Below are positions 1 to 64,000 of a stretch of 64,000 nt of DNA, one piece after another. Numbering within the stretch: the stretch's first letter is position 1; each line of letters begins with the position of its first letter. The notes below the pieces were generated by a model that was given only the letters and a program-made list of their open reading frames with translations, was not told where the DNA came from and did no database searches. Source of the stretch: Geobacillus subterraneus (lineage in GTDB: Bacteria; Bacillota; Bacilli; Bacillales; Anoxybacillaceae); the NCBI RefSeq assembly GCF_001618685.1, contig NZ_CP014342.1, forward strand, positions 930,001-994,000. The letters are read 5' to 3'. The translations under genes were made by a program, and so were the position numbers.

Positions 1-2
1 GC

Positions 3-1301
3 CGCGTCAATGAAAAAGGGCATTTGGAAATCGGCGGCGTCGACACGGTCGAGTTGGCCGAGATGTACGGCACGCCGCTTTATATTTATGACGTTGCGTT
101 GATCCGCGCGCGGGCGCGCGCGTTTAAAGAAGCGTTCCGCCGCCATGGCGTGCGGGCGCAAGTGGCTTACGCGAGCAAGGCGTTTTCTTCGATTGCCATA
201 GTGCAGCTCGCCGCTGAGGAAGGGCTGTCGCTTGACGTCGTGTCGGGCGGGGAGCTGTATACGGCGATCGCTGCCGGATTTCCGTCGGAGCGCATCCATT
301 TCCATGGCAACAATAAAAGCCGGGACGAGCTGGAGATGGCGCTCAAACATGGCGTCGGCTGCATCGTCGCTGACAACTTTTACGAGCTCGAGCTCATTGA
401 ACAACTGGCCGTTCCTTCCGGCCGGGCGGTCCCGGTGTTGCTCCGCGTCACGCCGGGCGTCGAGGCGCATACGCACGATTATATTTTAACGGGTCAGGAA
501 GACTCAAAGTTTGGCTTTGACTTAAACAACGGCCAGGCGGATGAGGCGTTCCGCCGTGTGATGGGATCGCCGGCGTTTCAGCTGCTTGGCGTTCACTGCC
601 ATATCGGTTCGCAAATTTTTGAAACGGCCGGTTTTGTGCTTGCTGCACAAAAAGTGTTCACAAAGATGGCGGAATGGAACAAGGAGCACGGGTTTGTCCC
701 TTCGGTCATCAACCTTGGCGGCGGCTTTGGCATCCGCTATACGGAGGAGGACGATCCTATTCCGGTGTCAGCGTACGTCGATTGCATCGTCGAGGAAGTG
801 AAAAAGCAGGCTGAAGCGCATCGGCTTCCGCTGCCGGAAATTTGGATCGAGCCGGGCCGTTCGCTCGTCGGCGATGCGGGGACGACGATTTATACGATCG
901 GCTCTCGCAAAGACGTGCCGAATGTCCGCACATATATCGCGGTCGACGGTGGAATGAGCGACAACATTCGTCCAGCGCTGTACGGGGCGAAATACGAAGC
1001 GGTGATCGCCAACCGGGTGCTAGGCGAGCGAACAGAAACCGTGTCAATCGCCGGGAAGTGCTGCGAGTCGGGCGATATGCTCATTTGGGATCTCGCGCTG
1101 CCCGAGGCGAAGCCAGGCGATTATTTGGCCGTCTTTTGCACCGGCGCCTACGGCTATTCGATGGCGAACAACTACAACCGTCTGCCGCGCCCGGCAGTTG
1201 TCTTTGTCGAAAATGGCGACGCCCAGCTCGTTGTCAAACGGGAAACATATGAAGATTTAATCCAGCACGATTTGCCGTTCAAGGCGAAGGTGAGAAAATA
1301 A
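3..1301 (+). CDS. lysA: Diaminopimelate decarboxylase, 5' end cut off by window
   Basis: Catalyses the last step of lysine synthesis, meso-diaminopimelate to L-lysine, with PLP. The reading frame is open from base 3, so the true start lies upstream; an in-frame TTG at 24 is not the start because family homology (a conserved RVNEKG stretch) precedes it. About 432 residues are visible. Seen: the PLP-lysine motif in VAYASKAF, the glycine-rich phosphate loop NLGGGFG, and the C-terminal CESGD motif that completes the active site of the neighbouring subunit in this fold III (alanine racemase-like) family. It ends in a strong bidirectional terminator shared with the convergent ypuA. Confidence 0.97.
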   Translation, partial: RVNEKGHLEIGGVDTVELAEMYGTPLYIYDVALIRARARAFKEAFRRHGVRAQVAYASKAFSSIAIVQLAAEEGLSLDVVSGGELYTAIAAGFPSERIHFHGNNKSRDELEMALKHGVGCIVADNFYELELIEQLAVPSGRAVPVLLRVTPGVEAHTHDYILTGQEDSKFGFDLNNGQADEAFRRVMGSPAFQLLGVHCHIGSQIFETAGFVLAAQKVFTKMAEWNKEHGFVPSVINLGGGFGIRYTEEDDPIPVSAYVDCIVEEVKKQAEAHRLPLPEIWIEPGRSLVGDAGTTIYTIGSRKDVPNVRTYIAVDGGMSDNIRPALYGAKYEAVIANRVLGERTETVSIAGKCCESGDMLIWDLALPEAKPGDYLAVFCTGAYGYSMANNYNRLPRPAVVFVENGDAQLVVKRETYEDLIQHDLPFKAKVRK

Positions 1302-1330
1302 AAAAGCCCGCGTGAAGCGGGCTTTTTTAT
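1301..1330. terminator. Bidirectional terminator between lysA and ypuA
   Basis: A perfect stem AAAAAGCCCGC / GCGGGCTTTTT with a 5-nt loop has a T run on both strands. It serves both convergent genes; its left arm overlaps the last base of the lysA stop and its right T run reaches the ypuA stop. Confidence 0.93.
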
Positions 1331-2202
1331 TGGCTCGAGGAGAACGCTGATTTGATGGCATTCCAAATCTCTTTTAGAATGTCAACAACATGTTGGATGA
1401 ACGTTTTTCCTTCTTCCGACTGCAAAAATGCCGACAGTTGTTCTTTTGCTTTGCTGAGCTGGTCATTGACTTGATCCCAGTTGATATCCACGTTTTGCAT
1501 TTTGTGGAAGAGGGAAATGAGGCTGTTGATTTCGTTTTCGCTTAGCGTAATGCCAAGGTCGTTGGCGATTCGTTCAATCAAGGCGCGCAAATCGGCGTCC
1601 GTTTGCGGCGGATTGTTGGCGATTTCTTCTTTGATTTTCGCCAGCAAGGCGACCGCCTTGTCCGGACCGATCGAGTCGGCCAGCTTCGCCGTTTGCACCA
1701 TTTCTTCGTTCGCCACTTTTTTCACAGCATCCGGAATGGCTTGGTCAGAGGAAATTTCGTACGCCTTCATTAGCCCGGTCAGCGCGGCGGTGCCCGACAC
1801 CGGGAACGGGGCGGTGACGTAAATGTCGGCGTCTTTCACCCCGGCGGTAATTAAGGCGTTCGTATACATTTCTTTCGTCACCCATGTGATGTTATGCGTC
1901 TCGACATTCAGTCCGGAGCCCGGTTCGCCGATCGTAATCATCGACGATGAGATGGCGCGCGTACCGATTTGCGCTTTCGGGATGAGCCCATCCAAATATT
2001 TATGCTCTTCAGCGTTTGAGACGGTAACCGTCTGTGCCCCGTCCGGCGCTTTCATTTCTTCGAGCACTTTTTGCTTTTGCTCGTCTGTCAAGTTTTCCCC
2101 GAGCGTTACAATGACGTCGCCCGGTGCGGCATCGGCCGTCGCCATGGCCGGAAATGCCAGCAGCATGACCGCCAGCAGCGATGAAGCGATCGTTCGTTTC
2201 AC
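1327..2202 (-). CDS. ypuA: Secreted DUF1002 protein, YpuA-like
   Basis: A 291-residue protein of unknown function. The first 25 residues form a signal peptide (MKRT, hydrophobic core, then an ADA-A type cleavage site), so it is probably secreted. The body, with GDVIVTLGENLT near the N-terminus and a TAALTGLMKAYE segment, matches the DUF1002 family represented by B. subtilis YpuA, which also sits beside lysA and ppiB. The C-terminal half is helical and charged. It starts at an ATG preceded on the minus strand by a GGGGGGAG-type ribosome site. It converges on lysA. Confidence 0.85.
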   Translation of the reverse strand: MKRTIASSLLAVMLLAFPAMATADAAPGDVIVTLGENLTDEQKQKVLEEMKAPDGAQTVTVSNAEEHKYLDGLIPKAQIGTRAISSSMITIGEPGSGLNVETHNITWVTKEMYTNALITAGVKDADIYVTAPFPVSGTAALTGLMKAYEISSDQAIPDAVKKVANEEMVQTAKLADSIGPDKAVALLAKIKEEIANNPPQTDADLRALIERIANDLGITLSENEINSLISLFHKMQNVDINWDQVNDQLSKAKEQLSAFLQSEEGKTFIQHVVDILKEIWNAIKSAFSSSQ

Positions 2203-2237
2203 GCAGCTCCCCCCTGTTCATAAAAAGTGCACTATCA

Positions 2238-2756
2238 TTATACCGTACGCCCGCCTGTTTTTCTATCGAAACGGCGTTCCGCCTTCGCCGCCAGACGGCG
2301 CACAAGGAGAAAGTGAATCCGCAAAATAAGGAACAAAAGCGGGTACAAAGCCGCTGAGTAGGAAAGCTTCCAGCCGCGGTAGTACAGCAGCCCCGTCCGC
2401 AGCGCGGCAATTTCATAGAGAACGGAAAAGAGCGACCACCCGCCGATATAGGCGGCTTGCTTCCAAACCGGCTGCCGCAGCGGGTAAACGTTTAAAAACA
2501 GAAGATTGACGATGGCGTAAACAAAAGTCATAAACAAATATGCCAGCCCGTCAACCCCGGGATAAAAATAGCCGTATAAATGGTATTTGAGATCGAGAAA
2601 TAAATCGGCAGAGAGGCCGAGACAGATGGCAAACAGCGAGGTCGTGTACATTTCAAGCACTGAAAGCTGTTTTGGCATGATGATAAACAAAACGAGAAAT
2701 ACAATCACGGTTACCGCCATCAACAACATCACCGGAAGCCCCCCTTGATCGTTCAA
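2238..2756 (-). CDS. Multi-pass membrane protein, CBO0543-like
   Basis: A 172-residue integral membrane protein with about five predicted hydrophobic segments and a basic, cytoplasmic-looking C-terminal tail rich in Arg and Lys. Its shape and aromatic-rich loops (DLKYHLYGYF, YYRGWKLSYS) resemble the uncharacterised CBO0543 family of spore-former membrane proteins. I cannot assign a function. It lies 35 bp upstream of ypuA on the same strand and could be co-transcribed with it. The ATG at 2756 follows a GGGGG-containing ribosome site. Confidence 0.7.
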   Translation of the reverse strand: MNDQGGLPVMLLMAVTVIVFLVLFIIMPKQLSVLEMYTTSLFAICLGLSADLFLDLKYHLYGYFYPGVDGLAYLFMTFVYAIVNLLFLNVYPLRQPVWKQAAYIGGWSLFSVLYEIAALRTGLLYYRGWKLSYSAALYPLLFLILRIHFLLVRRLAAKAERRFDRKTGGRTV

Positions 2757-2920
2757 CCCCGCCTATTATTATCACTAGTATGCCCATTTGTGCTTCATAT
2801 CAATATATTATATTAAAAAAACATTGGATGTGTGGGTGAACAGGCATTTTTGCTTTCTTTCCGTTGGACAATCATGGTATGATAAAGACGGTTCAAGCGT
2901 GACAAAGGAGATGAAGCGTG

Positions 2921-3361
2921 ATGGCGAAAAAAGGTTATATTTTGATGGAAAATGGCGGGAAAATTGAATTTGAACTGTTTCCGAATGAGGCGCCGGTGAC
3001 GGTGGCTAACTTTGAAAAATTAGCGAACGAAGGATTTTATAACGGGCTGACGTTCCACCGTGTCATCCCCGGGTTTGTCAGCCAAGGCGGCTGCCCGCGC
3101 GGCAACGGTACGGGCGATGCCGGCTATACGATTCCGTGCGAGACGGACAACAATCCGCACCGGCATGTCACCGGGGCGATTTCGATGGCGCACCGCGGCC
3201 GCGATACCGGCAGCTGCCAGTTTTTCATCGTCCATGAACCACAGCCGCACCTAGATGGGGTGCATACCGTCTTTGGCCAAGTAACGTCCGGGATGGACAT
3301 CGTCAAGGCGATGAAAAACGGCGATGTGATGAAGGAAGTGAAAGTGGTTGACGAACCGTAA
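2921..3361 (+). CDS. ppiB: Peptidyl-prolyl cis-trans isomerase B (cyclophilin)
   Basis: Cytoplasmic cyclophilin of 146 residues, the usual size for the single-domain bacterial enzyme. Active-site motifs are intact: [13 protein letters not shown] (catalytic Arg), [20 protein letters not shown]. An AAAGGAG ribosome site (2904-2910) serves either a GTG at 2918 or the ATG at 2921; the ATG is preferred because it is the common start codon, with 10-nt spacing. In B. subtilis ppiB also lies between lysA/ypuA and the riboflavin operon. Confidence 0.96.
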
Positions 3362-3476
3362 GCAGCGGACGGAAGATGACGAGCGGACAAGCCGAAACAA
3401 TTGGCGGTTGTTTTTCTTCCTGCTGGCGGTCAGCTTGTTATGGGGAGCAGCATATTGGCTTTGGATCGCCAAGTGA
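3348..3476 (+). CDS. Candidate 42-residue single-span membrane protein
   Basis: A short frame begins at TTG 3348, overlaps the last 14 bases of ppiB in another frame, and ends at TGA 3474-3476. A GAAGGAAG ribosome site lies about 9 nt upstream of the TTG. The product starts with a very polar, charged stretch ([16 protein letters not shown]) followed by one hydrophobic helix with tryptophans ([13 protein letters not shown]) and ends in IAK. This charged-then-hydrophobic layout is not expected by chance. Function unknown; it could be translationally coupled to ppiB. Confidence 0.6.
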
Positions 3477-3495
3477 TGATGCAAGGCTGCCAATG

Positions 3496-3504
3496 TGGTA
3501 TAAT
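3496..3504 (+). promoter_or_regulatory. Extended -10 promoter of the riboflavin operon
   Basis: TGGTATAAT is a perfect extended -10 element (TGn plus TATAAT), about 24 nt before the FMN riboswitch. There is no good -35 hexamer at the right distance, which is usual when the TG extension is present. Confidence 0.7.
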
Positions 3505-3526
3505 AGAACATAATCATATCGCTATG

Positions 3527-3655
3527 CATCCTTCGGGGCAGGGTGAAATTCCCGACCGGCGGTGATGAGGCCGATGCCTCTCAGCCCGCGAGCCGTATAG
3601 GCACGATCCGGTGCGATTCCGGAGCCGACAGTATAGTCTGGATGGGAGAAGGATG
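3527..3655 (+). ncRNA. FMN riboswitch (RFN element)
   Basis: The conserved RFN core is present in order: ATCCTTCGGGGCAGGG, the GAAATTCCCGACCGGCGGT segment, AGCCCGCGAGCC, GATCCGGTGCGATTCCGG, AGCCGACAGT, and the closing GGATGGGAGAAGGAT that pairs with the 5' end. Known function: binding FMN shifts the downstream leader to a terminator. Here the terminator is at 3829-3853, about 175 nt after the aptamer. The whole leader is about 350 nt long. Confidence 0.98.
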
Positions 3656-3828
3656 AGAATGTGCGCACGGCTGTTTTAAGCCGAGCGGTGCCGGCAGAGG
3701 AGGCGTCTGCCGTCCGGCCCGCATGGCAACAGCCTCCGTTTCCGTACGGCAAACACAACCTTGATTAACGAACGAATGTTCTTGTTTGCTGTTATGCGCA
3801 TCATGGATCATTCTCTCACGTCTCAAAG

Positions 3829-3853
3829 CCCCGGAGCGTCTCCGGGGTTTTTT
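3829..3853 (+). terminator. FMN-riboswitch-controlled terminator before ribD
   Basis: Stem CCCCGGA / TCCGGGG with a 5-nt loop is followed by six T residues, ending 22 nt before the ribD start. Its position between aptamer and first gene marks it as the expression platform. Confidence 0.92.
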
Positions 3854-3875
3854 ATTTTATAGAGGAAAGGTGGGT

Positions 3876-4979
3876 ATGGTGTACAACGATGAATATTACA
3901 TGCGGTTGGCGCTTGATGTAGCTAAGGCTGGGATTGGTCAAACGTCCCCCAATCCTGCTGTCGGCGCTGTCGTCGTGAACGGCGGCATGATTGTCGGACT
4001 CGGCGCCCACTTAAAGGCGGGGGAGCCGCACGCCGAGGTGCATGCGATTCGCATGGCCGGCGAAAAGGCGCGCGGGGCCACAGTATATGTGACGCTTGAG
4101 CCGTGCAGCCATTACGGCAAAACGCCGCCATGCGCCGATTTGCTCATCGAAGCCGGCGTCCGCCGCGTCGTCGTGGCGACGACCGACCCGAATCCGCTTG
4201 TCGCCGGAAAAGGAATTGACAAGCTGCGCCGGGCGGGCATTGACGTGGATGTCGGAATATTAAAAGAAGAAGCGGATGAGTTAAACCGCATGTTTTTCCA
4301 TTATATTGTGACGAAAACGCCATTTGTGACGATCAAGTATGCGTGCAGCCTCGACGGCAAAATTGCGACGGCGACAGGGGAAAGCAAATGGATCACATCG
4401 AACGCGGCGCGTGAGGATGTCCATCGTCTCCGCGCCCAGCATGACGCCATTTTAGTCGGCGTCAACACCGTGATGGCCGACAACCCGAAGCTCACCGTTC
4501 GCATCGGGGAACAGCGGAAAAACCCGCTGCGGATCATTTTGGATACAAACTTGCATACGCCGCTTGATGCCCATGTTGTTGCCGACAAGGAAGCGGAAAC
4601 GTGGATCATCACCGGCAACGGCGTCGGCCGGGAAAAGATGAAGGCGTATGAGCGGCTTGGGGTGCGCATCGTGCCGATGGCGAGCGCGCGCGTTGATGTG
4701 GGCGATGTGCTCCGCCTGCTTGGCGAGCAGCGCGTCACGTCATTGTTTGTCGAGGGCGGCTCGCGGGTTCATGACAGCTTTCTTCGCACTGGGGCGGTCA
4801 ATGAAGTCGTCGCCTATATGGCTCCGAAACTCATCGGCGGCCGCGAAGCGCCAACGCCCATCGGCGGTTTTGGCTTCTCGCGTCTCGCCGAGGCGATGGA
4901 GCTTGACATCCGGCGGGTGGAAACGGTCGGTCCGGATATCAAAATCGTCGCTGTACCGAAAAGAAGGGGGAGAGCATGA
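3876..4979 (+). CDS. ribD: Bifunctional riboflavin deaminase/reductase RibD
   Basis: Catalyses deamination then reduction of the GTP-derived pyrimidine in riboflavin synthesis. 367 residues from ATG 3876, which is preceded by GAGGAAAGG; the frame is open further upstream but that part lies in the riboswitch leader and terminator. N-terminal zinc deaminase domain (about 1-145) shows the HAEVHA motif and PCSHYGKTPPCAD zinc ligands. The C-terminal NADPH reductase domain begins near TPFVTIKYACSLDGKIA and ends with the VEGGSRVHDSF motif. Its stop overlaps the start of ribE. Confidence 0.97.
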   Translation: MVYNDEYYMRLALDVAKAGIGQTSPNPAVGAVVVNGGMIVGLGAHLKAGEPHAEVHAIRMAGEKARGATVYVTLEPCSHYGKTPPCADLLIEAGVRRVVVATTDPNPLVAGKGIDKLRRAGIDVDVGILKEEADELNRMFFHYIVTKTPFVTIKYACSLDGKIATATGESKWITSNAAREDVHRLRAQHDAILVGVNTVMADNPKLTVRIGEQRKNPLRIILDTNLHTPLDAHVVADKEAETWIITGNGVGREKMKAYERLGVRIVPMASARVDVGDVLRLLGEQRVTSLFVEGGSRVHDSFLRTGAVNEVVAYMAPKLIGGREAPTPIGGFGFSRLAEAMELDIRRVETVGPDIKIVAVPKRRGRA

Positions 4980-5623
4980 TGTTTACCGGTATTATTGAAG
5001 AAATCGGCGCGATTGAACAAATGAGGCAAACGGGCGACGCCATTGTGATGACGATTGGCGCCAGGCGGGTGCTTGAAGACGTCCAGCTCGGCGATAGCAT
5101 CGCCGTCAACGGCGTCTGCCTGACCGTCACTTCATTTACGGATCGGCAGTTTACGGTTGATGTCATGCCGGAGACAGTGAAGGCAACAGCGTTGTGCACA
5201 TTAAAGCCGGGGGCGAAGGTGAACCTAGAGCGGGCGATGGCGGCCGGCGGTCGGTTTGGTGGCCATTTCGTTACCGGACATGTCGATGGCGTCGGACGCA
5301 TCGTCCGGCAATGGCCGAAGGCGAACGCCGTCTATTATGAAATCGAAGTCCCGCCCTCACTGCGTTCATATATGATTGAGAAAGGGTCGGTGGCCGTCGA
5401 TGGGACGAGCCTGACGATTTTCGGCTTGAGCGAGCGCACGTTTACCATTTCGCTCATTCCGCATACGCGGGAGGCGACGATTTTAGGCGAAAAACGGCCC
5501 GGCGACCTCGTCAATATTGAGTGCGATATGATCGGCAAATACGTCGCCGCCTTTCTCGCAGCGAAAGAAACGCCGCCTTCCGGATTGACGATTGGGTTTT
5601 TGGAGCAGCACGGCTATAAATGA
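4979..5623 (+). CDS. ribE: Riboflavin synthase alpha subunit
   Basis: Dismutates two 6,7-dimethyl-8-ribityllumazine molecules to riboflavin. 214 residues, two tandem lumazine-binding beta-barrels: the first with MFTGIIEE and VNGVCLTV, the second with GHVDGVG and VDGTSLTIF. Two adjacent in-frame ATGs exist (4976 and 4979); the second gives the canonical MFTGII start and 8-nt spacing to AGGGGG. It overlaps ribD by one base and is followed by ribAB after 17 bp. Confidence 0.96.
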   Translation: MFTGIIEEIGAIEQMRQTGDAIVMTIGARRVLEDVQLGDSIAVNGVCLTVTSFTDRQFTVDVMPETVKATALCTLKPGAKVNLERAMAAGGRFGGHFVTGHVDGVGRIVRQWPKANAVYYEIEVPPSLRSYMIEKGSVAVDGTSLTIFGLSERTFTISLIPHTREATILGEKRPGDLVNIECDMIGKYVAAFLAAKETPPSGLTIGFLEQHGYK

Positions 5624-5640
5624 GTGGGAAAAGGGGGTAA

Positions 5641-6840
5641 ATGACCATGTTTGATGCGATCGAAGCGGCGCTTGCCGCGCTGAAAAACGGTGAAGTGATC
5701 ATCGTTTGCGATGACGAAGACCGGGAGAATGAAGGGGATTTTGTCGCGCTGGCCGAAAAAGCGACGCCGGACGTCATTAATTTTATGATTACGCACGGCC
5801 GCGGGCTCGTCTGCGTCCCGATTACGGAAGAATTGGCGGCGCGTCTCGGGCTTGAGCCGATGGTCACTCATAATACCGATGCACACGGCACGGCGTTTAC
5901 GGTAAGCGTCGACTACAAAACGACGACGACCGGGATCAGTGCTTACGAGCGGGCGGCGACGATCCAGGCGCTGCTTGATCCGGACGTAAAGGCGAGCGAT
6001 TTCAAACGGCCAGGGCATATTTTTCCGTTAATAGCAAAAAAAGGAGGAGTCCTGCGGCGCGCCGGCCATACGGAGGCGGCGGTCGATTTGGCCCGCTTAT
6101 GCGGAGCGAAGCCGGCCGGCGTCATCTGCGAGATTATTAAAGAAGACGGGACGATGGCGCGCGTTCCTGATTTGCGGGATATTGCCGATCAGTTCGGACT
6201 AAAAATGATTACGATTAAAGATTTAATCGCGTACCGAAGCCAGCGGGAAAAACTAGTGAAACGCGAAGTGGAAATTTCACTGCCGACCGAGTTCGGCGAG
6301 TTTCGCGCCATCGGCTATACGAATGTTTTAGATGGAAAAGAGCACGTCGCCCTCGTGAAAGGCGAGATCGTTCCGGACAAAGCGACGCTCGTGCGCGTCC
6401 ATTCGGAATGTTTAACCGGCGATGTGTTCGGTTCGTATCGGTGCGATTGCGGCCCGCAGCTGCATGCGGCACTGCGGCAAATTGAAGCGGAAGGGAGCGG
6501 GGTGCTGCTTTACATGCGCCAGGAAGGGCGCGGCATTGGCCTCATGAACAAGCTGCGCGCCTACAAGCTGCAGGAGCAAGGGTATGATACCGTCGAGGCG
6601 AACGAGAAGCTCGGCTTTCCGGCCGATTTGCGCGACTATGGCATCGGGGCGCAAATTTTAAAAGATCTCGGCGTGACGAAAATGCGCCTGCTGACGAACA
6701 ATCCGCGCAAAATCGCCGGCTTAAAAGGGCACGGACTCGAAGTCGTCGAACGCGTTCCGCTTCAAATGCCGCCGAAAAAGGAAAACGAAAAGTATTTGCG
6801 CACGAAATATGAAAAATTAGGGCATATGCTTCATTTTTGA
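5641..6840 (+). CDS. ribAB: DHBP synthase / GTP cyclohydrolase II fusion
   Basis: Supplies both riboflavin precursors. The N-terminal half (about 1-200) is 3,4-dihydroxy-2-butanone-4-phosphate synthase with [10 protein letters not shown] (metal site) and THGRGLVC. The C-terminal half is GTP cyclohydrolase II with [13 protein letters not shown], the zinc cysteines in RCDCGPQL, and RQEGRGIGL. 399 residues, same size and domain order as B. subtilis RibA. Start ATG 5641 follows AAAAGGGGG. The next gene, ribH, starts 17 bp after the stop. Confidence 0.97.
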
Positions 6841-6857
6841 TGAAAGGGGAACGAACC

Positions 6858-7322
6858 ATGAACGTCATCGAAGGAAATTTCGTCGGCACCGGGCTGAAAA
6901 TCGGCATCGTCGTCGCCCGCTTTAACGAATTCATCACCGGCAAGCTGTTGTCCGGGGCCATTGACGGCTTGACGCGGCATGGCGTCAGCGACAGCGACAT
7001 CACGGTCGCGTGGGTGCCGGGCGCGTTTGAAATTCCGCTTGTGGCGAAAAAAATGGCCGAATCGAAGCAATTTGACGCTGTCATTACGCTTGGCGCCGTC
7101 ATCCGCGGCGCGACGAGCCATTTTGACTACGTGTGCAGCGAGGCGGCCAAAGGCGTCTCCCACGCGGCGCTTGCAAGCGGCGTTCCGGTCATTTTCGGCG
7201 TTTTGACAACCGATACGATCGAGCAGGCGATCGAGCGGGCCGGCACAAAAGCGGGCAATAAAGGATGGGAGGCTGCTGTTTCCGCGATCGAAATGGCGAA
7301 TGTCTTGCGGACGCTTGCGTAA
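6858..7322 (+). CDS. ribH: Lumazine synthase beta subunit
   Basis: Condenses the RibD-derived pyrimidine with DHBP to lumazine; forms the icosahedral capsid that encloses riboflavin synthase in Bacillus. 154 residues, identical in length to B. subtilis RibH. Seen: [12 protein letters not shown] at the N-terminus, WVPGAFEIP, the substrate loop [14 protein letters not shown], and [26 protein letters not shown] 6858 follows AAAGGGGA; the in-frame upstream ATG at 6837 lacks a ribosome site and overlaps ribAB. Confidence 0.97.
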
Positions 7323-7346
7323 TTTGCGTAAAAAGGCATGAAATGG

Positions 7347-7375
7347 TTCACAATATCGGTGAGAATGTTTATAAT
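7347..7375 (+). promoter_or_regulatory. Possible internal promoter for ribT
   Basis: TTCACA, 17 nt, TATAAT lies in the 120-bp gap between ribH and ribT, 68 nt upstream of the ribT start. It would allow ribT to be transcribed independently of the FMN riboswitch. Confidence 0.6.
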
Positions 7376-7433
7376 ACGTATAGAGAAAATGACAAACACT
7401 TTTCCTTTTCGGAAAAGCGCTTGTCGATAATGA

Positions 7434-7793
<360 letters not shown>

Positions 7794-7808
7794 CTGAATA
7801 AAAACTCG

Positions 7809-7826
7809 GCGCGGCGCCGCGCTTTT
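7809..7826 (+). terminator. Weak terminator-like hairpin after ribT
   Basis: GCGCGGCGCCGCGC is a GC-rich palindrome followed by only four T residues. It lies just after the ribT stop and before the convergent ypuF gene; the short T run makes it doubtful. Confidence 0.35.
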
Positions 7827-7847
7827 GCGGGCGGCGGAGGGGGGAGC

Positions 7848-8360
7848 TTATTTCCCCTCCGCTTTGGCCCGCTTTTTTTGTTCGCGGGCGGCGATGATGT
7901 CGGTGCGGTCGCGCCGCCGGTGTTTGTCGATCACGTCCATATTGGCGGTGTCGCTTGCCTGCCCCCAAACGAGCTGCCGCTCGGCACAGGCGGCCTGACA
8001 TTGCTCATAGAGCGAGCGGTCAGCAATCGGCAGTTCGATGCTTTCATACGGTTCGCCATGGGCGATGCGCCTGGCTGTATCATCGAGCAGGGCGGCGAGC
8101 GCCCGATCATCGAGGCCGAGTCGGCGAATCATCCCGCGCGCACCCTCAAGCAGCACCCGCGCCCGTTTCACAAGGCGCAGCGCCCCAGAGGTGTTGCCGC
8201 GCCGATAATGGTAGAAGGCGACCGCGATTTGGATCAGCACAAGCCATTCCATTGTTCGGCCGTCTCGTTTCCACTGTTCCTCTAAAATTTCATGGCATTC
8301 AAAATAGTCGCGGTCGCCATGGAAATGGACTAAATAATCAATATACGCCTTCGGATACAT
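7848..8360 (-). CDS. ypuF: DUF309 protein YpuF
   Basis: 170 residues of the DUF309 family, function unknown. The family signature is clear near the N-terminus: a YFECHEILEEQWK segment followed by LVLIQIAVAFYHYRRGN, an all-helical pattern with conserved His and Glu residues. The start is placed at the ATG of MYPKAYIDYL, 10 nt after AAAGGAA; the open frame continues 68 codons further but without homology-like character. In B. subtilis ypuF also sits between ribT and scpA. The C-terminal tail is basic. Confidence 0.85.
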   Translation of the reverse strand: MYPKAYIDYLVHFHGDRDYFECHEILEEQWKRDGRTMEWLVLIQIAVAFYHYRRGNTSGALRLVKRARVLLEGARGMIRRLGLDDRALAALLDDTARRIAHGEPYESIELPIADRSLYEQCQAACAERQLVWGQASDTANMDVIDKHRRRDRTDIIAAREQKKRAKAEGK

Positions 8361-8536
8361 CAGCCATCGTTCCTTTCGCAAAGGCCTGACTAGCTTGAAA
8401 GCGGCCCCGCCGGCGGGGTGAAGTTGACGCCGCCTTGTTCCCTGCCTGACGGCAGCGGCTGGCATGCCGAAGGGAAAGCTTCCTTCTTCATTATACGCCG
8501 CCGCGGCCCCAAGGGCAAAAAAGCGGCCGCTTTCCG

Positions 8537-8565
8537 TTCGCTTCATCGTTTGATTATGGTACAAT
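8537..8565 (+). promoter_or_regulatory. Promoter of scpA
   Basis: TTCGCT, 17 nt, TACAAT with a TGG extension just before the -10. It lies 59 nt upstream of the scpA start, on the strand divergent from ypuF. Confidence 0.6.
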
Positions 8566-8623
8566 AAATGTACCGCAACCGAGGACGGGACGCACGGACG
8601 ATGGCTGTGGAAAAAATGGTGGG

Positions 8624-9382
8624 ATGGATGTGCAATTGCCGTACAGTGTCAAAATTGAAGCGTTTGAAGGGCCGCTTGATTTGCTTTTGCATTTAATCAA
8701 TCGCTATGAGATTGATATTTACAATATTCCGGTAGCGCAAATTACGGAACAGTATATGGCGTACATTCACGCCATGCAAGAGCTCGAGTTGGATATCGCC
8801 AGCGAATATTTAGTGATGGCGGCCACACTGCTGGCGATCAAAAGCAAAATGCTGCTGCCGGCGCCGGAGGAAGAGGCCGACGGCGACATCGAGTTTGTCG
8901 AGGCGGACGATCCGCGCGAAGAGCTGATGCAGCGGCTGCTCGAATACAAAAAGTTTAAAGAAGCGGCGCGAGAGCTGAAACAGCGCGAAGAAGAGCGGGC
9001 GCTTTTATTTACAAAGCCGCCAAGCGACTTGAGCGCGTATGCCGATGAAAAAAAGGCGGCAGTGCCGCTTGACGTCAACGTATACGATATGCTGGGCGCC
9101 TTGTCGAAACTGCTGCGCCGCAAAAAGCTGCAAAAACCGGTGCGGACGAAGATCACCCGGCAAGACATTTCCGTCGAAAAGCGGATGGCGGAAATTTTGC
9201 ATGAGTTGAGACAAACAAACAGGCGGAAACACTTTTATGAGCTGTTTCCGGCTTATGACCGTTCGTCTATCGTCGTCACTTTTTTAGCCATTTTGGAATT
9301 GATGAAGCAAAATAAAATTATCATTGAACAAGAGCGGAATTTCAGTGATTTGTTTATTGCGGCCAAACACCCGGCCGTTTAG
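8624..9382 (+). CDS. scpA: Segregation and condensation protein A
   Basis: Kleisin of the SMC-ScpAB condensin that organises and segregates chromosomes. 252 residues. The N-terminal SMC-neck-binding part has the family hallmark [12 protein letters not shown] and [24 protein letters not shown]; the middle is charged, and the C-terminal winged helix ends with [13 protein letters not shown]. Start ATG 8624 has a weak ATGGTGGG site. scpB lies about 200 bp downstream rather than overlapping as in B. subtilis. Confidence 0.95.
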
Positions 9383-9598
9383 GGCGCACCGGTTTGGCTG
9401 CGGCGGTTCGCGGCAGCGGGCCGCTTTCCTTTTGCGGCGCCGCCGATTGGGTAAATAGCGCAAACAATGTTCTGCTGGCATAGTGGACAGGCGGTGCGCG
9501 CCGCCCGCGTAGAACGGCTGCCGTCTTGGCGGCCAACGGAAACGGACAGAAAGGGGGACTGTTGCGCCAGCTAGGAACGCTTGGCGCGGCGAAGCGCG

Positions 9599-10228
<630 letters not shown>

Positions 10229-10274
10229 TATGGTAAACTAAAGAAAAAACGGCTGATCGGGAAGGGGGGCGCTC

Positions 10275-10673
10275 ATGAACGTTTGCCGCTTGTACGGCGA
10301 AGAGCTGCAAAAATCGCAGTCGAATACGTTTGAAGACTATTTTAACCGCTCAGAAGTCACCTATCGTGACGGCGGTGAAGAGCGGACGCTGTCCGTGTTG
10401 TATTTGCGCCATTTTGAGGCGACGCTGCTTGATGTGCTGCCATACGAAGGCGATCCGCTGTTTACGGTTGCCGGACGCGACATTCATTTACGCGACATCG
10501 TCGCCCTCGTCTGTTTATGGCAAAATCCGGCCTATCGGCAGCGCCGGCGCGTCTATATTCATGACGAGGATGAGCTGCGCCGCTATTTTGCCGCCGTTGA
10601 TGGCCAAACGTTGCAGGCGTTGGTGAGCGAATGGGCGGCCACTGGCGCTTGCCGCCTGCCGCTGCCATCGTAA
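10275..10673 (+). CDS. Small protein of unknown function
   Basis: 132 residues, not recognised. It is soluble and acidic-to-neutral with no signal peptide or membrane span; the sequence alternates strand-like stretches (LSVLYLRHFEATLLDV) with charged loops. The ATG at 10275 has a strong GAAGGGGGG site, so it is very likely translated. It follows scpB by 46 bp, in the place where B. subtilis has ypuI, but I see no convincing resemblance to that protein. Confidence 0.75.
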   Translation: MNVCRLYGEELQKSQSNTFEDYFNRSEVTYRDGGEERTLSVLYLRHFEATLLDVLPYEGDPLFTVAGRDIHLRDIVALVCLWQNPAYRQRRRVYIHDEDELRRYFAAVDGQTLQALVSEWAATGACRLPLPS

Positions 10674-10770
10674 CAGAAGACGGGTGCGGGGCATAGTTTT
10701 TTACACTTCGACAGAACGCGGCCGCCGGGCGTTGTTTGCCAGTCGCCGGGCGCGATCAGTGATTTTGCGG

Positions 10771-10802
10771 AAAAGCGGTTCCTTCGGGCGAACCGCTTTT
10801 TC
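10771..10802. terminator. Bidirectional terminator
   Basis: AAAAGCGGTTC / GAACCGCTTTTT with an 8-nt loop, T-rich on both strands. It separates the scpB operon from the convergent DUF2935 gene. Confidence 0.9.
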
Positions 10803-10811
10803 TCATGCCGG

Positions 10812-11621
10812 CTATTCCGTCCGCGGCTTGGTCGGGTCGCACGCCGGTGGCTTCACCTCGCCGGTAGTCTCGGCCAGCTTTTGCAAATAGTAACATTCTT
10901 CGCGCGCCATATGGTCGGCCATGAGCGGCGACAGCACACCAAGCACTTCATTGTTTAATTCCATCTCCTCGAGTTCGTGCAAAAAGCTTTGGAAAATGGC
11001 CATTTCCAGCTCGATTTGACGGTGGAAGCGGGAAAGCGCCGGAAACTGATGAACGTTAGCCCGCAAGTAGCCGGCCATCTCAATGGCTTTCAGATAAAAG
11101 GCTTCCCATTCCTTCGTGAACGTATGGCTTTGCTGCTTCAGCTGCTTTTCCGTATGGTCGAGCCGGTCGTGAATGGCCCCGGCATGGCCGGCGGCGTCAA
11201 GCAGCCAAAGCAAATCGTGATGAAGCGGATGAACGCGCGGCGGCCGCTTTCCTTGGGCATAGCAGTCAGCGAGGCGCAACCATTCATCAAGTTCGTTCAC
11301 CATATGGTTCAAAAACGTCGGCGGCAATGAAAAGCGAAACGACTCGGTTACATGGCGCCGCAGCAAGTGGAGTTTGAACGCCCGCAGCCGTTCACCCGCT
11401 TCTTTTCCGCGGATGATAAGCGCGGACCACGCCGCGGCGGCTTCCGGCCGGCGCGCTTCGGCGAGCAAGTCGTCAAACAGGCGCTGCAGCTGTTTCGCTT
11501 CATTGATTTCTGCCCGCTCGCTTTCGGCGAGCGCTTCAACAATAAACCGGCAATGGTCGCCAAGAATTTGCATCCAAAAACGGAGTTCAAAAAGCGCTTC
11601 TTGCTCAATCGGTTGGCTCAT
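10812..11621 (-). CDS. DUF2935 protein, predicted helical bundle
   Basis: 269 residues. The protein contains two helical modules with the DUF2935 signature EALFELRFWMQILGDHCRF at the N-terminus and a second FHRQIELEMAIFQSFLHELEE-type module near the C-terminus. Repeated His and Glu residues (LGDHCRF, HMAREECYY) suggest a metal-binding four-helix bundle, but this is inference. The function is unknown. It is a single-gene unit between terminators, divergent from the superoxide dismutase gene; the 195-bp gap between them shows no clear promoter to me. Confidence 0.82.
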   Translation of the reverse strand: MSQPIEQEALFELRFWMQILGDHCRFIVEALAESERAEINEAKQLQRLFDDLLAEARRPEAAAAWSALIIRGKEAGERLRAFKLHLLRRHVTESFRFSLPPTFLNHMVNELDEWLRLADCYAQGKRPPRVHPLHHDLLWLLDAAGHAGAIHDRLDHTEKQLKQQSHTFTKEWEAFYLKAIEMAGYLRANVHQFPALSRFHRQIELEMAIFQSFLHELEEMELNNEVLGVLSPLMADHMAREECYYLQKLAETTGEVKPPACDPTKPRTE

Positions 11622-11815
11622 TCGTTTTTTCGCAGAGCGCGTCGCACAGGGGAATGCGACGATTCTGCTTTTCCCTCCTTGCTATGTTTTGCCTATGTTG
11701 ATCATCTCGCTCCTATATGTATGTGCGGTTAGGAATTTGGGTGAATGCGGACAAGAACGATTTTCCCAGGCCGGCATACGATATGGCGAAAAAAGCAGGA
11801 GGAGGTTTTTACCAA

Positions 11816-13120
11816 ATGGACGACCAAACGTTATTCGCCCGGTATGCGGCTGAGGTGAACGAATGGGGAGAACAGGTCAAGCAGGTGCTGGCGCTGCGCG
11901 GGGCAAGCACTGATGGCGCTTCGGCGCTGCTGAAGTTTATCGCCGAACATGACGGAGCGTGGACGGAAGAGGCAATCCGCGAACTCACGCGCCTTGTGGA
12001 TGACGTGTACGCCGCTGCGCTTCGCCATTATGCCATCGAAGCGGCTGAGTGGGGGAGACAAATGGAGCACGCCCTATCCGCGCGCGGAGCGGCGGATGAC
12101 ATCGGCCTTTCTTCTTTGTTGGCGCGCATTGAAGAACACGACGGCGAGTGGACGGAGGAGGAGATTGGTCAACTGCAACGCCTTGTTGACGATGTGTATG
12201 TTCGAGCCGTTCGCCTTGTCGAACCAGTAGCCGGCGGACAGGAGGAAAACTCGCCGCGGCGGGAAGAAGCAGCCGTTTTGCTTGAGCAGGAAGGCGGCGG
12301 AGAACCAAGCGTCGAGGAGATCGTCACACACGGGGGAGATACCGAACAAGAGCCGGCCGCGGCGGCGGAACGGGCGGAGCCGATTGCATCCTCATCGGCG
12401 GATTCCGCTGATGGCGGGCAGTTGCACAAGGAAAAGACGATTGACGAAGAGCAGCGGCAAGAGGAAGGCGAGGCCGATGGTGAACGGCAGCGGCCGATCC
12501 CGCCTGGCAAGCATGTGCTGCCGCCGCTGCCGTACAGCTACAATGCGCTTGAGCCTCATATTTCCGAAGAAATTATGCGTCTCCACCATACGAAGCATCA
12601 TCAAAGCTACGTCGACGGCCTGAACAAGGCGGAGCGCATGATGGCTGAGGCGCGCCGTACGAACAATTTTGAACTGTTGAAACATTGGGAGCGGGAGGCG
12701 GCATTCAACGGTTCCGGCCACTATTTGCACACCATTTTTTGGTATAACATGCACCCGGAAGGCGGCGGCGAGCCGCGCGGGGAGCTACGGGCGCAAATAG
12801 AACGCGACTTCGGCAGCTTTGCCGCATTCCGGCGCCACTTCACCGAAGCGGCGAAAAGCGCCGAAGGGGTTGGCTGGGCGCTGCTCGTTTGGGCGCCGCG
12901 GGCGCATCGGCTCGAAATTTTGCAGGCGGAAAAACACCAGCTCATGACGCAATGGGATACGATTCCGCTTCTTGTGCTGGATGTATGGGAGCATGCGTAC
13001 TACTTGCAATATAAAAACGATCGGGCGGCGTATATCGAACATTGGTGGAACGTCGTCAATTGGCGCAACGTTGAAGCGCGCTTCAATGAAGCGCGGAAGC
13101 TGCGCTGGCAGCCATTTTAA
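11816..13120 (+). CDS. Fe/Mn superoxide dismutase with duplicated N-terminal domain
   Basis: 434 residues, about twice the normal SOD length. The C-terminal 200 residues are the enzyme: metal ligands are visible in LHHTKHHQSYV (first His), GSGHYLHTIFWYN (second His), and LDVWEHAYYLQY (Asp and third His). In front lie two copies of a 62-residue helical unit, each with EWG, an LRG/ARG turn, EHDG-WTEE and LVDDVY, then an acidic, Glu/Gln-rich linker of about 90 residues. ATG 11816 follows GGAGGAGG; the upstream in-frame ATG 11717 has none. The B. subtilis SodF-type enzyme also has an N-terminal extension. Confidence 0.9.
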   Translation: MDDQTLFARYAAEVNEWGEQVKQVLALRGASTDGASALLKFIAEHDGAWTEEAIRELTRLVDDVYAAALRHYAIEAAEWGRQMEHALSARGAADDIGLSSLLARIEEHDGEWTEEEIGQLQRLVDDVYVRAVRLVEPVAGGQEENSPRREEAAVLLEQEGGGEPSVEEIVTHGGDTEQEPAAAAERAEPIASSSADSADGGQLHKEKTIDEEQRQEEGEADGERQRPIPPGKHVLPPLPYSYNALEPHISEEIMRLHHTKHHQSYVDGLNKAERMMAEARRTNNFELLKHWEREAAFNGSGHYLHTIFWYNMHPEGGGEPRGELRAQIERDFGSFAAFRRHFTEAAKSAEGVGWALLVWAPRAHRLEILQAEKHQLMTQWDTIPLLVLDVWEHAYYLQYKNDRAAYIEHWWNVVNWRNVEARFNEARKLRWQPF

Positions 13121-13150
13121 ACAGGCGGGGGGACCCCCGCCTGTTTTTTT
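13121..13150 (+). terminator. Strong terminator after the SOD gene
   Basis: ACAGGCGGGGG / CCCCCGCCTGT with a very small loop and seven T residues, starting at the base after the stop codon. Confidence 0.95.
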
Positions 13151-13288
13151 GAGGGGTAAAAGCCGGCTCCTTGTCTAGGAGGGCGTTTTTGCCGAAAACG
13201 CGATGCGGTTTGCTCTAGGTGTTGCACGTGTAGTCCCATCCTTCATCTGGCGGAAGCCTGCGAACGCTTCTACGGCCATATTTTTTCA

Positions 13289-13316
13289 TCATATTTGTCC
13301 GAGCGGCGCATACACT
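13289..13316 (+). promoter_or_regulatory. Sigma-E promoter of dacB-spmAB
   Basis: TCATATT, 13 nt, CATACACT matches every position of the sigma-E consensus (KMATATT / CATACAHT). It lies about 140 bp upstream of dacB, which in B. subtilis is transcribed by sigma-E in the mother cell. The rest of the 300-bp gap from 13151 holds nothing else that I recognise. Confidence 0.82.
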
Positions 13317-13455
13317 TGTACAAAGCATGGTTCCCATGCCCAGCCTGTTTCCGTTGCGGAGTTTCCTCTGCTGCGCTCATTTCAGCCTAATTGGAAAGGA
13401 GGAACAGGCGATTCCTCCCTGTTTGCCGAAGGAGGGGGATCCTCGCCGATATCGG

Positions 13456-14601
13456 ATGAAGAGGTGGAAGCGGCTCGTTTGGCTCATTGCGCTCATTGCG
13501 GGGATCACATTCTGTGTTCCGGGGCAGCTGCACGCCATGGACGGGGTGAGCGCGAAAAGCGCGATTTTAATAGAGCAACATTCCGGGCGGATTTTGTTTG
13601 CAAAAGACGCCTATACAAAACGGCGTATCGCCAGCATTACGAAAATTATGACCGCCATTTTGGCGATTGAGTCCGGGAAGCTTGATGATACAGTGACGGT
13701 CAGCGCCCGCGCCGTCCGGACGGAAGGGTCGTCAATTTACTTGCGCCAAGGGGAGAAAATGAAGCTGCGCGATCTCGTGTACGGACTGATGCTTCGTTCC
13801 GGCAATGACGCCGCGGTCGCCATCGCTGAACACGTCGGCGGCAGTGTCGAGGGGTTTGTGTTTTTAATGAACGAAAAGGCGGCTGAAATTGGGATGCGCG
13901 ATACGGAATTTGCCAATCCGCACGGGTTGGATGATGCGGAAAACCATTATTCGACCGCTTACGACATGGCGCTGTTGATGCAATATGCGATGAAAAATGA
14001 AGAGTTTCGCCGCATTTCCGGAACAAAAGTATACCGCGCTCCTGCCCCGCCTGGTGAAGACGGGGCGCGTGTATGGCGGAATAAAAATAAGCTGCTAACA
14101 AGCCTTTACGAATATTGCACCGGCGGCAAAACCGGCTATACGAAGCGGGCGCACCGCACGCTTGTGACAACGGCGTCGAAAGATGGGGTCGATTTGATCG
14201 CGGTGACGTTGGACGCTCCGGACGACTGGAACGATCATATCGCCATGTATGAGTACGGGTTTTCCAACTACCATATCGCAAAAGTCCGCGGCGAGCGGGT
14301 CGTGAAGAAAATTTCCGACCCGTTTTACAGGGGGCGGCTGCGGGCAGCCCGCGATTTGCAATATCCGGTGACCGAACAGGAGACGGGAGAGCTGCGGGTG
14401 AAAGTATATTTGTTGAAGCCGCGCGCTGAATGGAAGGAAACCCCAAGCCGCGCGCCGACCGTAGTTGGAAAAGCGGTGCTTTATTTGAACAAACAGGCGG
14501 TTGATGAAGTGCCGATTTTTTATGAGCCGGAGAAAGGCAAAAGCAGCCGGGGGTTCTTTTGGCAAGTATTTCGGTTTTTAGGTGTGAGAGGCGATGGTTA
14601 A
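13456..14601 (+). CDS. dacB: Sporulation D-Ala-D-Ala carboxypeptidase (PBP5*)
   Basis: Trims peptidoglycan side chains and so controls spore cortex cross-linking. 381 residues from ATG 13456, beginning with a signal peptide (MKRWKRLVWLIALIAG, cleavage after HA). The serine-peptidase motifs are intact: SITK (SxxK), SGN in LRSGNDAAV, and KTG in GGKTGYTK. The best ribosome site, AAGGAGGGGG, is about 20 nt upstream, unusually far. The 3' end overlaps spmA by 8 bp, so dacB, spmA and spmB are coupled. Confidence 0.94.
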   Translation: MKRWKRLVWLIALIAGITFCVPGQLHAMDGVSAKSAILIEQHSGRILFAKDAYTKRRIASITKIMTAILAIESGKLDDTVTVSARAVRTEGSSIYLRQGEKMKLRDLVYGLMLRSGNDAAVAIAEHVGGSVEGFVFLMNEKAAEIGMRDTEFANPHGLDDAENHYSTAYDMALLMQYAMKNEEFRRISGTKVYRAPAPPGEDGARVWRNKNKLLTSLYEYCTGGKTGYTKRAHRTLVTTASKDGVDLIAVTLDAPDDWNDHIAMYEYGFSNYHIAKVRGERVVKKISDPFYRGRLRAARDLQYPVTEQETGELRVKVYLLKPRAEWKETPSRAPTVVGKAVLYLNKQAVDEVPIFYEPEKGKSSRGFFWQVFRFLGVRGDG

Positions 14602-15190
14602 CCTCATTTGGGTGATGATGGCGGTCATCGGCATCGCCTTTGCTGCGGCCAACGGCACGATGGAGGAAGTGAACAAGGCGGTGTTCGAAAGCGCCAAAGA
14701 AGCGGTGACGATCAGCATCGGCATGATCAGCATTTTAGTATTTTGGCTTGGATTGATGGCGATCGCTGAGCGGGCTGGCTTGCTTCATAAAGTCGCGCGC
14801 CTGTTCATGCCCATTGTGCGCCGCCTGTTCCCGGAAGTGCCGCCCGGCCATCCGGCGCTCGGCTACATCGTCTCGAATATGGTCGCCAATATGTTCGGCC
14901 TTGGCAATGCAGCGACGCCGATGGGCATTAAAGCGATGGAGCAGCTGAAGCGGCTCAACGGCGACAGCGACGAGGCGAGCCGGTCGATGGTGACGTTTTT
15001 AGCCATTAATACGTCAAGCATTACCCTCATTCCGGCGACGGTCATCTCGATTCGGATGACGTACGGTTCGGCGTCGCCAGGCGAAATTATCGGCACGACA
15101 GTCGTCGCCTCGACGGTTTCGACGATCGGGGCGGTATTGATTGACCGGTATTATTATTGGAAACGGATGCGGAAAGGCAGGAAGCCATGA
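14594..15190 (+). CDS. spmA: Spore maturation protein A
   Basis: Integral membrane protein of 198 residues needed, with SpmB, for full spore core dehydration in Bacillus. About four to five hydrophobic segments; a nucleoside-transporter 'gate'-like motif is seen in MVANMFGLGNAATPMGIKAMEQL, with the conserved NTSSITLIPATVI after it. It starts inside the end of dacB and overlaps spmB, the conserved dacB-spmA-spmB arrangement. Confidence 0.95.
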   Translation: MVNLIWVMMAVIGIAFAAANGTMEEVNKAVFESAKEAVTISIGMISILVFWLGLMAIAERAGLLHKVARLFMPIVRRLFPEVPPGHPALGYIVSNMVANMFGLGNAATPMGIKAMEQLKRLNGDSDEASRSMVTFLAINTSSITLIPATVISIRMTYGSASPGEIIGTTVVASTVSTIGAVLIDRYYYWKRMRKGRKP

Positions 15191-15723
15191 TGGCCATCGT
15201 CCAGCTTCTTTCAGTTTGGCTCATTCCGGGGCTCATCGCCTTGATTTTGCTCTATGGCACGGTGAAAAAAGTGCCGACGTACGAGGCGTTTGTCGAAGGC
15301 GGCAAAGAAGGGATCGAAATTGCGTTTTCGCTCATTCCATATTTAGTCGGCATGTTAGTATCAGTCGCCATTTTTCGTGCATCCGGGGCGCTTGAGGCGC
15401 TGATGGCGACGATCAAGCCGCTCGCTGCGGCCATCGGGCTGCCGGCCGAAGTCGTTCCGCTCGCCGCGATTCGCACGATTTCCGGCACGGCTGCGCTCGG
15501 CATGACGACCGATTTAATTGCCACATACGGCCCCGACTCGTTTATCGGACGCCTCGCTTCCACAATCCAAGGCAGCACCGAGACGACGCTTTATGTGCTC
15601 ACCGTCTATTTTGGCGCCGTCGGCGTCAAAAAAATGGGCGACGCGTTAAAAGTCGGCGTTTTGGCGGACATTCTTAGCTTTATCGTCTCCTTTTTCATCG
15701 TCTTGCTTGTATTCGGGCGCTGA
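15187..15723 (+). CDS. spmB: Spore maturation protein B
   Basis: 178 residues, multi-pass membrane partner of SpmA. Conserved stretches: VPTYEAFVEGGKEG, LIPYLVGMLVSVAIFRASGALE, IRTISGTAALGMTTDLI and QGSTETTLYVLTVYFGAVG, again gate-like. Start ATG 15187 (ATGATG) overlaps the spmA stop and follows GGCAGGAAG; an in-frame ATG 30 bp upstream would lie inside spmA and is not needed. Confidence 0.95.
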   Translation: MMAIVQLLSVWLIPGLIALILLYGTVKKVPTYEAFVEGGKEGIEIAFSLIPYLVGMLVSVAIFRASGALEALMATIKPLAAAIGLPAEVVPLAAIRTISGTAALGMTTDLIATYGPDSFIGRLASTIQGSTETTLYVLTVYFGAVGVKKMGDALKVGVLADILSFIVSFFIVLLVFGR

Positions 15724-15743
15724 CCGCGTCCTTTTTTTGTTTT

Positions 15744-15766
15744 CCCGCCATCCGGCGGGTTTTTGT
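15744..15766 (+). terminator. Terminator after spmB
   Basis: CCCGCC / GGCGGG with a 4-nt loop and five T residues, 20 nt after the spmB stop. Confidence 0.85.
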
Positions 15767-15917
15767 TTGAGAGACGCTTGCCGATCCGTTGAGCGTTCCC
15801 GGCCTGTGCTCGCGCTTGGAAATGGGGGGATGTCCGGCTCGAGATGATAAAAATAAAAGCGGCATGCTTGTATCTGTCTAACGGAAAGGGTAAGATGATG
15901 AAAGAGGTGAGAAGCAA

Positions 15918-16649
15918 ATGGAACGGTTGCAAAAAGTGATTGCCCGCGCCGGCATCGCATCAAGGCGCAAGGCGGAAGAAATGATTTTGCAAGGGCGGGT
16001 GAAAGTCAATGGCCGCGTCGTCACCGAACTCGGCGTCAAAGTCGGACCGAGCGACGATGTGGAAGTCGACGGCATCCCGGTCGAGCGCGAGGAGCCGGTC
16101 TATTATTTGCTCTATAAGCCGCGCGGCGTCATCTCGAGCGTCAAAGATGAGAAAGGGCGCAAAGTGGTGACCGACTTTTTTAAGGATCTCCACCAGCGCA
16201 TTTACCCGGTCGGGCGGCTTGACTACGATACGTCCGGCCTGCTCTTGTTGACGAATGACGGCGATTTTGCCAATTTGCTGATGCATCCGCGCTATGAGAT
16301 CGAGAAGGTGTACGTCGCTAAAGTGAAAGGCATCCCGACGCGCGAGCAGCTGAAACAGCTCGAGAAAGGGGTGCTGTTGGAAGACGGCATGACGGCGCCA
16401 GCAAAAGTGAAACTGCTCTCAGCTGATCGGAAAAAGCGGACGGCGATTGTCGAAATCCGCATTCATGAAGGGCGCAATCGGCAAGTGCGCCGCATGTTTG
16501 AGGCGATCGGCTGCGAGGTGCTGAAGCTGAAGCGGGAGCGGTACGCGTTTCTCGATTTGAAAGGGCTGCGCCCCGGCGAATACCGCGAGCTGACGCCGCA
16601 TGAAGTGAAGCTGCTGCGCGCGATCGCCCAATCCGGGGGAAGAAAATGA
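15918..16649 (+). CDS. rluB: 23S rRNA pseudouridine synthase RluB
   Basis: Makes pseudouridine in 23S rRNA (the position equivalent to 2605). 243 residues: an N-terminal S4 RNA-binding domain (LQKVIARAGIASRRKAEEMI, about 1-60) and a catalytic domain with the family motif GRLDYDTSGLLLLTNDG containing the catalytic Asp, then GRNRQVRRMFE. ATG 15918 follows AAAGAGGTGAG. As in B. subtilis (ypuL) it sits between spmB and resA. Confidence 0.96.
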   Translation: MERLQKVIARAGIASRRKAEEMILQGRVKVNGRVVTELGVKVGPSDDVEVDGIPVEREEPVYYLLYKPRGVISSVKDEKGRKVVTDFFKDLHQRIYPVGRLDYDTSGLLLLTNDGDFANLLMHPRYEIEKVYVAKVKGIPTREQLKQLEKGVLLEDGMTAPAKVKLLSADRKKRTAIVEIRIHEGRNRQVRRMFEAIGCEVLKLKRERYAFLDLKGLRPGEYRELTPHEVKLLRAIAQSGGRK

Positions 16650-16702
16650 CGAAGATTGTCACATAACGTTCATATCCTTGCGCATAAACGAGCGAGGGAC
16701 TT

Positions 16703-16711
16703 TGCTATAAT
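16703..16711 (+). promoter_or_regulatory. Extended -10 promoter of resABC
   Basis: TGCTATAAT is a perfect extended -10 between rluB and resA, 83 nt before resA. No convincing -35 is seen. Confidence 0.6.
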
Positions 16712-16743
16712 GGAAAATGGGAGATTATGAACTGCCACGTCGG

Positions 16744-16767
16744 CCCCTGCGGCATCGGCCGCAGGGG
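16744..16767 (+). other. 10-bp perfect hairpin in the resA 5' leader
   Basis: CCCCTGCGGC / GCCGCAGGGG with a 4-nt loop, between the promoter and the resA ribosome site. No T run follows, so it is not a normal intrinsic terminator; it may stabilise or process the mRNA. Confidence 0.7.
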
Positions 16768-16793
16768 GAAGAGAAACTGAAGGGGGTTGAGCG

Positions 16794-17318
16794 ATGAAAA
16801 AACAACAGCGCTTAGTGATGAGGACAGCGATTTTGCTCGTGCTGCTGGCTGCGCTCGGCTATACGATTTACGCCAATTTTTTCACCGAGAAAAAGGCGGT
16901 CGCTGTCGGCTCCACAGCGCCCGATTTTGTGCTCGCTGACTTAAAAGGGCGTGAACACCGTCTCTCAGACTATCGCGGCAAAGGCGTTTTTTTGAACTTT
17001 TGGGGAACGTGGTGCAAGCCGTGCGAGCGGGAGATGCCGTATATGAACGAGCTGTACCCGGTTTACAAAAAACAAGGGGTTGAAATTTTGGCTGTCAATG
17101 TCGGTGAACCGAAGTTGAGCGTTGAAAAGTTCGCGGAACGGTTCGGCCTGACATTTCCGATTGTGATCGACCGTCAAGATCAAGTGTTGAACGCCTATAA
17201 CGTCGGGCCGCTGCCAACCACGTTTTTGATTGACAAAAACGGCGAAGTGAAGAAAATCATCACCGGCGCGATGACAAAAGCAGACATTCAGCGCCATTTG
17301 GAAAGCATCAAACCGTAA
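16794..17318 (+). CDS. resA: Thiol-disulfide oxidoreductase ResA
   Basis: Extracytoplasmic, membrane-anchored thioredoxin-like protein that reduces apocytochrome c cysteines before haem attachment. 174 residues: an N-terminal anchor (about residues 8-27), then the TlpA/ResA domain with NFWGTWCKPCEREMPYM (active-site CxxC) and the cis-proline region VGPLPTTFLID. Start ATG 16794 follows GAAGGGGG. First gene of resABC. Confidence 0.96.
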   Translation: MKKQQRLVMRTAILLVLLAALGYTIYANFFTEKKAVAVGSTAPDFVLADLKGREHRLSDYRGKGVFLNFWGTWCKPCEREMPYMNELYPVYKKQGVEILAVNVGEPKLSVEKFAERFGLTFPIVIDRQDQVLNAYNVGPLPTTFLIDKNGEVKKIITGAMTKADIQRHLESIKP

Positions 17319-17331
17319 GGAGTTTTGCGCC

Positions 17332-18990
17332 ATGGAACACGTCAAATGCGAATGCGGCCATGTCAATCCGCACGGCACGGCGTTTTGTGAGTCGTGCGGC
17401 AAGCCGCTTGCCGATTTGGGAGAAAAACTGATTTTGGACATGCGCTACGAAGGAAGCGCGCGCCGGTCACAAACGTACAACCGAACGATCGTCGACCAAA
17501 TTTGGGCGTTTTTCTCGTCGGTCAAAGTCGGGGTGGCGCTCATCGTCATCACGCTCATCGCTTCGGCCGTCGGTACGATTTTTCCGCAAGAAATGTATAT
17601 CCCGCCGAACGTGAATCCGGCTGAATACTACGAAGAGCAGTACGGTTGGGCAGGGAAGCTGTATTATGAGCTCGGCTTTAACAACTTGTACGGCTCATGG
17701 TGGTACATTTTGCTCATCGCCTTAATCGGCGTTTCGCTTGTCATTTGCAGCTTGGACCGGGTCGTTCCACTTTACCGCGCCTTGAAGCGGCAAGGGGTGA
17801 AGCGCCATCCGCGCTTTTTAGAGCGGCAGCGGCTGTTTGGCGTTTCGCGCGTCGGCGATATGGACAAGGCGGTCGCTCTGCTGAAAGAGCGGCTCGCCAA
17901 GCAACGATACCGCATCCGCGAAGAAGGCGGCCATCTGCTCGCCGAAAAAGGGCGCTTTTCCCGCTGGGGACCGTATGTGAACCATGTTGGCCTGATCATC
18001 TTCTTAATCGGGGCCATGCTTCGCTCGGTGCCGGGCATGTACATTGATGAGGTGATGTGGATTCGCGAAGGGGAAACGAAAGAAATCCCAGGGACTGACG
18101 GCCAGTACTTTTTAAAAAGTGAAAAGTTTATTTTTGACACGTACAAAAAAGGCGAAGACAATGAAGTGTTTAATGCCGCCATCGACCGTGTCGGCGATGG
18201 CATGATTGCGGAAAACTATCAGACAAATGTCGTCTTGTATAAGCGCGTCGACCCGACAGTCGCCGGCGCCAAACCGAAGCTCGAAAAGGTGAAAGAATAT
18301 TCGATTCGCGTCAACGAACCGCTGAAATTCAACCATTACGCACTCTATCAAGTCGATTTCCGGCTGAACGAGCCGAAAACGATGTCGTTCCAACTGGCGG
18401 ATAAACAGTCGGGAAAAACGTTCGGCACGGTAGCGATCGACTTGTACGATCCAAAAGAAACGTACGACCTCGGACGGGGGTATCGCGTCGAGCTATTAAG
18501 CTATTTTCCTGACTTTGAGTTTGACGAAGACGGCAACCCGTCGACAAAATCGCGCGTGCCGAACAATCCGGCGTTCGTCTTTAAAATGTATGCGCCGGAT
18601 CGACCGGAAGGGGAAGTCAGTTTCGTCGCCATCCAACAAACGATCGAACCGTTTGGCGACAACAAATATAAAATGGCGTTTGCGGGGCTTGAGACGCGCA
18701 ACGTCTCTGGCTTGACCGTCCGCCGCGATTTCACGCTTTGGATTTTAGGGGTGGGCGGCGCGATTTTCATGATCGGGCTCATCCAAGGAATGTATTGGAA
18801 TCACCGCCGTATTTGGGTGCAGCGGGTGAACGGCGAATTATGGATCGCCGCACATACGAATAAAAACTGGTTCGGCTTGAAAAACGAGCTGCGCCGCCTG
18901 CTTGACGGCACCGGCTTAACGATGCCGGCCGATCGGCTCGAGGAAGAGAAAAAAGCCGGACAAGGAGGACAAGCGCATGGCACAGCTTAG
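17332..18990 (+). CDS. resB: Cytochrome c biogenesis protein ResB
   Basis: Membrane component of the system II haem delivery and ligation complex. 552 residues. The N-terminus carries a short zinc-ribbon-like motif with four Cys ([20 protein letters not shown]), typical of Bacillus ResB. Membrane spans near residues 60-80, 125-145, 210-230 and 465-485 flank a large external domain. It overlaps resC by 14 bp. Confidence 0.95.
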
Positions 18991-20164
18991 CAGCACATTG
19001 CTATATATTTCGTTCGTTTTCTATTTGATTGGCACGTTTCTTTTCGGCGGCGCCATTCGCGACAAACGGAAGGAGCGGCAAGGAAAAGACCGCTGGTCGC
19101 AGCTTGGCATTGCCGTGACGATCATCGGTTTTCTCACCCAGGTCGGGTATTTCATCACGCGCTGGATCGCTGCCGGGCATGCTCCGGTGAGCAATTTGTT
19201 CGAGTTTATAACGTTTTTCGGCATGATGCTTGTCGCTGCTTTTATCATTGTTTATTTCATTTACCGGTTGAGCGTGCTCGGCCTGTTTGCGCTGCCGGTC
19301 GCGTTGCTCCTTATCGCCTATGCGAGCATGTTTCCGCGGGAAATTTCGCCGCTCATTCCCGCCTTGCAAAGCGATTGGCTGCACATCCACGTCACGACTG
19401 CGGCGGCCGGGGAGGCGATTTTGGCCATCAGCTTTGTCGCCGGACTCATTTATTTGATCCGTGTCGTCGACCAGTCGAAACCGTCGAAGCGCACGTTTTG
19501 GCTCGAAGCCGTCATGTTTTGCTTAGTAACCACGCTCGGTTTCGTCATCGTTTCGACAGCGTTCGGGCTTTCTGGGTATGAGGCGAAATTTTCGTGGATT
19601 GACAAGAACGATCAACCAGCGGAAGTCGAGTACCATATGCCGGCGCTCGTCGGGCCGCATGAGGGCGAGCTCGCCAAAGACAGCGCCGGCCGCATGAAGC
19701 CGCTTGTTGAGATGCCGGCGATCATTAACGCGAAAAAGTTGAATACCGTCATTTGGTCGTTGATGGCGGGGGCGGTCTTGTACATCGCGCTTCGCCTCGC
19801 ATTGCGCAAACGCATCGCAGCGGCGCTGCAGCCGCTTGTGAAAAACGTCAATTTGGATTTAACCGATGAAATTTGCTATCGAGCTGTAGCGATCGGATTC
19901 CCGGTGTTTACGCTCGGGGCGCTCATTTTTGCCATGATTTGGGCGCAAATTGCTTGGACGCGTTTTTGGGGCTGGGATCCGAAAGAAGTATGGGCGCTCA
20001 TCACCTGGCTGTTTTACGCCGCCTTTTTGCACCTTCGTTTGTCAAAAGGCTGGCATGGTGAAAAGTCGGCATGGCTCGCCGTCATCGGCTTTGCCATTAT
20101 TATGTTTAACTTAGTGGCGGTCAACCTCGTCATCGCGGGGCTGCACTCATATGCCGGGACATGA
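18977..20164 (+). CDS. resC: Cytochrome c biogenesis protein ResC
   Basis: CcsA-type haem-handling membrane protein, partner of ResB. 395 residues, about eight spans. The tryptophan-rich haem-binding signature [15 protein letters not shown] is seen near residue 335, with conserved histidines in neighbouring loops (LHIHVTT, LHSYAGT). ATG 18977 follows AAGGAGG inside the end of resB. It is followed by a strong terminator that separates it from resDE. Confidence 0.95.
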
Positions 20165-20173
20165 TCGCAAGGC

Positions 20174-20206
20174 AAACGGATGCCCTATTGGCGGGCATCC
20201 GTTTTT
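20174..20206 (+). terminator. Terminator between resC and resD
   Basis: ACGGATGCCC / GGGCATCCGT with a 7-nt loop and six T residues. It lies 10 nt after resC, so resDE would depend on read-through or their own promoter in the remaining 55 bp. Confidence 0.93.
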
Positions 20207-20260
20207 TCAGTAAACTAGAAAGTGGAGACTGTTTCCATCTTGTAAGGGAGGGTATTTGGC

Positions 20261-20986
20261 ATGGAAAAACAAGAAAAGCCGATCCGCATTTTAGTGGTCG
20301 ATGATGAAGAACGCATCCGTCGACTCTTGAAAATGTACTTGGAACGGGAAAACTATGCGATCGACGAAGCCGGCGATGGCAATGAAGCGCTTGAGAAAGC
20401 GCTGGCGAACGACTACGACGTCATTTTGCTCGATTTAATGCTGCCGGGCAAAGATGGAATTGAGGTGTGCAAAGAAATTCGCGAGCAAAAAGCGACGCCG
20501 ATTATGATGCTGACGGCGAAAGGCGAAGAATCAAACCGCGTTCAAGGGTTTGAAGTCGGCACCGATGATTATATCGTCAAGCCGTTCAGTCCGCGCGAAG
20601 TCGTGCTGCGCGTAAAAGCGCTGTTGCGCCGCGCAGCGAATGCCGCCTACGCGCCGGTGGAGACGACGGCGAAAGACGTGCTTGTGTTTCCGCATTTGAC
20701 GATTGACAACGATGCCCACCGGGTGACGGTCGACGGCAAGGAAGTCAGCTTAACGCCGAAAGAATATGAGCTGCTTCTCTTTCTGGCCCGCTCGCCCGAC
20801 AAAGTGTTCGACCGCGAACAGCTGTTGAAGGAAGTATGGCATTACGAATTTTTCGGCGACTTGCGCACGGTCGACACCCACATTAAACGGTTGCGCGAAA
20901 AGTTGAATAAAGCGTCGCCGCAGGCGGGAAAAATGATCGTCACCGTCTGGGGCGTCGGCTACAAGTTTGAGGCAGTGAGCGACTGA
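20261..20986 (+). CDS. resD: Response regulator ResD
   Basis: OmpR/PhoB-type regulator of anaerobic and aerobic respiration genes. 241 residues: receiver domain with acidic pocket DDEER, phosphorylated Asp in LLDLMLPG, Thr in MLTAKG and Lys in IVKPF; a winged-helix DNA-binding domain follows ([16 protein letters not shown] to VWGVGYKF). It follows AAGGGAGGG at a standard distance. Its stop overlaps the resE start (TGATG). Confidence 0.96.
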
Positions 20987-22779
20987 TGTGGCTGTTTCGC
21001 AGTGTCGTCGGGAAGCTATGGTTTACGATTTTGCTGCTCGTTTCGTGCGTGCTGTTTATTTTAAGCATTTTGCTTATTAAATTTTTGGAAGATTATTATG
21101 TGCAGGAAGCGGAAAACGACTTGACCCGCCTGGCGACAAAAGTGGCCGAGGTGATGCACGATTACCGCGATGAGCAGCTTGCCCGCTCGATCGCTTGGAC
21201 GCTTGTGGACAATCGAACGAAAGCCGTCATCGTCGCCGATGAGTCGCACTATTGGTATTCGCCTGGCGATGCTGGTTTGGATAATATGCCACTGTCGTCG
21301 ATCCGCCAAGATCGGGACTTGCGGCGTGTGCTGACAGATGGGAAAACGGTGAAAAAGCGTTTGTATATGCTGGAGCGGCATCCAAAAGAAAAGCTGCCCC
21401 GTGATATGATCATTGTCGGCGTGCCGATGTCGATGCCGGATGGCAGCCGAGGAGCTGTGTTTATCTATCAGTCGCTCGAGGCGATCGCCGACGCGACGGA
21501 GCGGACGAAAGAGTTAATTTTTCTCGCCGCGTTTATCGCCATTGTCATGACGACGTTTTTTGCCTTTTTCTTGTCGACGCGCATCACCGCTCCGCTCCGG
21601 AAAATGCGCCAAGCCGCGTTCGAAATGGCGCGGGGCCATTTCGATATGAAAGTGCCGATTTTAACGAACGATGAGATCGGTGGGCTGGCGATGGCGTTCA
21701 ACCAAATGGGACGGCGTCTGCAGTTTAACATCAACGCCTTAAACCAGGAAAAAGAACAGCTCGCCAGCATTTTAAGCAGCATGGCCGACGGCGTGATTAC
21801 GTTTAGCCGCGACGGGGAAATTTTAATTACGAACCCGCCGGCGGAGCGGTTTTTGCAGGCGTGGTATTTCGAGCAAGGAAACGACGCGGAAACGATAGCG
21901 CCGCTGCCGCCGCAGGTAAAAGAACTGTTCGCCCGCGTCGTCCGCGAGGAAAAGGAGCAATCGACCGAGGTGACGATGCAAGGGCGGACATGGGTCATTT
22001 TAATGACGCCATTATACGGAAAAACGATGGTGCGCGGCGCGGTCGCCGTTTTGCGCGACATGACCGAAGAGCGGCGGCTTGATAAGCTGCGCAAAGATTT
22101 CATTGCCAACGTCTCGCACGAGCTGCGCACGCCGATCGCCATGCTGCAAGGCTACAGCGAGGCGATCATCGACGACATCGCCGCCAGTGAGGAAGAGAAG
22201 AAAGAGATGGCGAAAGTCATTTACGACGAGTCGCTGCGCATGGGCCGCCTTGTTAACGATTTGTTGGACCTCGCCCGCATGGAGGCGGGCCATATCGAGC
22301 TGCAATATGAGCGGGTCGAGCTTGTCCCTTACGTGGAGCGGGTGATCCGCAAGTTTTACGGGCTGGCGAAAGAAAAGCAAATCGAGCTGACGGCCGAGTT
22401 TCGCGACGAGAACATCGAAATCGCAATCGATCCAGACCGGATCGAACAGGTGTTAACGAACTTGATCGATAACGCCATTCGCCATACGGAGGCGGGCGGC
22501 ACGGTCCGTCTGATTATCGAGCGAAGCGGCGACGGCGTAACGATTCACGTCCAAGACTCCGGTTCCGGCATTCCGGAGGAAGATTTGCCGTTTGTGTTTG
22601 AACGGTTTTACAAAGCCGATAAAGCGCGGACGCGCGGCCGCTCAGGCACCGGACTCGGCTTGGCTATCGCTAAAAACATCGTTGAAGCGCATAAAGGGCT
22701 CATTACCGTTCATAGCAAACGGAACGAAGGAACGACATTTTCGTTTTATTTGCCGGCCCGCGAACCGAAAAGGGCGTAG
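20986..22779 (+). CDS. resE: Sensor histidine kinase ResE
   Basis: Membrane kinase for ResD. 597 residues in order: a first membrane span (about 10-35), an extracellular loop, a second span (about 178-200), HAMP ([13 protein letters not shown]), a PAS domain (about 255-350), the dimerisation/phosphoacceptor helix with HELRTP, and the ATPase domain with [21 protein letters not shown] and [10 protein letters not shown]. All boxes are intact. It is the last conserved-backbone gene before the accessory block. Confidence 0.96.
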
Positions 22780-22791
22780 CGCCGTTCAGGG

Positions 22792-22821
22792 GGGGCGGAT
22801 GGACGCCTCTTTTTTTTTTTG
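22792..22821 (+). terminator. Terminator after resE
   Basis: A short stem (GGGGGCG / CGCCTCT, with G-T pairs) is followed by a run of ten T residues. The stem is modest but the T run is long. Confidence 0.65.
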
Positions 22822-22836
22822 ATACTTCTCATTTTT

Positions 22837-22852
22837 AGTGGTCTAGACAACT
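22837..22852 (+). promoter_or_regulatory. Predicted NagR operator
   Basis: AGTGGTCTAGACAACT is a near-palindrome (TGGTCTAGACAA) closely matching the known NagR/YvoA site core TGGTCTAGACCA. It overlaps the -35 of the nagA promoter, and a nagR gene is three genes downstream, which supports autoregulated repression. Confidence 0.8.
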
Positions 22853-22872
22853 AGAACATATGATGTTATGAT
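22844..22872 (+). promoter_or_regulatory. Promoter of the nag operon
   Basis: TAGACA, 17 nt, TATGAT. The -35 lies within the NagR operator, so bound repressor would exclude RNA polymerase. Confidence 0.7.
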
Positions 22873-22896
22873 CATCATAGAAAGAGAGGGATGGCT

Positions 22897-24114
22897 ATGA
22901 AACGGCGGCTGTTAAAAAACGCTGTCGTGTATGCGGAAACAAGGAAAATGGACCAAGGATATGTGTTGATCGAAGGAGAGAAAGTGGCTGATATCGGTCC
23001 GATGTCACGATGTCCAACCGATATTGAGGCGGAAGTGATCGAGCTTTCTTCACGATTTTCCGTCATACCAGGATTAATTGATGTTCACATTCACGGAGCA
23101 GCCGGGGCGGATGTGATGGATGCGACGCCGTCAGCGCTCCATGCGATGGCTAACGCCTTGCCGGCGGAAGGAACAACAAGCTTCCTGGCGACGACAATGA
23201 CGGCGCCAAGCGAACAAATCGAAGCGGCGCTTATGAACGTAGCGCGCTATATGGAGCAGGCGAACGGCCCGGGGGCGGCTGAAGTGCTCGGCGTTCATTT
23301 GGAAGGGCCGTTTTTGTCGCCAAAGCGCGCCGGGGCGCAGCACCCGCGTCATCTCGCCGACCCGGACGTTTCGCTGTTTCGGCGTTGGCAAGAAGCTGCC
23401 CGTGGCCATATCCGCCTTGTGACGCTCGCCCCGGAGCGGGACGGGGGGCTTGATCTTGTCGCTTATTTAAAGAAAACGGGGGTCGTCGCCTCGATCGGCC
23501 ATTCCGACGCCGTTTACGACGAGGTGAAAGCGGCGGTCCATGCAGGGGTGACGCATGCGACCCACCTGTTCAATGGGATGCGCGGCATCCATCACCGTGA
23601 ACCGGGTGTCGCCGGTGCGGTGCTTATGTTTGAAGAAGTGATGTGCGAGCTGATCGCCGACGGGTTGCACGTTGCGCCGCCGATGGTTCGCTTCGCTTAC
23701 CGGAATAAAGGAAGCGAGGGGCTTATCTTAATCACCGACGCCATGCGGGCGAAATGTCTCGGCGATGGGAAGTATGATCTCGGCGGCCAAGAGGTGGAAG
23801 TCTGCGGCGGGGAGGCGCGGCTTGCCGACGGCACGTTGGCGGGAAGTGTGTTAAAGCTTGCTGATGCCCTTCGCCGTGTGATCGACTGCACCGGCTGCAC
23901 CCTCGAAGAAGTGATCCGCATGGCGAGTTGGAATCCGGCGAAACAACTCTGCGTCCTTGACCGGAAAGGGAGTCTGCGGCCGGGCAAAGACGCCGATGTC
24001 GTCGTGCTTGACGAACAATACGAGGTAGCGATGACGTTTTGTCGCGGCGCGCTCGCTTACCGGAAACAAAGGAAAACACAAGGGGCAGGGAGGGACGGCC
24101 ATGAAGCTCATTGA
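22897..24114 (+). CDS. nagA: N-acetylglucosamine-6-phosphate deacetylase
   Basis: Amidohydrolase that converts GlcNAc-6-P to glucosamine-6-P. 405 residues. Metal and substrate motifs: DVHIHGAAGADVMD near the N-terminus, EGPFLSP, GHSDA, THLFNGMRGIHHREPG and ITDAMRAKCLG with the catalytic Asp. Two ATGs (22891 and 22897) are possible; the second has the better spacing to GAGAGGG. It overlaps nagB by 14 bp. Confidence 0.95.
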   Translation: MKRRLLKNAVVYAETRKMDQGYVLIEGEKVADIGPMSRCPTDIEAEVIELSSRFSVIPGLIDVHIHGAAGADVMDATPSALHAMANALPAEGTTSFLATTMTAPSEQIEAALMNVARYMEQANGPGAAEVLGVHLEGPFLSPKRAGAQHPRHLADPDVSLFRRWQEAARGHIRLVTLAPERDGGLDLVAYLKKTGVVASIGHSDAVYDEVKAAVHAGVTHATHLFNGMRGIHHREPGVAGAVLMFEEVMCELIADGLHVAPPMVRFAYRNKGSEGLILITDAMRAKCLGDGKYDLGGQEVEVCGGEARLADGTLAGSVLKLADALRRVIDCTGCTLEEVIRMASWNPAKQLCVLDRKGSLRPGKDADVVVLDEQYEVAMTFCRGALAYRKQRKTQGAGRDGHEAH

Positions 24115-24856
24115 GGCTGCGGATTATGCGGACATGAGCCGCCAGGCGGCGAGAATGATTATCGAACAAGTCAAGGAAAAACCGACGGCGGTTCTCGGGT
24201 TAGCAACCGGTTCGACGGTGCTTGGCGTGTACCGTGAACTTGCTGCCGATCATCGGCAGCACGGAACATCGTACCGGCTCGTGCGCACGGTGAATTTAGA
24301 TGAGTATGTCGGGCTCGGCCCAGATCATCCGAACAGCTATCGCCATTATATGAATCACCACTTGTTTGCCCAATTGGACATCCCGCTTCACGAGACGCAC
24401 GTGCCGGACGGCTTGGCCGCTGATTTAGGTGAGGAGTGCCGGCGCTATGAGCAGCTGATTGATGCGCTAGGCGGCATTGATTTACAGCTCTTAGGCATCG
24501 GCCGCAACGGCCATATCGGCTTTAACGAGCCGGGGACGCCGTTTTCGTCGACGACCCATGTCGTTGAACTGGCCGCCTCGACGCGCGAAGCGAACGCCCG
24601 CTTTTTCCCGTCGCTGGATGACGTGCCGCATTACGCCATTACGATGGGGATCGCGACCATTTTGCGGAGCCGCCGCATCGTGCTGTTGGCATCAGGGGAG
24701 GAAAAAGCTGCGGCGCTCGCTCGGCTGTTCGAAGGCATCGTTTCGCCCGAGCTGCCGGCTTCGGCGCTTCACCTCCATCCGGACGTGACGATCATCGCCG
24801 ACCAAAAGGCGCTGTCACTCATTCCGAAGGAACAACGGCAGGTGGATGTTCCATGA
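24101..24856 (+). CDS. nagB: Glucosamine-6-phosphate deaminase
   Basis: Converts glucosamine-6-P to fructose-6-P and ammonia, entering glycolysis. 251 residues, the short Bacillus form without the allosteric C-terminal part of the E. coli enzyme. Motifs: GLATGSTVLGVYREL, TVNLDEYVGL (with the catalytic Asp), LGIGRNGHIGFNEPG. It begins inside nagA after GGGAGGG and its stop overlaps nagR as ATGA, giving tight coupling. Confidence 0.96.
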   Translation: MKLIEAADYADMSRQAARMIIEQVKEKPTAVLGLATGSTVLGVYRELAADHRQHGTSYRLVRTVNLDEYVGLGPDHPNSYRHYMNHHLFAQLDIPLHETHVPDGLAADLGEECRRYEQLIDALGGIDLQLLGIGRNGHIGFNEPGTPFSSTTHVVELAASTREANARFFPSLDDVPHYAITMGIATILRSRRIVLLASGEEKAAALARLFEGIVSPELPASALHLHPDVTIIADQKALSLIPKEQRQVDVP

Positions 24857-25581
24857 TTGATAAACAATCCCCTGTACCAATCTACTACCAGCTCGAGCAG
24901 TATATGAAGGAGAAAATTGAAAAAGGGGAGTGGCAGCCGGGGGAGATGATCCCGTCGGAGCGCGAGTTGGCGGAAACGTATCATATTAGCCGGATGACCG
25001 TTCGCCAGGCGGTCAACAATTTGGTCAACGACGGCTACCTCATTCGCCGGCGCGGAAAAGGGACGTTTGTCGCGGCGGAAAAAATCGAGCAGCCGTTGAA
25101 AGGACTGACGAGCTTTTCCGAAGATATGCGGGCGCGCGGCATGGAGCCGGACACCATCGTTCTTGGCTTTGAAACGGTGCCGGCTTCCGGGAAACTGGCT
25201 GAATGGCTCGCTGTTAAGGAAGGGGACGCTCTTTACGAAATTCGCCGCCTCCGTTTAGCCGACGGTTCGCCGATGGCGCTGGAGACGCTCTACATTCCCG
25301 TCCATCTTGTTCTCGGGCTGACGCGTGATGTTGTAAGCGGTTCCGTCTATGAATTTATCGAAAAAGAAAAAGGGATGATCATCGGTTCTGCTGTTCAAAC
25401 ACTGGAAGCATCTGTCGCCCGCAAGCTGGAAGCCGAGCATTTGCAGGTGAAAGAAGGGGCGCCGGTGCTGCTGCTTGAGCGCCGCACATACCTTGATGAC
25501 GGCCGGCCGCTCGAAGTCGTCAAATCGGTGTACCGCGGTGATCGGTACAAATTCATTGTTGAAATGGAACGGCGAAAATAA
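24853..25581 (+). CDS. nagR: GntR/HutC-family repressor NagR
   Basis: Repressor of GlcNAc use, released by amino sugar phosphates in B. subtilis (YvoA). 242 residues: an N-terminal winged helix-turn-helix (YYQLEQYMKEKIEKGEW, PSERELAETYHISRMTVRQAVNNL) and a C-terminal UTRA effector domain (from about residue 90, with LEASVARKLEAEHL). A matching operator is in front of nagA. It starts inside nagB. Confidence 0.94.
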   Translation: MIDKQSPVPIYYQLEQYMKEKIEKGEWQPGEMIPSERELAETYHISRMTVRQAVNNLVNDGYLIRRRGKGTFVAAEKIEQPLKGLTSFSEDMRARGMEPDTIVLGFETVPASGKLAEWLAVKEGDALYEIRRLRLADGSPMALETLYIPVHLVLGLTRDVVSGSVYEFIEKEKGMIIGSAVQTLEASVARKLEAEHLQVKEGAPVLLLERRTYLDDGRPLEVVKSVYRGDRYKFIVEMERRK

Positions 25582-25595
25582 AAAGGGAGGAATGA

Positions 25596-25701
25596 ATGGT
25601 TATGTTAGGATTTTTGCAGCGTCTCGGAAAAGCGTTAATGCTGCCGATTGCTGTTTTGCCGGCGGCTGGATTGTTGCTTCGGCTCGGCCAGCCTGATTTA
25701 T
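25596..25701 (+). pseudogene. nagP: 5' fragment of GlcNAc PTS transporter gene
   Basis: Codes for the first 35 residues of a PTS EIIC (MVMLGFLQRLGKAL..., ending RLGQPDL), recognisable as the start of a NagE/NagP GlcNAc permease, after GGGAGG. The frame stops two codons into the IS605-type element that begins at 25702. It lies 14 bp after nagR and would have been the fourth gene of the operon. Confidence 0.88.
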
Positions 25702-25840
25702 CTTAATTAGGCGAGAAGACTCCCACTTCAACGAAGCGAAGCGGAGTAAGTGGGAGATGAATCGCCTTAACTATATTTTGCTGAAAATAGGATAGATTCA
25801 GTAAAATATAGTATCATATAGTTAGATGGGAGGTGAAAAC

Positions 25841-27088
25841 ATGTATTTTTGTATCAAACAACAGCTAAATGGTTTGACCAAAGAAGAATACTTGACTCTT
25901 CGAGAACTGTGCCATATTGCCAAGAACATGTACAACGTCGGATTGTACAATGTCAGACAATACTATTTTGAACACAAGGAATTTCTTAATTATGAGAAAA
26001 ACGATCATCTTGCAAAAACTAACGAAAACTATAAGCTGTTAAACAGCAACATGGCACAGCAAATTTTAAAAAAGGTCAATGAAGCCTTTAAATCTTTCTT
26101 TGGTTTGATCAGTCTTGCCAAACAAGGAAAATATGACCACAAGGCTATCAGTATTCCAAAATATCTTAAAAAAGATGGCTTTCATTCACTGATCATTGGC
26201 CAGATTCGTATAGACGGCAACAAATTCACGATACCGTATTCTCGCCTATTTAAAAAGACTCACAAGCCTATCACGATAACGATTCCGCCTGTGTTACTGG
26301 ACAAAAAGATTAAGCAGATTGAAATCATTCCTAAGCATCATGCCAGGTTCTTTGAGATTCAGTACAAATATGAAATGCCTGAAGATCAAAGAGAATTAAA
26401 TGACCAAAAAGCACTGGCCATTGATTTAGGATTAAACAATCTTGCCACTTGTGTCACATCAGACGGCAGATCATTCATCATTGATGGGCGGAGATTAAAA
26501 AGTATAAATCAATGGTTTAACAAAGAAAATGCCAGACTTCAAAGCATGAAAGATAAGCAAAAAATCAAAGGCACGACTCGTAAACAGGCGTTGCTTGCTA
26601 TGAATCGCAATAATAAAGTGAATGATTATATCAACAAGACTTGCCGTTACATCATTAACTACTGTATTGAAAATCAAATTGGCAAACTTGTCATTGGCTA
26701 TGCGGAAACATTACAACGCAATATTAATCTAGGAAAAAAGACAAATCAAAACTTTGTCAATATTCCTCTCGGTAACATAAAAGAAAAACTAGAATATCTT
26801 TGTGAATTTTACGGCATTGAATTCTTGAAACAGGAAGAATCATATACGTCTCAAGCCAGCTTTTTTGACGGCGATGAGATTCCTGAATATAATGCCGACA
26901 ATCCAAAAGAATATAAGTTCAGCGGCAAACGTATTAAGCGCGGCTTGTATCGAACAAAGTCTGGCAAACTAATTAATGCGGATGTCAATGGCGCATTAAA
27001 CATCTTAAAGAAAAGTAAAGCTGTAGACCTGAGTGTCTTATGCTCTAGCGGCGAAGTGGACACGCCTCAAAGAATAAGGATTGCTTGA
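25841..27088 (+). CDS. tnpB: TnpB RNA-guided nuclease
   Basis: 415 residues from ATG 25841 (after GGGAGGTG). The N-terminal helix-turn-helix/WED-like part is followed by a RuvC fold: first Asp in AIDLGLNN (about residue 195) and last Asp in [11 protein letters not shown] (about 381). The usual middle Glu (VEDL type) is absent; the strand reads LVIGYAE, and a Glu pair sits just before YTS (EESYTSQ, about 332). No Cys zinc ribbon exists between EESYTS and the last Asp. This layout fits the TnpB group reported with a rearranged catalytic Glu. Members are guided by a right-end (omega) RNA. Confidence 0.9.
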
Positions 27089-27110
27089 AGCAGTCAAACT
27101 TCTTTGGAAG

Positions 27111-27156
27111 CCCCCACTTCAAATTTTCGCTAGAAAATTAAATGGGGGTAGTTCAC
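27111..27156 (+). ncRNA. Right-end hairpin, probable 3' part of omega RNA
   Basis: The compound hairpin and TAGTTCAC end lie directly downstream of tnpB. In characterised TnpB elements the omega RNA spans the right end and its guide is the sequence just beyond. If expressed here, the guide would begin at 27157 with nagP sequence. This is inferred from position and structure only. Confidence 0.5.
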
Positions 27157-27459
27157 GGCCGGCTTCTTCCCGATCATGATGTTTGGCCTGCCCGCGGCAG
27201 CGCTGGCGATGATCGCGGCGGCGAAAAAAGAGCGTCGCAAAGCGGTCGCCGGCGCGCTCCTTGGCGTGGCGTTGACGTCGTTTTTAACCGGGATTACGGA
27301 GCCAATTGAGTTTCTATTCATGTTTTTATCGCCATTGCTCTACGTTGTCCATGCCGTGTTGACCGGCTTGTCGCTCGCAGTGGCGACAATGCTTGACATC
27401 CACCACGGGTTTACGTTCTCGGCCGGGGCGATTGACTTTTTCTTAAACTACGGCATTAC
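27157..27459 (+). pseudogene. nagP: Internal fragment of GlcNAc PTS transporter gene
   Basis: Codes for about 100 residues of the EIIC domain, AGFFPIMMFGLPAAAL through LTGITEPIEFLFMF and GFTFSAGAIDFFLNYGI. GITEPIEF is the conserved substrate-site motif. The segment corresponds to roughly residues 225-325 of a NagE-type protein, so about 190 residues between the two fragments are missing. The frame then runs into the next element and stops at 27474-27476; the EIIB part is absent. Confidence 0.88.
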
Positions 27460-27499
27460 CCGTGGTGCTAGATAAAATCAGACGAGCATAAAAATAGTC

Positions 27500-27567
27500 C
27501 TTGTATGAAAATCTCCTTTTAAAATGAAAGTGCTCACCTAACATTAGAAAGGAGAAATCCCATACAA
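27500..27567 (+). other. Inverted repeat covering the remnant transposase ribosome site
   Basis: CTTGTATG...ATCTCCTTT pairs with AAAGGAGA...CATACAAG, hiding the AAAGGAG site upstream of the remnant frame. Such structures limit transposase translation from outside transcripts. Confidence 0.6.
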
Positions 27568-27867
27568 GAGCGTCTTCATTTTACAACGGATCAAGCGGAA
27601 ATTCAAAAGCAATATACGGCGATCTTGTTCTTGGTATCAGCGCAACTGTCTGGCGGCTCTAAATGTATTGTAGCGCTGAAATCGTCATTTGTTAAAGCAA
27701 GGAAATGGGTCATAATCGCCATTCATATTCTTGGAAAGTTGTTTTGTTTTACTTCGGAACGAGCAGGGTATCAGTATGTCATTGGAAACTTATTCACTAG
27801 GGAGATGTTCCCTGAACGCTCTCGATATAACTGTTGTTGTCGGTTGCTCCGTTTTTCCGTTAAATAG
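27562..27867 (+). pseudogene. Transposase remnant
   Basis: A continuous frame from 27562 to TAG 27865-27867, about 100 codons, beginning ATA-CAA-GAG after AAAGGAG, where an ATG has probably mutated to ATA. The N-terminal part reads QERLHFTTDQAEIQKQY and the C-terminal part TREMFPERSRYNCCCRLLRFSVK, which looks like two separate parts of a longer transposase fused by deletion. Not functional. Confidence 0.55.
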
Positions 27868-28095
27868 AGTTTTTCTAATAGATCCGTCACCAACTAGCGA
27901 GGCACGGACAACATCATGCCTATGCTGTTGTGGAGATCTTGTCCCTCTTGCGCTGTGTCATCACGTGAGGCGTTAATGTTCAACTAGCACCACGGATTTT
28001 CCTTATTTTTTTCAAGATGGCAGTATAGATGGGGCAGCTGCTTTTTTTCTGCAGGAGAGGGCTAGGATCATTCCGCGATGTAGGAGGAGAGCTTG

Positions 28096-28560
28096 ATGGA
28101 TAAACACCAACAAGCCATTATCACCGTTTCAGCCTATATTACGAATGACACGGGAGAGGTTTTACTTGTTAAAAGCTATGACCGCTCCGATACGTGGGAA
28201 ATGCCGGGCGGACAAGTTGAACCAGGCGAGCCGCTCGATCGGGCCGTTCATCGCGAGGTGTATGAAGAGACTGGCGTTGACATCCGTCTCATCGGGGTCA
28301 GCGGCGTGTATTACAATGAAACTAAAAATATCATAAACATTGTATTTAAAGCGACATATGTGAAAGGAAACGTTTCTCCCCAGCCTGAGGAAATTCAAAA
28401 GGCGAAGTTTGTGTTGATCGATGAGTCGAATATTGATGAATATGTGACATGGCCGCATTTGAAATCGCGGGTGCTCGATGCGATGAAAAGGGAATGCTCT
28501 GTTCCGTATGAAACATGGGTTATGAATCCATCTCGATTGTCTGCAAGAGTGGGAAGGTGA
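28096..28560 (+). CDS. Nudix hydrolase
   Basis: 154 residues. The Nudix box is complete (GGQVEPGEPLDRAVHREVYEETGV: Gx5Ex7REVxEExG), so it should hydrolyse a nucleoside diphosphate linked to another group with Mg2+; the substrate cannot be deduced. Start ATG 28096 after TAGGAGGAG; a TTG just upstream is in frame but closer to the site. Its codon use resembles the backbone less than its neighbours (AT-richer third positions in the 3' half). It stands alone between the IS remnant and the cobalamin riboswitch. Confidence 0.9.
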   Translation: MDKHQQAIITVSAYITNDTGEVLLVKSYDRSDTWEMPGGQVEPGEPLDRAVHREVYEETGVDIRLIGVSGVYYNETKNIINIVFKATYVKGNVSPQPEEIQKAKFVLIDESNIDEYVTWPHLKSRVLDAMKRECSVPYETWVMNPSRLSARVGR

Positions 28561-28592
28561 CGACTTCCCTCCAACCTGCTGTAAATTCATAG

Positions 28593-28621
28593 TTGTCAAA
28601 TGCTAAACGCTGCATTATTAT
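28593..28621 (+). promoter_or_regulatory. Promoter of the cobalamin operon
   Basis: TTGTCA, 17 nt, TATTAT, ending about 35 nt before the riboswitch aptamer. Confidence 0.72.
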
Positions 28622-28654
28622 AAAAATGTCCATATCCGACAAATTCATCAACTC

Positions 28655-28835
28655 GCAGCAAGGTGCCGAAACGGCTTAATAGGGAATCCGGTGGGAATCC
28701 GGAGCTGTCCCCGCAACTGTCAATGCGGACGAAATGAAATCGCCACTGTACGGACAGATGGCTTGCGCTGTTTTCCGTACGGGAAGGCTTCAGAGTAGGA
28801 TGAAGCATGAGCCAGTAGACCTGCCTTGCTTGCCG
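28655..28835 (+). ncRNA. Cobalamin riboswitch
   Basis: The conserved pattern is seen: AAGGTGCCGAAACGGC, TTAATAGGGAATCCGGTG with GGAATCCGGAGCTGTCCCCGCAACTGT, and the 3' B12 box GCCAGTAGACCTGCC at 28811-28825. It precedes btuF by about 150 nt and is followed by a terminator at 28914-28950, so adenosylcobalamin should shut off the corrinoid salvage operon by termination. Confidence 0.97.
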
Positions 28836-28913
28836 CAGTTTCCGAATCTTCGGGGGGTGAGACGCGGAAACAGTCGTACAGGGCATTGTTGTGCCCATTG
28901 GCGGTCTGTTTCG

Positions 28914-28950
28914 CGCTCATTCCCAGATTTAGGCGGAATGGGCGTTTTTT
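28914..28950 (+). terminator. Terminator of the cobalamin riboswitch
   Basis: CGCTCATTCC / GGAATGGGCG (one G-T pair) with an 11-nt loop and six T residues, 34 nt before btuF. Confidence 0.9.
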
Positions 28951-28983
28951 ATTGTACATACATCACTGAAGGGGGAATGACGG

Positions 28984-29940
28984 ATGAAACGTTGGACATG
29001 GCCGGCGGTGGTGGCGGTGTTCTTCCTTTTGGCCGCCGTGCTCGTCGGCTGCGGCGGGGCGAATGGCAGCACCGAGCCTGCGAAAAAAGAAGAACCGAAA
29101 ACGGAACAAACGGCGTTTCCGGTGACGGTGAAAGACGGGCTTGGGGAAGAGGTGACGATCAAAGCAGAACCGCAAAAAATCGTCTCGCTCATTCCAAGCA
29201 ATACGGAAATCGCCTACGCGTTGGGACTTGGCGAGAAAATCGTCGGCGTCAGCGATTTTGACAATTATCCAGAGGATGTGAAAACGAAAACGAAAATCGG
29301 CGGCATGGAATTTAACGTCGAGAAAATTATTTCTCTGAAGCCGGATCTTGTTCTCGCTCACGCATCAAGCGCCCATAACTCGAAGGACGGCCTGCAGCAA
29401 TTGAAAGACGCCGGCATCACCGTGCTCGTTGTCCATAACGCCGCGTCGTTTAACGATGTGTATGCGTCGATTGAACTCATCGGCAAGGCGACCGGAACGG
29501 CGGACAAAGCGGAGCAAGTCATCAATGACATGAAGGCGAAACTGGCGGAGGTGAAGGAAAAAGCCAAACAAATTCCGGCTGACAAGCAGGCGAATGTCTG
29601 GATTGAAGTGTCGCCGCCGCCGCAACTGTATACGACCGGCAAAGGAACGTTTATGGACGAGATGCTAAAGGTAATTTCTGCTAAAAATGTTGCCGGCAGC
29701 TTAGAAGGCTGGCCGATGGTGACCGAGGAACAAGCGGTCGCATACAAGCCGGATGTCATCATCACGACATACGGCGGGGCGAAACAAGTGCTTGAGCGCG
29801 CCGCTTGGAAGGACGTGCTGGCCGTGAAAAACAAGCGGGTGTATGATGTCAACACCGACCTAGTGAGCCGGCCGGGTCCGCGTCTTGTCGAAGGGGTCGA
29901 GGAACTTGCCAAAGCCATTTACCCGGATGTGTTTAAGTAA
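28984..29940 (+). CDS. btuF: Corrinoid ABC transporter binding lipoprotein
   Basis: 318 residues. Signal peptide with lipobox LVGC (Cys at residue 23), so a lipoprotein on the outer face of the membrane, followed by an acidic linker. The body has the periplasmic-binding fold of the BtuF/FhuD class: KIVSLIPSNTEIAYALGLGEKIVGVSD and KPDLVLAH. Its place behind a cobalamin riboswitch and before FecCD permease and ATPase genes points to cobalamin or cobinamide as ligand. ATG 28984 follows GAAGGGGG. Confidence 0.94.
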   Translation: MKRWTWPAVVAVFFLLAAVLVGCGGANGSTEPAKKEEPKTEQTAFPVTVKDGLGEEVTIKAEPQKIVSLIPSNTEIAYALGLGEKIVGVSDFDNYPEDVKTKTKIGGMEFNVEKIISLKPDLVLAHASSAHNSKDGLQQLKDAGITVLVVHNAASFNDVYASIELIGKATGTADKAEQVINDMKAKLAEVKEKAKQIPADKQANVWIEVSPPPQLYTTGKGTFMDEMLKVISAKNVAGSLEGWPMVTEEQAVAYKPDVIITTYGGAKQVLERAAWKDVLAVKNKRVYDVNTDLVSRPGPRLVEGVEELAKAIYPDVFK

Positions 29941-30961
29941 AACGTGGATATATATCGTGGCCGCTGCTGCGGCTGTCTTTTCACTGCTCGTGGGGATATC
30001 GACCGGGTCGCTGTCGATTCCCTTTTCTTCTATTATCGGCATTCTCGCCGCCGAATGGTTCGGGATGCCGCTTCCAGCCGGCATTCCGGCGGATTGGGTG
30101 CCGATTGTGATGGCGATTCGCCTGCCGCGCGTGGTGCTTGCCTTTTTGGTCGGGGCTTCCTTGGCGCTGGCCGGAGCGGCGTTTCAAGGATTGTTGAAAA
30201 ACGCGCTCGCCGACCCGTATACGCTCGGCGTCTCGTCCGGCGCGTCCGTCGGGGCGGTGCTCGTTATTTTTCTCGGCTGGCAATGGCCGCTGCTCGGCAC
30301 GTTTACGCTGCCGATCGTGAGCGTTTTATGCGGCATGGCGACACTTGCCGCTGTCTTGACGTTCACCCGCATGGTTGAACGACGAATGTCGGTCGAGACG
30401 ATCATTTTAGCCGGCATTATTTTCGGCGCCTTTTTCAGCGCCTTCATTTCGCTCATGATCGCCTTGACGGGCGAGGAGCTGCGGCAAATCATCTCCTGGC
30501 TGATGGGGAGCGTGGCGATGCGCGGATGGAAGTATAGCGGGCTATTGTTGCCGTTTTTTCTCGTTGGTGCGGCAACGCTTATCGCCAACGGCCGCGAACT
30601 GAACGCGTTCGCGTTCGGCGAGGCGGCGGCGCTTCACGTCGGCGTCGATGTGACACGCCGCAAAATCATCATTTTAACGGCGGCCGCGCTGCTCACCGGC
30701 GCGGCAGTGTCGGTGTCGGGAACGATCGGCTTTGTCGGGCTTGTCGTTCCACACATGGTCCGGCTTGTGTGCGGGCCGAACTATCGGGTGCTTTTGCCGC
30801 TGTCGCTCTTGTACGGCGGAGCGTTTCTTGTGCTTGCCGATGTGGCGGCACGGACGATCATTGAGCCGCGCGAGCTGCCGATCGGCGTCATTACATCGCT
30901 CATCGGCGCCCCGCTGTTTGCCGCCCTATTTTTCCGAAAAACGAAACGAAAGATGGGATGA
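29927..30961 (+). CDS. btuC: Corrinoid ABC transporter permease, FecCD family
   Basis: About 344 residues with some ten membrane spans. Family motifs: RLPRVVLAFLVGASLALAGAAFQGLLKNALADPYTLGVSSGA near the N-terminus and GTIGFVGLVVPHMVRL near the C-terminus. The start is uncertain: ATG 29927 overlaps the end of btuF by 14 bp without a clear ribosome site; in-frame TTGs at 29906 and 29885 are alternatives, the former 9 nt after AAGGGG. Coupled to the next gene by ATGA. Confidence 0.93.
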   Translation: MCLSKTWIYIVAAAAAVFSLLVGISTGSLSIPFSSIIGILAAEWFGMPLPAGIPADWVPIVMAIRLPRVVLAFLVGASLALAGAAFQGLLKNALADPYTLGVSSGASVGAVLVIFLGWQWPLLGTFTLPIVSVLCGMATLAAVLTFTRMVERRMSVETIILAGIIFGAFFSAFISLMIALTGEELRQIISWLMGSVAMRGWKYSGLLLPFFLVGAATLIANGRELNAFAFGEAAALHVGVDVTRRKIIILTAAALLTGAAVSVSGTIGFVGLVVPHMVRLVCGPNYRVLLPLSLLYGGAFLVLADVAARTIIEPRELPIGVITSLIGAPLFAALFFRKTKRKMG

Positions 30962-32433
30962 CCATGCTCGACGTGCGTGCCGTATCGCATCGGTACGGAC
31001 AGAAACAAGTGCTTGACGGCGTGACGTTTTCCGTTGAAAAAGGGGAGCTGTTCGGCATTTTGGGGCCGAACGGGAGCGGGAAGACGACACTGCTCAAATT
31101 GATCAGCAAAGAGCTTCCGCTTGCAAGCGGCGAGATTGCCATAAGCGGTCGGCCGCTTTCCGAGCTGTCGGCCAAGCAATGGGCGCGGTTGGCCGCCGTT
31201 TTGCCGCAAACGGCGGAAACGGCGCACGGCTATATGGTGAGAGAAACGGTGGCGCTCGGCCGCTACGCCCATCAGCATGGCTTGTTTCCGACGTGGACGG
31301 CAGAGGATGAAACCGCCGTTCAAGAGGCGCTTGCCGCTGTCGGTTTGGCCGGCAAAATCGATGTGCCGCTCGAGCGGTTAAGCGGCGGCGAGCGGCAGCG
31401 GGCTTATTTGGCTCGGGCGCTTGCCCAAGAGCCGCAGCTGCTCTTGTTGGATGAGCCGACCAACCATATGGATATAAGCGGGCAAGTTCGTCTTCTTGAC
31501 CAGCTCGCCCAAGCCGCGCGCGCACGCGGCTTGACGGTGGTCGCTGTCTTTCACGACATGAGCGTTGCCAGCCTGTATTGCGATCGAGTGCTCGTTTTAA
31601 AAGAAGGAAAAACAGCCGCGCTCGGCGCGCCGGCGGACGTCATGACGCCGGAGCTGCTGAATGACGTGTTTGCCGCCCCGGTCGTGCGCCAAGCACACCC
31701 GGCGGCAGCGAAGCCGATGTTTTCGTTTGTGCCGCAACATCAACGCGAGAAAGCGCCGTCCATCGGCGGGATGCGCCCGTCTTTTCTCGATGACGCTGTC
31801 GTTCTCGCCGCTCGCACCCCCCTGCGCGTGTTATCCTCAGCGCTTGTCGGTGGCGGGTTTCAATGGGCGACCCATTTCGTCAACCGCCATGTCGGCTTGG
31901 ACTACGATTGCCGCGATGCGGAAGGAGACATGCGGCGTTATTTGGAACAGCACGGATTTCCCGTTGCCCGGACGATCGGCATGATGACCGCCGTCGATGT
32001 GCGCGATGCCGTCTGGCGTCAGAAAGATGGGGAAGCGTTTTCGGTTGCGGTCATGGTGACGGCCGGCGTCGGCAATGCGGTTGACGCCGCCCGGGCGTGG
32101 CAGCATCAGCCGATTGTGGCGAAGCCGGGGACGATCAATATGGTCGTCGTCATCGACGGGACGCTGACTGAGGCGGCGTTCGTTCAGGCGGTGATGACAG
32201 CGACGGAGGCGAAGACGAAAGCGCTGGCCGACCGCTCGGTGTACGACCCGGAAACGGGAACGGCCGCCACCGGAACGTCGACTGATTCGCTCGCAGTGGC
32301 GGCGACGCAAACCGGACGGACGTTCGCTTATGCCGGGACGGCGACCGAGCTTGGCCGCGCGCTCGGCCGGCTTGTGTATGAGGCGACGGCCGAGGCGCTC
32401 GACCGCTATGAGTGGCGGAGGGGAAAACGATGA
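30958..32433 (+). CDS. BtuD ATPase fused to CbiZ amidohydrolase
   Basis: 491 residues, two domains. Residues 1 to about 255 are an ABC ATPase: Walker A GPNGSGKTT, signature LSGGERQRAYLARAL, Walker B LLLLDEPTNHMD, and the H-loop VFHDMS. Residues about 275-491 match CbiZ, adenosylcobinamide amidohydrolase (VMVTAGVGNAVDA, GTINMVVVID, GTSTDSLAVAATQTG, YAGTATELGRA), which removes the aminopropanol arm to give cobyric acid. The fusion links import to remodelling in one polypeptide, as in B. subtilis YvrA. Confidence 0.93.
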   Translation: MTMLDVRAVSHRYGQKQVLDGVTFSVEKGELFGILGPNGSGKTTLLKLISKELPLASGEIAISGRPLSELSAKQWARLAAVLPQTAETAHGYMVRETVALGRYAHQHGLFPTWTAEDETAVQEALAAVGLAGKIDVPLERLSGGERQRAYLARALAQEPQLLLLDEPTNHMDISGQVRLLDQLAQAARARGLTVVAVFHDMSVASLYCDRVLVLKEGKTAALGAPADVMTPELLNDVFAAPVVRQAHPAAAKPMFSFVPQHQREKAPSIGGMRPSFLDDAVVLAARTPLRVLSSALVGGGFQWATHFVNRHVGLDYDCRDAEGDMRRYLEQHGFPVARTIGMMTAVDVRDAVWRQKDGEAFSVAVMVTAGVGNAVDAARAWQHQPIVAKPGTINMVVVIDGTLTEAAFVQAVMTATEAKTKALADRSVYDPETGTAATGTSTDSLAVAATQTGRTFAYAGTATELGRALGRLVYEATAEALDRYEWRRGKR

Positions 32434-33401
32434 CCCATCTGGCGGCGTTGACGTTGGCATTGTTTCTTGATGCGCTGTTTGGCGACCCGCGCTGGCTGCC
32501 GCATCCGGTGCGCGGGATGGGAGCGCTCATCGCCTATTTTGATCGGCGTTGGAATCAAGGAGGCGGCCGCCGGGCTAAAGGAGTGGCGGCCGTGGCCGCC
32601 GTGCTGGCTGTCGTCTATGGATTGTCTGCGCTCATCGTTCATATCGGCTACGCCTTATCAGTATACATTGGCGCAGCGGTCGAAGCAGTGCTGATTTTTA
32701 CAGCCATTGCGACAAAAAGCCTTGCTGAGGCGGCTGAGGATGTGCGCCGGCCGCTTGAAGCGGGCGATCTTCCGGAGGCGCGCCGCGCGCTGTCGATGAT
32801 CGTTGGCCGCGATACCGAACGGCTCGATGAAGCCGGCATCACCCGCGCCTGCGTGGAGACGGTGGCGGAAAACACGAGCGACGGCATTACCGCCCCGCTC
32901 TTTTACGCAGCCATTGGCGGCGCCCCGCTCGCCTTATTGTATCGGGCGGTGAACACGTGCGATTCGATGATCGGCTACAAAAACGAGAAGTATCGCGAAT
33001 TTGGCTGGGCGGCCGCCCGGCTCGACGATGTGCTGAACTATATTCCGGCGCGGCTGACGGCACTCGTAATGGTTTTTGCCTACGGCGGCCGCCGCCTCCG
33101 CCGCTCTTTGGCCGTGTTATTTCGCGACGCCCGGCGCCATCCGAGCCCCAACAGCGGCTGGCTTGAGGCTGCGATGGCTGGATTGCTCGGTGTTCAGCTG
33201 GGCGGGACAAACACATACGGCGGCATCGTCTCCGAGCGGCCGACGCTCGGAGACCCGGACGTCTCGCTTCGCTCTGTTCATATTCGCCGAGCGGTCGGCA
33301 TCATGGCCGGGACGGTGCTCGCTTTTACGCTGCTGCTATGGATCGGGGGGATGATCATTGCATTGGCCGGCGCATGGGGCGAATCCACACGCGCTTTATA
33401 A
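32430..33401 (+). CDS. cbiB: Adenosylcobinamide-phosphate synthase
   Basis: 323 residues, polytopic membrane enzyme joining adenosylcobyric acid to (R)-1-aminopropan-2-ol phosphate. Motifs: LDALFGDPRWLPHPVRGMG at the N-terminus, GRDTERLDEAGITRACVETVAENTSDG, VNTCDSMIGYKNEKYREFGWAAARLDDVLNYIPARL. ATG 32430 overlaps the preceding stop (ATGA) and follows GGAGGGG. It takes CbiZ's product and CobD's product as substrates. Confidence 0.96.
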   Translation: MTHLAALTLALFLDALFGDPRWLPHPVRGMGALIAYFDRRWNQGGGRRAKGVAAVAAVLAVVYGLSALIVHIGYALSVYIGAAVEAVLIFTAIATKSLAEAAEDVRRPLEAGDLPEARRALSMIVGRDTERLDEAGITRACVETVAENTSDGITAPLFYAAIGGAPLALLYRAVNTCDSMIGYKNEKYREFGWAAARLDDVLNYIPARLTALVMVFAYGGRRLRRSLAVLFRDARRHPSPNSGWLEAAMAGLLGVQLGGTNTYGGIVSERPTLGDPDVSLRSVHIRRAVGIMAGTVLAFTLLLWIGGMIIALAGAWGESTRAL

Positions 33402-34428
33402 GCGGTGCGGACTTACGCCTCCAGCTGAGTACATTGATTTCAGCGTCAATACGAACCCGTACCGGCTGCCGCCTTCCGCCTGGCCGAACAGCAAAGAGTG
33501 GATCCGCTGGGCTAGTGAGTATCCTGACTTAGAAGCGGAAGCGCTCGTGGCGCTGATCGCCAGGCAGGAAGGGATTGAGCGTGGGCAAGTGCTCATGACG
33601 AATGGAGCGGCTGAGGCGATTTATTTGTTGGCGGCCTTGTTTGCCGGCCGGCGGGTCGGCGTGTTGGAGCCGACGTTTTCTGAGTATCGGCGCGCCTGCC
33701 TCGCCTACGGTTGCGAGGTAGCGGCGTTTATGGCCGCGGAAGAACGCGGCTTCTCCTATGATATGGAAGAGGCGGCAGCGTGGGCGGCGGGGCGGGACAT
33801 CGTGTTTTTATGCCATCCGAACAATCCGACCGGGACGGCGGTGCCGGAGCATGCACTTCGGTCGTTTATTGATGCGGCCGGCCAAGCCGGTACGTATATC
33901 GTTGTCGATGAAGCGTTTTATCCGTTTTGGTGCGGCGGGTTTACCGCCGTGCGCTGGCTGGACCGCCACCCGCGTCTCATTGTGCTCCGATCATTGACGA
34001 AAATCCATCATTTAGCAGGGGTGCGCCTCGGCTATGTCGTTGCCAATGAGGAGATCGTTGCCGCGTTAAAAACGCGGCAACCGCCATGGAGCGCAAGCCA
34101 AGTCGCCCAGCAGCTGGCAATCCGCTTTTTGCAAATGGAGCCGTTTGTAGAGTGGACAAAAGAGCGGCTGGCTGCCGAGCGGGAGCGGGTGTTTCGTATG
34201 CTTCCTGCCGGACGGTATGACGTCTCGCCGTCGGTCGTCAACTTTTACTTGCTTCGTCCGCGGTCAGGGCGGACGGAGGCGCTGCTCTTCCATTTATTAA
34301 AGAAAGGGATTGTACCCCGGCATACGATGAATTTCCCAGGGCTTGACGGCCGCTACGTGCGGCTGGCGGTCAAAACACAGACCGAAAACGACCGGCTTCT
34401 CGAAGCCTTGATGGGGTGGGATGGATGA
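33358..34428 (+). CDS. cobD: L-threonine-O-3-phosphate decarboxylase
   Basis: PLP enzyme of aminotransferase class I fold that makes aminopropanol phosphate for CbiB. 356 residues with a probable TTG start at 33358, seven nt after GGGGGG and inside cbiB by 44 bp; this start captures the family's HGANPHALYK N-terminus. Seen: VNTNPYRLPP, CHPNNPTGT, VVDEAFYPF, and the PLP-binding lysine in RSLTKIHHLAGVRLGY. The neighbours fit cobalamin rather than histidine synthesis (HisC is the related family). Confidence 0.93.
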   Translation: MHWPAHGANPHALYKRCGLTPPAEYIDFSVNTNPYRLPPSAWPNSKEWIRWASEYPDLEAEALVALIARQEGIERGQVLMTNGAAEAIYLLAALFAGRRVGVLEPTFSEYRRACLAYGCEVAAFMAAEERGFSYDMEEAAAWAAGRDIVFLCHPNNPTGTAVPEHALRSFIDAAGQAGTYIVVDEAFYPFWCGGFTAVRWLDRHPRLIVLRSLTKIHHLAGVRLGYVVANEEIVAALKTRQPPWSASQVAQQLAIRFLQMEPFVEWTKERLAAERERVFRMLPAGRYDVSPSVVNFYLLRPRSGRTEALLFHLLKKGIVPRHTMNFPGLDGRYVRLAVKTQTENDRLLEALMGWDG

Positions 34429-34982
34429 TCGTGTTTGTGAGCGGTGCGGTGCGCAGCGGCAAAAGCGAAGCGGCGGAAGCGTGCGCTAGGTGTCTCGCCC
34501 ACGGCGGCCGGCTCCATTATCTCGCTACTGCACGGGCGGCGGATGCAGAAATGGCGGCGCGCATCCGCCGCCATCAAGAGCGGCGCACTGCCAGCGGAAC
34601 GCATTGGACGGTGTGGGAAGCGCCGGCACGCCTCGGCCGACTTGCCCGGTCGCTTCATCCTTCCGACGTTGCGCTCATCGATTGCTTAACCGTGTGGCTG
34701 GCGAACGAGCTGTTTAGCGGCGACAGCTGGCGAACGGAGGAGACGTCATTCGCCATCGCCCGCCGGCTGCTCGATGACGTGCGGCGCTTAGCGGATGCCT
34801 GCCGAGCCGTTGTCATCGTTTCAAACGAGCTGTTTTCCGGCGGCGTACCGGCTGATCCTGGCACGTTTCACTATATGAAAACGCTCGGGTGGCTTCATCA
34901 ACAGCTGGTCGCGGAAGCGGCAGCCGCCGCAGTCGTTGAATGCGGCCTCGTTCGGGTGAGAAAAGGGCGGTGGCCGCAATGA
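34425..34982 (+). CDS. cobU: Adenosylcobinamide kinase / guanylyltransferase
   Basis: 185 residues. Intact P-loop GAVRSGKS, ATARAADAEMAARIRRHQERR with the histidine that carries GMP in CobU, and CLTVWLANELF. The C-terminal segment is divergent: SNELFSGGVPAD replaces the usual NEVGxGIVP. It phosphorylates adenosylcobinamide and adds GMP. A second CobU-like gene lies two genes downstream. Coupled at both ends by ATGA overlaps. Confidence 0.92.
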   Translation: MIVFVSGAVRSGKSEAAEACARCLAHGGRLHYLATARAADAEMAARIRRHQERRTASGTHWTVWEAPARLGRLARSLHPSDVALIDCLTVWLANELFSGDSWRTEETSFAIARRLLDDVRRLADACRAVVIVSNELFSGGVPADPGTFHYMKTLGWLHQQLVAEAAAAAVVECGLVRVRKGRWPQ

Positions 34983-35767
34983 AGCAGATGTGGAACGGTT
35001 GGCTGTTGGCGCTGCAGCTGTTTACCGTCATTCCGATTCGGCGCTCTATTGAATGGAATGCCCTTCATGTCCGTTGGCTTGTGCGCTTCATGCCGCTTGC
35101 GGGGGCGGCGATCGGGGCGCTGGCTGCGGGAGCATATGCTTTATGTTTTCTATTTTCGTTCGGCTCGCCGGCTTTTCTGGCGCTTCTCATTCTTTGGCTT
35201 GGCATTTGGATGGCCGGCGGGCTGCACGCCGACGGTTGGATGGATGTGAGCGACGCCTTTTTCTCGTATCGCGACGCCAAACGGCGGCAGGAGATTATGT
35301 CCGATTCGCGCGTCGGCGCCTTTGCCGTCTTGTCGCTCGTCTGTTTATTGTCGTTTCGTTGGCTGTTTTTGTATGAGGCGATTGCGGCGGGGATTCCGCC
35401 GATGTTGTTTGTTGCCGTGCCGCTGTTGTCGCGGACAGGGGCCGCCTGGTTGCTTTGCGTCGGCAAGCTGGTGAAACCGACAGGAATGGCGGCATCGGTG
35501 CGCGAATATAGTTCATGGCGCGATGCCGTCTGGTCGCTTGTGCTCGCATTCTTCTCCCTTTCGCTTCTTTCGTCGATCGGGGGCGTCCCCGTATGGATCA
35601 GTGCTGCGCTCGTTATGGCAATGGCGCTTTTGGCGCTAGCGACCAGGCCATGGGCGGAAAAACAGTTCGGCGGCGTCACCGGTGATGTGCTCGGAGCGCT
35701 CATTGAAGGAGGGGAGACGCTGTTATGGGGCGTCGTTTGGCTATTACACTCATCCGTCATGGGATGA
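34979..35767 (+). CDS. cobS: Adenosylcobalamin-5'-phosphate synthase
   Basis: Membrane enzyme joining adenosylcobinamide-GDP with alpha-ribazole(-phosphate). 262 residues, about six spans. Family motifs: LALQLFTVIPIRR, RFMPLAGAAIGAL, GGLHADGWMDVSDAFFS and DSRVGAFAVL. ATG 34979 overlaps the cobU stop and has AAGGGCGG upstream; the frame's upstream extension lies inside cobU. Overlaps cobC by 43 bp. Confidence 0.95.
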   Translation: MKQMWNGWLLALQLFTVIPIRRSIEWNALHVRWLVRFMPLAGAAIGALAAGAYALCFLFSFGSPAFLALLILWLGIWMAGGLHADGWMDVSDAFFSYRDAKRRQEIMSDSRVGAFAVLSLVCLLSFRWLFLYEAIAAGIPPMLFVAVPLLSRTGAAWLLCVGKLVKPTGMAASVREYSSWRDAVWSLVLAFFSLSLLSSIGGVPVWISAALVMAMALLALATRPWAEKQFGGVTGDVLGALIEGGETLLWGVVWLLHSSVMG

Positions 35768-36375
35768 CAGAGTTGAACCGCCAACGGGCGTATATCGGCT
35801 GGACGGATGCGCCGCTGGCTGCCGCTGAGCGCGTTCGGCTCCGCCACCTAAAGCCAAAGCTGCCTATGGCGGTTGACCGGGTTGTTTCAAGCGATCTTTG
35901 CCGCTGCCAGGAGACGGCGGTTTTGTTGTTCGGCGGCCGCCCGGCGGACTGGTGGACAAGCGGGTGGCGCGAGCTGTCGTTTGGCGTTTGGGAAGGAAAA
36001 ACGTTTGCCGAATTGGCTGAAGAACCGGCGTACCGCCAATGGCTTGAGGCGCCGTTTTCCATAGCGCCGCCCGGCGGGGAAAGCTATGCCGGTTTTCAGG
36101 CGCGCATCACACAGGCGCTCGCGGAGACGATCGCTTTGGCTGAGCGAAGCGGCGCCCGCCATATCGCCGTCATCACCCACGGCGGCCCAATTCGCTTCAT
36201 GCTCGAGCAATATGCGCCGGTTTCGCGTCCGTTTTGGGAATGGGATGTGCCGTTTGCCGGCGGGTATACGCTCGATTCCACGCTCGAGCGCTGGAAAGGG
36301 GGAGAGCGATGCATTTCGTTGTCGGCGGTGCGTTTCAAGGAAAACGAAAATGGGTGCGGGAACGGTACGGAATAA
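35725..36375 (+). CDS. cobC: Alpha-ribazole phosphatase, histidine phosphatase family
   Basis: 216 residues. Phosphoglycerate-mutase fold with catalytic LIRHGMTELN, second Arg/Glu region WRELSFGVWEGKT and second histidine in VITHGGPIRF. Operon position assigns the CobC role: dephosphorylating the cobalamin phosphate or alpha-ribazole-5'-phosphate. A strong GAAGGAGGGGAG site lies inside cobS. It overlaps the next gene by 67 bp, the longest overlap in the operon. Confidence 0.92.
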   Translation: MGRRLAITLIRHGMTELNRQRAYIGWTDAPLAAAERVRLRHLKPKLPMAVDRVVSSDLCRCQETAVLLFGGRPADWWTSGWRELSFGVWEGKTFAELAEEPAYRQWLEAPFSIAPPGGESYAGFQARITQALAETIALAERSGARHIAVITHGGPIRFMLEQYAPVSRPFWEWDVPFAGGYTLDSTLERWKGGERCISLSAVRFKENENGCGNGTE

Positions 36376-36725
36376 GCGATGGTGTTCATATGGTATGGCA
36401 TGACGGCTATCAAGAGCCATACGGGCTGCCGGACGGCATCAAGACGGCGAAAACAGTCGTCTTTGATGGGCTCGAAGCCGCCATTCGCCGCTTCCCGGAT
36501 GCCGAAGAATGGGAGCGATTTTTCTGCGCTTGGAAGCAATGGGAAGACGAAGTGGCCGGCCGCACGGTTGTCTGGGTCGGGACAGACGTAACGCAAGGCG
36601 TCGTTCCGACCGCTCGAGAGGATCGGCGTTGGCGCGACGCGGTCGGGATATGCTATCAGCGGCTGGCCGCCATATGCTGCCGCGTCGACCGAATTTGGTG
36701 CGGGCTGGCAGAACGATTAAAATAA
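36309..36725 (+). CDS. CobU-like protein with altered P-loop
   Basis: 138 residues from ATG 36309, after AAAGGGGGAG inside cobC. The N-terminus GGAFQGKRKW resembles a P-loop but has Arg where Ser/Thr should bind Mg-nucleotide. The C-terminus (VGTDVTQGVVPTAREDRRWRDAVGICYQRLAAICCRVDRIWCG) is a much better match to the CobU C-terminal motif than that of the upstream CobU. The GMP-carrying His region is missing. It may complement or replace a part of CobU; the exact activity is unknown. Confidence 0.82.
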   Translation: MHFVVGGAFQGKRKWVRERYGISDGVHMVWHDGYQEPYGLPDGIKTAKTVVFDGLEAAIRRFPDAEEWERFFCAWKQWEDEVAGRTVVWVGTDVTQGVVPTAREDRRWRDAVGICYQRLAAICCRVDRIWCGLAERLK

Positions 36726-36739
36726 GGGGGAGAGGACGC

Positions 36740-37318
36740 ATGAAGCTGTACACGCGAACGGGAGATCAAGGAAAAACGAGTTTAGTCGGCGGGCGCGTCG
36801 ATAAAGATCATTTGCGCGTCGAGGCGTACGGAACGATTGATGAGGCGAATTCGTTCATCGGCTGGGCGCTTGCCTTATTGGTGGATGATGCGCGTTTTCA
36901 CGATCTTTGCGGTGAGCTGCAAAAAATCCAGCACGAGCTGTTTGACTGCGGCGGGGATTTGGCCATCGTCAACGGCAAGCTGCCGTATAAAGCGACCGAG
37001 GAGATGGTCGCGTTTTTAGAACAGCGCATTGACGCGTACGTGCAAGAGGCGCCGCCGCTGCAGAAGTTCATTTTGCCGGGCGGTTCAAAGGCGGCGGCTG
37101 CGCTTCATATGGCGCGCACGGTGACAAGGCGGGCGGAACGGTGCATCGTTTCCTTGCAAAAAGCGGAACCGATCAATGATGTTGTGCTCAAATATATGAA
37201 CCGCTTGTCGGATTATTTGTTCGCCGCCGCCCGGGTCGTGAATGCACGCTTAGGAGTGGGCGACGTCGAGTATGAGCGGAGCGCCATTGTGTTCCGCGAC
37301 AAGGAGGAAGGGCAATGA
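36740..37318 (+). CDS. pduO: ATP:cob(I)alamin adenosyltransferase, PduO type
   Basis: 192 residues. Adds the adenosyl group to cobalt. Motifs: YTRTGDQGKTSLVGG (ATP binding), GTIDEANSFIG, and RRAERCIVSL...VLKYMNRLSDYLFAAAR. ATG 36740 follows AAGGGGGAGAGG; the longer open frame upstream is a shadow of the CobU-like gene. It ends with an ATGA overlap with cblT. Confidence 0.95.
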   Translation: MKLYTRTGDQGKTSLVGGRVDKDHLRVEAYGTIDEANSFIGWALALLVDDARFHDLCGELQKIQHELFDCGGDLAIVNGKLPYKATEEMVAFLEQRIDAYVQEAPPLQKFILPGGSKAAAALHMARTVTRRAERCIVSLQKAEPINDVVLKYMNRLSDYLFAAARVVNARLGVGDVEYERSAIVFRDKEEGQ

Positions 37319-37803
37319 ACCGCCGCTTTGCCTGGCTGGCTGTTTGCCTGGCCCTTTCTGTCATCGGATCGTTCATCAAGCTGCCGACGTTTGTCGGCAG
37401 CATCGCTTTAGACAGCGCGCCGGCGCTTGTTGCCGCCGCTGTTCTCGGCCCGCGCGCCGGAGCAACAGTCGCCGGGCTTGGCCACTTCGTTTCCGCCTAC
37501 GTCGGCGGCTGGCCGCTCGGCCCGTTCCATTGGATTGTCGCTTGTGAAATGGCGGGGCTTAGCGCCTTGTTTGCCGCACTGTATGGGCGGGGCTGGCGCT
37601 TCAGCGGAGCCGCTGCCTTTTTTGTCGGCAATGTGTTCTTGGCGCCGCTGCCGCTTGTCATTTCGTTCGGCTGGCCGTTCGTTGTGGCAATCATTCCGCC
37701 GCTGTCGGCGGCTGCGGCCGTCAATGTGTTGATCGCCATGACGGTGATGCCGTCTGTCGTCCGCTTGGCGGCGAAAGCGGGGGTGAGGGCGCCGCATGCG
37801 TGA
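37315..37803 (+). CDS. cblT: ECF-type S component, probable alpha-ribazole transporter
   Basis: 162 residues, about five to six spans, with the substrate-specific S-component look (small, Gly/Ala rich, ALDSAPALVAAAVLGPRAGATVAGLGHFVSAYVGGWPLG). No EcfA/EcfT genes are nearby, so it would use a shared module. Its place directly before the kinase gene matches the CblT-CblS pair described in Listeria and Geobacillus for alpha-ribazole salvage. Assignment rests on context and family. Confidence 0.82.
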   Translation: MNRRFAWLAVCLALSVIGSFIKLPTFVGSIALDSAPALVAAAVLGPRAGATVAGLGHFVSAYVGGWPLGPFHWIVACEMAGLSALFAALYGRGWRFSGAAAFFVGNVFLAPLPLVISFGWPFVVAIIPPLSAAAAVNVLIAMTVMPSVVRLAAKAGVRAPHA

Positions 37804-38512
37804 TGTGCTCTTTCTCCCGTTTGACGATGGCGTTGAACTAGCGATCGCCGCCGACGGTTCAGCGGCGGTCGGGGAAAAACCGGGCGACGCTGTTTTTGCT
37901 CCGGCCGAGACAACGGCCTATTTTGCCGCCCGCGTCGCCTTGATGGAGTTAGCGGGGGTTGGGGCGGAAGCGAAGGCGGTTGTGCTGCAAAACTTTATCG
38001 CCGATGAATATTGGGAAGTGCTTTGCCGCGGCATCAAGCGGGCGGGCGACGAGCTGGGGCTTAATCTTCCGATTACGGGCAGCAGTGAATCGAATTTTGC
38101 CACCGTGCAGTCAGCGCTTGGGGTGACGGCGATCGGAACGGTGGCGAGCGGACAAAAGAGAATCGGCATCACGCCGGAGGCGGCCCAGTTTGCCGTGGTC
38201 GGCCGCCCGCTCGTCGGCCCAGCCGTGTTGGCGCACCCGGAATGGATTGCGCCGCTTTCACTCGTTGCCGAGCTTCTGGCCTCCCCGTATGTTTACGAGT
38301 TGATTCCTATCGGCTCAAAAGGTATTTATTATGAATGGACGCAGCTGTTGGCCGCCAACGGTCGCCGGTGGCGCGCCTGCGCATGCCCGCTGCCGCTTTT
38401 TGCTTCCGGCGGTCCGGCGACCTCTTTGCTTATCAGTTATGATCCAGCCGGGGAGCAAGTATTAAGAAGGATGGCTGGCCGTCTCTTTTTTCCGCTGTTT
38501 GCCGAGCCGTAA
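37796..38512 (+). CDS. cblS: Alpha-ribazole kinase
   Basis: 238 residues, AIR-synthase/ThiL-like fold. Seen: FLPFDDGVELAIAADGS at the N-terminus and TGSSESNFATVQSALGVTAIGTV in the middle, the latter a CblS hallmark. It would phosphorylate alpha-ribazole imported by CblT, bypassing the CobT route, which is not seen here. It overlaps cblT by 8 bp and is the last gene of the riboswitch operon. Confidence 0.83.
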   Translation: MRDVLFLPFDDGVELAIAADGSAAVGEKPGDAVFAPAETTAYFAARVALMELAGVGAEAKAVVLQNFIADEYWEVLCRGIKRAGDELGLNLPITGSSESNFATVQSALGVTAIGTVASGQKRIGITPEAAQFAVVGRPLVGPAVLAHPEWIAPLSLVAELLASPYVYELIPIGSKGIYYEWTQLLAANGRRWRACACPLPLFASGGPATSLLISYDPAGEQVLRRMAGRLFFPLFAEP

Positions 38513-38559
38513 CCGCCTGTTGTTTTTGGCTAAAAAAACAGTTTCCTTTTCGCTTTTTA

Positions 38560-38590
38560 CCCGTTATCATGAAGATAATGGGATTTTTTT
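38560..38590 (+). terminator. Terminator between cblS and sigX
   Basis: CCCGTTATC / GATAATGGG (one G-T pair), 5-nt loop, then A and seven T residues. It closes the cobalamin operon and insulates sigX, which starts 38 nt later. Confidence 0.82.
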
Positions 38591-38627
38591 GGCTGCGGTC
38601 CGCGGAAAGAATAGGGGGAGAGGGACG

Positions 38628-39173
38628 ATGGACCCCGTCTTTGAACAGTTGTATGAAAAGTATCACGACGATTTGTTTAATTTTTTGTTTTACATGGTGC
38701 GGAATCGAGAGCATGCCGAAGATTTAGTCCAAGAAGTATACGTGAAAGTGCTGCGTTCGTATAAGCGGTTTAAAGGGCAATGCAGCGAAAAAACGTGGCT
38801 GCTGTCCATTGCGCGCCATGTGGCGATCGATTTTTTCCGCCGGCAAAAGCATCGGCGCAAATGGGCCGGTCCGCCGGAATGGAGCGAGGAGTCGATCGGC
38901 GCCGATGAACCGATGCCGGAGGAGGTCGCCATTCAAAAGGAGGAAATTCAGCTCATGTATCGCTGTTTGGCGCGCTGTACGGTCGATCAGCAGCTTGTGC
39001 TCGTCCTTCGGTTCATCCAGTCGCTGTCGATCGCGGAAACGGCGGCGGCGCTCGGCTGGACGGAGAGCAAAGTGAAAACGACGCAACACCGTGCGTTAAA
39101 GGCGCTGAAGCAATATATGGAGGAAGAGGCAAAACGGGAGGGGTGGCAACATGAAAAAGCTCAACTGGAATGA
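38628..39173 (+). CDS. sigX: ECF sigma factor SigX
   Basis: 181 residues, sigma-70 region 2 (LYEKYHDDLFNFLFYMVRNREHAEDLVQEVYVKVLRSY) and region 4 (LSIAETAAALGWTESKVKTTQHRALKAL). In Bacillus it controls cell-envelope modification genes. ATG 38628 after AGGGGGAGAGGG is preferred; the upstream open frame crosses the terminator. It overlaps rsiX by 23 bp. I could not find a convincing SigX-type autoregulatory promoter. Confidence 0.95.
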   Translation: MDPVFEQLYEKYHDDLFNFLFYMVRNREHAEDLVQEVYVKVLRSYKRFKGQCSEKTWLLSIARHVAIDFFRRQKHRRKWAGPPEWSEESIGADEPMPEEVAIQKEEIQLMYRCLARCTVDQQLVLVLRFIQSLSIAETAAALGWTESKVKTTQHRALKALKQYMEEEAKREGWQHEKAQLE

Positions 39174-40281
39174 GCGGTGCATCCAGCACGGCCTTGAACA
39201 GCTGCCCGTCGTCAAAGACCGCCGCGCGAAAGAGGATGTTTACGAGCGGCTAGAGCGCGCGCGGCGGGCGGCGCGTTGGAAGCGGCGCTGGCTTCCGGCG
39301 GTCGCGTCGGCAGTGGTGCTTGCTGCAGCTGCGGTTGCCGGCCCCCGCCTAATCACTCCGGAACGGGCGGACAAACAGGAAGCCACTTTATCTGCCGCAA
39401 AGATGCCGCGGGAAAAGGACGCTTCATTCCGCTCCGAAGCAAGCCCAGAAGTGATGATGGCGGCTGATGTGGCGCCGCCCGTGGCGAATGAAGCAGCCGC
39501 CGCAGCGGTCATCGCCTTGCCTGACCCGAAAATCGGCATGGTGGTGCCGGTGACCGTCCCGCTTTTCGGCCGTTTTGCCCCGAAAGAACAGGTGGCGGCC
39601 GCGCTCGATGAGCTTGACCGCTCTCCGCTGTGGGGCTCAGCCCAATGGCTTGACGGCGTAACGATGGCGCCGGAAGCGGGCGACGGGCGCGTCTGGACGG
39701 TGCACGTTCCGGCCCGTCATCGCATATTTGCCGCCAACCGTGAGGAGCAGCGGCTGTTTTTAGTGGCGGTGGTGGAAACCGTGCGGCAAATGGGCGGGCG
39801 GTATATCCGCTTTTTCACCGGAGCGGAAGAAGGCCTTGAGCTGTCGGCGTCCGGGCAGCTGAAAACGACAAAAGTAAATCGGCAAAAACGAATTTATTAT
39901 ATGAACCGCCTCTCTTCGTTCGGCCATGCGGTGCTGGTTTCGGCCCCGAGCGACGCCCGCTCGTTTCCCGAGGCGGTGGAGCGGATGAAAAAGCCGGGCG
40001 GCCGCGGATTTGAGCCGGCCATTCCGCCGGAAGTGGAGATCGACCGAGTCGACGTCAACGGGCGCCATGCCGCCGTCTCGCTTCGCTTTTCCGCCTTGGT
40101 GGACATAGCGGATGAGACGCGCATGGCAGAAGCGATTTTGTTGACGGCAAAAGAGTTCGGCTTGCGAGAGGTGACGTTGGCGGCCAATGGCCGCTCGGCC
40201 ATCGGCCCGTATCCGCTTGGGGAGCGGATCAAGGTGCCGGCCGGTCCGAACGCGGAACTGTTGACAGCAGGCAGGCGATAG
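39151..40281 (+). CDS. rsiX: Anti-sigma factor RsiX
   Basis: 376 residues. Cytoplasmic N-terminal sigma-binding segment (about 1-45), a single membrane span (about 48-66, LPAVASAVVLAAAAVAG), an Ala/Glu-rich stalk, and a large external domain of strand-and-helix character. Size and coupling to sigX match B. subtilis RsiX. The external domain has no motif that tells me what it senses. Confidence 0.92.
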   Translation: MKKLNWNERCIQHGLEQLPVVKDRRAKEDVYERLERARRAARWKRRWLPAVASAVVLAAAAVAGPRLITPERADKQEATLSAAKMPREKDASFRSEASPEVMMAADVAPPVANEAAAAAVIALPDPKIGMVVPVTVPLFGRFAPKEQVAAALDELDRSPLWGSAQWLDGVTMAPEAGDGRVWTVHVPARHRIFAANREEQRLFLVAVVETVRQMGGRYIRFFTGAEEGLELSASGQLKTTKVNRQKRIYYMNRLSSFGHAVLVSAPSDARSFPEAVERMKKPGGRGFEPAIPPEVEIDRVDVNGRHAAVSLRFSALVDIADETRMAEAILLTAKEFGLREVTLAANGRSAIGPYPLGERIKVPAGPNAELLTAGRR

Positions 40282-40419
40282 CGGCCGGTGCCGCCTCCTG
40301 GCTACTTTCCGACGATGTCATTTTGTTACAGTTTTGTTAATGTCGTCGCAGTGTTGTTCTATCGATGATCGTTTTGACATAAGACATATATGGCACGAAG
40401 AAGGGAAGGAGGGATGAGA

Positions 40420-40506
40420 ATGGATGATGTCATGAGACGGATTTTAGCGGTCGCCGGTGTGGCGGTATGCGTCGGGCTGTTGTTTCTTGTCGGCGCTAAC
40501 GGATGA
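40420..40506 (+). CDS. Candidate 28-residue membrane peptide
   Basis: A short ORF (MDDVMRRILAV... ending GANG) with a strong AAGGAGGG ribosome site 6 nt before ATG 40420 (an ATG at 40414 is also in frame). A polar, basic N-terminus is followed by one hydrophobic helix of about 18 residues (LAVAGVAVCVGLLFLVGA). It stands alone between rsiX and the PHP gene. No known name comes to mind. Confidence 0.6.
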   Translation: MDDVMRRILAVAGVAVCVGLLFLVGANG

Positions 40507-40529
40507 TTGGATGAATATTCGCAAAACGG

Positions 40530-40559
40530 TTGTCCTCTTTCGCGGTGATGCGTTATAAT
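40530..40559 (+). promoter_or_regulatory. Promoter of the PHP phosphatase gene
   Basis: TTGTCC, 18 nt, TATAAT, 30 nt before the start codon. Confidence 0.7.
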
Positions 40560-40589
40560 GAGAAAAACATCAGGAGAGGAGAACGGCAG

Positions 40590-41402
40590 ATGTTGACCGA
40601 CTACCATAACCATCTCGAGCGGGGGACGCTGACGCTTGGTTATTTGCGCCAATTTACGGATGAGGCGGCGAAAAAAGGGATTGAGCATTTTGGCATTTCT
40701 GAACACGCCTATCATTTTTACCAAACGAAGAACATTTTGTCCAACCCGTGGGTGGAAGCGCGCCGCTGCTACGATATGGACGATTACGTCCGGCTGTTCC
40801 ACGAAGCGTGGGATGCCGGCATCGATGTGAAAATGTCGATCGAAATGGACTATACGCCAGGCAAGCATGAGGAGATGGCGGCGTTCATCCGCGCGTACGA
40901 TTTTGACTATGTCATCGGCTCCATTCATTGGGTTGACGATTTCGGCATCGACTTAGTCGAATATCGCCGCGAGTGGGAGCGACGTGATTTGTACGATACA
41001 TACCGCAAATATTTTGATCAAGTCGTGACGCTTGCCGAATCGGACTTATTTGACATTATCGGCCACCTCGATTTGGTGAAAATTTTTAAATATGTTCCAG
41101 AAGATGAAGAGTTTTTGCTTGAACAATACGACCGGGCGACAACGGCGCTCGCCAATTCGAAAACGTGCGTCGAAATCAGCACGGCCGGACTGCGCAAGCC
41201 GGTCGGCGAGCTGTACCCGGACCCGCGCCTGCTGAAAATGTGCTATGAAAAGGGCATTCCGATCGTCTTTTCCTCCGACGCGCACGTGCCGGAACATGTC
41301 GGCGCCGACTTTGACAAGGCGATCGAACTCGCCCGCAGCGTCGGCTACACCGAGCTGATGACGTTCTCGAAAGGAGAACGGAAAGCGGTGCCGCTCGGTT
41401 GA
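40590..41402 (+). CDS. PHP-domain phosphatase, histidinol-phosphatase-like
   Basis: 270 residues. The PHP metal site is intact: DYHNHLE (HxH), GISEHAY, EMDYTPG, IGSIHWV, GHLDLVKIF and FSSDAHVPEHVG. It resembles the HisJ/HisK histidinol-phosphatase branch. No other histidine gene is nearby, so the substrate is not certain. ATG 40590 after AGGAGAGGAG; the upstream extension overlaps the promoter. Confidence 0.9.
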   Translation: MLTDYHNHLERGTLTLGYLRQFTDEAAKKGIEHFGISEHAYHFYQTKNILSNPWVEARRCYDMDDYVRLFHEAWDAGIDVKMSIEMDYTPGKHEEMAAFIRAYDFDYVIGSIHWVDDFGIDLVEYRREWERRDLYDTYRKYFDQVVTLAESDLFDIIGHLDLVKIFKYVPEDEEFLLEQYDRATTALANSKTCVEISTAGLRKPVGELYPDPRLLKMCYEKGIPIVFSSDAHVPEHVGADFDKAIELARSVGYTELMTFSKGERKAVPLG

Positions 41403-41428
41403 ACGGAATGAGATAACGAACGAAAACC

Positions 41429-41465
41429 ATGCAGGTTTCCGATCGGCGAAGCCTGCATAGTTTTT
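41429..41465 (+). terminator. Terminator after the PHP gene (first)
   Basis: ATGCAGG / CCTGCAT, 16-nt loop, T-rich tail (AGTTTTT). The loop sequence TTTCCGATCGGCGAAG resembles the second hairpin 115 bp downstream. Confidence 0.75.
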
Positions 41466-41543
41466 AGGGCCAAGCGGACTAAACCGCGGCCTGCCTATGC
41501 AAGGGAGGCACCCATTTTTCACCGGTTAATGCTGCGAACGAAC

Positions 41544-41582
41544 AAAAAACGCAGGCTTCCGATTTTGAAGCCTGCGTTTTTT
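41544..41582. terminator. Bidirectional terminator before serA
   Basis: AAACGCAGGCTTC / GAAGCCTGCGTTT with a short loop; A run on the left, T run on the right, so it works for serA on the minus strand as well. Confidence 0.93.
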
Positions 41583-41586
41583 ATGA

Positions 41587-43161
41587 CTACGCCTCAAGCC
41601 GTTTGACGGTCTCAATATCATCAATTTGCGCCAGTGCGTTTAACACCGCATCATCCACCGGTTTGTCAAGCGAGAGGATCATCATCGCTTTCCCCCCCGC
41701 CTCCTGCCGCCCGACTTGCATCGTGGCGATGTTGACATCGTGCGCCCCCAACACGTTCCCGACTTTGCCGATCATTCCCGGCCGGTCTTGGTGCTGAATG
41801 TACAACAGATGTCCTTCCGGGGCGAAGTCGATGGCGACGCCGTTGAAGTGGACGATGCGGTCGCCGTAGTTCGGCACGTGCGTTCCTTTGATCGTGAACG
41901 TTTTGTTCTCGCCATGGACAGTGAGGGAAATGCAGTTTGCATATCCGTGCGTTTCATCGGAAAATTTTTCCCCGTACGTAATGCCGCGTTCTTTAGCGAC
42001 CATGGCGGCGTTCACCTCGTTGACCGTAGAGGCGACGCGCGGCCGCAGGAAGCCGGCGAGCAAGCTGCGCGTAATGTACGTCGTTTCCAAATCAGCGACC
42101 GTGCCGGCATAGGTGACGGACAGCTCTTGCACCGGGATGTTCATAAACTGCGACGCGATCAAGCCAAGCTTCCGGCCTAAATGATAGAATGATTGAATTT
42201 TTTCATAGACGTCTTTTGACAAGGCCGGCAAGTTGATCGACGACGTGACCGGCTGCCCTTCGAAAAAGTGGAGCAACTCTTCAGCGACTTGAGTGGCGAC
42301 GTTCAATTGCGCCTCAACCGTCGATGCCCCTAAGTGCGGCGTCGTGATGACATTGTCAAACGCCAAAAGTGGGTGATCGCCCGGCGGTTCTTGTTCAAAG
42401 ACGTCAAGGGCAACGCCAGCGACATGGCCGCTTTCTAAAAATGGGATGAGCGCCTGTTCGTCGATGATGCCGCCGCGGGCACAGTTGACTAAATAGACCC
42501 CTTTTTTCGTTTTCGCCAAGTTTTCCGTGCCAAGGAGCCCCCGCGTTTCTTTTGTCAGCGGCGTATGGACGGTGATGATGTCGGCGGAAGCCAGCACTTC
42601 ATCGAGCGAATGGATGGAGACGCCGAGTTTTTCGGCCCGCTCTTTCGTTAAAAACGGGTCATACACGTGCACGGTCATGCCAAACGCGCGCGCCCGTTTG
42701 GCGACTTCCGATCCGATGCGGCCGAAGCCGATCACGCCGAGTTTTTTGCCGAACAGCTCGTTGCCGACAAACGCTGAGCGGTTCCATTCCCGCGATTTGA
42801 CGGAAATGTGCGCCTGCGGAATGCGGCGGACAAGCGCTGCCATCATCGCGAATGTATGTTCAGCAGCGGAAATCGTATTGCCGTTTGGCGCATTAATAAC
42901 GACGATCCCGCGTTTTGTCGCCGCGTCGACATCAATGTTGTCAACGCCGACACCGGCGCGGCCGACAATTTTCAACTTCGTCATTTTCTCCAATAATTCT
43001 TCTGTCACTTTCGTCGCGCTGCGTACGAGCAAGGCGTCAAACGTGTGTAATTCGTCTTCAACTTCGCCAACCTTTTTTTGCACGATGTCAATGTTTGCTG
43101 ATGTGCGCAGCGGCGTCAAGCCTTCTTCACTAATGGCGTCGGAAACGAGTACGCGAAACAC
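41587..43161 (-). CDS. serA: D-3-phosphoglycerate dehydrogenase
   Basis: First step of serine synthesis. 524 residues, the long form: NAD-binding domain with GFGRIGSEVAKRARAFGM, catalytic Arg/Glu/His region (NCARGGIIDE, TPHLGAST), an intervening domain and a C-terminal ACT domain (HQDRPGMIGKVGNVLGAHDVNIATMQVGR) that may give serine feedback. It starts at GTG 43161 after AAAGGGGC. A promoter with an overlapping palindrome lies upstream. Confidence 0.96.
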   Translation of the reverse strand: MFRVLVSDAISEEGLTPLRTSANIDIVQKKVGEVEDELHTFDALLVRSATKVTEELLEKMTKLKIVGRAGVGVDNIDVDAATKRGIVVINAPNGNTISAAEHTFAMMAALVRRIPQAHISVKSREWNRSAFVGNELFGKKLGVIGFGRIGSEVAKRARAFGMTVHVYDPFLTKERAEKLGVSIHSLDEVLASADIITVHTPLTKETRGLLGTENLAKTKKGVYLVNCARGGIIDEQALIPFLESGHVAGVALDVFEQEPPGDHPLLAFDNVITTPHLGASTVEAQLNVATQVAEELLHFFEGQPVTSSINLPALSKDVYEKIQSFYHLGRKLGLIASQFMNIPVQELSVTYAGTVADLETTYITRSLLAGFLRPRVASTVNEVNAAMVAKERGITYGEKFSDETHGYANCISLTVHGENKTFTIKGTHVPNYGDRIVHFNGVAIDFAPEGHLLYIQHQDRPGMIGKVGNVLGAHDVNIATMQVGRQEAGGKAMMILSLDKPVDDAVLNALAQIDDIETVKRLEA

Positions 43162-43188
43162 AGTCGGTGCCCCTTTCTTTTTCGAAGA

Positions 43189-43212
43189 TGTTAAATTTCT
43201 GATAATTTAACA
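43189..43212. promoter_or_regulatory. Palindrome at the serA promoter
   Basis: TGTTAAAT / ATTTAACA, 8-bp perfect arms separated by 8 nt. It includes the -10 of the serA promoter and so could be a repressor site. Confidence 0.6.
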
Positions 43213-43233
43213 TACTAAAACGGTTTCTGTCAA
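43205..43233 (-). promoter_or_regulatory. Promoter of serA
   Basis: On the minus strand TTGACA, 17 nt, TTAAAT; 44 nt before the serA start. Confidence 0.75.
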
Positions 43234-43295
43234 TGGGATCTGAAGAAGTTATACAAATGAAAACGTTTTTTTATAAAGGAATGTTCGGATTTAGA

Positions 43296-43330
43296 AAAAG
43301 AAAAACGCCCATATCAAAAGATATGAGCGA
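43296..43330 (-). terminator. Terminator of ppa
   Basis: On the minus strand CGCTCATATC / GATATGGGCG (one G-T pair), small loop, then TTTTTC. It separates ppa from serA. Confidence 0.85.
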
Positions 43331-43389
43331 GATAGTTCGGAAATAAACGGGGATTCGCCGTCTCCGTCCTGTTTGGCGTCTAGTGCGGA

Positions 43390-43893
43390 TTACTCACTTT
43401 TTTTCTCATTGTAGCGGGCGATGCACTCGTCGATCAGCTTCGCGGCGGCTTCCGGCCCTTCCCATGTGCCGATTTCCGTCCGTTTGCCTTGCAAATCTTT
43501 ATAGCGTTCAAAGAAGTGGGCGATTTCTTTCAGTTTATGCTGCGGCAAGTCTTCGATTGAGCGAACTTCATCAAAACGAGGATCTTCAACCGGTACGCCG
43601 ATGAGTTTCGCATCCTCTTCGCCGCTGTCGATCATGTTTAAAAAGCCGATGACGCGCGTATCAATGACGCAGCCCGGGAACGTTGGGTTCGTCGTAATGA
43701 CTAAAATGTCGAGCGGGTCGCCATCAAGCGCCAGTGTGTTTTGCAAGTAGCCGTATTCCGCCGGGTAAAACATCGGCGAGTACAAGACGCGGTCGAGCTT
43801 GAAAATGCCCCGCTCTTTGTCGAACTCGTATTTGTTTTGGCTGCCGGTCGGAATTTCGATAAACGCTTCGACAATTTTATTTTCGAATGCCAT
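43390..43893 (-). CDS. ppa: Inorganic pyrophosphatase, family I
   Basis: Hydrolyses pyrophosphate. 167 residues with the family I signature DGDPLDILV and the substrate-loop residues in EIPTGSQNKYEFDK and SPMFYPAEYGY. B. subtilis instead uses a family II enzyme, so this supports a Geobacillus-type genome. ATG 43893 follows an AGGAGG site on the minus strand. Confidence 0.96.
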   Translation of the reverse strand: MAFENKIVEAFIEIPTGSQNKYEFDKERGIFKLDRVLYSPMFYPAEYGYLQNTLALDGDPLDILVITTNPTFPGCVIDTRVIGFLNMIDSGEEDAKLIGVPVEDPRFDEVRSIEDLPQHKLKEIAHFFERYKDLQGKRTEIGTWEGPEAAAKLIDECIARYNEKKSE

Positions 43894-44029
43894 AACCCGT
43901 TCCTCCTTTTTTGCTCGTTATGTATGCACGAAAACTTGTCCGCCGGTCGGCGGCGGACAAGACAATCTTATTTTAGCATGTTCGCCCAAGATGCGCTACT
44001 TATGGAATGGCATTTTTCGCGCCGTTGCT

Positions 44030-44060
44030 AAAAAACCCTCTTGCCAATCGGCAAGAGGGG
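44030..44060 (-). terminator. Terminator of fer
   Basis: CCCTCTTGCC / GGCAAGAGGG with a 4-nt loop, followed on the minus strand by six T residues. Confidence 0.93.
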
Positions 44061-44065
44061 GGATT

Positions 44066-44320
<255 letters not shown>

Positions 44321-44394
44321 CTAACCTCCCCAAGTTTATTGGAAACGGACGGGCCATCTCCGTGTTGCCTGCTCGGAAATGAACTTTCACTTTT

Positions 44395-44423
44395 ATAATA
44401 AGACCGTTCGTCCCGCATTTCAA
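44395..44423 (-). promoter_or_regulatory. Promoter of fer
   Basis: On the minus strand TTGAAA, 17 nt, TATTAT, 80 nt before the fer start. Confidence 0.7.
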
Positions 44424-44784
44424 TAAAAAAATTGCTCCCCTGTATTTTTACACATATGCATGTCGTTTATTTTCGTTACCTAAAAGACCGATGATTTCAG
44501 AGGAGAGACTGCTCTCACACAGTTTTTTTCAAATTGAGAAATCTTGCGGCGACGCAACTTTATTCCTTTCCATTTCTCGCAAATCGAGCAAATCCGCTGT
44601 TTTTCACCATCCCTCTAGGTAGGGGAACGATGATTTCGCAGCCGATATGGGGCAAAGGAGGTGTTTTTTCAAATAAGAGCCCTCACTACGTTTAAGAACT
44701 GATGGAGAAAGAAACCGGCCAGTGTTCGCCAGCCGTTTCGATGCCAAATTGCCTATTTTTCATGCCGACCAACTGGGCGATTTT
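44424..44784. other. Intergenic stretch between fer and ypbB
   Basis: About 360 bp, AT-richer than its surroundings. It holds only a weak GAGAG/CTCTC hairpin with a T run near 44510-44530 and a 21-codon ORF at 44630-44695 that I do not trust. Nothing else is recognised. Confidence 0.5.
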
Positions 44785-44793
44785 TGTTACAAT
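44785..44793 (+). promoter_or_regulatory. Extended -10 promoter of ypbB-recQ
   Basis: TGTTACAAT (TGn plus TACAAT), 22 nt before the ypbB start codon, so the leader is very short. Confidence 0.6.
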
Positions 44794-44815
44794 AGAGGCG
44801 AGGGAGGAACAAGTG

Positions 44816-45862
44816 ATGCGGCATGGTTATGCCTCGTTTTTGCTTGCCCACTGCTTGCGCCGCTTCAACGGCGAACGGACGCTGGCAGCGGTATACCATT
44901 TATTTTCTGGGAAAAAGTCGGCGCAAACGTTGCAAGACAGCAAATGGTTTCGGCTCGAGCCGTTTTTTGGCACGTGGAAAGATGTGACGGTGGCCGAGCT
45001 TGACACGGCTGCACAGGTGCTCGCCGAACAGCGGTTGGCCGCGCCCGGGGACAACCGAACGTACAGGTTGACAGAGGCCGGGGAGCGCTGGCTTGACGGA
45101 CAGGAAATGCTGCTTCCCCGCCATTTGAACGGCTGGCGTTATCATGAGATCGATCAGCTGTTTTGGCAGCGCCTCTCTCTCGTTGGCCAAACGTTATCCA
45201 ACCTCGTTTACGGGCAGCGCTTTGCACCGATTTGCCGCGATGAGCGAACGCTCCTATGGGTGAAGCAATATGTGCTCGCCAACGGCTCACGACAAGCGCT
45301 CGCTGCCGCGTTTTATAACGAGTTCATCCGGCTGCTTCGGGCTGTCTCCGAGGAGGAAGCGACGGTGTTTACATTGCGGCTCACAAGCGCTGCGCGCATC
45401 GGCTGGACGGCGGAGCAAATCGCCGCCTATTTGCAAACGGATGCGCTTTATGTGCAGTTTCAATTTCGCAACGTTCTTCATTATATGATGGCGGAGGCCG
45501 AAGCCGGACGCGCTCCGCTGATGGCGGAGATGATGGCTGGGCTCGTGCCGGTGCAGCTGACGCAATCGGCGCAAAAAACGTACGAATGGCTGAAGAAAGG
45601 AAAAACGATCGAAGAAATCGCCGCCCTTCGCCGTCTAAAGCGGAGCACGATTGAGGATCATATTGTCGAAATCGCCGCCAACGTGCCCGGCTTTTCGATC
45701 GCTCCGTTTGTGGCGGACGAGAAGGCGGCTTCGATTCAAGCGGCGGCGCGGGCGCTCGGAACGCGCAAGTTAAAGCATATTCGCGACACGCTCGGCGGCG
45801 CGGCGAGTTATTTTGAAATTCGCCTCGTGTTAGCAAAGGAAGTGGGACGTTGGATGAATTAA
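44816..45862 (+). CDS. ypbB: YpbB, helix-turn-helix partner of RecQ
   Basis: 348 residues. The C-terminal 90 residues form an HTH_40-type domain (KTYEWLKKGKTIEEIAALRRLKRSTIEDHIVEIA), as found at the C-terminus of some RecQ helicases. The N-terminal part has FNGERTLAAVYHLFSGKKSAQTLQD. Overlap with recQ and this domain suggest that the two proteins work together on DNA. The exact role is unknown. Start ATG 44816 after GAGGGAGGAAC; GTG 44813 is possible. Confidence 0.88.
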   Translation: MRHGYASFLLAHCLRRFNGERTLAAVYHLFSGKKSAQTLQDSKWFRLEPFFGTWKDVTVAELDTAAQVLAEQRLAAPGDNRTYRLTEAGERWLDGQEMLLPRHLNGWRYHEIDQLFWQRLSLVGQTLSNLVYGQRFAPICRDERTLLWVKQYVLANGSRQALAAAFYNEFIRLLRAVSEEEATVFTLRLTSAARIGWTAEQIAAYLQTDALYVQFQFRNVLHYMMAEAEAGRAPLMAEMMAGLVPVQLTQSAQKTYEWLKKGKTIEEIAALRRLKRSTIEDHIVEIAANVPGFSIAPFVADEKAASIQAAARALGTRKLKHIRDTLGGAASYFEIRLVLAKEVGRWMN

Positions 45863-47373
45863 TAAAAATCTTGCATGCGCGGTTTGGACATGCCTCATTC
45901 CGCCCAGGGCAGCGGGAAGTGGTCGAAGACGTGCTCGCCGGACGCGACGTGTTGGCGATGTTGCCGACCGGAAGCGGCAAGTCGCTTTGCTACCAGCTGC
46001 CGGTGTATTTGCTCCCCGGAAGCGTGCTTATCGTTTCGCCGCTTGTCTCGCTCATGGAAGATCAAGTCGAACAGCTGCGCCGACGCGGGGAAAAGCGGGT
46101 GATTGCTTTCCATAGCTTGCTCGATGCGGAAGAAAAATGGCAGGCGCTCGCCTCGCTGCCCGATTTTCGTTTCATTTACGCTTCGCCGGAAATGCTGCAA
46201 TCGGCTAAATTTTTGGCGGCGCTCGGGCGCGCGCGCATTTCCTTATTTGTTGTTGATGAAGCGCATTGCATTTCCCAATGGGGGTATGATTTCCGCCCCG
46301 ACTTTTTAAAACTCGGGGCGGTCCGGCGCGCGCTCGGTTCTCCGCCGTGCCTGGCGCTGACGGCGACGGCGCCGCCGGAGGTGCGCGATGATATCGTCCG
46401 CACGCTCGGGATGGAGCGCGCCCGCCTTCATATTTATTCTGTTGATCGCCCGAACATCGCCTTAAAGGTCGAGCATTGCTTATCGGCTGAAGAAAAAGCA
46501 GCGCGCTTAGTTGAATATGCGGGGCGGCTTGAAGGGCCGGGAATCGTTTACTTTTCAAGCCGTCAATGGGCGGAAGAAATGGCCCGCCGCCTTGAGGGAA
46601 GCGGGGCGGGGCGGGTGGCGTACTACCATGCCGGCATGGATGGGGAGCAGCGGCTGCTCGTGCAGCAGCAATTTTTATACGGCCAGCTCGATATCGTTTG
46701 CTGTACGAGCGCGTTTGGCATGGGCGTGAACAAAGAAAACGTCCGGTTCGTGCTCCATTTTCATATGCCGGCTCAGCTCGAGGCGTATGTGCAGGAAATC
46801 GGGCGCGCCGGACGCGACGGGGCGCCGAGTCTAGCCGTGCTGTTTTACGCTGATGGCGACCGGGCCATCGCCCAGGCGGTGGCCGAAGCCGAGCTTCCCG
46901 ATCCGCACGAGCTGCGCGAATGGTGCCGGCGGCTGCCAGAAGACGCCGCTGCCGATCAATGGAAGGCTGCCATCGAAGCGAGCGGATTTACGGACATACA
47001 AAAACGGCTTGTGGCGTACTGTTTAGAATGGGGACAAACAGCGGCGTCCGAACGGATCACGGCTGAGGCGAAGGAGCAACTGTATGAAAGAATGGCCGCG
47101 GCCATGGAGGCGCGGCGGCGCTGGAAGCGAAAAAAGCTGCAGGAAATGGATGACTGGGTGCACACCTCTTCCTGCCGGCGTGCGGCGATCGTCCGCGCGT
47201 TCGGGGAGGAGCTGACGGACAAGCCGGATGTGTGCTGCGATGGTTGCGGGCTGCGGCTTGATGCCTATATGCGCGCCGCCCGCCATCCGGCTGCGGCGCC
47301 GATCGGCCACTGGCGCGAAGAGCTATGGCGGATGTTTTTCAGCGGGGGGCGGCAAGATGAGGCGGCAAAGTGA
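45850..47373 (+). CDS. recQ: ATP-dependent DNA helicase RecQ (RecS-like)
   Basis: 507 residues, 3'-5' helicase. Motifs in order: FRPGQREVVEDVLAGRDVLAMLPTGSGKSLCYQLP (motifs 0 and I), VDEAHCISQWGYDFRPDF (DEAH and RecQ loop), LTATAPP, CCTSAFGMGVNKENVRFVLHFHMPAQLEAYVQEIGRAGRDG. A Cys-rich zinc segment (CCDGC) follows; no HRDC domain, as in B. subtilis RecS. Start TTG 45850, 8 nt after AAAGGAAG and inside ypbB; no in-frame ATG fits. Confidence 0.94.
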   Translation: MDELIKILHARFGHASFRPGQREVVEDVLAGRDVLAMLPTGSGKSLCYQLPVYLLPGSVLIVSPLVSLMEDQVEQLRRRGEKRVIAFHSLLDAEEKWQALASLPDFRFIYASPEMLQSAKFLAALGRARISLFVVDEAHCISQWGYDFRPDFLKLGAVRRALGSPPCLALTATAPPEVRDDIVRTLGMERARLHIYSVDRPNIALKVEHCLSAEEKAARLVEYAGRLEGPGIVYFSSRQWAEEMARRLEGSGAGRVAYYHAGMDGEQRLLVQQQFLYGQLDIVCCTSAFGMGVNKENVRFVLHFHMPAQLEAYVQEIGRAGRDGAPSLAVLFYADGDRAIAQAVAEAELPDPHELREWCRRLPEDAAADQWKAAIEASGFTDIQKRLVAYCLEWGQTAASERITAEAKEQLYERMAAAMEARRRWKRKKLQEMDDWVHTSSCRRAAIVRAFGEELTDKPDVCCDGCGLRLDAYMRAARHPAAAPIGHWREELWRMFFSGGRQDEAAK

Positions 47374-47944
47374 ACAAATTCAACATATGACGGACCGCGA
47401 AGTGCTTTTTCATCTTTATTTGACGCAAGGGCTGCTGCTTGCCGTTGCCGGCGTCGCCTCGCTATTTTTGTTCGATTGGGCCGAGTGGCGTCGGCTTTGG
47501 CGGCTCGATCTGTCCGATGTGCTGTTATACGGGGTGGGCGCGGCGGCGCTCGTGTTGGCGGCTGATTTTTTGGCGATGCGCTATTTGCCGGAAGACTGGC
47601 ATGATGACGGCGGGGTGAATGAAAAAATTTTCCGCGGTCGCTCCATTTTGCATCTCTTTTTTTTATGCGGGCTGATTGCCGTCACCGAAGAATGGCTGTT
47701 TCGCGGCATCGTGCAGACACATTGGGGGCTTTGGGCCGCGAGTGCGATTTTCGCCGTGCTGCACGTCCGGTATTTGGAAAAGTGGTTTTTATTCCTCATG
47801 GTCATCGTGCTTAGTTTGTTTCTAGGCGTGCTGTACGAACGGACTGGCAGCTTATGGGTGACGGTCACCGCCCATTTTTTGATCGATTTTGTGCTTGCTT
47901 TACATATTCGTCTAGGCGGAGAGACAGAGGAGGAAGGGAAGTGA
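47357..47944 (+). CDS. ypbD: CPBP-family intramembrane metalloprotease YpbD
   Basis: 195 residues, about five to six spans. The CAAX-protease/bacteriocin-processing motif is present: TEEWLFRG (EExxxR), then a His in FAVLHV and another in VTAHFLIDF. Probably a membrane peptidase of unknown target. ATG 47357 lies inside the end of recQ after GGGGGGCGG; ATG 47387 is the alternative. Confidence 0.87.
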   Translation: MRRQSEQIQHMTDREVLFHLYLTQGLLLAVAGVASLFLFDWAEWRRLWRLDLSDVLLYGVGAAALVLAADFLAMRYLPEDWHDDGGVNEKIFRGRSILHLFFLCGLIAVTEEWLFRGIVQTHWGLWAASAIFAVLHVRYLEKWFLFLMVIVLSLFLGVLYERTGSLWVTVTAHFLIDFVLALHIRLGGETEEEGK

Positions 47945-47948
47945 AGCG

Positions 47949-48455
47949 ATGGAAGGAGCATCGGGACGCCTGGCGCGGAAACAACGGTTGGCGTCGGGCG
48001 CCAATGCGCCGTCGTCACGCCTAAAAAGACGACGGCAAAAAGAAGAGCAAAAGCGAAAATACATCCCGGCCCGCCTGCTGGCGTTTTTGTTTTTGGCGCT
48101 GCCGGCGGCGGTACTGGCTATCCACCACGTCCGGTCGGAGTCGGGAACGGTTACAGTCGTCCGCCATGAGGAAAACAGCAGCCGCGAGACTGTGCGTATC
48201 ATTCAGGTCGACGACGTCAAGGCAGCTAGTGAAACAGCGAAACGGGAGCGGCCGGCGGACCGAAAGGCGGTTGATGAAACGGACGACAAGATCATCACCC
48301 ACGTTGTCGCGGCGAACGAAACGCTATACAGCATCGCCATGAAATATTACGGCACGTCAAGCGCTATGGAGCTTATCAAAAAGGAAAACGGCTTGGCAAC
48401 GAGCCGGCTTGAGCCGGGGCAAACGCTGCGCATCCCGCTTCATGAAGAACGTTGA
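47949..48455 (+). CDS. ypbE: LysM-domain membrane protein YpbE
   Basis: 168 residues. A very basic cytoplasmic N-terminus (RLKRRRQKEEQKRK), one membrane span (about 43-60), an external charged linker and a C-terminal LysM domain (HVVAANETLYSIAMKYYGTSSAMELIKKENGL) that binds peptidoglycan. Five bp after ypbD, in the conserved ypbBCDEF order. Confidence 0.88.
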   Translation: MEGASGRLARKQRLASGANAPSSRLKRRRQKEEQKRKYIPARLLAFLFLALPAAVLAIHHVRSESGTVTVVRHEENSSRETVRIIQVDDVKAASETAKRERPADRKAVDETDDKIITHVVAANETLYSIAMKYYGTSSAMELIKKENGLATSRLEPGQTLRIPLHEER

Positions 48456-48567
48456 GTCCGTCTGGCCTCGCCGCCAAAAAACTGGCGGCCGGTGTTTTTC
48501 CCTTTGTTCTAACGCCGCTTAACGCGGCATATGATGGACAATAGAAAAGGACAAGGGGGAGAGCACG

Positions 48568-49014
48568 ATGGCCTATTTTCCGAGCGAATTTTCCCTCGAT
48601 GAAGTGACAAAAGAAATGTTGCTTGCGGTTATTGAAAAAAAGAAAAAATGGGAGCGGCTCGAAAAGCGGACGACCGTTTTGCAAGCCGCCTCATTTGTCG
48701 GCTTGGCGGCTTTCCTTCTTTATGTGATTGCCAACGCGGCGGTCGTGGCGACGTGGAGCGGGCGGTTTGCCTGGTTTTTTGCCGCGCCTGTCCACATTCT
48801 TATCCTGCTTCTTTTGTGCACCGTTTATTGGGCCGCTGTCTATTACAAAGGAAAAAGTGAAAAGGCGGAAGATGATTTTCACGCCCTCCGTTGCGAAATT
48901 ATTCAAAAAAGCATCGATTTATGGAAAGACGAAGAGCAGTGGAACGGGCGTCACCGGCTGTTTGAGTGGCTGAAGCGGGAATACGACATTAACCTATATT
49001 ATGAGCATAGCTGA
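48568..49014 (+). CDS. ypbF: DUF2663 membrane protein YpbF
   Basis: 148 residues with two hydrophobic spans (about 47-68 and 78-98) flanked by charged cytoplasmic parts; the C-terminal region (DFHALRCEIIQKSIDLWKDEEQW) matches the DUF2663 family. Function unknown. ATG 48568 follows AAGGGGGAGAG. Same order as B. subtilis. Confidence 0.85.
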   Translation: MAYFPSEFSLDEVTKEMLLAVIEKKKKWERLEKRTTVLQAASFVGLAAFLLYVIANAAVVATWSGRFAWFFAAPVHILILLLLCTVYWAAVYYKGKSEKAEDDFHALRCEIIQKSIDLWKDEEQWNGRHRLFEWLKREYDINLYYEHS

Positions 49015-49160
49015 ATGGGTTTTCCATTCCGTAGCGTTCGCGTAAGCGGCCTGTCTATGCTTCCAGATGGACGCCTCAGGCGGCTTGTTGCAGCCGTGCG
49101 CGGGGAAACTTTTGTGCTTCCTTCCGTTTTGAAGGAAAGATCGAATCCGCAGTCATGGTT

Positions 49161-49197
49161 ATCCCCCGCTTTTCTTCTGCTTTGCAAAGCGGGGGAT
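49161..49197. other. 12-bp perfect hairpin between ypbF and cotJC
   Basis: ATCCCCCGCTTT / AAAGCGGGGGAT with a 13-nt loop, lying between convergent genes. Neither strand has a proper T run, so it may be a weak terminator or an mRNA 3'-end stabiliser. Confidence 0.65.
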
Positions 49198-49212
49198 GTG
49201 TTTAGATGAAAA

Positions 49213-49782
49213 TTAAAAGACTTTTTTATGGTTGCGCTCTTCTTTTAAAATCTCGACCGCTTCGCGGAACCGCTGCGCGTGAACGATTTCCCGCTCGCGC
49301 AAAAAGCGGAGCCCGTCGTTTAAGTCCGGATCGTCGCTCATGTTGATGATCCATTGATACGTGGCGCGCGCCTTCTCTTCAGCGGCGATGTCTTCGTACA
49401 AGTCAGTGATCGGATCGCCTTTCGCCTGAATGTACGTCGCCGTAAACGGATTGCCGGCGGCGTTATGGTAAAAGAGGGCGCGCTCATGGTCGACGTAATG
49501 CGGCTCAAGCCCGACTTCTTTCAGCTGTTCCGGCGTCGCGTCTTTCGTTAGTTTGTATACCATGGTGGCGATCATTTCGAGATGGGCGAGCTCTTCTGTG
49601 CCGATGTCGTTTAGCAATCCGATCACTTTCGATGGCAGCGTATAGCGTTGGTTTAAGTAACGGAGCGCCGCGGCGAGCTCCCCGTCCGCTCCCCCGTACT
49701 GTTCGATCAAATATTTTGCCAGCCTCGGGTTGCACGTGCTGACGCGGACCGGGTATTGCAATTTTTTTTCATAAATCCACAT
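49213..49782 (-). CDS. cotJC: Spore coat protein CotJC, manganese-catalase-like
   Basis: 189 residues, ferritin-like four-helix fold of the Mn-catalase family. Metal ligands are visible: DIGTEELAHLEMIATMV (Glu-x-x-His), EDIAAEEKARATYQ and REREIVHAQRF. Found in the inner spore coat of Bacillus and possibly protective against peroxide. Third gene of the minus-strand cotJABC operon. Confidence 0.95.
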   Translation of the reverse strand: MWIYEKKLQYPVRVSTCNPRLAKYLIEQYGGADGELAAALRYLNQRYTLPSKVIGLLNDIGTEELAHLEMIATMVYKLTKDATPEQLKEVGLEPHYVDHERALFYHNAAGNPFTATYIQAKGDPITDLYEDIAAEEKARATYQWIINMSDDPDLNDGLRFLREREIVHAQRFREAVEILKEERNHKKVF

Positions 49783-49815
49783 GATCCGTTCCTCCTTGCG
49801 CTCGTGATGGATCAG

Positions 49816-50076
49816 CTACACTTGCCAAGGCCATGGCGTGTCGTCCCAGTTCCACGGATAGTTGGAATAGCTATGGCCAAACTGCTCGAGCGGGCCGTAG
49901 GCGGCTTCAAACTGCTTTTTCAGCTGCTTCCGCTTTTGGGCGAGTTGGTTAAATTGTTGAATCGCCTGGTAATCGGTTGGATGAGTGTCTAAATAAAGCG
50001 TGAGCTCAACGAGGGCAAAGTCGACAGCCTGCAGCTCTTCGAGCTGCTCATAATACTCCTTTGGCATTTGTTTCAT
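49816..50076 (-). CDS. cotJB: Spore coat protein CotJB
   Basis: 86 residues, with the family start YYEQLEELQAVDFALVELTLYLDTHP and an aromatic C-terminus (YPWNWDDTPWPWQV). Its start overlaps the cotJA stop. Needed with CotJC for assembly into the coat. Confidence 0.94.
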   Translation of the reverse strand: MKQMPKEYYEQLEELQAVDFALVELTLYLDTHPTDYQAIQQFNQLAQKRKQLKKQFEAAYGPLEQFGHSYSNYPWNWDDTPWPWQV

Positions 50077-50303
50077 GAGCCATCACCTTTTGTTTTCGTT
50101 TCGTAAGGGCTGTAATAGGGGTCGTAAAACACTTGCCAAAGCGTTCCTTTCATTAATGCTTCGCGAAGCGGAAATTGCGGCAAGTTTGGCGGTTGGAATC
50201 CGACGTACAAGTTCGGCGCGGTGACGTACGTTTTGACACGGATCGGCGGGCACGGGTCAAACGGACTAATATACGGTTCGTACTGTTTTCGTGTCGTAAA
50301 CAT
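50073..50303 (-). CDS. cotJA: Spore coat protein CotJA
   Basis: 76 residues, proline- and tyrosine-rich (YEPYISPFDPCPPI, TLWQVFYDPYYSPY), the typical CotJA composition. ATG 50303 is chosen over the in-frame TTG at 50306; AAAGGGGGG is a few nt upstream. First gene of the cotJ operon. Confidence 0.93.
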   Translation of the reverse strand: MFTTRKQYEPYISPFDPCPPIRVKTYVTAPNLYVGFQPPNLPQFPLREALMKGTLWQVFYDPYYSPYETKTKGDGS

Positions 50304-50336
50304 CAAACCCCCCCTTTTTTGGCAAAGTTCAGTCTA

Positions 50337-50365
50337 TATGTATGATAGAGCGGTATCGTTCATGC
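50337..50365 (-). promoter_or_regulatory. Probable sigma-E promoter of cotJABC
   Basis: On the minus strand GCATGAA, 14 nt, CATACATA. The -10 fits CATACA well; the -35 matches only partly. cotJ is sigma-E dependent in B. subtilis. Confidence 0.5.
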
Positions 50366-50410
50366 CTGTTTGCCACGACGAATGATAGGAATAAAATTAA
50401 GGAGGAAAAC

Positions 50411-50803
50411 ATGGGCCGCCTATCGATGACAGCCATGGCCGCTGTTTTGTGCACTTACTTGTTTTTTCGCTGGCTGCCGCCGCTTGAACCGTTTTCCTTT
50501 GCGCAGTTTTTGACGGGGCTGCTGTTTTCCCCGCTTCGGACATGGCTTGCGTTCGCTTGTTTTTTGCTTGGCGCTGCTGCCAATGGGGCGCTTATCCGTA
50601 CGGCGATCATCGGGAGCGGGCGTCTGCTGTCCGGACGGCGGTTCCGTGTTGGTGAATGGTTGATGAGCATGGCGGCGCTCAGCCATTTTTATTGGGCGTT
50701 TCAGTTTCATTGGCAAACAGCGGCGCTTTTTTTCGTTTTTTCCTTCTGTTATGGTATGATGACGATGAGAGAACGCCGGCTGAAAGAAGGCGGCCGGCTT
50801 TAG
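50411..50803 (+). CDS. Membrane protein of unknown function
   Basis: 130 residues, about four hydrophobic segments separated by basic turns (SGRRFRVGEW) and ending in a charged tail (MRERRLKEGGRL). Not recognised. ATG 50411 has a perfect AAGGAGG site. It is followed 11 bp later by the phosphoesterase gene and probably co-transcribed, divergent from cotJ. Confidence 0.78.
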   Translation: MGRLSMTAMAAVLCTYLFFRWLPPLEPFSFAQFLTGLLFSPLRTWLAFACFLLGAAANGALIRTAIIGSGRLLSGRRFRVGEWLMSMAALSHFYWAFQFHWQTAALFFVFSFCYGMMTMRERRLKEGGRL

Positions 50804-50814
50804 CAGGAGGAAGT

Positions 50815-51618
50815 ATGGTCATCGGGGGAATGATCACGAGCGTTCTGTTTTTGCTTGGCTATATGTGGAAAGAAGCGCACAGCAATCGGGTTCGTCACGT
50901 GACGTTGTCGTTTCCTCATTTTCCCATTCACTGGCCGCCGCTTACCATTTTTTTTATTTCTGATATTCATCGGCGGATCGTTTCGTCACGCATGCTTGAG
51001 AACGTGAAAGGAAAGGCTGATCTCGTCGTGATTGGCGGAGATTTGGCCGAAAGAGGGGTACCCGAAGCGCGCGTCCGCGAAAATGTACGCCGGTTGCAAG
51101 CGGTCGCTCCCGTTTATTTCGTCTGGGGAAACAATGATGACGAAGTCGATTACGATCTTCAATCATTGCTCGAGGAAGAGCGCGTCCATGTGCTCAAAAA
51201 CAAAGCGAAAGTATGGGAGCACGGCGGTGTGCCGGTCGCGCTCATCGGCGTCGGCGATGTAAGCCGGAAGGAGGCGGATATCGATCGAGCGCTCGAATGT
51301 GCTCCACCCCAATCATTTCGGATTTTAGCTTGTCATAATCCGGCGATCATCGGCCGCCTGAGAGATGAACAGCGCATTTCGCTCGTGTTGAGCGGCCATA
51401 CACATGGCGGGCAAATCCGGTTGTTTTCGCTTGGATTGTATGAGAAAGGAGGGCTCAAATGGCACGGAAACACTGCGTTGTTTACGAGTAATGGCTACGG
51501 GACGACCGGGGTGCCGCTTCGCCTCGGAGCGCCGGCAGAGACTCATCTCATCACGATTGTGCCCGGAAAAACGACAACCGAGAAAAAATGCTTGTCTAAA
51601 ACCGGAGAAACGATGTAA
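50815..51618 (+). CDS. ypbG: Membrane-anchored metallophosphoesterase YpbG
   Basis: 267 residues. One N-terminal hydrophobic anchor, then a calcineurin-like domain: ISDIHRR (DxH), GGDLAERG (GD), WGNNDDEVD (GNND), ACHNP and SGHTHGGQIR (GHxH). The metal site is complete; substrate unknown. ATG 50815 after AGGAGG; a longer open frame upstream is a shadow of the previous gene. Same position as B. subtilis ypbG. Confidence 0.9.
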   Translation: MVIGGMITSVLFLLGYMWKEAHSNRVRHVTLSFPHFPIHWPPLTIFFISDIHRRIVSSRMLENVKGKADLVVIGGDLAERGVPEARVRENVRRLQAVAPVYFVWGNNDDEVDYDLQSLLEEERVHVLKNKAKVWEHGGVPVALIGVGDVSRKEADIDRALECAPPQSFRILACHNPAIIGRLRDEQRISLVLSGHTHGGQIRLFSLGLYEKGGLKWHGNTALFTSNGYGTTGVPLRLGAPAETHLITIVPGKTTTEKKCLSKTGETM

Positions 51619-51705
51619 ACTCATTAATAATAACAAATGAACCAATTGCGAGTTGCAACATACAATAACGGTAAGAGATGGCTCTGTAGGTAAGGAGGGG
51701 TGCCG

Positions 51706-52296
51706 ATGCGTCTTGAGCGCTTGACCCACAACAAAATTAAAATCTTCCTGACATTCGATGATTTGCTTGATCGCGGATTGACAAAAGACGATTTATGGAA
51801 AGACACGTTTAAAGTCCATCAGTTGTTCCGCGATATGATTGAGGAAGCAAGCGAAGAGCTCGGCTTCGAAGTGAACGGATCGATCGCGGTCGAAGTGTAC
51901 TCTTTACCGGCACAGGGCATGGTCGTTATCGTCACGAACGAAGGCGACTACGACGACATCGAAGAAGAATTTGCCGATGATTACATTGAAATGCAAGTAA
52001 CGCTCGATGAGAGTGATGACATATTTTACGAATTCCAAACGTTCGAAGATGTCATTCAGCTCGCCCATCGTTTGTGTGCGGTCGGATGCCTTGATGGCAC
52101 ACTCTATTCGTACCAAGGCCGCTTTTACTTGCATGTTGCCGAAGAACCACCGATTCCGCTCGACAACTTCGTCGCCTTGCTGGCCGAGTTCGGCAACCCG
52201 GCTACGATAACGATACACCGTGTGCAAGAATATGGAAAACGATTAATGGAACGCCGCGCCATTGAGCAACTCGTTCATTATTTCCGGGCCGACTAA
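51706..52296 (+). CDS. mecB: MecA-family ClpC adaptor MecB (YpbH)
   Basis: 196 residues. N-terminal target-binding part (RLERLTHNKIKIFLTFDDLLDRGLTKDDLW), an acidic linker (EGDYDDIEEEFADDYIE) and the C-terminal ClpC-binding domain (FEDVIQLAHRLCAVGCLDGTLYSYQGRFYLHV). The size and the next gene (gudB) identify it as the MecB/YpbH paralogue rather than MecA. ATG 51706 after AAGGAGGGG. Confidence 0.92.
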   Translation: MRLERLTHNKIKIFLTFDDLLDRGLTKDDLWKDTFKVHQLFRDMIEEASEELGFEVNGSIAVEVYSLPAQGMVVIVTNEGDYDDIEEEFADDYIEMQVTLDESDDIFYEFQTFEDVIQLAHRLCAVGCLDGTLYSYQGRFYLHVAEEPPIPLDNFVALLAEFGNPATITIHRVQEYGKRLMERRAIEQLVHYFRAD

Positions 52297-52303
52297 GCAT
52301 AAC

Positions 52304-52338
52304 TAGACTCCTTTATATGGACAAGGAGTCTATTTTTT
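52304..52338 (+). terminator. Terminator after mecB
   Basis: TAGACTCCTT / AAGGAGTCTA, 9-nt loop, six T residues. Confidence 0.95.
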
Positions 52339-52385
52339 CGGGTGAAACGCCGCCTGGAGCGTTCGGCCCGTTTCACCATTTTTCC

Positions 52386-52414
52386 TTTGCAGACGCCAAG
52401 AGAAGGTGTATACT
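52386..52414 (+). promoter_or_regulatory. Promoter of gudB
   Basis: TTTGCA, 17 nt, TATACT, 51 nt before the gudB start. Confidence 0.68.
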
Positions 52415-52465
52415 ATGACATGGAAGGCGACAAACTATTATAGCGAGCTTATAGGAGGTTTACGT

Positions 52466-53737
52466 ATGGCAGCCGATAAGCATACGGAAGACAAGGAACA
52501 ACAATACGACGTGCTGGCGTCGACGCAAATTGTTATACATAGAGCATTGGAAAAGCTCGGCTACCCGGAAGAAGTGTACGAGCTCTTGAAAGAGCCGATC
52601 CGCGTGCTGACCGTCCGCATTCCGGTGCGCATGGACGACGGATCGGTGAAAATTTTTACCGGCTATCGGGCGCAGCATAACGATGCAGTCGGCCCGACGA
52701 AGGGCGGCGTGCGCTTTCATCCTGATGTCACCGAGCGTGAGGTGAAAGCGCTGTCGATCTGGATGAGCTTAAAATGCGGCATCGTCGATTTGCCGTATGG
52801 CGGCGGCAAAGGCGGCATCGTCTGCGACCCGCGCACGATGTCGTTCCGCGAGCTTGAGCGGTTAAGCCGCGGGTATGTACGCGCCATCAGCCAAATCGTC
52901 GGACCGTCCAAAGACATCCCGGCGCCTGACGTGTTTACGAACTCGCAAATTATGGCATGGATGATGGATGAGTACAGCCGCATCCGCGAATTCGATTCGC
53001 CGGGCTTTATTACCGGAAAGCCGCTTGTGCTCGGCGGTTCGCACGGCCGGGAAACAGCGACGGCCAAAGGGGTGACGATTTGCATCCGCGAGGCGGCGAA
53101 AAAACGCGGTTTGTCGCTTGAAGGAGCGCGCGTCGTCGTTCAAGGATTCGGCAACGCCGGCAGCTATTTGGCGAAGTTTATGCATGACGCCGGGGCGAAA
53201 GTCGTCGGCATTTCCGACGTATACGGCGCGCTGTACGACCCGAACGGGCTCGATATCGATTATTTGCTCGAGCGGCGCGACAGCTTCGGTACGGTGACGA
53301 AGCTGTTTAAAAACACGATTTCGAATAAAGAGCTGCTTGAGCTCGATTGCGACATTTTAGTGCCGGCGGCCATCGAAAACCAGATTACGGCCGAAAACGC
53401 CCCGCGCATTAAGGCGGGCATCGTTGTCGAGGCGGCGAACGGCCCGACGACGCTCGAGGCGACAGAAATTTTGACACAACGCGGCATTTTGCTTGTCCCG
53501 GATGTGCTCGCCAGCGCCGGCGGCGTGACGGTGTCGTATTTCGAATGGGTGCAAAACAACCAAGGCTATTATTGGACGGAAGAAGAAGTTGAACAGCGGC
53601 TTGAGAAAGTGATGGTCAAGGCGTTTAACAATGTCTATGACATGGCGCAAACGCGCCGCGTTGACATGCGCCTTGCCGCCTACATGGTCGGCGTCCGTAA
53701 AATGGCGGAAGCGTGCCGATTCCGCGGCTGGGTGTGA
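52466..53737 (+). CDS. gudB: NAD-type glutamate dehydrogenase
   Basis: Interconverts glutamate and 2-oxoglutarate. 423 residues. Motifs: substrate lysines in GPTKGGVRFHP and MSLKCGIVDLPYGGGKGG, NAD fold VVVQGFGNAGSYLAKF, and AAIENQIT. The duplication in the VKALSIW region that silences gudB in laboratory B. subtilis is absent, so this copy should be active. ATG 52466 after ATAGGAGGT. Flanked by mecB and ypdA as in B. subtilis. Confidence 0.96.
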   Translation: MAADKHTEDKEQQYDVLASTQIVIHRALEKLGYPEEVYELLKEPIRVLTVRIPVRMDDGSVKIFTGYRAQHNDAVGPTKGGVRFHPDVTEREVKALSIWMSLKCGIVDLPYGGGKGGIVCDPRTMSFRELERLSRGYVRAISQIVGPSKDIPAPDVFTNSQIMAWMMDEYSRIREFDSPGFITGKPLVLGGSHGRETATAKGVTICIREAAKKRGLSLEGARVVVQGFGNAGSYLAKFMHDAGAKVVGISDVYGALYDPNGLDIDYLLERRDSFGTVTKLFKNTISNKELLELDCDILVPAAIENQITAENAPRIKAGIVVEAANGPTTLEATEILTQRGILLVPDVLASAGGVTVSYFEWVQNNQGYYWTEEEVEQRLEKVMVKAFNNVYDMAQTRRVDMRLAAYMVGVRKMAEACRFRGWV

Positions 53738-53771
53738 ACGCGGCGAGCGCTGACGTTTGCAAGCTTTCGCG

Positions 53772-53802
53772 AAATCCCCTATCATAAGATAGGGGATTTT
53801 TT
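53772..53802 (+). terminator. Terminator after gudB
   Basis: AATCCCCTATC / GATAGGGGATT with a 4-nt loop and T run. Confidence 0.95.
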
Positions 53803-53825
53803 GCTTCGTGCGAGGTGACAAAAAC

Positions 53826-54818
53826 ATGAGGGAAGAAACCATCATCATCGTCGGCGGCGGACCATGTGGACTGGCGGCGGCGATCGCTTTACAGGATGCC
53901 GGGTTTTCGCCGCTTGTGATCGAAAAAGGAAACATCGTCCATGCGATTTATCGCTTCCCGACGCATCAAACGTTTTTCAGCACGAGCGATCGGCTCGAAA
54001 TCGGCGGTGTGCCGTTTATTACAGAAAATCGGAAGCCGACGAGGAGCCAGGCGCTCGCCTATTACCGCGAAGTCGTCGTCCGTAAACAAGTGCGCGTCAA
54101 TACGTTTGAAGAAGTGAAAACGATCAAGCGGCAACAAGACGGGGCGTTTTTGGTTGAAACGTCAAAAGACACGTATCGTGCCCAATACGTCGTGGTTGCC
54201 ACCGGGTATTACGACCATCCCAACGATATGAACGTGCCGGGGGAAGAGCTGCCGAAAGTGATGCATTATTTTAAAGAAGCGCACCCGTACTTCAACACCG
54301 ACTGCGTTGTCATCGGCGGGAAAAATTCGAGCGTCGACGCGGCGATGGAGCTTGTCAAAGCCGGGGCGCGCGTCACGGTGCTATACCGCGGCGGCGGGTA
54401 TTCAAAAAGCATCAAACCATGGATTTTGCCGGAGTTTGATGCATTGGTGCGCAAAGGCGTCATCCGCATGGAATTTCACGCCCATGTGAAAGAAATTACG
54501 GAAGATGCCGTCGTTTACGAAGTAAACGGGGAAACGAAAACGATCAAAAACGATTTTGTGTTCGCGATGACCGGCTATCATCCTGACCATCGCTTTTTAA
54601 CGAGCATCGGCGTTCACGTTGATCCGGAAAGCGGCCGGCCGCATTATGACCCGGACACGATGGAGACGAATGTGCCAGGGGTGTTTATCGCCGGGGTGAT
54701 CGCCGCTGGCAATGATGCCAATGAAATTTTTATCGAAAACGGCCGTTTTCACGGAGATCATATCGCTGCCTGCATCGCCGAACGCGAGCGGGAAGCATCG
54801 GCCCGGAAGCCGTTGTAA
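53826..54818 (+). CDS. ypdA: YpdA, bacillithiol disulfide reductase
   Basis: 330 residues, FAD/NADPH flavoprotein of the thioredoxin-reductase type without the redox CxxC. FAD motif IIIVGGGPCGLAAAIAL with the lone Cys in GGGPCG typical of YpdA; NADPH motif CVVIGGKNSSVDAAMEL; GVFIAGVIAAGNDANEIFIENGR at the C-terminus. ATG 53826 after GAGGTGAC. Confidence 0.94.
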   Translation: MREETIIIVGGGPCGLAAAIALQDAGFSPLVIEKGNIVHAIYRFPTHQTFFSTSDRLEIGGVPFITENRKPTRSQALAYYREVVVRKQVRVNTFEEVKTIKRQQDGAFLVETSKDTYRAQYVVVATGYYDHPNDMNVPGEELPKVMHYFKEAHPYFNTDCVVIGGKNSSVDAAMELVKAGARVTVLYRGGGYSKSIKPWILPEFDALVRKGVIRMEFHAHVKEITEDAVVYEVNGETKTIKNDFVFAMTGYHPDHRFLTSIGVHVDPESGRPHYDPDTMETNVPGVFIAGVIAAGNDANEIFIENGRFHGDHIAACIAEREREASARKPL

Positions 54819-54885
54819 CCCCCGTCTAGGCGCGGCAAAATCAGATGGGCATCATGTTTGAAATCGAAAAGCGAAGGTGACGGAT

Positions 54886-55857
54886 GTGACGAAACGGAAG
54901 GTAGTGCTGCTGACGACCGGCGGCACGATCGCCAGCAAACGGAATGAACGGTCCGGCCGCTTGAACGCCGGGGCGTTAAGCGGCGAAGAGCTCGCTGCGA
55001 TGTGCCATTTGCCGGAAGAGATCGAAGTCAAAGTTGAGAGCGTGTTCCAGCTGCCGAGCATGCATTTGACGTTCGCGCATTGGATGGAGTTAAAAAAGCG
55101 GATTGAGGCGCATTTTGCCGACCCGTCTGTTGATGGCATCGTCGTCACCCATGGGACCGATGCGCTTGAGGAGACGGCGTACTTTCTTGATTTGACGGTG
55201 AATGACCCGCGCGCAATCGTCGTCACCGGCTCGCAGCGGGCGCCGGCCGATTTAGGAAGCGATGTGTATATCAACATCCGCCATGCCATTTACGCTGCGT
55301 GCGCGGAGCCGTTGCGCGGAGCGGGGACGGTCGTCGTGTTCAACGAGCGCATTTTTGCCGCGAAATACGTGAAAAAAGAGCACGCCTCGAACATTCAAGG
55401 GTTTAATGCGTTTGGCTTCGGCTATTTAGGCATTATTGACAACGATGAAGTGCATGTGTACCAAAAGCCGATCCGGCGTGAATATTACGAACTCGTGCGC
55501 CCGCTTCCGCCCGTCGACATTGTGAAATGTTATTTGGAAGCGGACGGAAAGTTTATTAAAGCGGCCCGTGAAAGCGGCGTTGCCGGCATTGTGCTCGAAG
55601 GAGTCGGCCGCGGACAAGTGGCGCCGAACATGGTCAGTGAAATCGTCAAGGCCATCGAAGCCGGCATAAAAGTCGTCGTGACGACGAGCGCCGAGGAAGG
55701 AGCGGTGTACACGACGTACGATTATTTAGGGAGCGCCTATGATTTGCATAAAAAAGGCGTGATTCTCGGCAGCGACTACGATGCGAAAAAAGCGCGCATC
55801 AAACTCGCCGTCGCCCTTGCTTCCGGCGCGGCCCTCGACGGCTTGTTTGCCTATTAG
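54886..55857 (+). CDS. ansA: L-asparaginase, type I
   Basis: Hydrolyses asparagine to aspartate and ammonia. 323 residues. Catalytic threonines in LLTTGGTIAS and VVTHGTDALEETAYFLDL; SQRAPADLGSDVYINIRHAI. Two GTG starts are in frame (54877, 54886); the second has GAAGGTG at a better distance. Probable stand-alone gene between ypdA and prsW; no signal peptide, so cytoplasmic. Confidence 0.94.
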   Translation: MTKRKVVLLTTGGTIASKRNERSGRLNAGALSGEELAAMCHLPEEIEVKVESVFQLPSMHLTFAHWMELKKRIEAHFADPSVDGIVVTHGTDALEETAYFLDLTVNDPRAIVVTGSQRAPADLGSDVYINIRHAIYAACAEPLRGAGTVVVFNERIFAAKYVKKEHASNIQGFNAFGFGYLGIIDNDEVHVYQKPIRREYYELVRPLPPVDIVKCYLEADGKFIKAARESGVAGIVLEGVGRGQVAPNMVSEIVKAIEAGIKVVVTTSAEEGAVYTTYDYLGSAYDLHKKGVILGSDYDAKKARIKLAVALASGAALDGLFAY

Positions 55858-55943
55858 GCGAGGAGCTGTCCGGCAATTTCTCTTTTTCGCTTCCTAGTTT
55901 CGTGGTACGATAGAGGTAAAACGACAGAGAAACGGGGATCGGT

Positions 55944-56639
55944 ATGTTTTCGCTCATTTCTGCCGGCGTCGCCCCCGGGGTGGCGCTGCTCAGCTATTTT
56001 TACTTAAAGGACGAGTATGAGGCTGAACCGCTGTCCTTTGTGTTGCGCATGTTTTTTTTCGGCGTCCTCCTCGTTTTTCCGATCATGTTCATTCAATACG
56101 TGTTAGCGGAGGAAAACATCATTTCATCGCCGGCGGCTGAAGCGTTCCTATCTGCGGCGCTGCTTGAAGAGTTTGTCAAATGGTTTATCATCTATTTTTT
56201 TGTGTACGACCACGATGAATTTGATGAGCCGTACGACGGCATTGTGTACAGCGCCAGCGTCTCGCTGGGCTTTGCGACGCTCGAAAACATTTTATACTTG
56301 CTGGCCAACGGGGTGGAGACAGCCGTCGCCCGGGCGCTGTTGCCGGTGTCAAGCCATGCGCTGTTTGCCGTCATTATGGGGTTTTATTTCGGCAAGGCGA
56401 AATTTGCCGGCCGAAAGCGCCGCTATTATTTATGGGCGTCGTTTTTGCTGCCGTTTTTTCTCCACGGCATCTATGACTGGATTTTGCTGGCCAACAAGCA
56501 ATGGGGCTATTACATGGGGCCGTTTATGCTCGCTTTATGGTGGGTGGCGCTGCGCAAAGTGAAGCAAGCAAAAGGGTACGCCCGCTGTCAAGTGACGCCG
56601 TCAGCGAAAGCGGTCGTTCGAAAAGTAGAACTTCCTTAA
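55944..56639 (+). CDS. prsW: Membrane protease PrsW
   Basis: 231 residues, about six to seven spans. Conserved motifs: LLEEFVKW (EExxK), [11 protein letters not shown] and two membrane histidines ([32 protein letters not shown]). In B. subtilis PrsW makes the site-1 cut of anti-sigma-W factor RsiW; the substrate here is inferred. ATG 55944. The frame is intact. Confidence 0.93.
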
Positions 56640-56678
56640 AAAGGTGCGATTGTGGCTGCTGCAAGGCGTTGAAACGCG

Positions 56679-56729
56679 AAAAGGGGCATCCGAAAGCCGA
56701 ACACGCGGCTTTCCGGACGGCCCTTTTTT
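56679..56729 (+). terminator. Terminator after prsW
   Basis: A long stem of three parts (AAGGG with CCCTT, TCCG with CGGA, AAAGCCG with CGGCTTT) and a run of six T residues. Confidence 0.85.
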
Positions 56730-56804
56730 CTTTTTTCTGCATAAAGAGGGAAAACAGGAGGAAAATAAGGATAAAAACGGCGATGGTCGACGGGAGGTTT
56801 GCAT

Positions 56805-57599
56805 ATGGTAAGGAAACTCATCATGTTCACCTTAATCGGCGCGTGGATATGCCTGCATCCAGCAAGCCATGCTGCCGCCTTTTCCCCGCAAGTGATCCAG
56901 CGGGGGGCGGTTGGGGATGATGTCATTGAACTGCAGGCGCGGCTGCAATATCTCGGTTTTTACAACGGCAAAATTGACGGCGTATTCGGTTGGCGCACGT
57001 ATTGGGCGCTGCGCAATTTCCAATACGAATACGGCCTGCCAGTCGATGGGCTGGCCGGGGCAGAAACGAAGCAAAAGTTAGTGAACGCCTCGAAATACTA
57101 CGAGGAGTTTGTCAAAAGACAAATCCGCCAAGGGAATGATTTCACCCATTACGGCGGCATTCCGCTCAGCCAGCAAGTGAAAAAGCGCGGCGGAGGAGGA
57201 GGGGGAACGGCGAAAACGACGGCGTCGAACGTGCCAAAAGGGTTTTCGCAAAACGATATTCAGCTGATGGCGAACGCAGTGTATGGTGAAGCGCGCGGCG
57301 AACCGTACATCGGACAGGTGGCCGTGGCCGCCGTCATTTTAAACCGGCTCGAACATCCGTCGTTCCCGGATACGGTCGCTGGAGTTATTTTTCAACCGGG
57401 TGCGTTCACCGCGGTCGCTGACGGACAAATTTGGCTGACGCCAAACGAAACAGCGCGAAAGGCGGTGCTTGATGCCATCAACGGCTGGGATCCGAGCGGC
57501 GGGGCCATTTACTATTTCAACCCGGCGACGGCGACGAGCGCTTGGATTTGGAGCCGGCCGCAAATTAAGCGGATCGGGCAGCATATTTTCTGCAAATAA
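56805..57599 (+). CDS. sleB: Spore cortex-lytic enzyme SleB
   Basis: 264 residues: signal peptide (cleavage near SHAAA), N-terminal peptidoglycan-binding domain (VGDDVIELQARLQYLGFYNGKIDGVFGWRTYWALRNFQ), a Gly-rich linker and the C-terminal hydrolase_2 domain (LMANAVYGEARGEPYIGQVAVAAVILNR with the catalytic Glu). A lytic transglycosylase used during germination. ATG 56805 after GGGAGG. Followed 15 bp later by ypeB, which is required for its stability. Confidence 0.96.
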   Translation: MVRKLIMFTLIGAWICLHPASHAAAFSPQVIQRGAVGDDVIELQARLQYLGFYNGKIDGVFGWRTYWALRNFQYEYGLPVDGLAGAETKQKLVNASKYYEEFVKRQIRQGNDFTHYGGIPLSQQVKKRGGGGGGTAKTTASNVPKGFSQNDIQLMANAVYGEARGEPYIGQVAVAAVILNRLEHPSFPDTVAGVIFQPGAFTAVADGQIWLTPNETARKAVLDAINGWDPSGGAIYYFNPATATSAWIWSRPQIKRIGQHIFCK

Positions 57600-57614
57600 A
57601 AGGAGGGAGACGGA

Positions 57615-58958
57615 ATGGTGCGAAACATATTGCTCGCGGCGCTCGCGCTCGCTGTCATCGGCACCGGCTATTGGGGCTACCGCGAGCACTTGGAAAAAAA
57701 CGCGATTTTAATCCAAGCGGAAAACAACTACCAGCGCGCGTTCCACGATTTGGCCTACCAAATCGACTTGCTTCATGACAAGCTCGGCGCCACGCTGGCG
57801 ATGAACTCGCATGCGTCATTGTCGCCGGCGCTGGCTGAAGTGTGGAAAATTGCGTCCGAAGCCCACTCGGACGTCGGACAGCTGCCGCTGTCGCTCTTGC
57901 CGTTTAACAAGACGCAAGAGTTTTTATCGCAAATCGGCGAGTTCAGCTATCGAACGGCGGTGCGCGATTTAGAAGAGGAACCGTTGACAAAGGAAGAGTA
58001 CAAGACGCTGCAGGCGCTGTACAAAAATGCCGGAGCGATTCGCCAAGAGCTGCGCAATGTGCAACATTTAGTGCTTGAAAACAACTTGCGCTGGATGGAT
58101 GTTGAGCTGGCGCTGGCAACGAACGACCAAAAAGGCGACAACATTATTATTGACGGCTTTAAAGCGGTCGAAAAAAATATCGATACGTTCTCGAGTTCGT
58201 CGGAGTTCGGCCCGTCGTTCATCGGCCTTGCCAATGAAGAAAAAGGGTTTGTCCGCGCGCAAGGCCAATCGATTACCAAGGCGGAAGCGAAACGAATTGC
58301 CCGCGATTTCCTCGGTCTAAAGGGGACGGAGGAGATCAAGGTGACGGAAAGCGGCAAAGGAGCGGACGACCGCTTTTACAGTTTGACGATTCACGATCCG
58401 AAAACAAAGGGCGACATTTATATGGACATTACGAAAAAGGGCGGCTACCCGATTTGGGCGCTCAACAGCCGGCCTGTCGGCAAGCCGAAGATCAGCTTGC
58501 ATGAAGCGGCCAGCCGCGGGATGGCATTTTTAAAACGGCATCAATTTACCGGGTTTGAGCTGTACGACAGCACGCAATACGATAATGTCGCCGTGCTTAC
58601 GTTTGTCAAAAGTGAAAACGGCGTTCGCATTTACCCAGAAGCCATCCAAATGAAAGTGGCGCTCGATAACGGCCGTGTCGTCGGTTTTACGGCGCGCGAT
58701 TATTTGTCATCGTCAGTCCCGCGCCCGCTGCCAAAACCGAAACTCACCGTCGAAGCAGCGAAGAAAAAGGTCAATCCGCAGTTGAAAGTAATGGAGCAGC
58801 GTCAGGCCATCATTATGAACGACTTGCAAAAACCGGTGCTTTGTTACGAGTTTTTAGGAACGCTTGGCGACGAGACGTACCAGCTGTTTATTAACGCGTC
58901 GACCGGCCTCGAGGAAAAAGTGGAAAGGCTCGAAAGTGTCGAGCCGAACTACGGGTGA
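57615..58958 (+). CDS. ypeB: Germination protein YpeB
   Basis: 447 residues. N-terminal membrane anchor (about 5-20), a helical N-terminal domain and three PepSY-like repeats towards the C-terminus (such as ITKAEAKRIARDFLGLKGTEEIKV and LTVEAAKKKVNPQLKVME). It localises and stabilises SleB in the spore. ATG 57615 after AAAGGAGGGAG; terminator directly after. Confidence 0.95.
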   Translation: MVRNILLAALALAVIGTGYWGYREHLEKNAILIQAENNYQRAFHDLAYQIDLLHDKLGATLAMNSHASLSPALAEVWKIASEAHSDVGQLPLSLLPFNKTQEFLSQIGEFSYRTAVRDLEEEPLTKEEYKTLQALYKNAGAIRQELRNVQHLVLENNLRWMDVELALATNDQKGDNIIIDGFKAVEKNIDTFSSSSEFGPSFIGLANEEKGFVRAQGQSITKAEAKRIARDFLGLKGTEEIKVTESGKGADDRFYSLTIHDPKTKGDIYMDITKKGGYPIWALNSRPVGKPKISLHEAASRGMAFLKRHQFTGFELYDSTQYDNVAVLTFVKSENGVRIYPEAIQMKVALDNGRVVGFTARDYLSSSVPRPLPKPKLTVEAAKKKVNPQLKVMEQRQAIIMNDLQKPVLCYEFLGTLGDETYQLFINASTGLEEKVERLESVEPNYG

Positions 58959-58962
58959 GAGG

Positions 58963-59003
58963 AAAGGAGGGAAAGCCAAGGATAGGGCTTTTCCTCCTTT
59001 TTC
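58963..59003 (+). terminator. Terminator after ypeB
   Basis: GGAGGGAAAGCC / GGGCTTTTCCTCC with one mismatch, loop of 7, and T run. Confidence 0.88.
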
Positions 59004-59032
59004 ATTCCCACCGGTCTGGAGCGTGGGTTGTA

Positions 59033-59041
59033 TGGTATAAT
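59033..59041 (+). promoter_or_regulatory. Extended -10 promoter of ypfA
   Basis: TGGTATAAT, perfect extended -10, 73 nt before ypfA. Confidence 0.65.
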
Positions 59042-59114
59042 AGCCGTGTGAAACGATACGGGCCAGCGGCAAGCATAGATGATTCGCCAGCTGGCCGAAA
59101 AGGGGAAAAGCAAG

Positions 59115-59700
59115 ATGATGATGAAGATCGGGGATCGGGTTCGCCTCGAGCCGCTCGACGGTTCGACGCGGCAATACCGAAGCAAAACGCTCGCCATCGT
59201 TGACGGGGCGATCCATATTAGTTATCCTGTCGACGAACAGAGCGGAAAAACCGTGTATTTGTTAAACGGCATGCAATTTAAGGCGAGCTTTGTCGGCCAG
59301 GACGGGGGATTATACATGTTTGATACGGAAGTGAAAGGGAAAGTGCGCGACCCGTTGCCGATGGTCGTCTTGGCTTATCCGGGCGACGAAGATGTCATAC
59401 GCATCCAGCGCCGCCGATATGTGCGGGTGAAGGCAAACGTCGATGCGGCTGTCCATCCGCTTGACGGTGGATTCGCTCCGTTTGTGACGATGACGGTCGA
59501 TATGAGCGCCGGCGGAGCTGCGCTTCTCATCCCGCCGGCATGCGCTTCGCTTCTTCACCCCGGCATGGCGGTTGAGCTTTGGCTTGTGCTAACCATGCGC
59601 TCCGGTGAATATTACTATATGAAAACGAAAGCGACGATCGTCCGCATGACTACTGATGAGCGCGGCATTGCGAAAATGTCGGTTGAATTCACCGACCTCC
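59115..59700 (+). pseudogene. ypfA: PilZ-domain c-di-GMP receptor YpfA, 5' part, IS-interrupted
   Basis: Codes for about 195 residues of a YcgR-like N-terminal domain and a PilZ domain; c-di-GMP motifs RIQRRRYVRV (RxxxR) and DMSAGGAAL (D/NxSxxG) are intact. In B. subtilis YpfA (MotI/DgrA) brakes flagellar rotation when c-di-GMP is bound. The host frame ends at 59700 (EFTDL); what follows is IS110 sequence. The predicted hybrid protein would run on to 59996 with a meaningless 99-residue tail. ATG 59115 (three ATGs in tandem). Confidence 0.9.
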
Positions 59701-59898
59701 CTCTAGAAATGTTGATCTATCAAGGCTTTTCGGCCTCTCAGGGGTGTCCAAAAAATATTTTTCGACAAAATCCCTTACATCCTTTTTCAGTTTTGTGGAT
59801 ATCTTACAGACCTAGGGTGCGCTTCGCGGCCACGGCTGGTTATATTTTCCTGCCGCGGGGGGAAGCATATTCGATGCACCCTTTGGATCTCCGCGTCG

Positions 59899-59971
59899 CT
59901 GATGAGGACGAACCCTCCCATGTCTCCGGGCGTCTTCGCGCCAACATTCCCTCGTTCGGTCTCGTCATCAG
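59899..59971 (-). ncRNA. Candidate guide (seek/bridge) RNA hairpin of the IS110 element
   Basis: In the non-coding end downstream of the transposase, CTGATGA pairs with TCATCAG and, inside, GAAC with GTTC, ATGT with ACAT and GGCG with CGCC, forming a 73-nt stem with internal loops. IS1111-group elements carry their guide RNA in this position with a similar length. No promoter has been identified; this is a structural prediction. Confidence 0.45.
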
Positions 59972-60084
59972 GCGGAGGCCGGCCAAGCTCCTTTAGGGAC
60001 TCAAGGTCGAATGGATGAAATCACGCCAGCTTCTCCGGTGTCATCTCGTTGTCCAACGATTCTTCCGTTCGCAGGGGGGAGGCC

Positions 60085-61365
60085 TTAGGCCGCCCGTTGC
60101 ACCTGGGACAAGACGTCCTGTTTCATTCGCTCCGCGTCAAACGCTTGTTTCTTCGTACAAATCGCAAACAGCACATTCAACAGCTTCCGGCACAAGGCGA
60201 CGATGGACTGCTTTCCGGTCAGCGGATTGACGGATCGGGTCGTATAATACTCATGCAGCTCGCGAAACGCCTCGTTATGCCGAATCAGCGGAATCATCGC
60301 CCGAAACAGCACCGAGCGCAACCGTTTCCGTCCCCGTTTGGAGATGTGCTTTTGCCCTTTGCGCTGGCCGGAGGAGTTCTCCTTGAGCGTCAGGCCCGCC
60401 AACTTCACCAATTGGCGCGGGTCCCGATAATGGGCGAAGCTGCCGATCTCCGCCAGCAGATCGATGATCGTGGCGTCTCCCAACCCGTCGACCGTTTTCA
60501 ACCATTGGTACTCCATCGTCGTTTGAACCAATGCCTTCAACTCGGCGTCCAGTGCAGCGATCTCCGCCTCCAATTGGCGGTATCGGCGGACGAGCGCGGC
60601 GATCTCAAACCGGGCCATCGCTGTCCCTTCCGTCACCCCAATCGAGTCCTTCGCGGTGTTGATCAACGCCTGAATTTTGGCCTTCTGCGGGCATTTCATC
60701 CCTTCGCTTTGCCGGTACACCTCAAGAAGCTCCTCCACCGTCCGGCCGGCCATATCAGCCGGAAGCGGCGTCCACTCCAACACCGAAAGCGCCGTTTTCC
60801 CCAAGTCACGAAACACGGTCCAAAACTCTGGAAAATACCGATCCGTCCAGCGGACGATCGCGTTTTTCACCGCCGTCTGTTCCTTGCGGAGCTTCTCTTT
60901 GAGCGTGCTCCCCACGCGCAAATCGGCTTCAATCTCGTGCAGCAGCCGGGGAACGAGGAATCGTCCGTCTTTTGCCAGTCTGGCAATGACCAGGGCGTCT
61001 TTGGCGTCGTGTTTCGTCGGCAGGTTGTCATCAAGTTCTTTCGACCGGCACACATGCGCCGGGTTGACCATGACCAACGGGATCCCGTGCTCCTCGAGGA
61101 AGTAGGCCAGGTTCAACCAGTAGTGCCCGGTCGGCTCCACGGCGACGATCACCTCTGACTTCCCGAACGCTTGCATCGCCCCCTGAATCGCTTTATACAG
61201 CTGTTGAAACCCCTCTTTCGACTGGAAGATCGGGAACGATTTGCGAAGCACGCGCCCCCGGTCATCCACGAAGCAGGCGTAGTGGGTTCGTTTCGCGATA
61301 TCAATACCCACGACAAGCGTTTGTTCGGTTACTTGATCAATTTTATAGTTTTGTGTACAATTCAT
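60085..61365 (-). CDS. IS110-family transposase (DEDD recombinase)
   Basis: 426 residues from the ATG at 61365, with AAGGAGG 8 nt upstream; the longer frame to 61497 crosses the IS end. N-terminal RuvC-like DEDD domain: VVGIDIAKRTHYA, VAVEPTGHYW, TKHDAKDALVIARLAK. A coiled-coil middle and the C-terminal Tnp domain with GLGDATIIDLLAEIG, LAGLTLKENSSGQRKGQKHISKRG containing the catalytic Ser. The frame is intact, so the element may be active. Confidence 0.93.
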   Translation of the reverse strand: MNCTQNYKIDQVTEQTLVVGIDIAKRTHYACFVDDRGRVLRKSFPIFQSKEGFQQLYKAIQGAMQAFGKSEVIVAVEPTGHYWLNLAYFLEEHGIPLVMVNPAHVCRSKELDDNLPTKHDAKDALVIARLAKDGRFLVPRLLHEIEADLRVGSTLKEKLRKEQTAVKNAIVRWTDRYFPEFWTVFRDLGKTALSVLEWTPLPADMAGRTVEELLEVYRQSEGMKCPQKAKIQALINTAKDSIGVTEGTAMARFEIAALVRRYRQLEAEIAALDAELKALVQTTMEYQWLKTVDGLGDATIIDLLAEIGSFAHYRDPRQLVKLAGLTLKENSSGQRKGQKHISKRGRKRLRSVLFRAMIPLIRHNEAFRELHEYYTTRSVNPLTGKQSIVALCRKLLNVLFAICTKKQAFDAERMKQDVLSQVQRAA

Positions 61366-61372
61366 CTGAAGT

Positions 61373-61432
61373 CCTCCTTGGTATGGTGAGTGATGTGGTT
61401 GATACCCCTGCATCATACCAAGAGGGCTTTTT
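61373..61432. other. Hairpin covering the transposase ribosome site; terminator on + strand
   Basis: CCTCCTTGGTATG (61373-61385) pairs with CATACCAAGAGG (61414-61425, one bulge). On the minus strand it hides the AAGGAGG of the transposase; on the plus strand it is followed by seven T residues and should stop transcripts from ypfA. Confidence 0.75.
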
Positions 61433-61472
61433 TTGATCAAGTCCCCGGAAAAGCTCCTAACGGGAATGCTCC

Positions 61473-61558
61473 TTCCCCAAGACCGCGCCCGGCTCATCCG
61501 CTACAGTTTCGAGCGGCAGCTTGACGAAAAGAAAAGGGAAAACGAAGAGAATAAATGA
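61473..61558 (+). pseudogene. ypfA: YpfA, 3' part after the IS110 insertion
   Basis: Codes for the last 27 residues in the original frame (LPQDRARLIRYSFERQLDEK... to NK, stop TGA 61556-61558), matching the basic C-terminus of the B. subtilis protein. It has no start of its own. Confidence 0.85.
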
Positions 61559-61610
61559 GCGGGGCGTGTGGAATACTGCTAGAAAAAACGGAAGGCAGGA
61601 TGTTTGTGCC

Positions 61611-61790
61611 ATGAAGCGGATCGAGCAGCTGTTATGGAAGCTCGTTGTGATCCAAGCGATTTGTTTGCTGATCGCTCAATGGCTCGTGTTGTATACGCCG
61701 GTGGCGTTTTATATCGGCAAAGTGTACGAGTATGAAGGGGTAGCCAAGCCGGAAAAAACAGAAACGATTGAGACGGCCGTCGACCGTTGA
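61611..61790 (+). CDS. ypfB: Small membrane protein YpfB (DUF5359-like)
   Basis: 59 residues. One hydrophobic span (about 9-30) and the conserved LLIAQWLVLYTPVAFYIGKVYEYEGV stretch as in B. subtilis YpfB, which has the same neighbours. Function unknown. ATG 61611 follows GGCAGGA by about 10 nt; the longer open frame overlaps ypfA and is not needed. Confidence 0.82.
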   Translation: MKRIEQLLWKLVVIQAICLLIAQWLVLYTPVAFYIGKVYEYEGVAKPEKTETIETAVDR

Positions 61791-61799
61791 CGGCAAATA

Positions 61800-61808
61800 T
61801 GGTACAAT
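61800..61808 (+). promoter_or_regulatory. Extended -10 promoter before cmk
   Basis: TGGTACAAT, 78 nt before cmk, followed by a small terminator-like hairpin at 61821-61845. Confidence 0.55.
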
Positions 61809-61820
61809 GAACATGAGAAC

Positions 61821-61845
61821 ATGCAGGGTTTTCCTGCATTTTTCT
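61821..61845 (+). terminator. Terminator-like hairpin upstream of cmk
   Basis: ATGCAGG / CCTGCAT, 5-nt loop and a T run. It lies between the promoter and cmk, so it may attenuate cmk or end ypfB transcripts. Confidence 0.75.
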
Positions 61846-61885
61846 TTGTGCAGCCATTACATGATTCGATGAAGCAGGAGGAGTT

Positions 61886-62560
61886 ATGGAACGACGAATT
61901 AACATCGCGATCGATGGACCTGCGGCAGCAGGGAAAAGCACGGTCGCCAAACTCATTGCCAACCGCCTTTCGTATGTATACATCGATACCGGTGCGATGT
62001 ACCGCGCGTTAACGCACCGGGCGCTTCAATGCGGCGTCGACATCCATGATGAACAGGCGCTGTTGTCATTGCTCCGTGATACATCGATTGAACTGAAGCC
62101 GTCGCCGCACGGGCAATTGGTGTTTGTCAACGGCGAGGACGTCACCGATATCATTCGCGGAGAGGCGGTGACAAATGCGGTATCGTTCGTCGCGAAACAC
62201 CCGCTTGTGCGCGCGGAGATGGTCGCCCGCCAGCGCGCCCTGGCCGAAGGGGGAGGCGTTGTAATGGACGGGCGCGATATCGGGACGAACGTGCTTCCGA
62301 ATGCCGAGGTGAAAATTTTCTTAAAAGCCTCGGTCGAGGAGCGGGCGCGGCGTCGGCACGAAGAAAATATCGCCCGCGGCTTTCCATCTGACCTCGAAAA
62401 GCTGAAAGAAGAGATCGCCCGCCGCGACCGGATCGATTCAGAGCGGGAAACGGCGCCGCTTCGCAAGGCGCCGGACGCGGTGGAAATTGACACGACGTCG
62501 CTGACGGTCGAGGAAGTGGCGGCGCGCATTATGGAAATTGTCAACGAAAGGATTGGATGA
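61886..62560 (+). CDS. cmk: Cytidylate kinase
   Basis: Phosphorylates CMP and dCMP. 224 residues with P-loop [47 protein letters not shown] and the lid/RRHEE region. ATG 61886 after GCAGGAGG. Overlaps plsC by 4 bp (ATGA). Order cmk-plsC-rpsA-like is common in Bacillaceae. Confidence 0.96.
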
Positions 62561-63144
62561 GGGTGGATTTTTATTCGGTGGCTAAAGGAGCGGTAAAAAG
62601 CATATTGACTCCTTTGTACCGCATTCAAGTCACAGGGCTTGAGCAATTTCCAAAAGAAGGCGCGGTGCTTCTTTGCGCCAACCATATCAGCAACTTAGAT
62701 CCGCCGGTCGTCGGCATTACGGCGCCGCGGCCGGTCCGGTTTATGGCGAAAGAAGAATTGTTTCGCACCCCGGTGGTGAAAACGCTCGTCAAAAACTTGC
62801 GCGCGTTTCCAGTGAAGCGCGGCATGAACGACCGCCAAGCGCTGCGCACAGGGCTTGAGGTGCTGAAACAAGGCGAAGTGCTCGGCATTTTTCCCGAAGG
62901 GACGCGCAGCAAGGACGGCCGGCTGAAACGGGCGCTGCCCGGCGTCGGTTTTTTCGCCTTGCGCACTGATGCGGCTGTCGTCCCGTGCGCCATTATCGGC
63001 CCATATCGGCCGTTTGTGCCGCTCAACGTCGTCTACGGGGCGCCGATTGATATGGCGCCGCTGCGTGAGCGGAAGGCCAGCCCGGAAGAAGCGGCCGATT
63101 GCATTATGGAGCATATTCGCCGCCTGCTTGAGCAGCATCAGTAA
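62557..63144 (+). CDS. plsC: 1-acyl-glycerol-3-phosphate acyltransferase
   Basis: 195 residues. Adds the second acyl chain to make phosphatidic acid at the membrane. Motifs: [10 protein letters not shown] (HxxxxD; NHISNLD), [16 protein letters not shown] (FPEGTRS) and VVPCAIIG (VxPxx). One N-terminal hydrophobic patch. Start ATG 62557 after AAAGGATT inside the cmk end. Confidence 0.93.
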
Positions 63145-63174
63145 GCATTATAGTACATGTTGATTGAGAAAATA

Positions 63175-63183
63175 TGGTATACT
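63175..63183 (+). promoter_or_regulatory. Extended -10 promoter of the S1-like gene
   Basis: TGGTATACT about 100 nt before the start. The leader that follows is GC-rich with a CCTCG/CGAGG hairpin and four T residues, perhaps regulatory. Confidence 0.6.
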
Positions 63184-63283
63184 AATTAGAAAAGCGTCCT
63201 TATTTTTGCCGACAGCCGGCCGCGGCCTCGGCGCGAGGCGCGCTTTTGCAGGATCGTCAGTCGATGAAGGAGGGGTTTTTACG

Positions 63284-64000
63284 ATGACAGAAGAGATGAA
63301 TGTGCAAGTGAATGTGTATGAGGTGGGCGACATCGTCCGCGGCAAAGTGGTGAAGCTCGAAGACAAGCAAGTGCTTGTTGAGGTGGAAAACAGCAAGCAA
63401 AGCGGCATCATTCCGATCAGCGAGCTGTCCAACTTGCATATCGAGAAGCCGAGCGATGCGGTCGCCGTCGGCGATGAAGTGACGGCCAAAGTGAAAAAAG
63501 TGGAAGAAGGCAAAGACGGGGAAGAAGGGCTGCTCATTTTATCAAAAAAAGCCGTCGACGCCGAGCAGGCATGGGAGGAGCTTGAGCGCAAGTTCGCAAG
63601 CGGCGAAACGTTTGAAACGGTCATTAAAGACATCGTCAAAGGCGGGCTTGTCGCCGATGTCGGCGTGCGTGGCTTTATCCCGGCCTCGCTTGTCGAACCG
63701 CATTATGTCGAGGATTTTTCCGACTACAAAGGAAAAACGCTCGCTGTCAAAGTCGTTGAACTCGACCGCGAGAAAAACCGCGTCATCTTATCGCACCGGG
63801 CGGTCGTTGAGGAAGAGCAAGAGCGCCAGCAAAAAGAACTGCTTTCCCGTCTTGAGCCGGGGCAAGTGCTGGATGGCGTCGTCCGCCGCATTGCCGATTT
63901 CGGCGTCTTTGTCGATGTCGGCGGGTTTGACGGACTCGTACATATTTCCCAGCTTTCTCATACGCGTGTCGCCCATCCGTCCGAGGCGGTGAAAGAAGGC
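63284..64000 (+). CDS. rpsA: S1-type ribosomal protein (YpfD), 3' end outside window
   Basis: 239 residues are visible and the frame is open to the last base. At least three S1 RNA-binding repeats begin: VGDIVRGKVVKLEDKQVLVEVEN, ETFETVIKDIVKGGLVADVGVRGFIPASLVE, and GQVLDGVVRRIADFGVFVDVGGFDGLVHISQLS. Matches Bacillus YpfD, a 30S protein S1 homologue that may not be essential. ATG 63284 after AAGGAGGGG. Confidence 0.95.
   Translation, partial: MTEEMNVQVNVYEVGDIVRGKVVKLEDKQVLVEVENSKQSGIIPISELSNLHIEKPSDAVAVGDEVTAKVKKVEEGKDGEEGLLILSKKAVDAEQAWEELERKFASGETFETVIKDIVKGGLVADVGVRGFIPASLVEPHYVEDFSDYKGKTLAVKVVELDREKNRVILSHRAVVEEEQERQQKELLSRLEPGQVLDGVVRRIADFGVFVDVGGFDGLVHISQLSHTRVAHPSEAVKEG

What the first reader, a model, noticed from the sequence alone, without database searches (positions are those of the whole stretch)
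59701..60084. 384-bp non-coding end of the IS110 element may encode a guide RNA
IS110-family elements use a structured RNA to choose target and donor. Here the long non-coding end lies downstream of the transposase, as in the IS1111 group, and contains a 73-nt long hairpin (59899-59971). Its two facing internal loops contain CCTCCC and ATTCCC; the reconstructed target reads CCTCC then TTCCC across the insertion point, in the same order. Matches this short can be chance, but the arrangement is what a bipartite guide would show.
Basis: inference. Interest (0 to 1): 0.75.

Follow-up and report, generated by a model that had tools for sequence, protein, structure and literature searches.

The report
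Mobile element RNA aims at Shine-Dalgarno sites
The non-coding end of this jumping gene appears to encode a structured guide RNA that steers it into the ribosome-binding sites in front of bacterial genes, and the element's own end restores the core of that site, so the gene behind it may stay translatable (not yet tested).

Summary
Forty distinct sequences (about 49-100% transposase identity) share two hairpins with compensatory changes. The 73-nt hairpin (59899-59971) is best read as the DONOR loop: it matches the element's own ends and hardly changes while targets change. The TARGET loop lies just 5' of it in the RNA (59974-60036, minus strand), with a 5' guide GAUUUCAUCC and a 3' guide UAAAGGAG.

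Over 85 unique insertion sites the 3' guide agrees with the left flank in 83, 81, 79 and 78 of 85 at the four bases next to the core; permuted guides never did as well (0 of 5000). Target class changes at least five times on the transposase tree.

The main target is AAAGG-AG-G, the Shine-Dalgarno sequence: 46 of 71 such sites precede a start codon with an open frame (control positions 11.6%). For three insertions 39 of 39 empty orthologous sites hold AAAGGAGG. In 57 of 71 the element's end restores GGAGG at the old spacing. Guide order and RNA position are IS1111-like; transposase length and lack of subterminal repeats are not. RNA expression is inferred.

The parts
59698..61470 (-). whole element in transposase sense, from AGCATTCCC (left end, 61470) to CTAGAGGGA (right end, 59698); the terminal A is shared with the target, core AG
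   Evidence: common block of seven copies and flanks
60085..61365 (-). DEDD transposase, 426 aa (the longer open frame starts at 61497)
   Evidence: Pfam PF01548, PF02371; NCBIfam NF033542, 235.2 bits against cut-off 140; phmmer match to IS621, E 2.6e-12
61412..61440 (-). promoter-like TTGATC-17-TATGAT in the left end
   Evidence: scan (3 promoter-like sites found in the region, 0.9 expected); TTGANN and TATGAT 16-18 apart in 85 of 86 left ends
61373..61379 (-). Shine-Dalgarno sequence AAGGAGG of the transposase gene itself
   Evidence: sequence
59698..60084 (-). non-coding right end that carries the guide RNA
59974..60036 (-). target-binding hairpin: outer stem 60025-60036 with 59974-59983
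60013..60022 (-). 5' guide GAUUUCAUCC, pairs with the right half of the target (transposase sense)
   Evidence: covariation with right flanks
59988..59995 (-). 3' guide UAAAGGAG, same letters as the left half of the target plus core AG
   Evidence: agreement 83, 81, 79, 78, 61 of 85 at -1 to -5
59943..59951 (-). 5' donor guide GGGAAUGUU, pairs with the left end AGCATTCCC (one G-U)
   Evidence: sequence and covariation
59915..59919 (-). 3' donor guide GGGAG, same letters as the right end GGGAG
   Evidence: sequence
59694..59699 (.). right junction with the target (GACCTC on +, i.e. GAGGTC in transposase sense)
61471..61474 (-). left half of the target next to the element, AAGG

Best explanation
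An IS110/IS1111-type insertion sequence whose downstream non-coding end gives a bridge (seeker) RNA of two hairpins. The first binds the target: its 5' guide pairs with the right half, its 3' guide (UAAAGGAG) stands for the left half plus the core AG. The second, the 73-nt hairpin, binds the joined ends of the excised element. The transposase recombines the two at the AG core (CT on the other strand) without duplicating bases. In this element and most relatives the target guide is set to the Shine-Dalgarno sequence AAAGGAGG. As the right end finishes GGGA, the gene behind it regains GGAGG at the old spacing, and a promoter in the left end could read through transposase and RNA into that gene. 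Shown here: conserved RNA structure, guide-target covariation, Shine-Dalgarno targets, empty sites, restored GGAGG. Inferred: RNA expression and processing, circle, strand exchange, read-through, advantage to the element.
For: Guide-flank agreement over 85 unique sites and permutations 0 of 5000 for both guides, per position; exact nine-letter pairing of the redirected 5' guide in L116 and L122, seven in L204, L205, L209; at least five changes of target class on a 46-row tree; structure with double-sided changes; donor loops shared by all target classes and following the left end (T with A 54, C with G 29, T with G 3 of 86); Shine-Dalgarno context 46 of 71 against 851 of 7345 control positions; 39 of 39 empty sites with AAAGGAGG; GGAGG restored in 57 of 71; NCBI names the family model 'IS110 family RNA-guided transposase'.
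Against: No RNA data. The 5' guide agrees weakly beyond +2 in SD-type elements (43, 33, 35, 34, 40, 29, 24 of 85 at +3 to +9). Some copies do not fit their guide well (L119, L110, L111, L097). Permutations ignore descent, and the donor covariation may rest on very few changes. One structure measure (pair types, 13 against 13.5 shuffled) gives no support, and one pair of the donor stem is open in 19 of 40. RNAalifold did not draw the three-pair apical stem of the target loop and drew the inner donor stem in another register. Of the sites with SD-type guides, 25 of 71 showed no start codon with an open frame of 50 codons at 4-12 bases, the window copy among them.
Confidence: 0.92

Rival explanations
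1. One reading: the two loops of the 73-nt hairpin are the target guide.
For: Short matches CCTCCC and ATTCCC to the window's own target; the hairpin is conserved.
Against: Its loops barely change across five target classes and match the element's own ends; the neighbouring loops do follow the target.
Confidence: 0.03
2. The transposase or the open state of translated or transcribed DNA, not an RNA, chooses Shine-Dalgarno sites, and the RNA letters are a coincidence or an imprint.
For: Most sites lie at real gene starts (46 of 71).
Against: AAGGAGG in the window precedes a start in 11 of 22 cases anyway; in redirected lineages RNA loops and flanks change together in both halves.
Confidence: 0.03
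3. The conserved end is an untranslated regulatory region (for example an attenuator), and UAAAGGAG in it is just a ribosome-binding site.
For: UAAAGGAG is itself an SD-like string.
Against: The same place reads CGGGGCAG, CCGAGGAG or GCAGGAG in elements with those targets; no Rfam family matched up to E 1.
Confidence: 0.02
4. AAGG is part of the element's end and not of the target, so there is no Shine-Dalgarno preference.
For: AAGG stands before AGCATT in many copies.
Against: 39 of 39 empty orthologous sites hold AAAGGAGG; the window's own empty orthologue has the full length; sequence before AGCATT differs between copies of one element.
Confidence: 0.01

Closest known systems
IS1111-type elements with seekRNA (ISEc11, ISPa11, ISKpn4; PMC11187229, parts 1-5 of 9 read)
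   Same: RNA downstream of the transposase gene; strand order of the two target matches (top-strand complement before bottom-strand match); no target duplication; natural redirection by change of the guide.
   Different: No subterminal inverted repeats of 11-13 bases found; transposase 426 aa against 330-350; target is a Shine-Dalgarno sequence; a donor loop is proposed here from sequence.
IS621 bridge RNA, IS110 group (PMC11208160 section 12 and passages; PMC11208158 passages)
   Same: Target loop followed by donor loop, each with two guides around a stem-loop; core CT on one strand with a nearly invariant T; catalytic domain and C-terminal Tnp domain match.
   Different: RNA on the other side of the transposase gene; guide order reversed when ends are named by the gene's direction; different targets.
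IS900 of Mycobacterium avium subsp. paratuberculosis (PMC8141618, passages)
   Same: IS110 family; target motif CATGNNNNNNTCTCCTT is the reverse complement of a Shine-Dalgarno sequence with a start codon; few insertions in coding sequence.
   Different: Motif as printed has the start codon and runs the other way from the motif here; the passages read describe no guide RNA.

Membership tests
IS110 family in the wide sense (DEDD transposases) | RuvC-like DEDD domain plus C-terminal Transposase_20 domain | tested here: met
   Pfam PF01548 1.6e-31 and PF02371 7.4e-22; NCBIfam NF033542 above cut-off; aligned to IS621
IS110 family in the wide sense (DEDD transposases) | No target duplication, fixed orientation in a specific target | tested here: met
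   empty sites of nearest relative without indel for three insertions and same length for the window copy; all flanks of 86 rows read in one orientation
IS1111 group | subterminal inverted repeats, usually 11-13 bases (PMC11187229) | tested here: not met
   34 distinct end pairs: longest exact run 4-7, best 11-mer 7-9 of 11, no better than shuffles in the rows printed except L090 (6 of 60); the repeat finder shows none at the ends among the 25 of 33 pairs listed
IS1111 group | long non-coding region downstream of the transposase gene | tested here: met
   window and relatives
IS1111 group | top-strand complement precedes bottom-strand match in the RNA | tested here: met
   5' guide pairs with the right half, 3' guide has the letters of the left half
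IS1111 group | transposase of 330-350 aa | tested here: not met
   426 aa
IS110 group (strict) | long non-coding region upstream; bottom-strand match precedes top-strand complement | tested here: not met
   the paper notes some IS110-type members with a downstream region
bridge RNA / seekRNA systems | RNA with guides to both strands of the target that vary with it | tested here: met
bridge RNA / seekRNA systems | RNA is made and binds the transposase | not testable with these tools
   needs RNA sequencing of the purified complex
any named ISfinder element or subgroup | 95% identity to a listed element, or place in the ISfinder tree | not tested
   ISfinder is not on hand

The most novel reading that the evidence does not exclude
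A clade of RNA-guided insertion sequences has set its guide to the host's universal translation signal, while its more distant relatives aim at palindromic repeats. Very many gene starts become targets, and ends that rebuild the ribosome-binding site, with a promoter inside the element, let the downstream gene go on being expressed from a transcript that starts in the element: an expression-preserving insertion strategy written in the guide RNA.
Probability: 0.4. Interest if true: 0.75.

Novelty: new variant of a known kind. Interest (0 to 1): 0.62.

Why it matters
Bridge RNAs underlie a new class of programmable DNA recombinases. This clade offers natural guide-target pairs with at least five changes of target class, a layout that mixes IS110 and IS1111 features, and a direct way to test why some IS110-family elements sit at ribosome-binding sites. 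If the restored Shine-Dalgarno sequence and the internal promoter keep the downstream gene active, it is a clear case of a mobile element that limits harm to its host through its guide RNA.

Tried and rejected
First assignment of the right target guide to CCUCC (59974ff): dropped, because these letters form a stem with GGAG that varies as a stem does.

IS621-like order of the donor guides (GAGGGA for the right end, GGGAG for the left end): a weaker match, and against the covariation.

Mini-elements of about 250 bases in G007 (left end joined to right end, L133-L136): they looked like MITEs, but 4 joined pairs, 5 left-only and 5 right-only pieces all break at the same point about 127 bases in, one of them at a contig end (not every right-end piece in that genome does). 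This is what contigs of a 127-base k-mer assembly laid end to end would give. I treat it as a likely assembly artefact; no count uses these loci.

Rfam: nothing up to E 1 in 59000-62000. A start-codon preference beyond the motif: 46 of 71 against 11 of 22 AAGGAGG sites in the window (3 of 9 for AAAGGAGG, 17 of 42 for AGGAGG; random window positions 1735 of 11564), too little to claim.

Literature: ten searches; no listing or passage seen reports a guide RNA aimed at Shine-Dalgarno sequences. The library lacks most subscription journals.

Rows dropped: of 93 loci given to, 7 were skipped (L121, L130, L132, L210, L211 for ends; L212, L213 for the target-loop pattern); one duplicate site was merged, 85 remain. 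L210-L213 were looked at apart. The 14 loci of G007 fetched were not given. SD class and target classes are my assignments from guide and flank.

Full report
OBSERVATION. The window lies in a 3.47 Mb one-contig genome, by its relatives a Geobacillus (98.1% DNA identity over the element to a G. thermoleovorans plasmid; the 7 named genome loci are Geobacillus). A minus-strand IS110-family transposase is followed by about 390 non-coding bases. The genome holds seven copies of 1.78 kb. Their flanks put the ends at AGCATTCCC (61470) and CTAGAGGGA (59698). In transposase sense six of the seven copies have AGG on the left and GG on the right, followed after 6-11 bases by ATG, GTG or TTG with an open frame: the element sits inside Shine-Dalgarno sequences and points the same way as the gene. 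The window copy is the exception; it lies in a PilZ-domain coding sequence that runs the other way.

EMPTY SITES. For the window copy the unoccupied orthologue of the nearest relative (G005) has the same length across the point, with one base different from the window's target; none of the 13 unoccupied orthologues has the exact target. For three other insertions (L015, L017, L020), 13 unoccupied orthologues each, 39 of 39 hold AAAGGAGG at the point; the nearest relative shows no indel in all three, several others differ by 1-5 bases further upstream. So nothing is duplicated, and AAGG belongs to the target.

RELATIVES. I used 7 own copies, 46 loci from genus and family and 40 from the order: 93 loci. 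The searches: 13 of 14 genomes of the genus, 40 of 41 of the family (including distant matches), 84 of 397 of the order at E 1e-60 or better. The right end and a downstream non-coding region of 364-401 bases are kept in 40 of 40 order loci (43-70% identity), the usual left end in 36 of 40; L210-L213 have other left-end letters.

STRUCTURE. Forty distinct sequences (about 49-100% transposase identity) were aligned. RNAalifold on its own draws the outer stem of the target loop, the outer stem of the donor loop and the donor apical stem, with double-sided changes at four pairs (2, 19, 1 and 15 sequences); it does not draw the three-pair apical stem of the target loop and draws the inner donor stem in another register. 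In my model of 31 pairs 97.9% of cells pair (shuffled 95.2%, slid at most 47.9%), 38 cells have changes on both sides (shuffled mean 15.3, 0 of 500 as high; slid at most 3), 5 pairs have such changes (shuffled 2.6, 3 of 500). Further pair types give no support (13 against 13.5), and pair 100-147 is open in 19 of 40.

WHICH LOOP DOES WHAT. Mean column identity is 0.69 in the 5' and 0.82 in the 3' guide of the target loop, 0.95 in the donor loops, 0.93 in stems. Anchored on the core, the 3' guide agrees with the left flank at -1 to -6 in 83, 81, 79, 78, 61 and 25 of 85 unique sites; at -1 the pairs are G with G 72, A with A 7, C with C 4, two misses. Mean run 6.29 against 4.69 for permuted guides, 0 of 5000; for the 5' guide 3.24 against 2.56, 0 of 5000. 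By position the 5' guide agrees at +1 to +9 in 81, 70, 43, 33, 35, 34, 40, 29, 24 of 85; +2, +3, +5 and +7 exceed permutation clearly (2, 1, 77 and 8 of 5000), +4, +6, +8, +9 do not, and +1 hardly varies. Best cases: nine letters in L116 and L122 (AUUUUAUAC with GTATAAAAT), seven in L204, L205 and L209. Poor cases: L119, L110, L111 and L097. Permutation does not model descent, so I put target classes on a tree of 46 transposases: at least five changes, the AAGAAAG class at least twice (quick method).

The 73-nt hairpin is the donor loop. GGGAAUGUU pairs with the left end AGCATTCCC with one G-U, and its first base follows the left end (T with A 54, C with G 29, T with G 3 of 86 rows), though this may be few events. 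GGGAG equals the right end.

CORE. Donor GAGGG-AG-CATTCC and target AAAGG-AG-G share AG. On the other strand this is CT, the IS621 core, whose nearly invariant T corresponds to the shared A here. Written that way, the order left guide then right guide is the same as in IS621 for both loops, so the reversed order in IS1111-type RNAs may only reflect which end is called left. This is inference.

SHINE-DALGARNO TARGETS. Of unique sites of elements with an SD-type guide, 46 of 71 have a start codon 4-12 bases behind the motif with 50 or more open codons; control positions in the flanks of all 85 sites 851 of 7345; other guides 2 of 14. AAGGAGG in the window precedes such a start in 11 of 22 cases, so the motif alone can explain the location. 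The left flank ends AGG in 61 of 71, and the right flank begins GG in 57 of 71, so that the right end GGGA restores GGGAGG at the old distance. The left end has TTGANN and TATGAT 16-18 bases apart in 85 of 86 left ends. A simple scan saw no intrinsic terminator on the minus strand between the transposase stop and the right end, one weak candidate inside the transposase gene. That transcripts reach the gene is inferred.

OTHER TARGETS. More distant lineages lie in sequences of palindromic look: CTGCGGG..CCCGCAG-G-AGTCTC and variants (L209-L213), AACTA..GGGGCAGTTTAGTT (L202-L205), with guides to match. L109 shows a shifted register, AAAGAA-AG-GAGG before a start codon, with guides UAAGAAAG and CUCCUCC.

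KNOWN KINDS. Guide RNAs in both groups, their programmability and natural redirection are known (PMC11187229, parts 1-5 of 9 read; PMC11208160, section 12 and passages; PMC11208158, passages). IS900's motif is an SD plus start codon (PMC8141618, passages). This element mixes features: downstream RNA and guide order of IS1111, but a 426-aa transposase and no subterminal repeats. I file it in the IS110 family in the wide sense and in neither group, and call it a new variant of a known kind.

Noticed in passing
window 59079-59996 (+) and 61471 onward: The window copy interrupts a PilZ/YcgR-like gene near its 3' end; the PilZ domain is intact and the frame runs on into the element.
   Followed up: partly
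L133-L146 (G007): Left-end and right-end pieces of about 127 bases, some joined to 250-base 'mini-elements'; likely an assembly artefact.
   Followed up: yes
L020, L021 (own genome): Two of the seven copies carry a changed base in the 5' guide (CAUCG for CAUCC), opposite the first base after the shared A.
   Followed up: no
L109 (G010): Guide and target in a register shifted along the Shine-Dalgarno sequence (AAAGAA-AG-GAGG).
   Followed up: partly
L202-L205, L207-L213: Relatives with guides to other, palindromic-looking repeats; what these repeats are was not worked out.
   Followed up: partly
window 59739-59748 and 61401-61410: Ten-base inverted repeat (90%) well inside both ends (CAGGGGTATC / GACACCCCTG); close forms are seen in relatives.
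   Followed up: no
L041, L051, L053 and similar: Short pieces of the right end (34-76 bases) without the rest of the element in several genomes of the genus.
   Followed up: no
G017:C1 and G006:C1: Other IS110-family transposases (24-26% identity) in many copies; their targets and RNAs were not examined.
   Followed up: no
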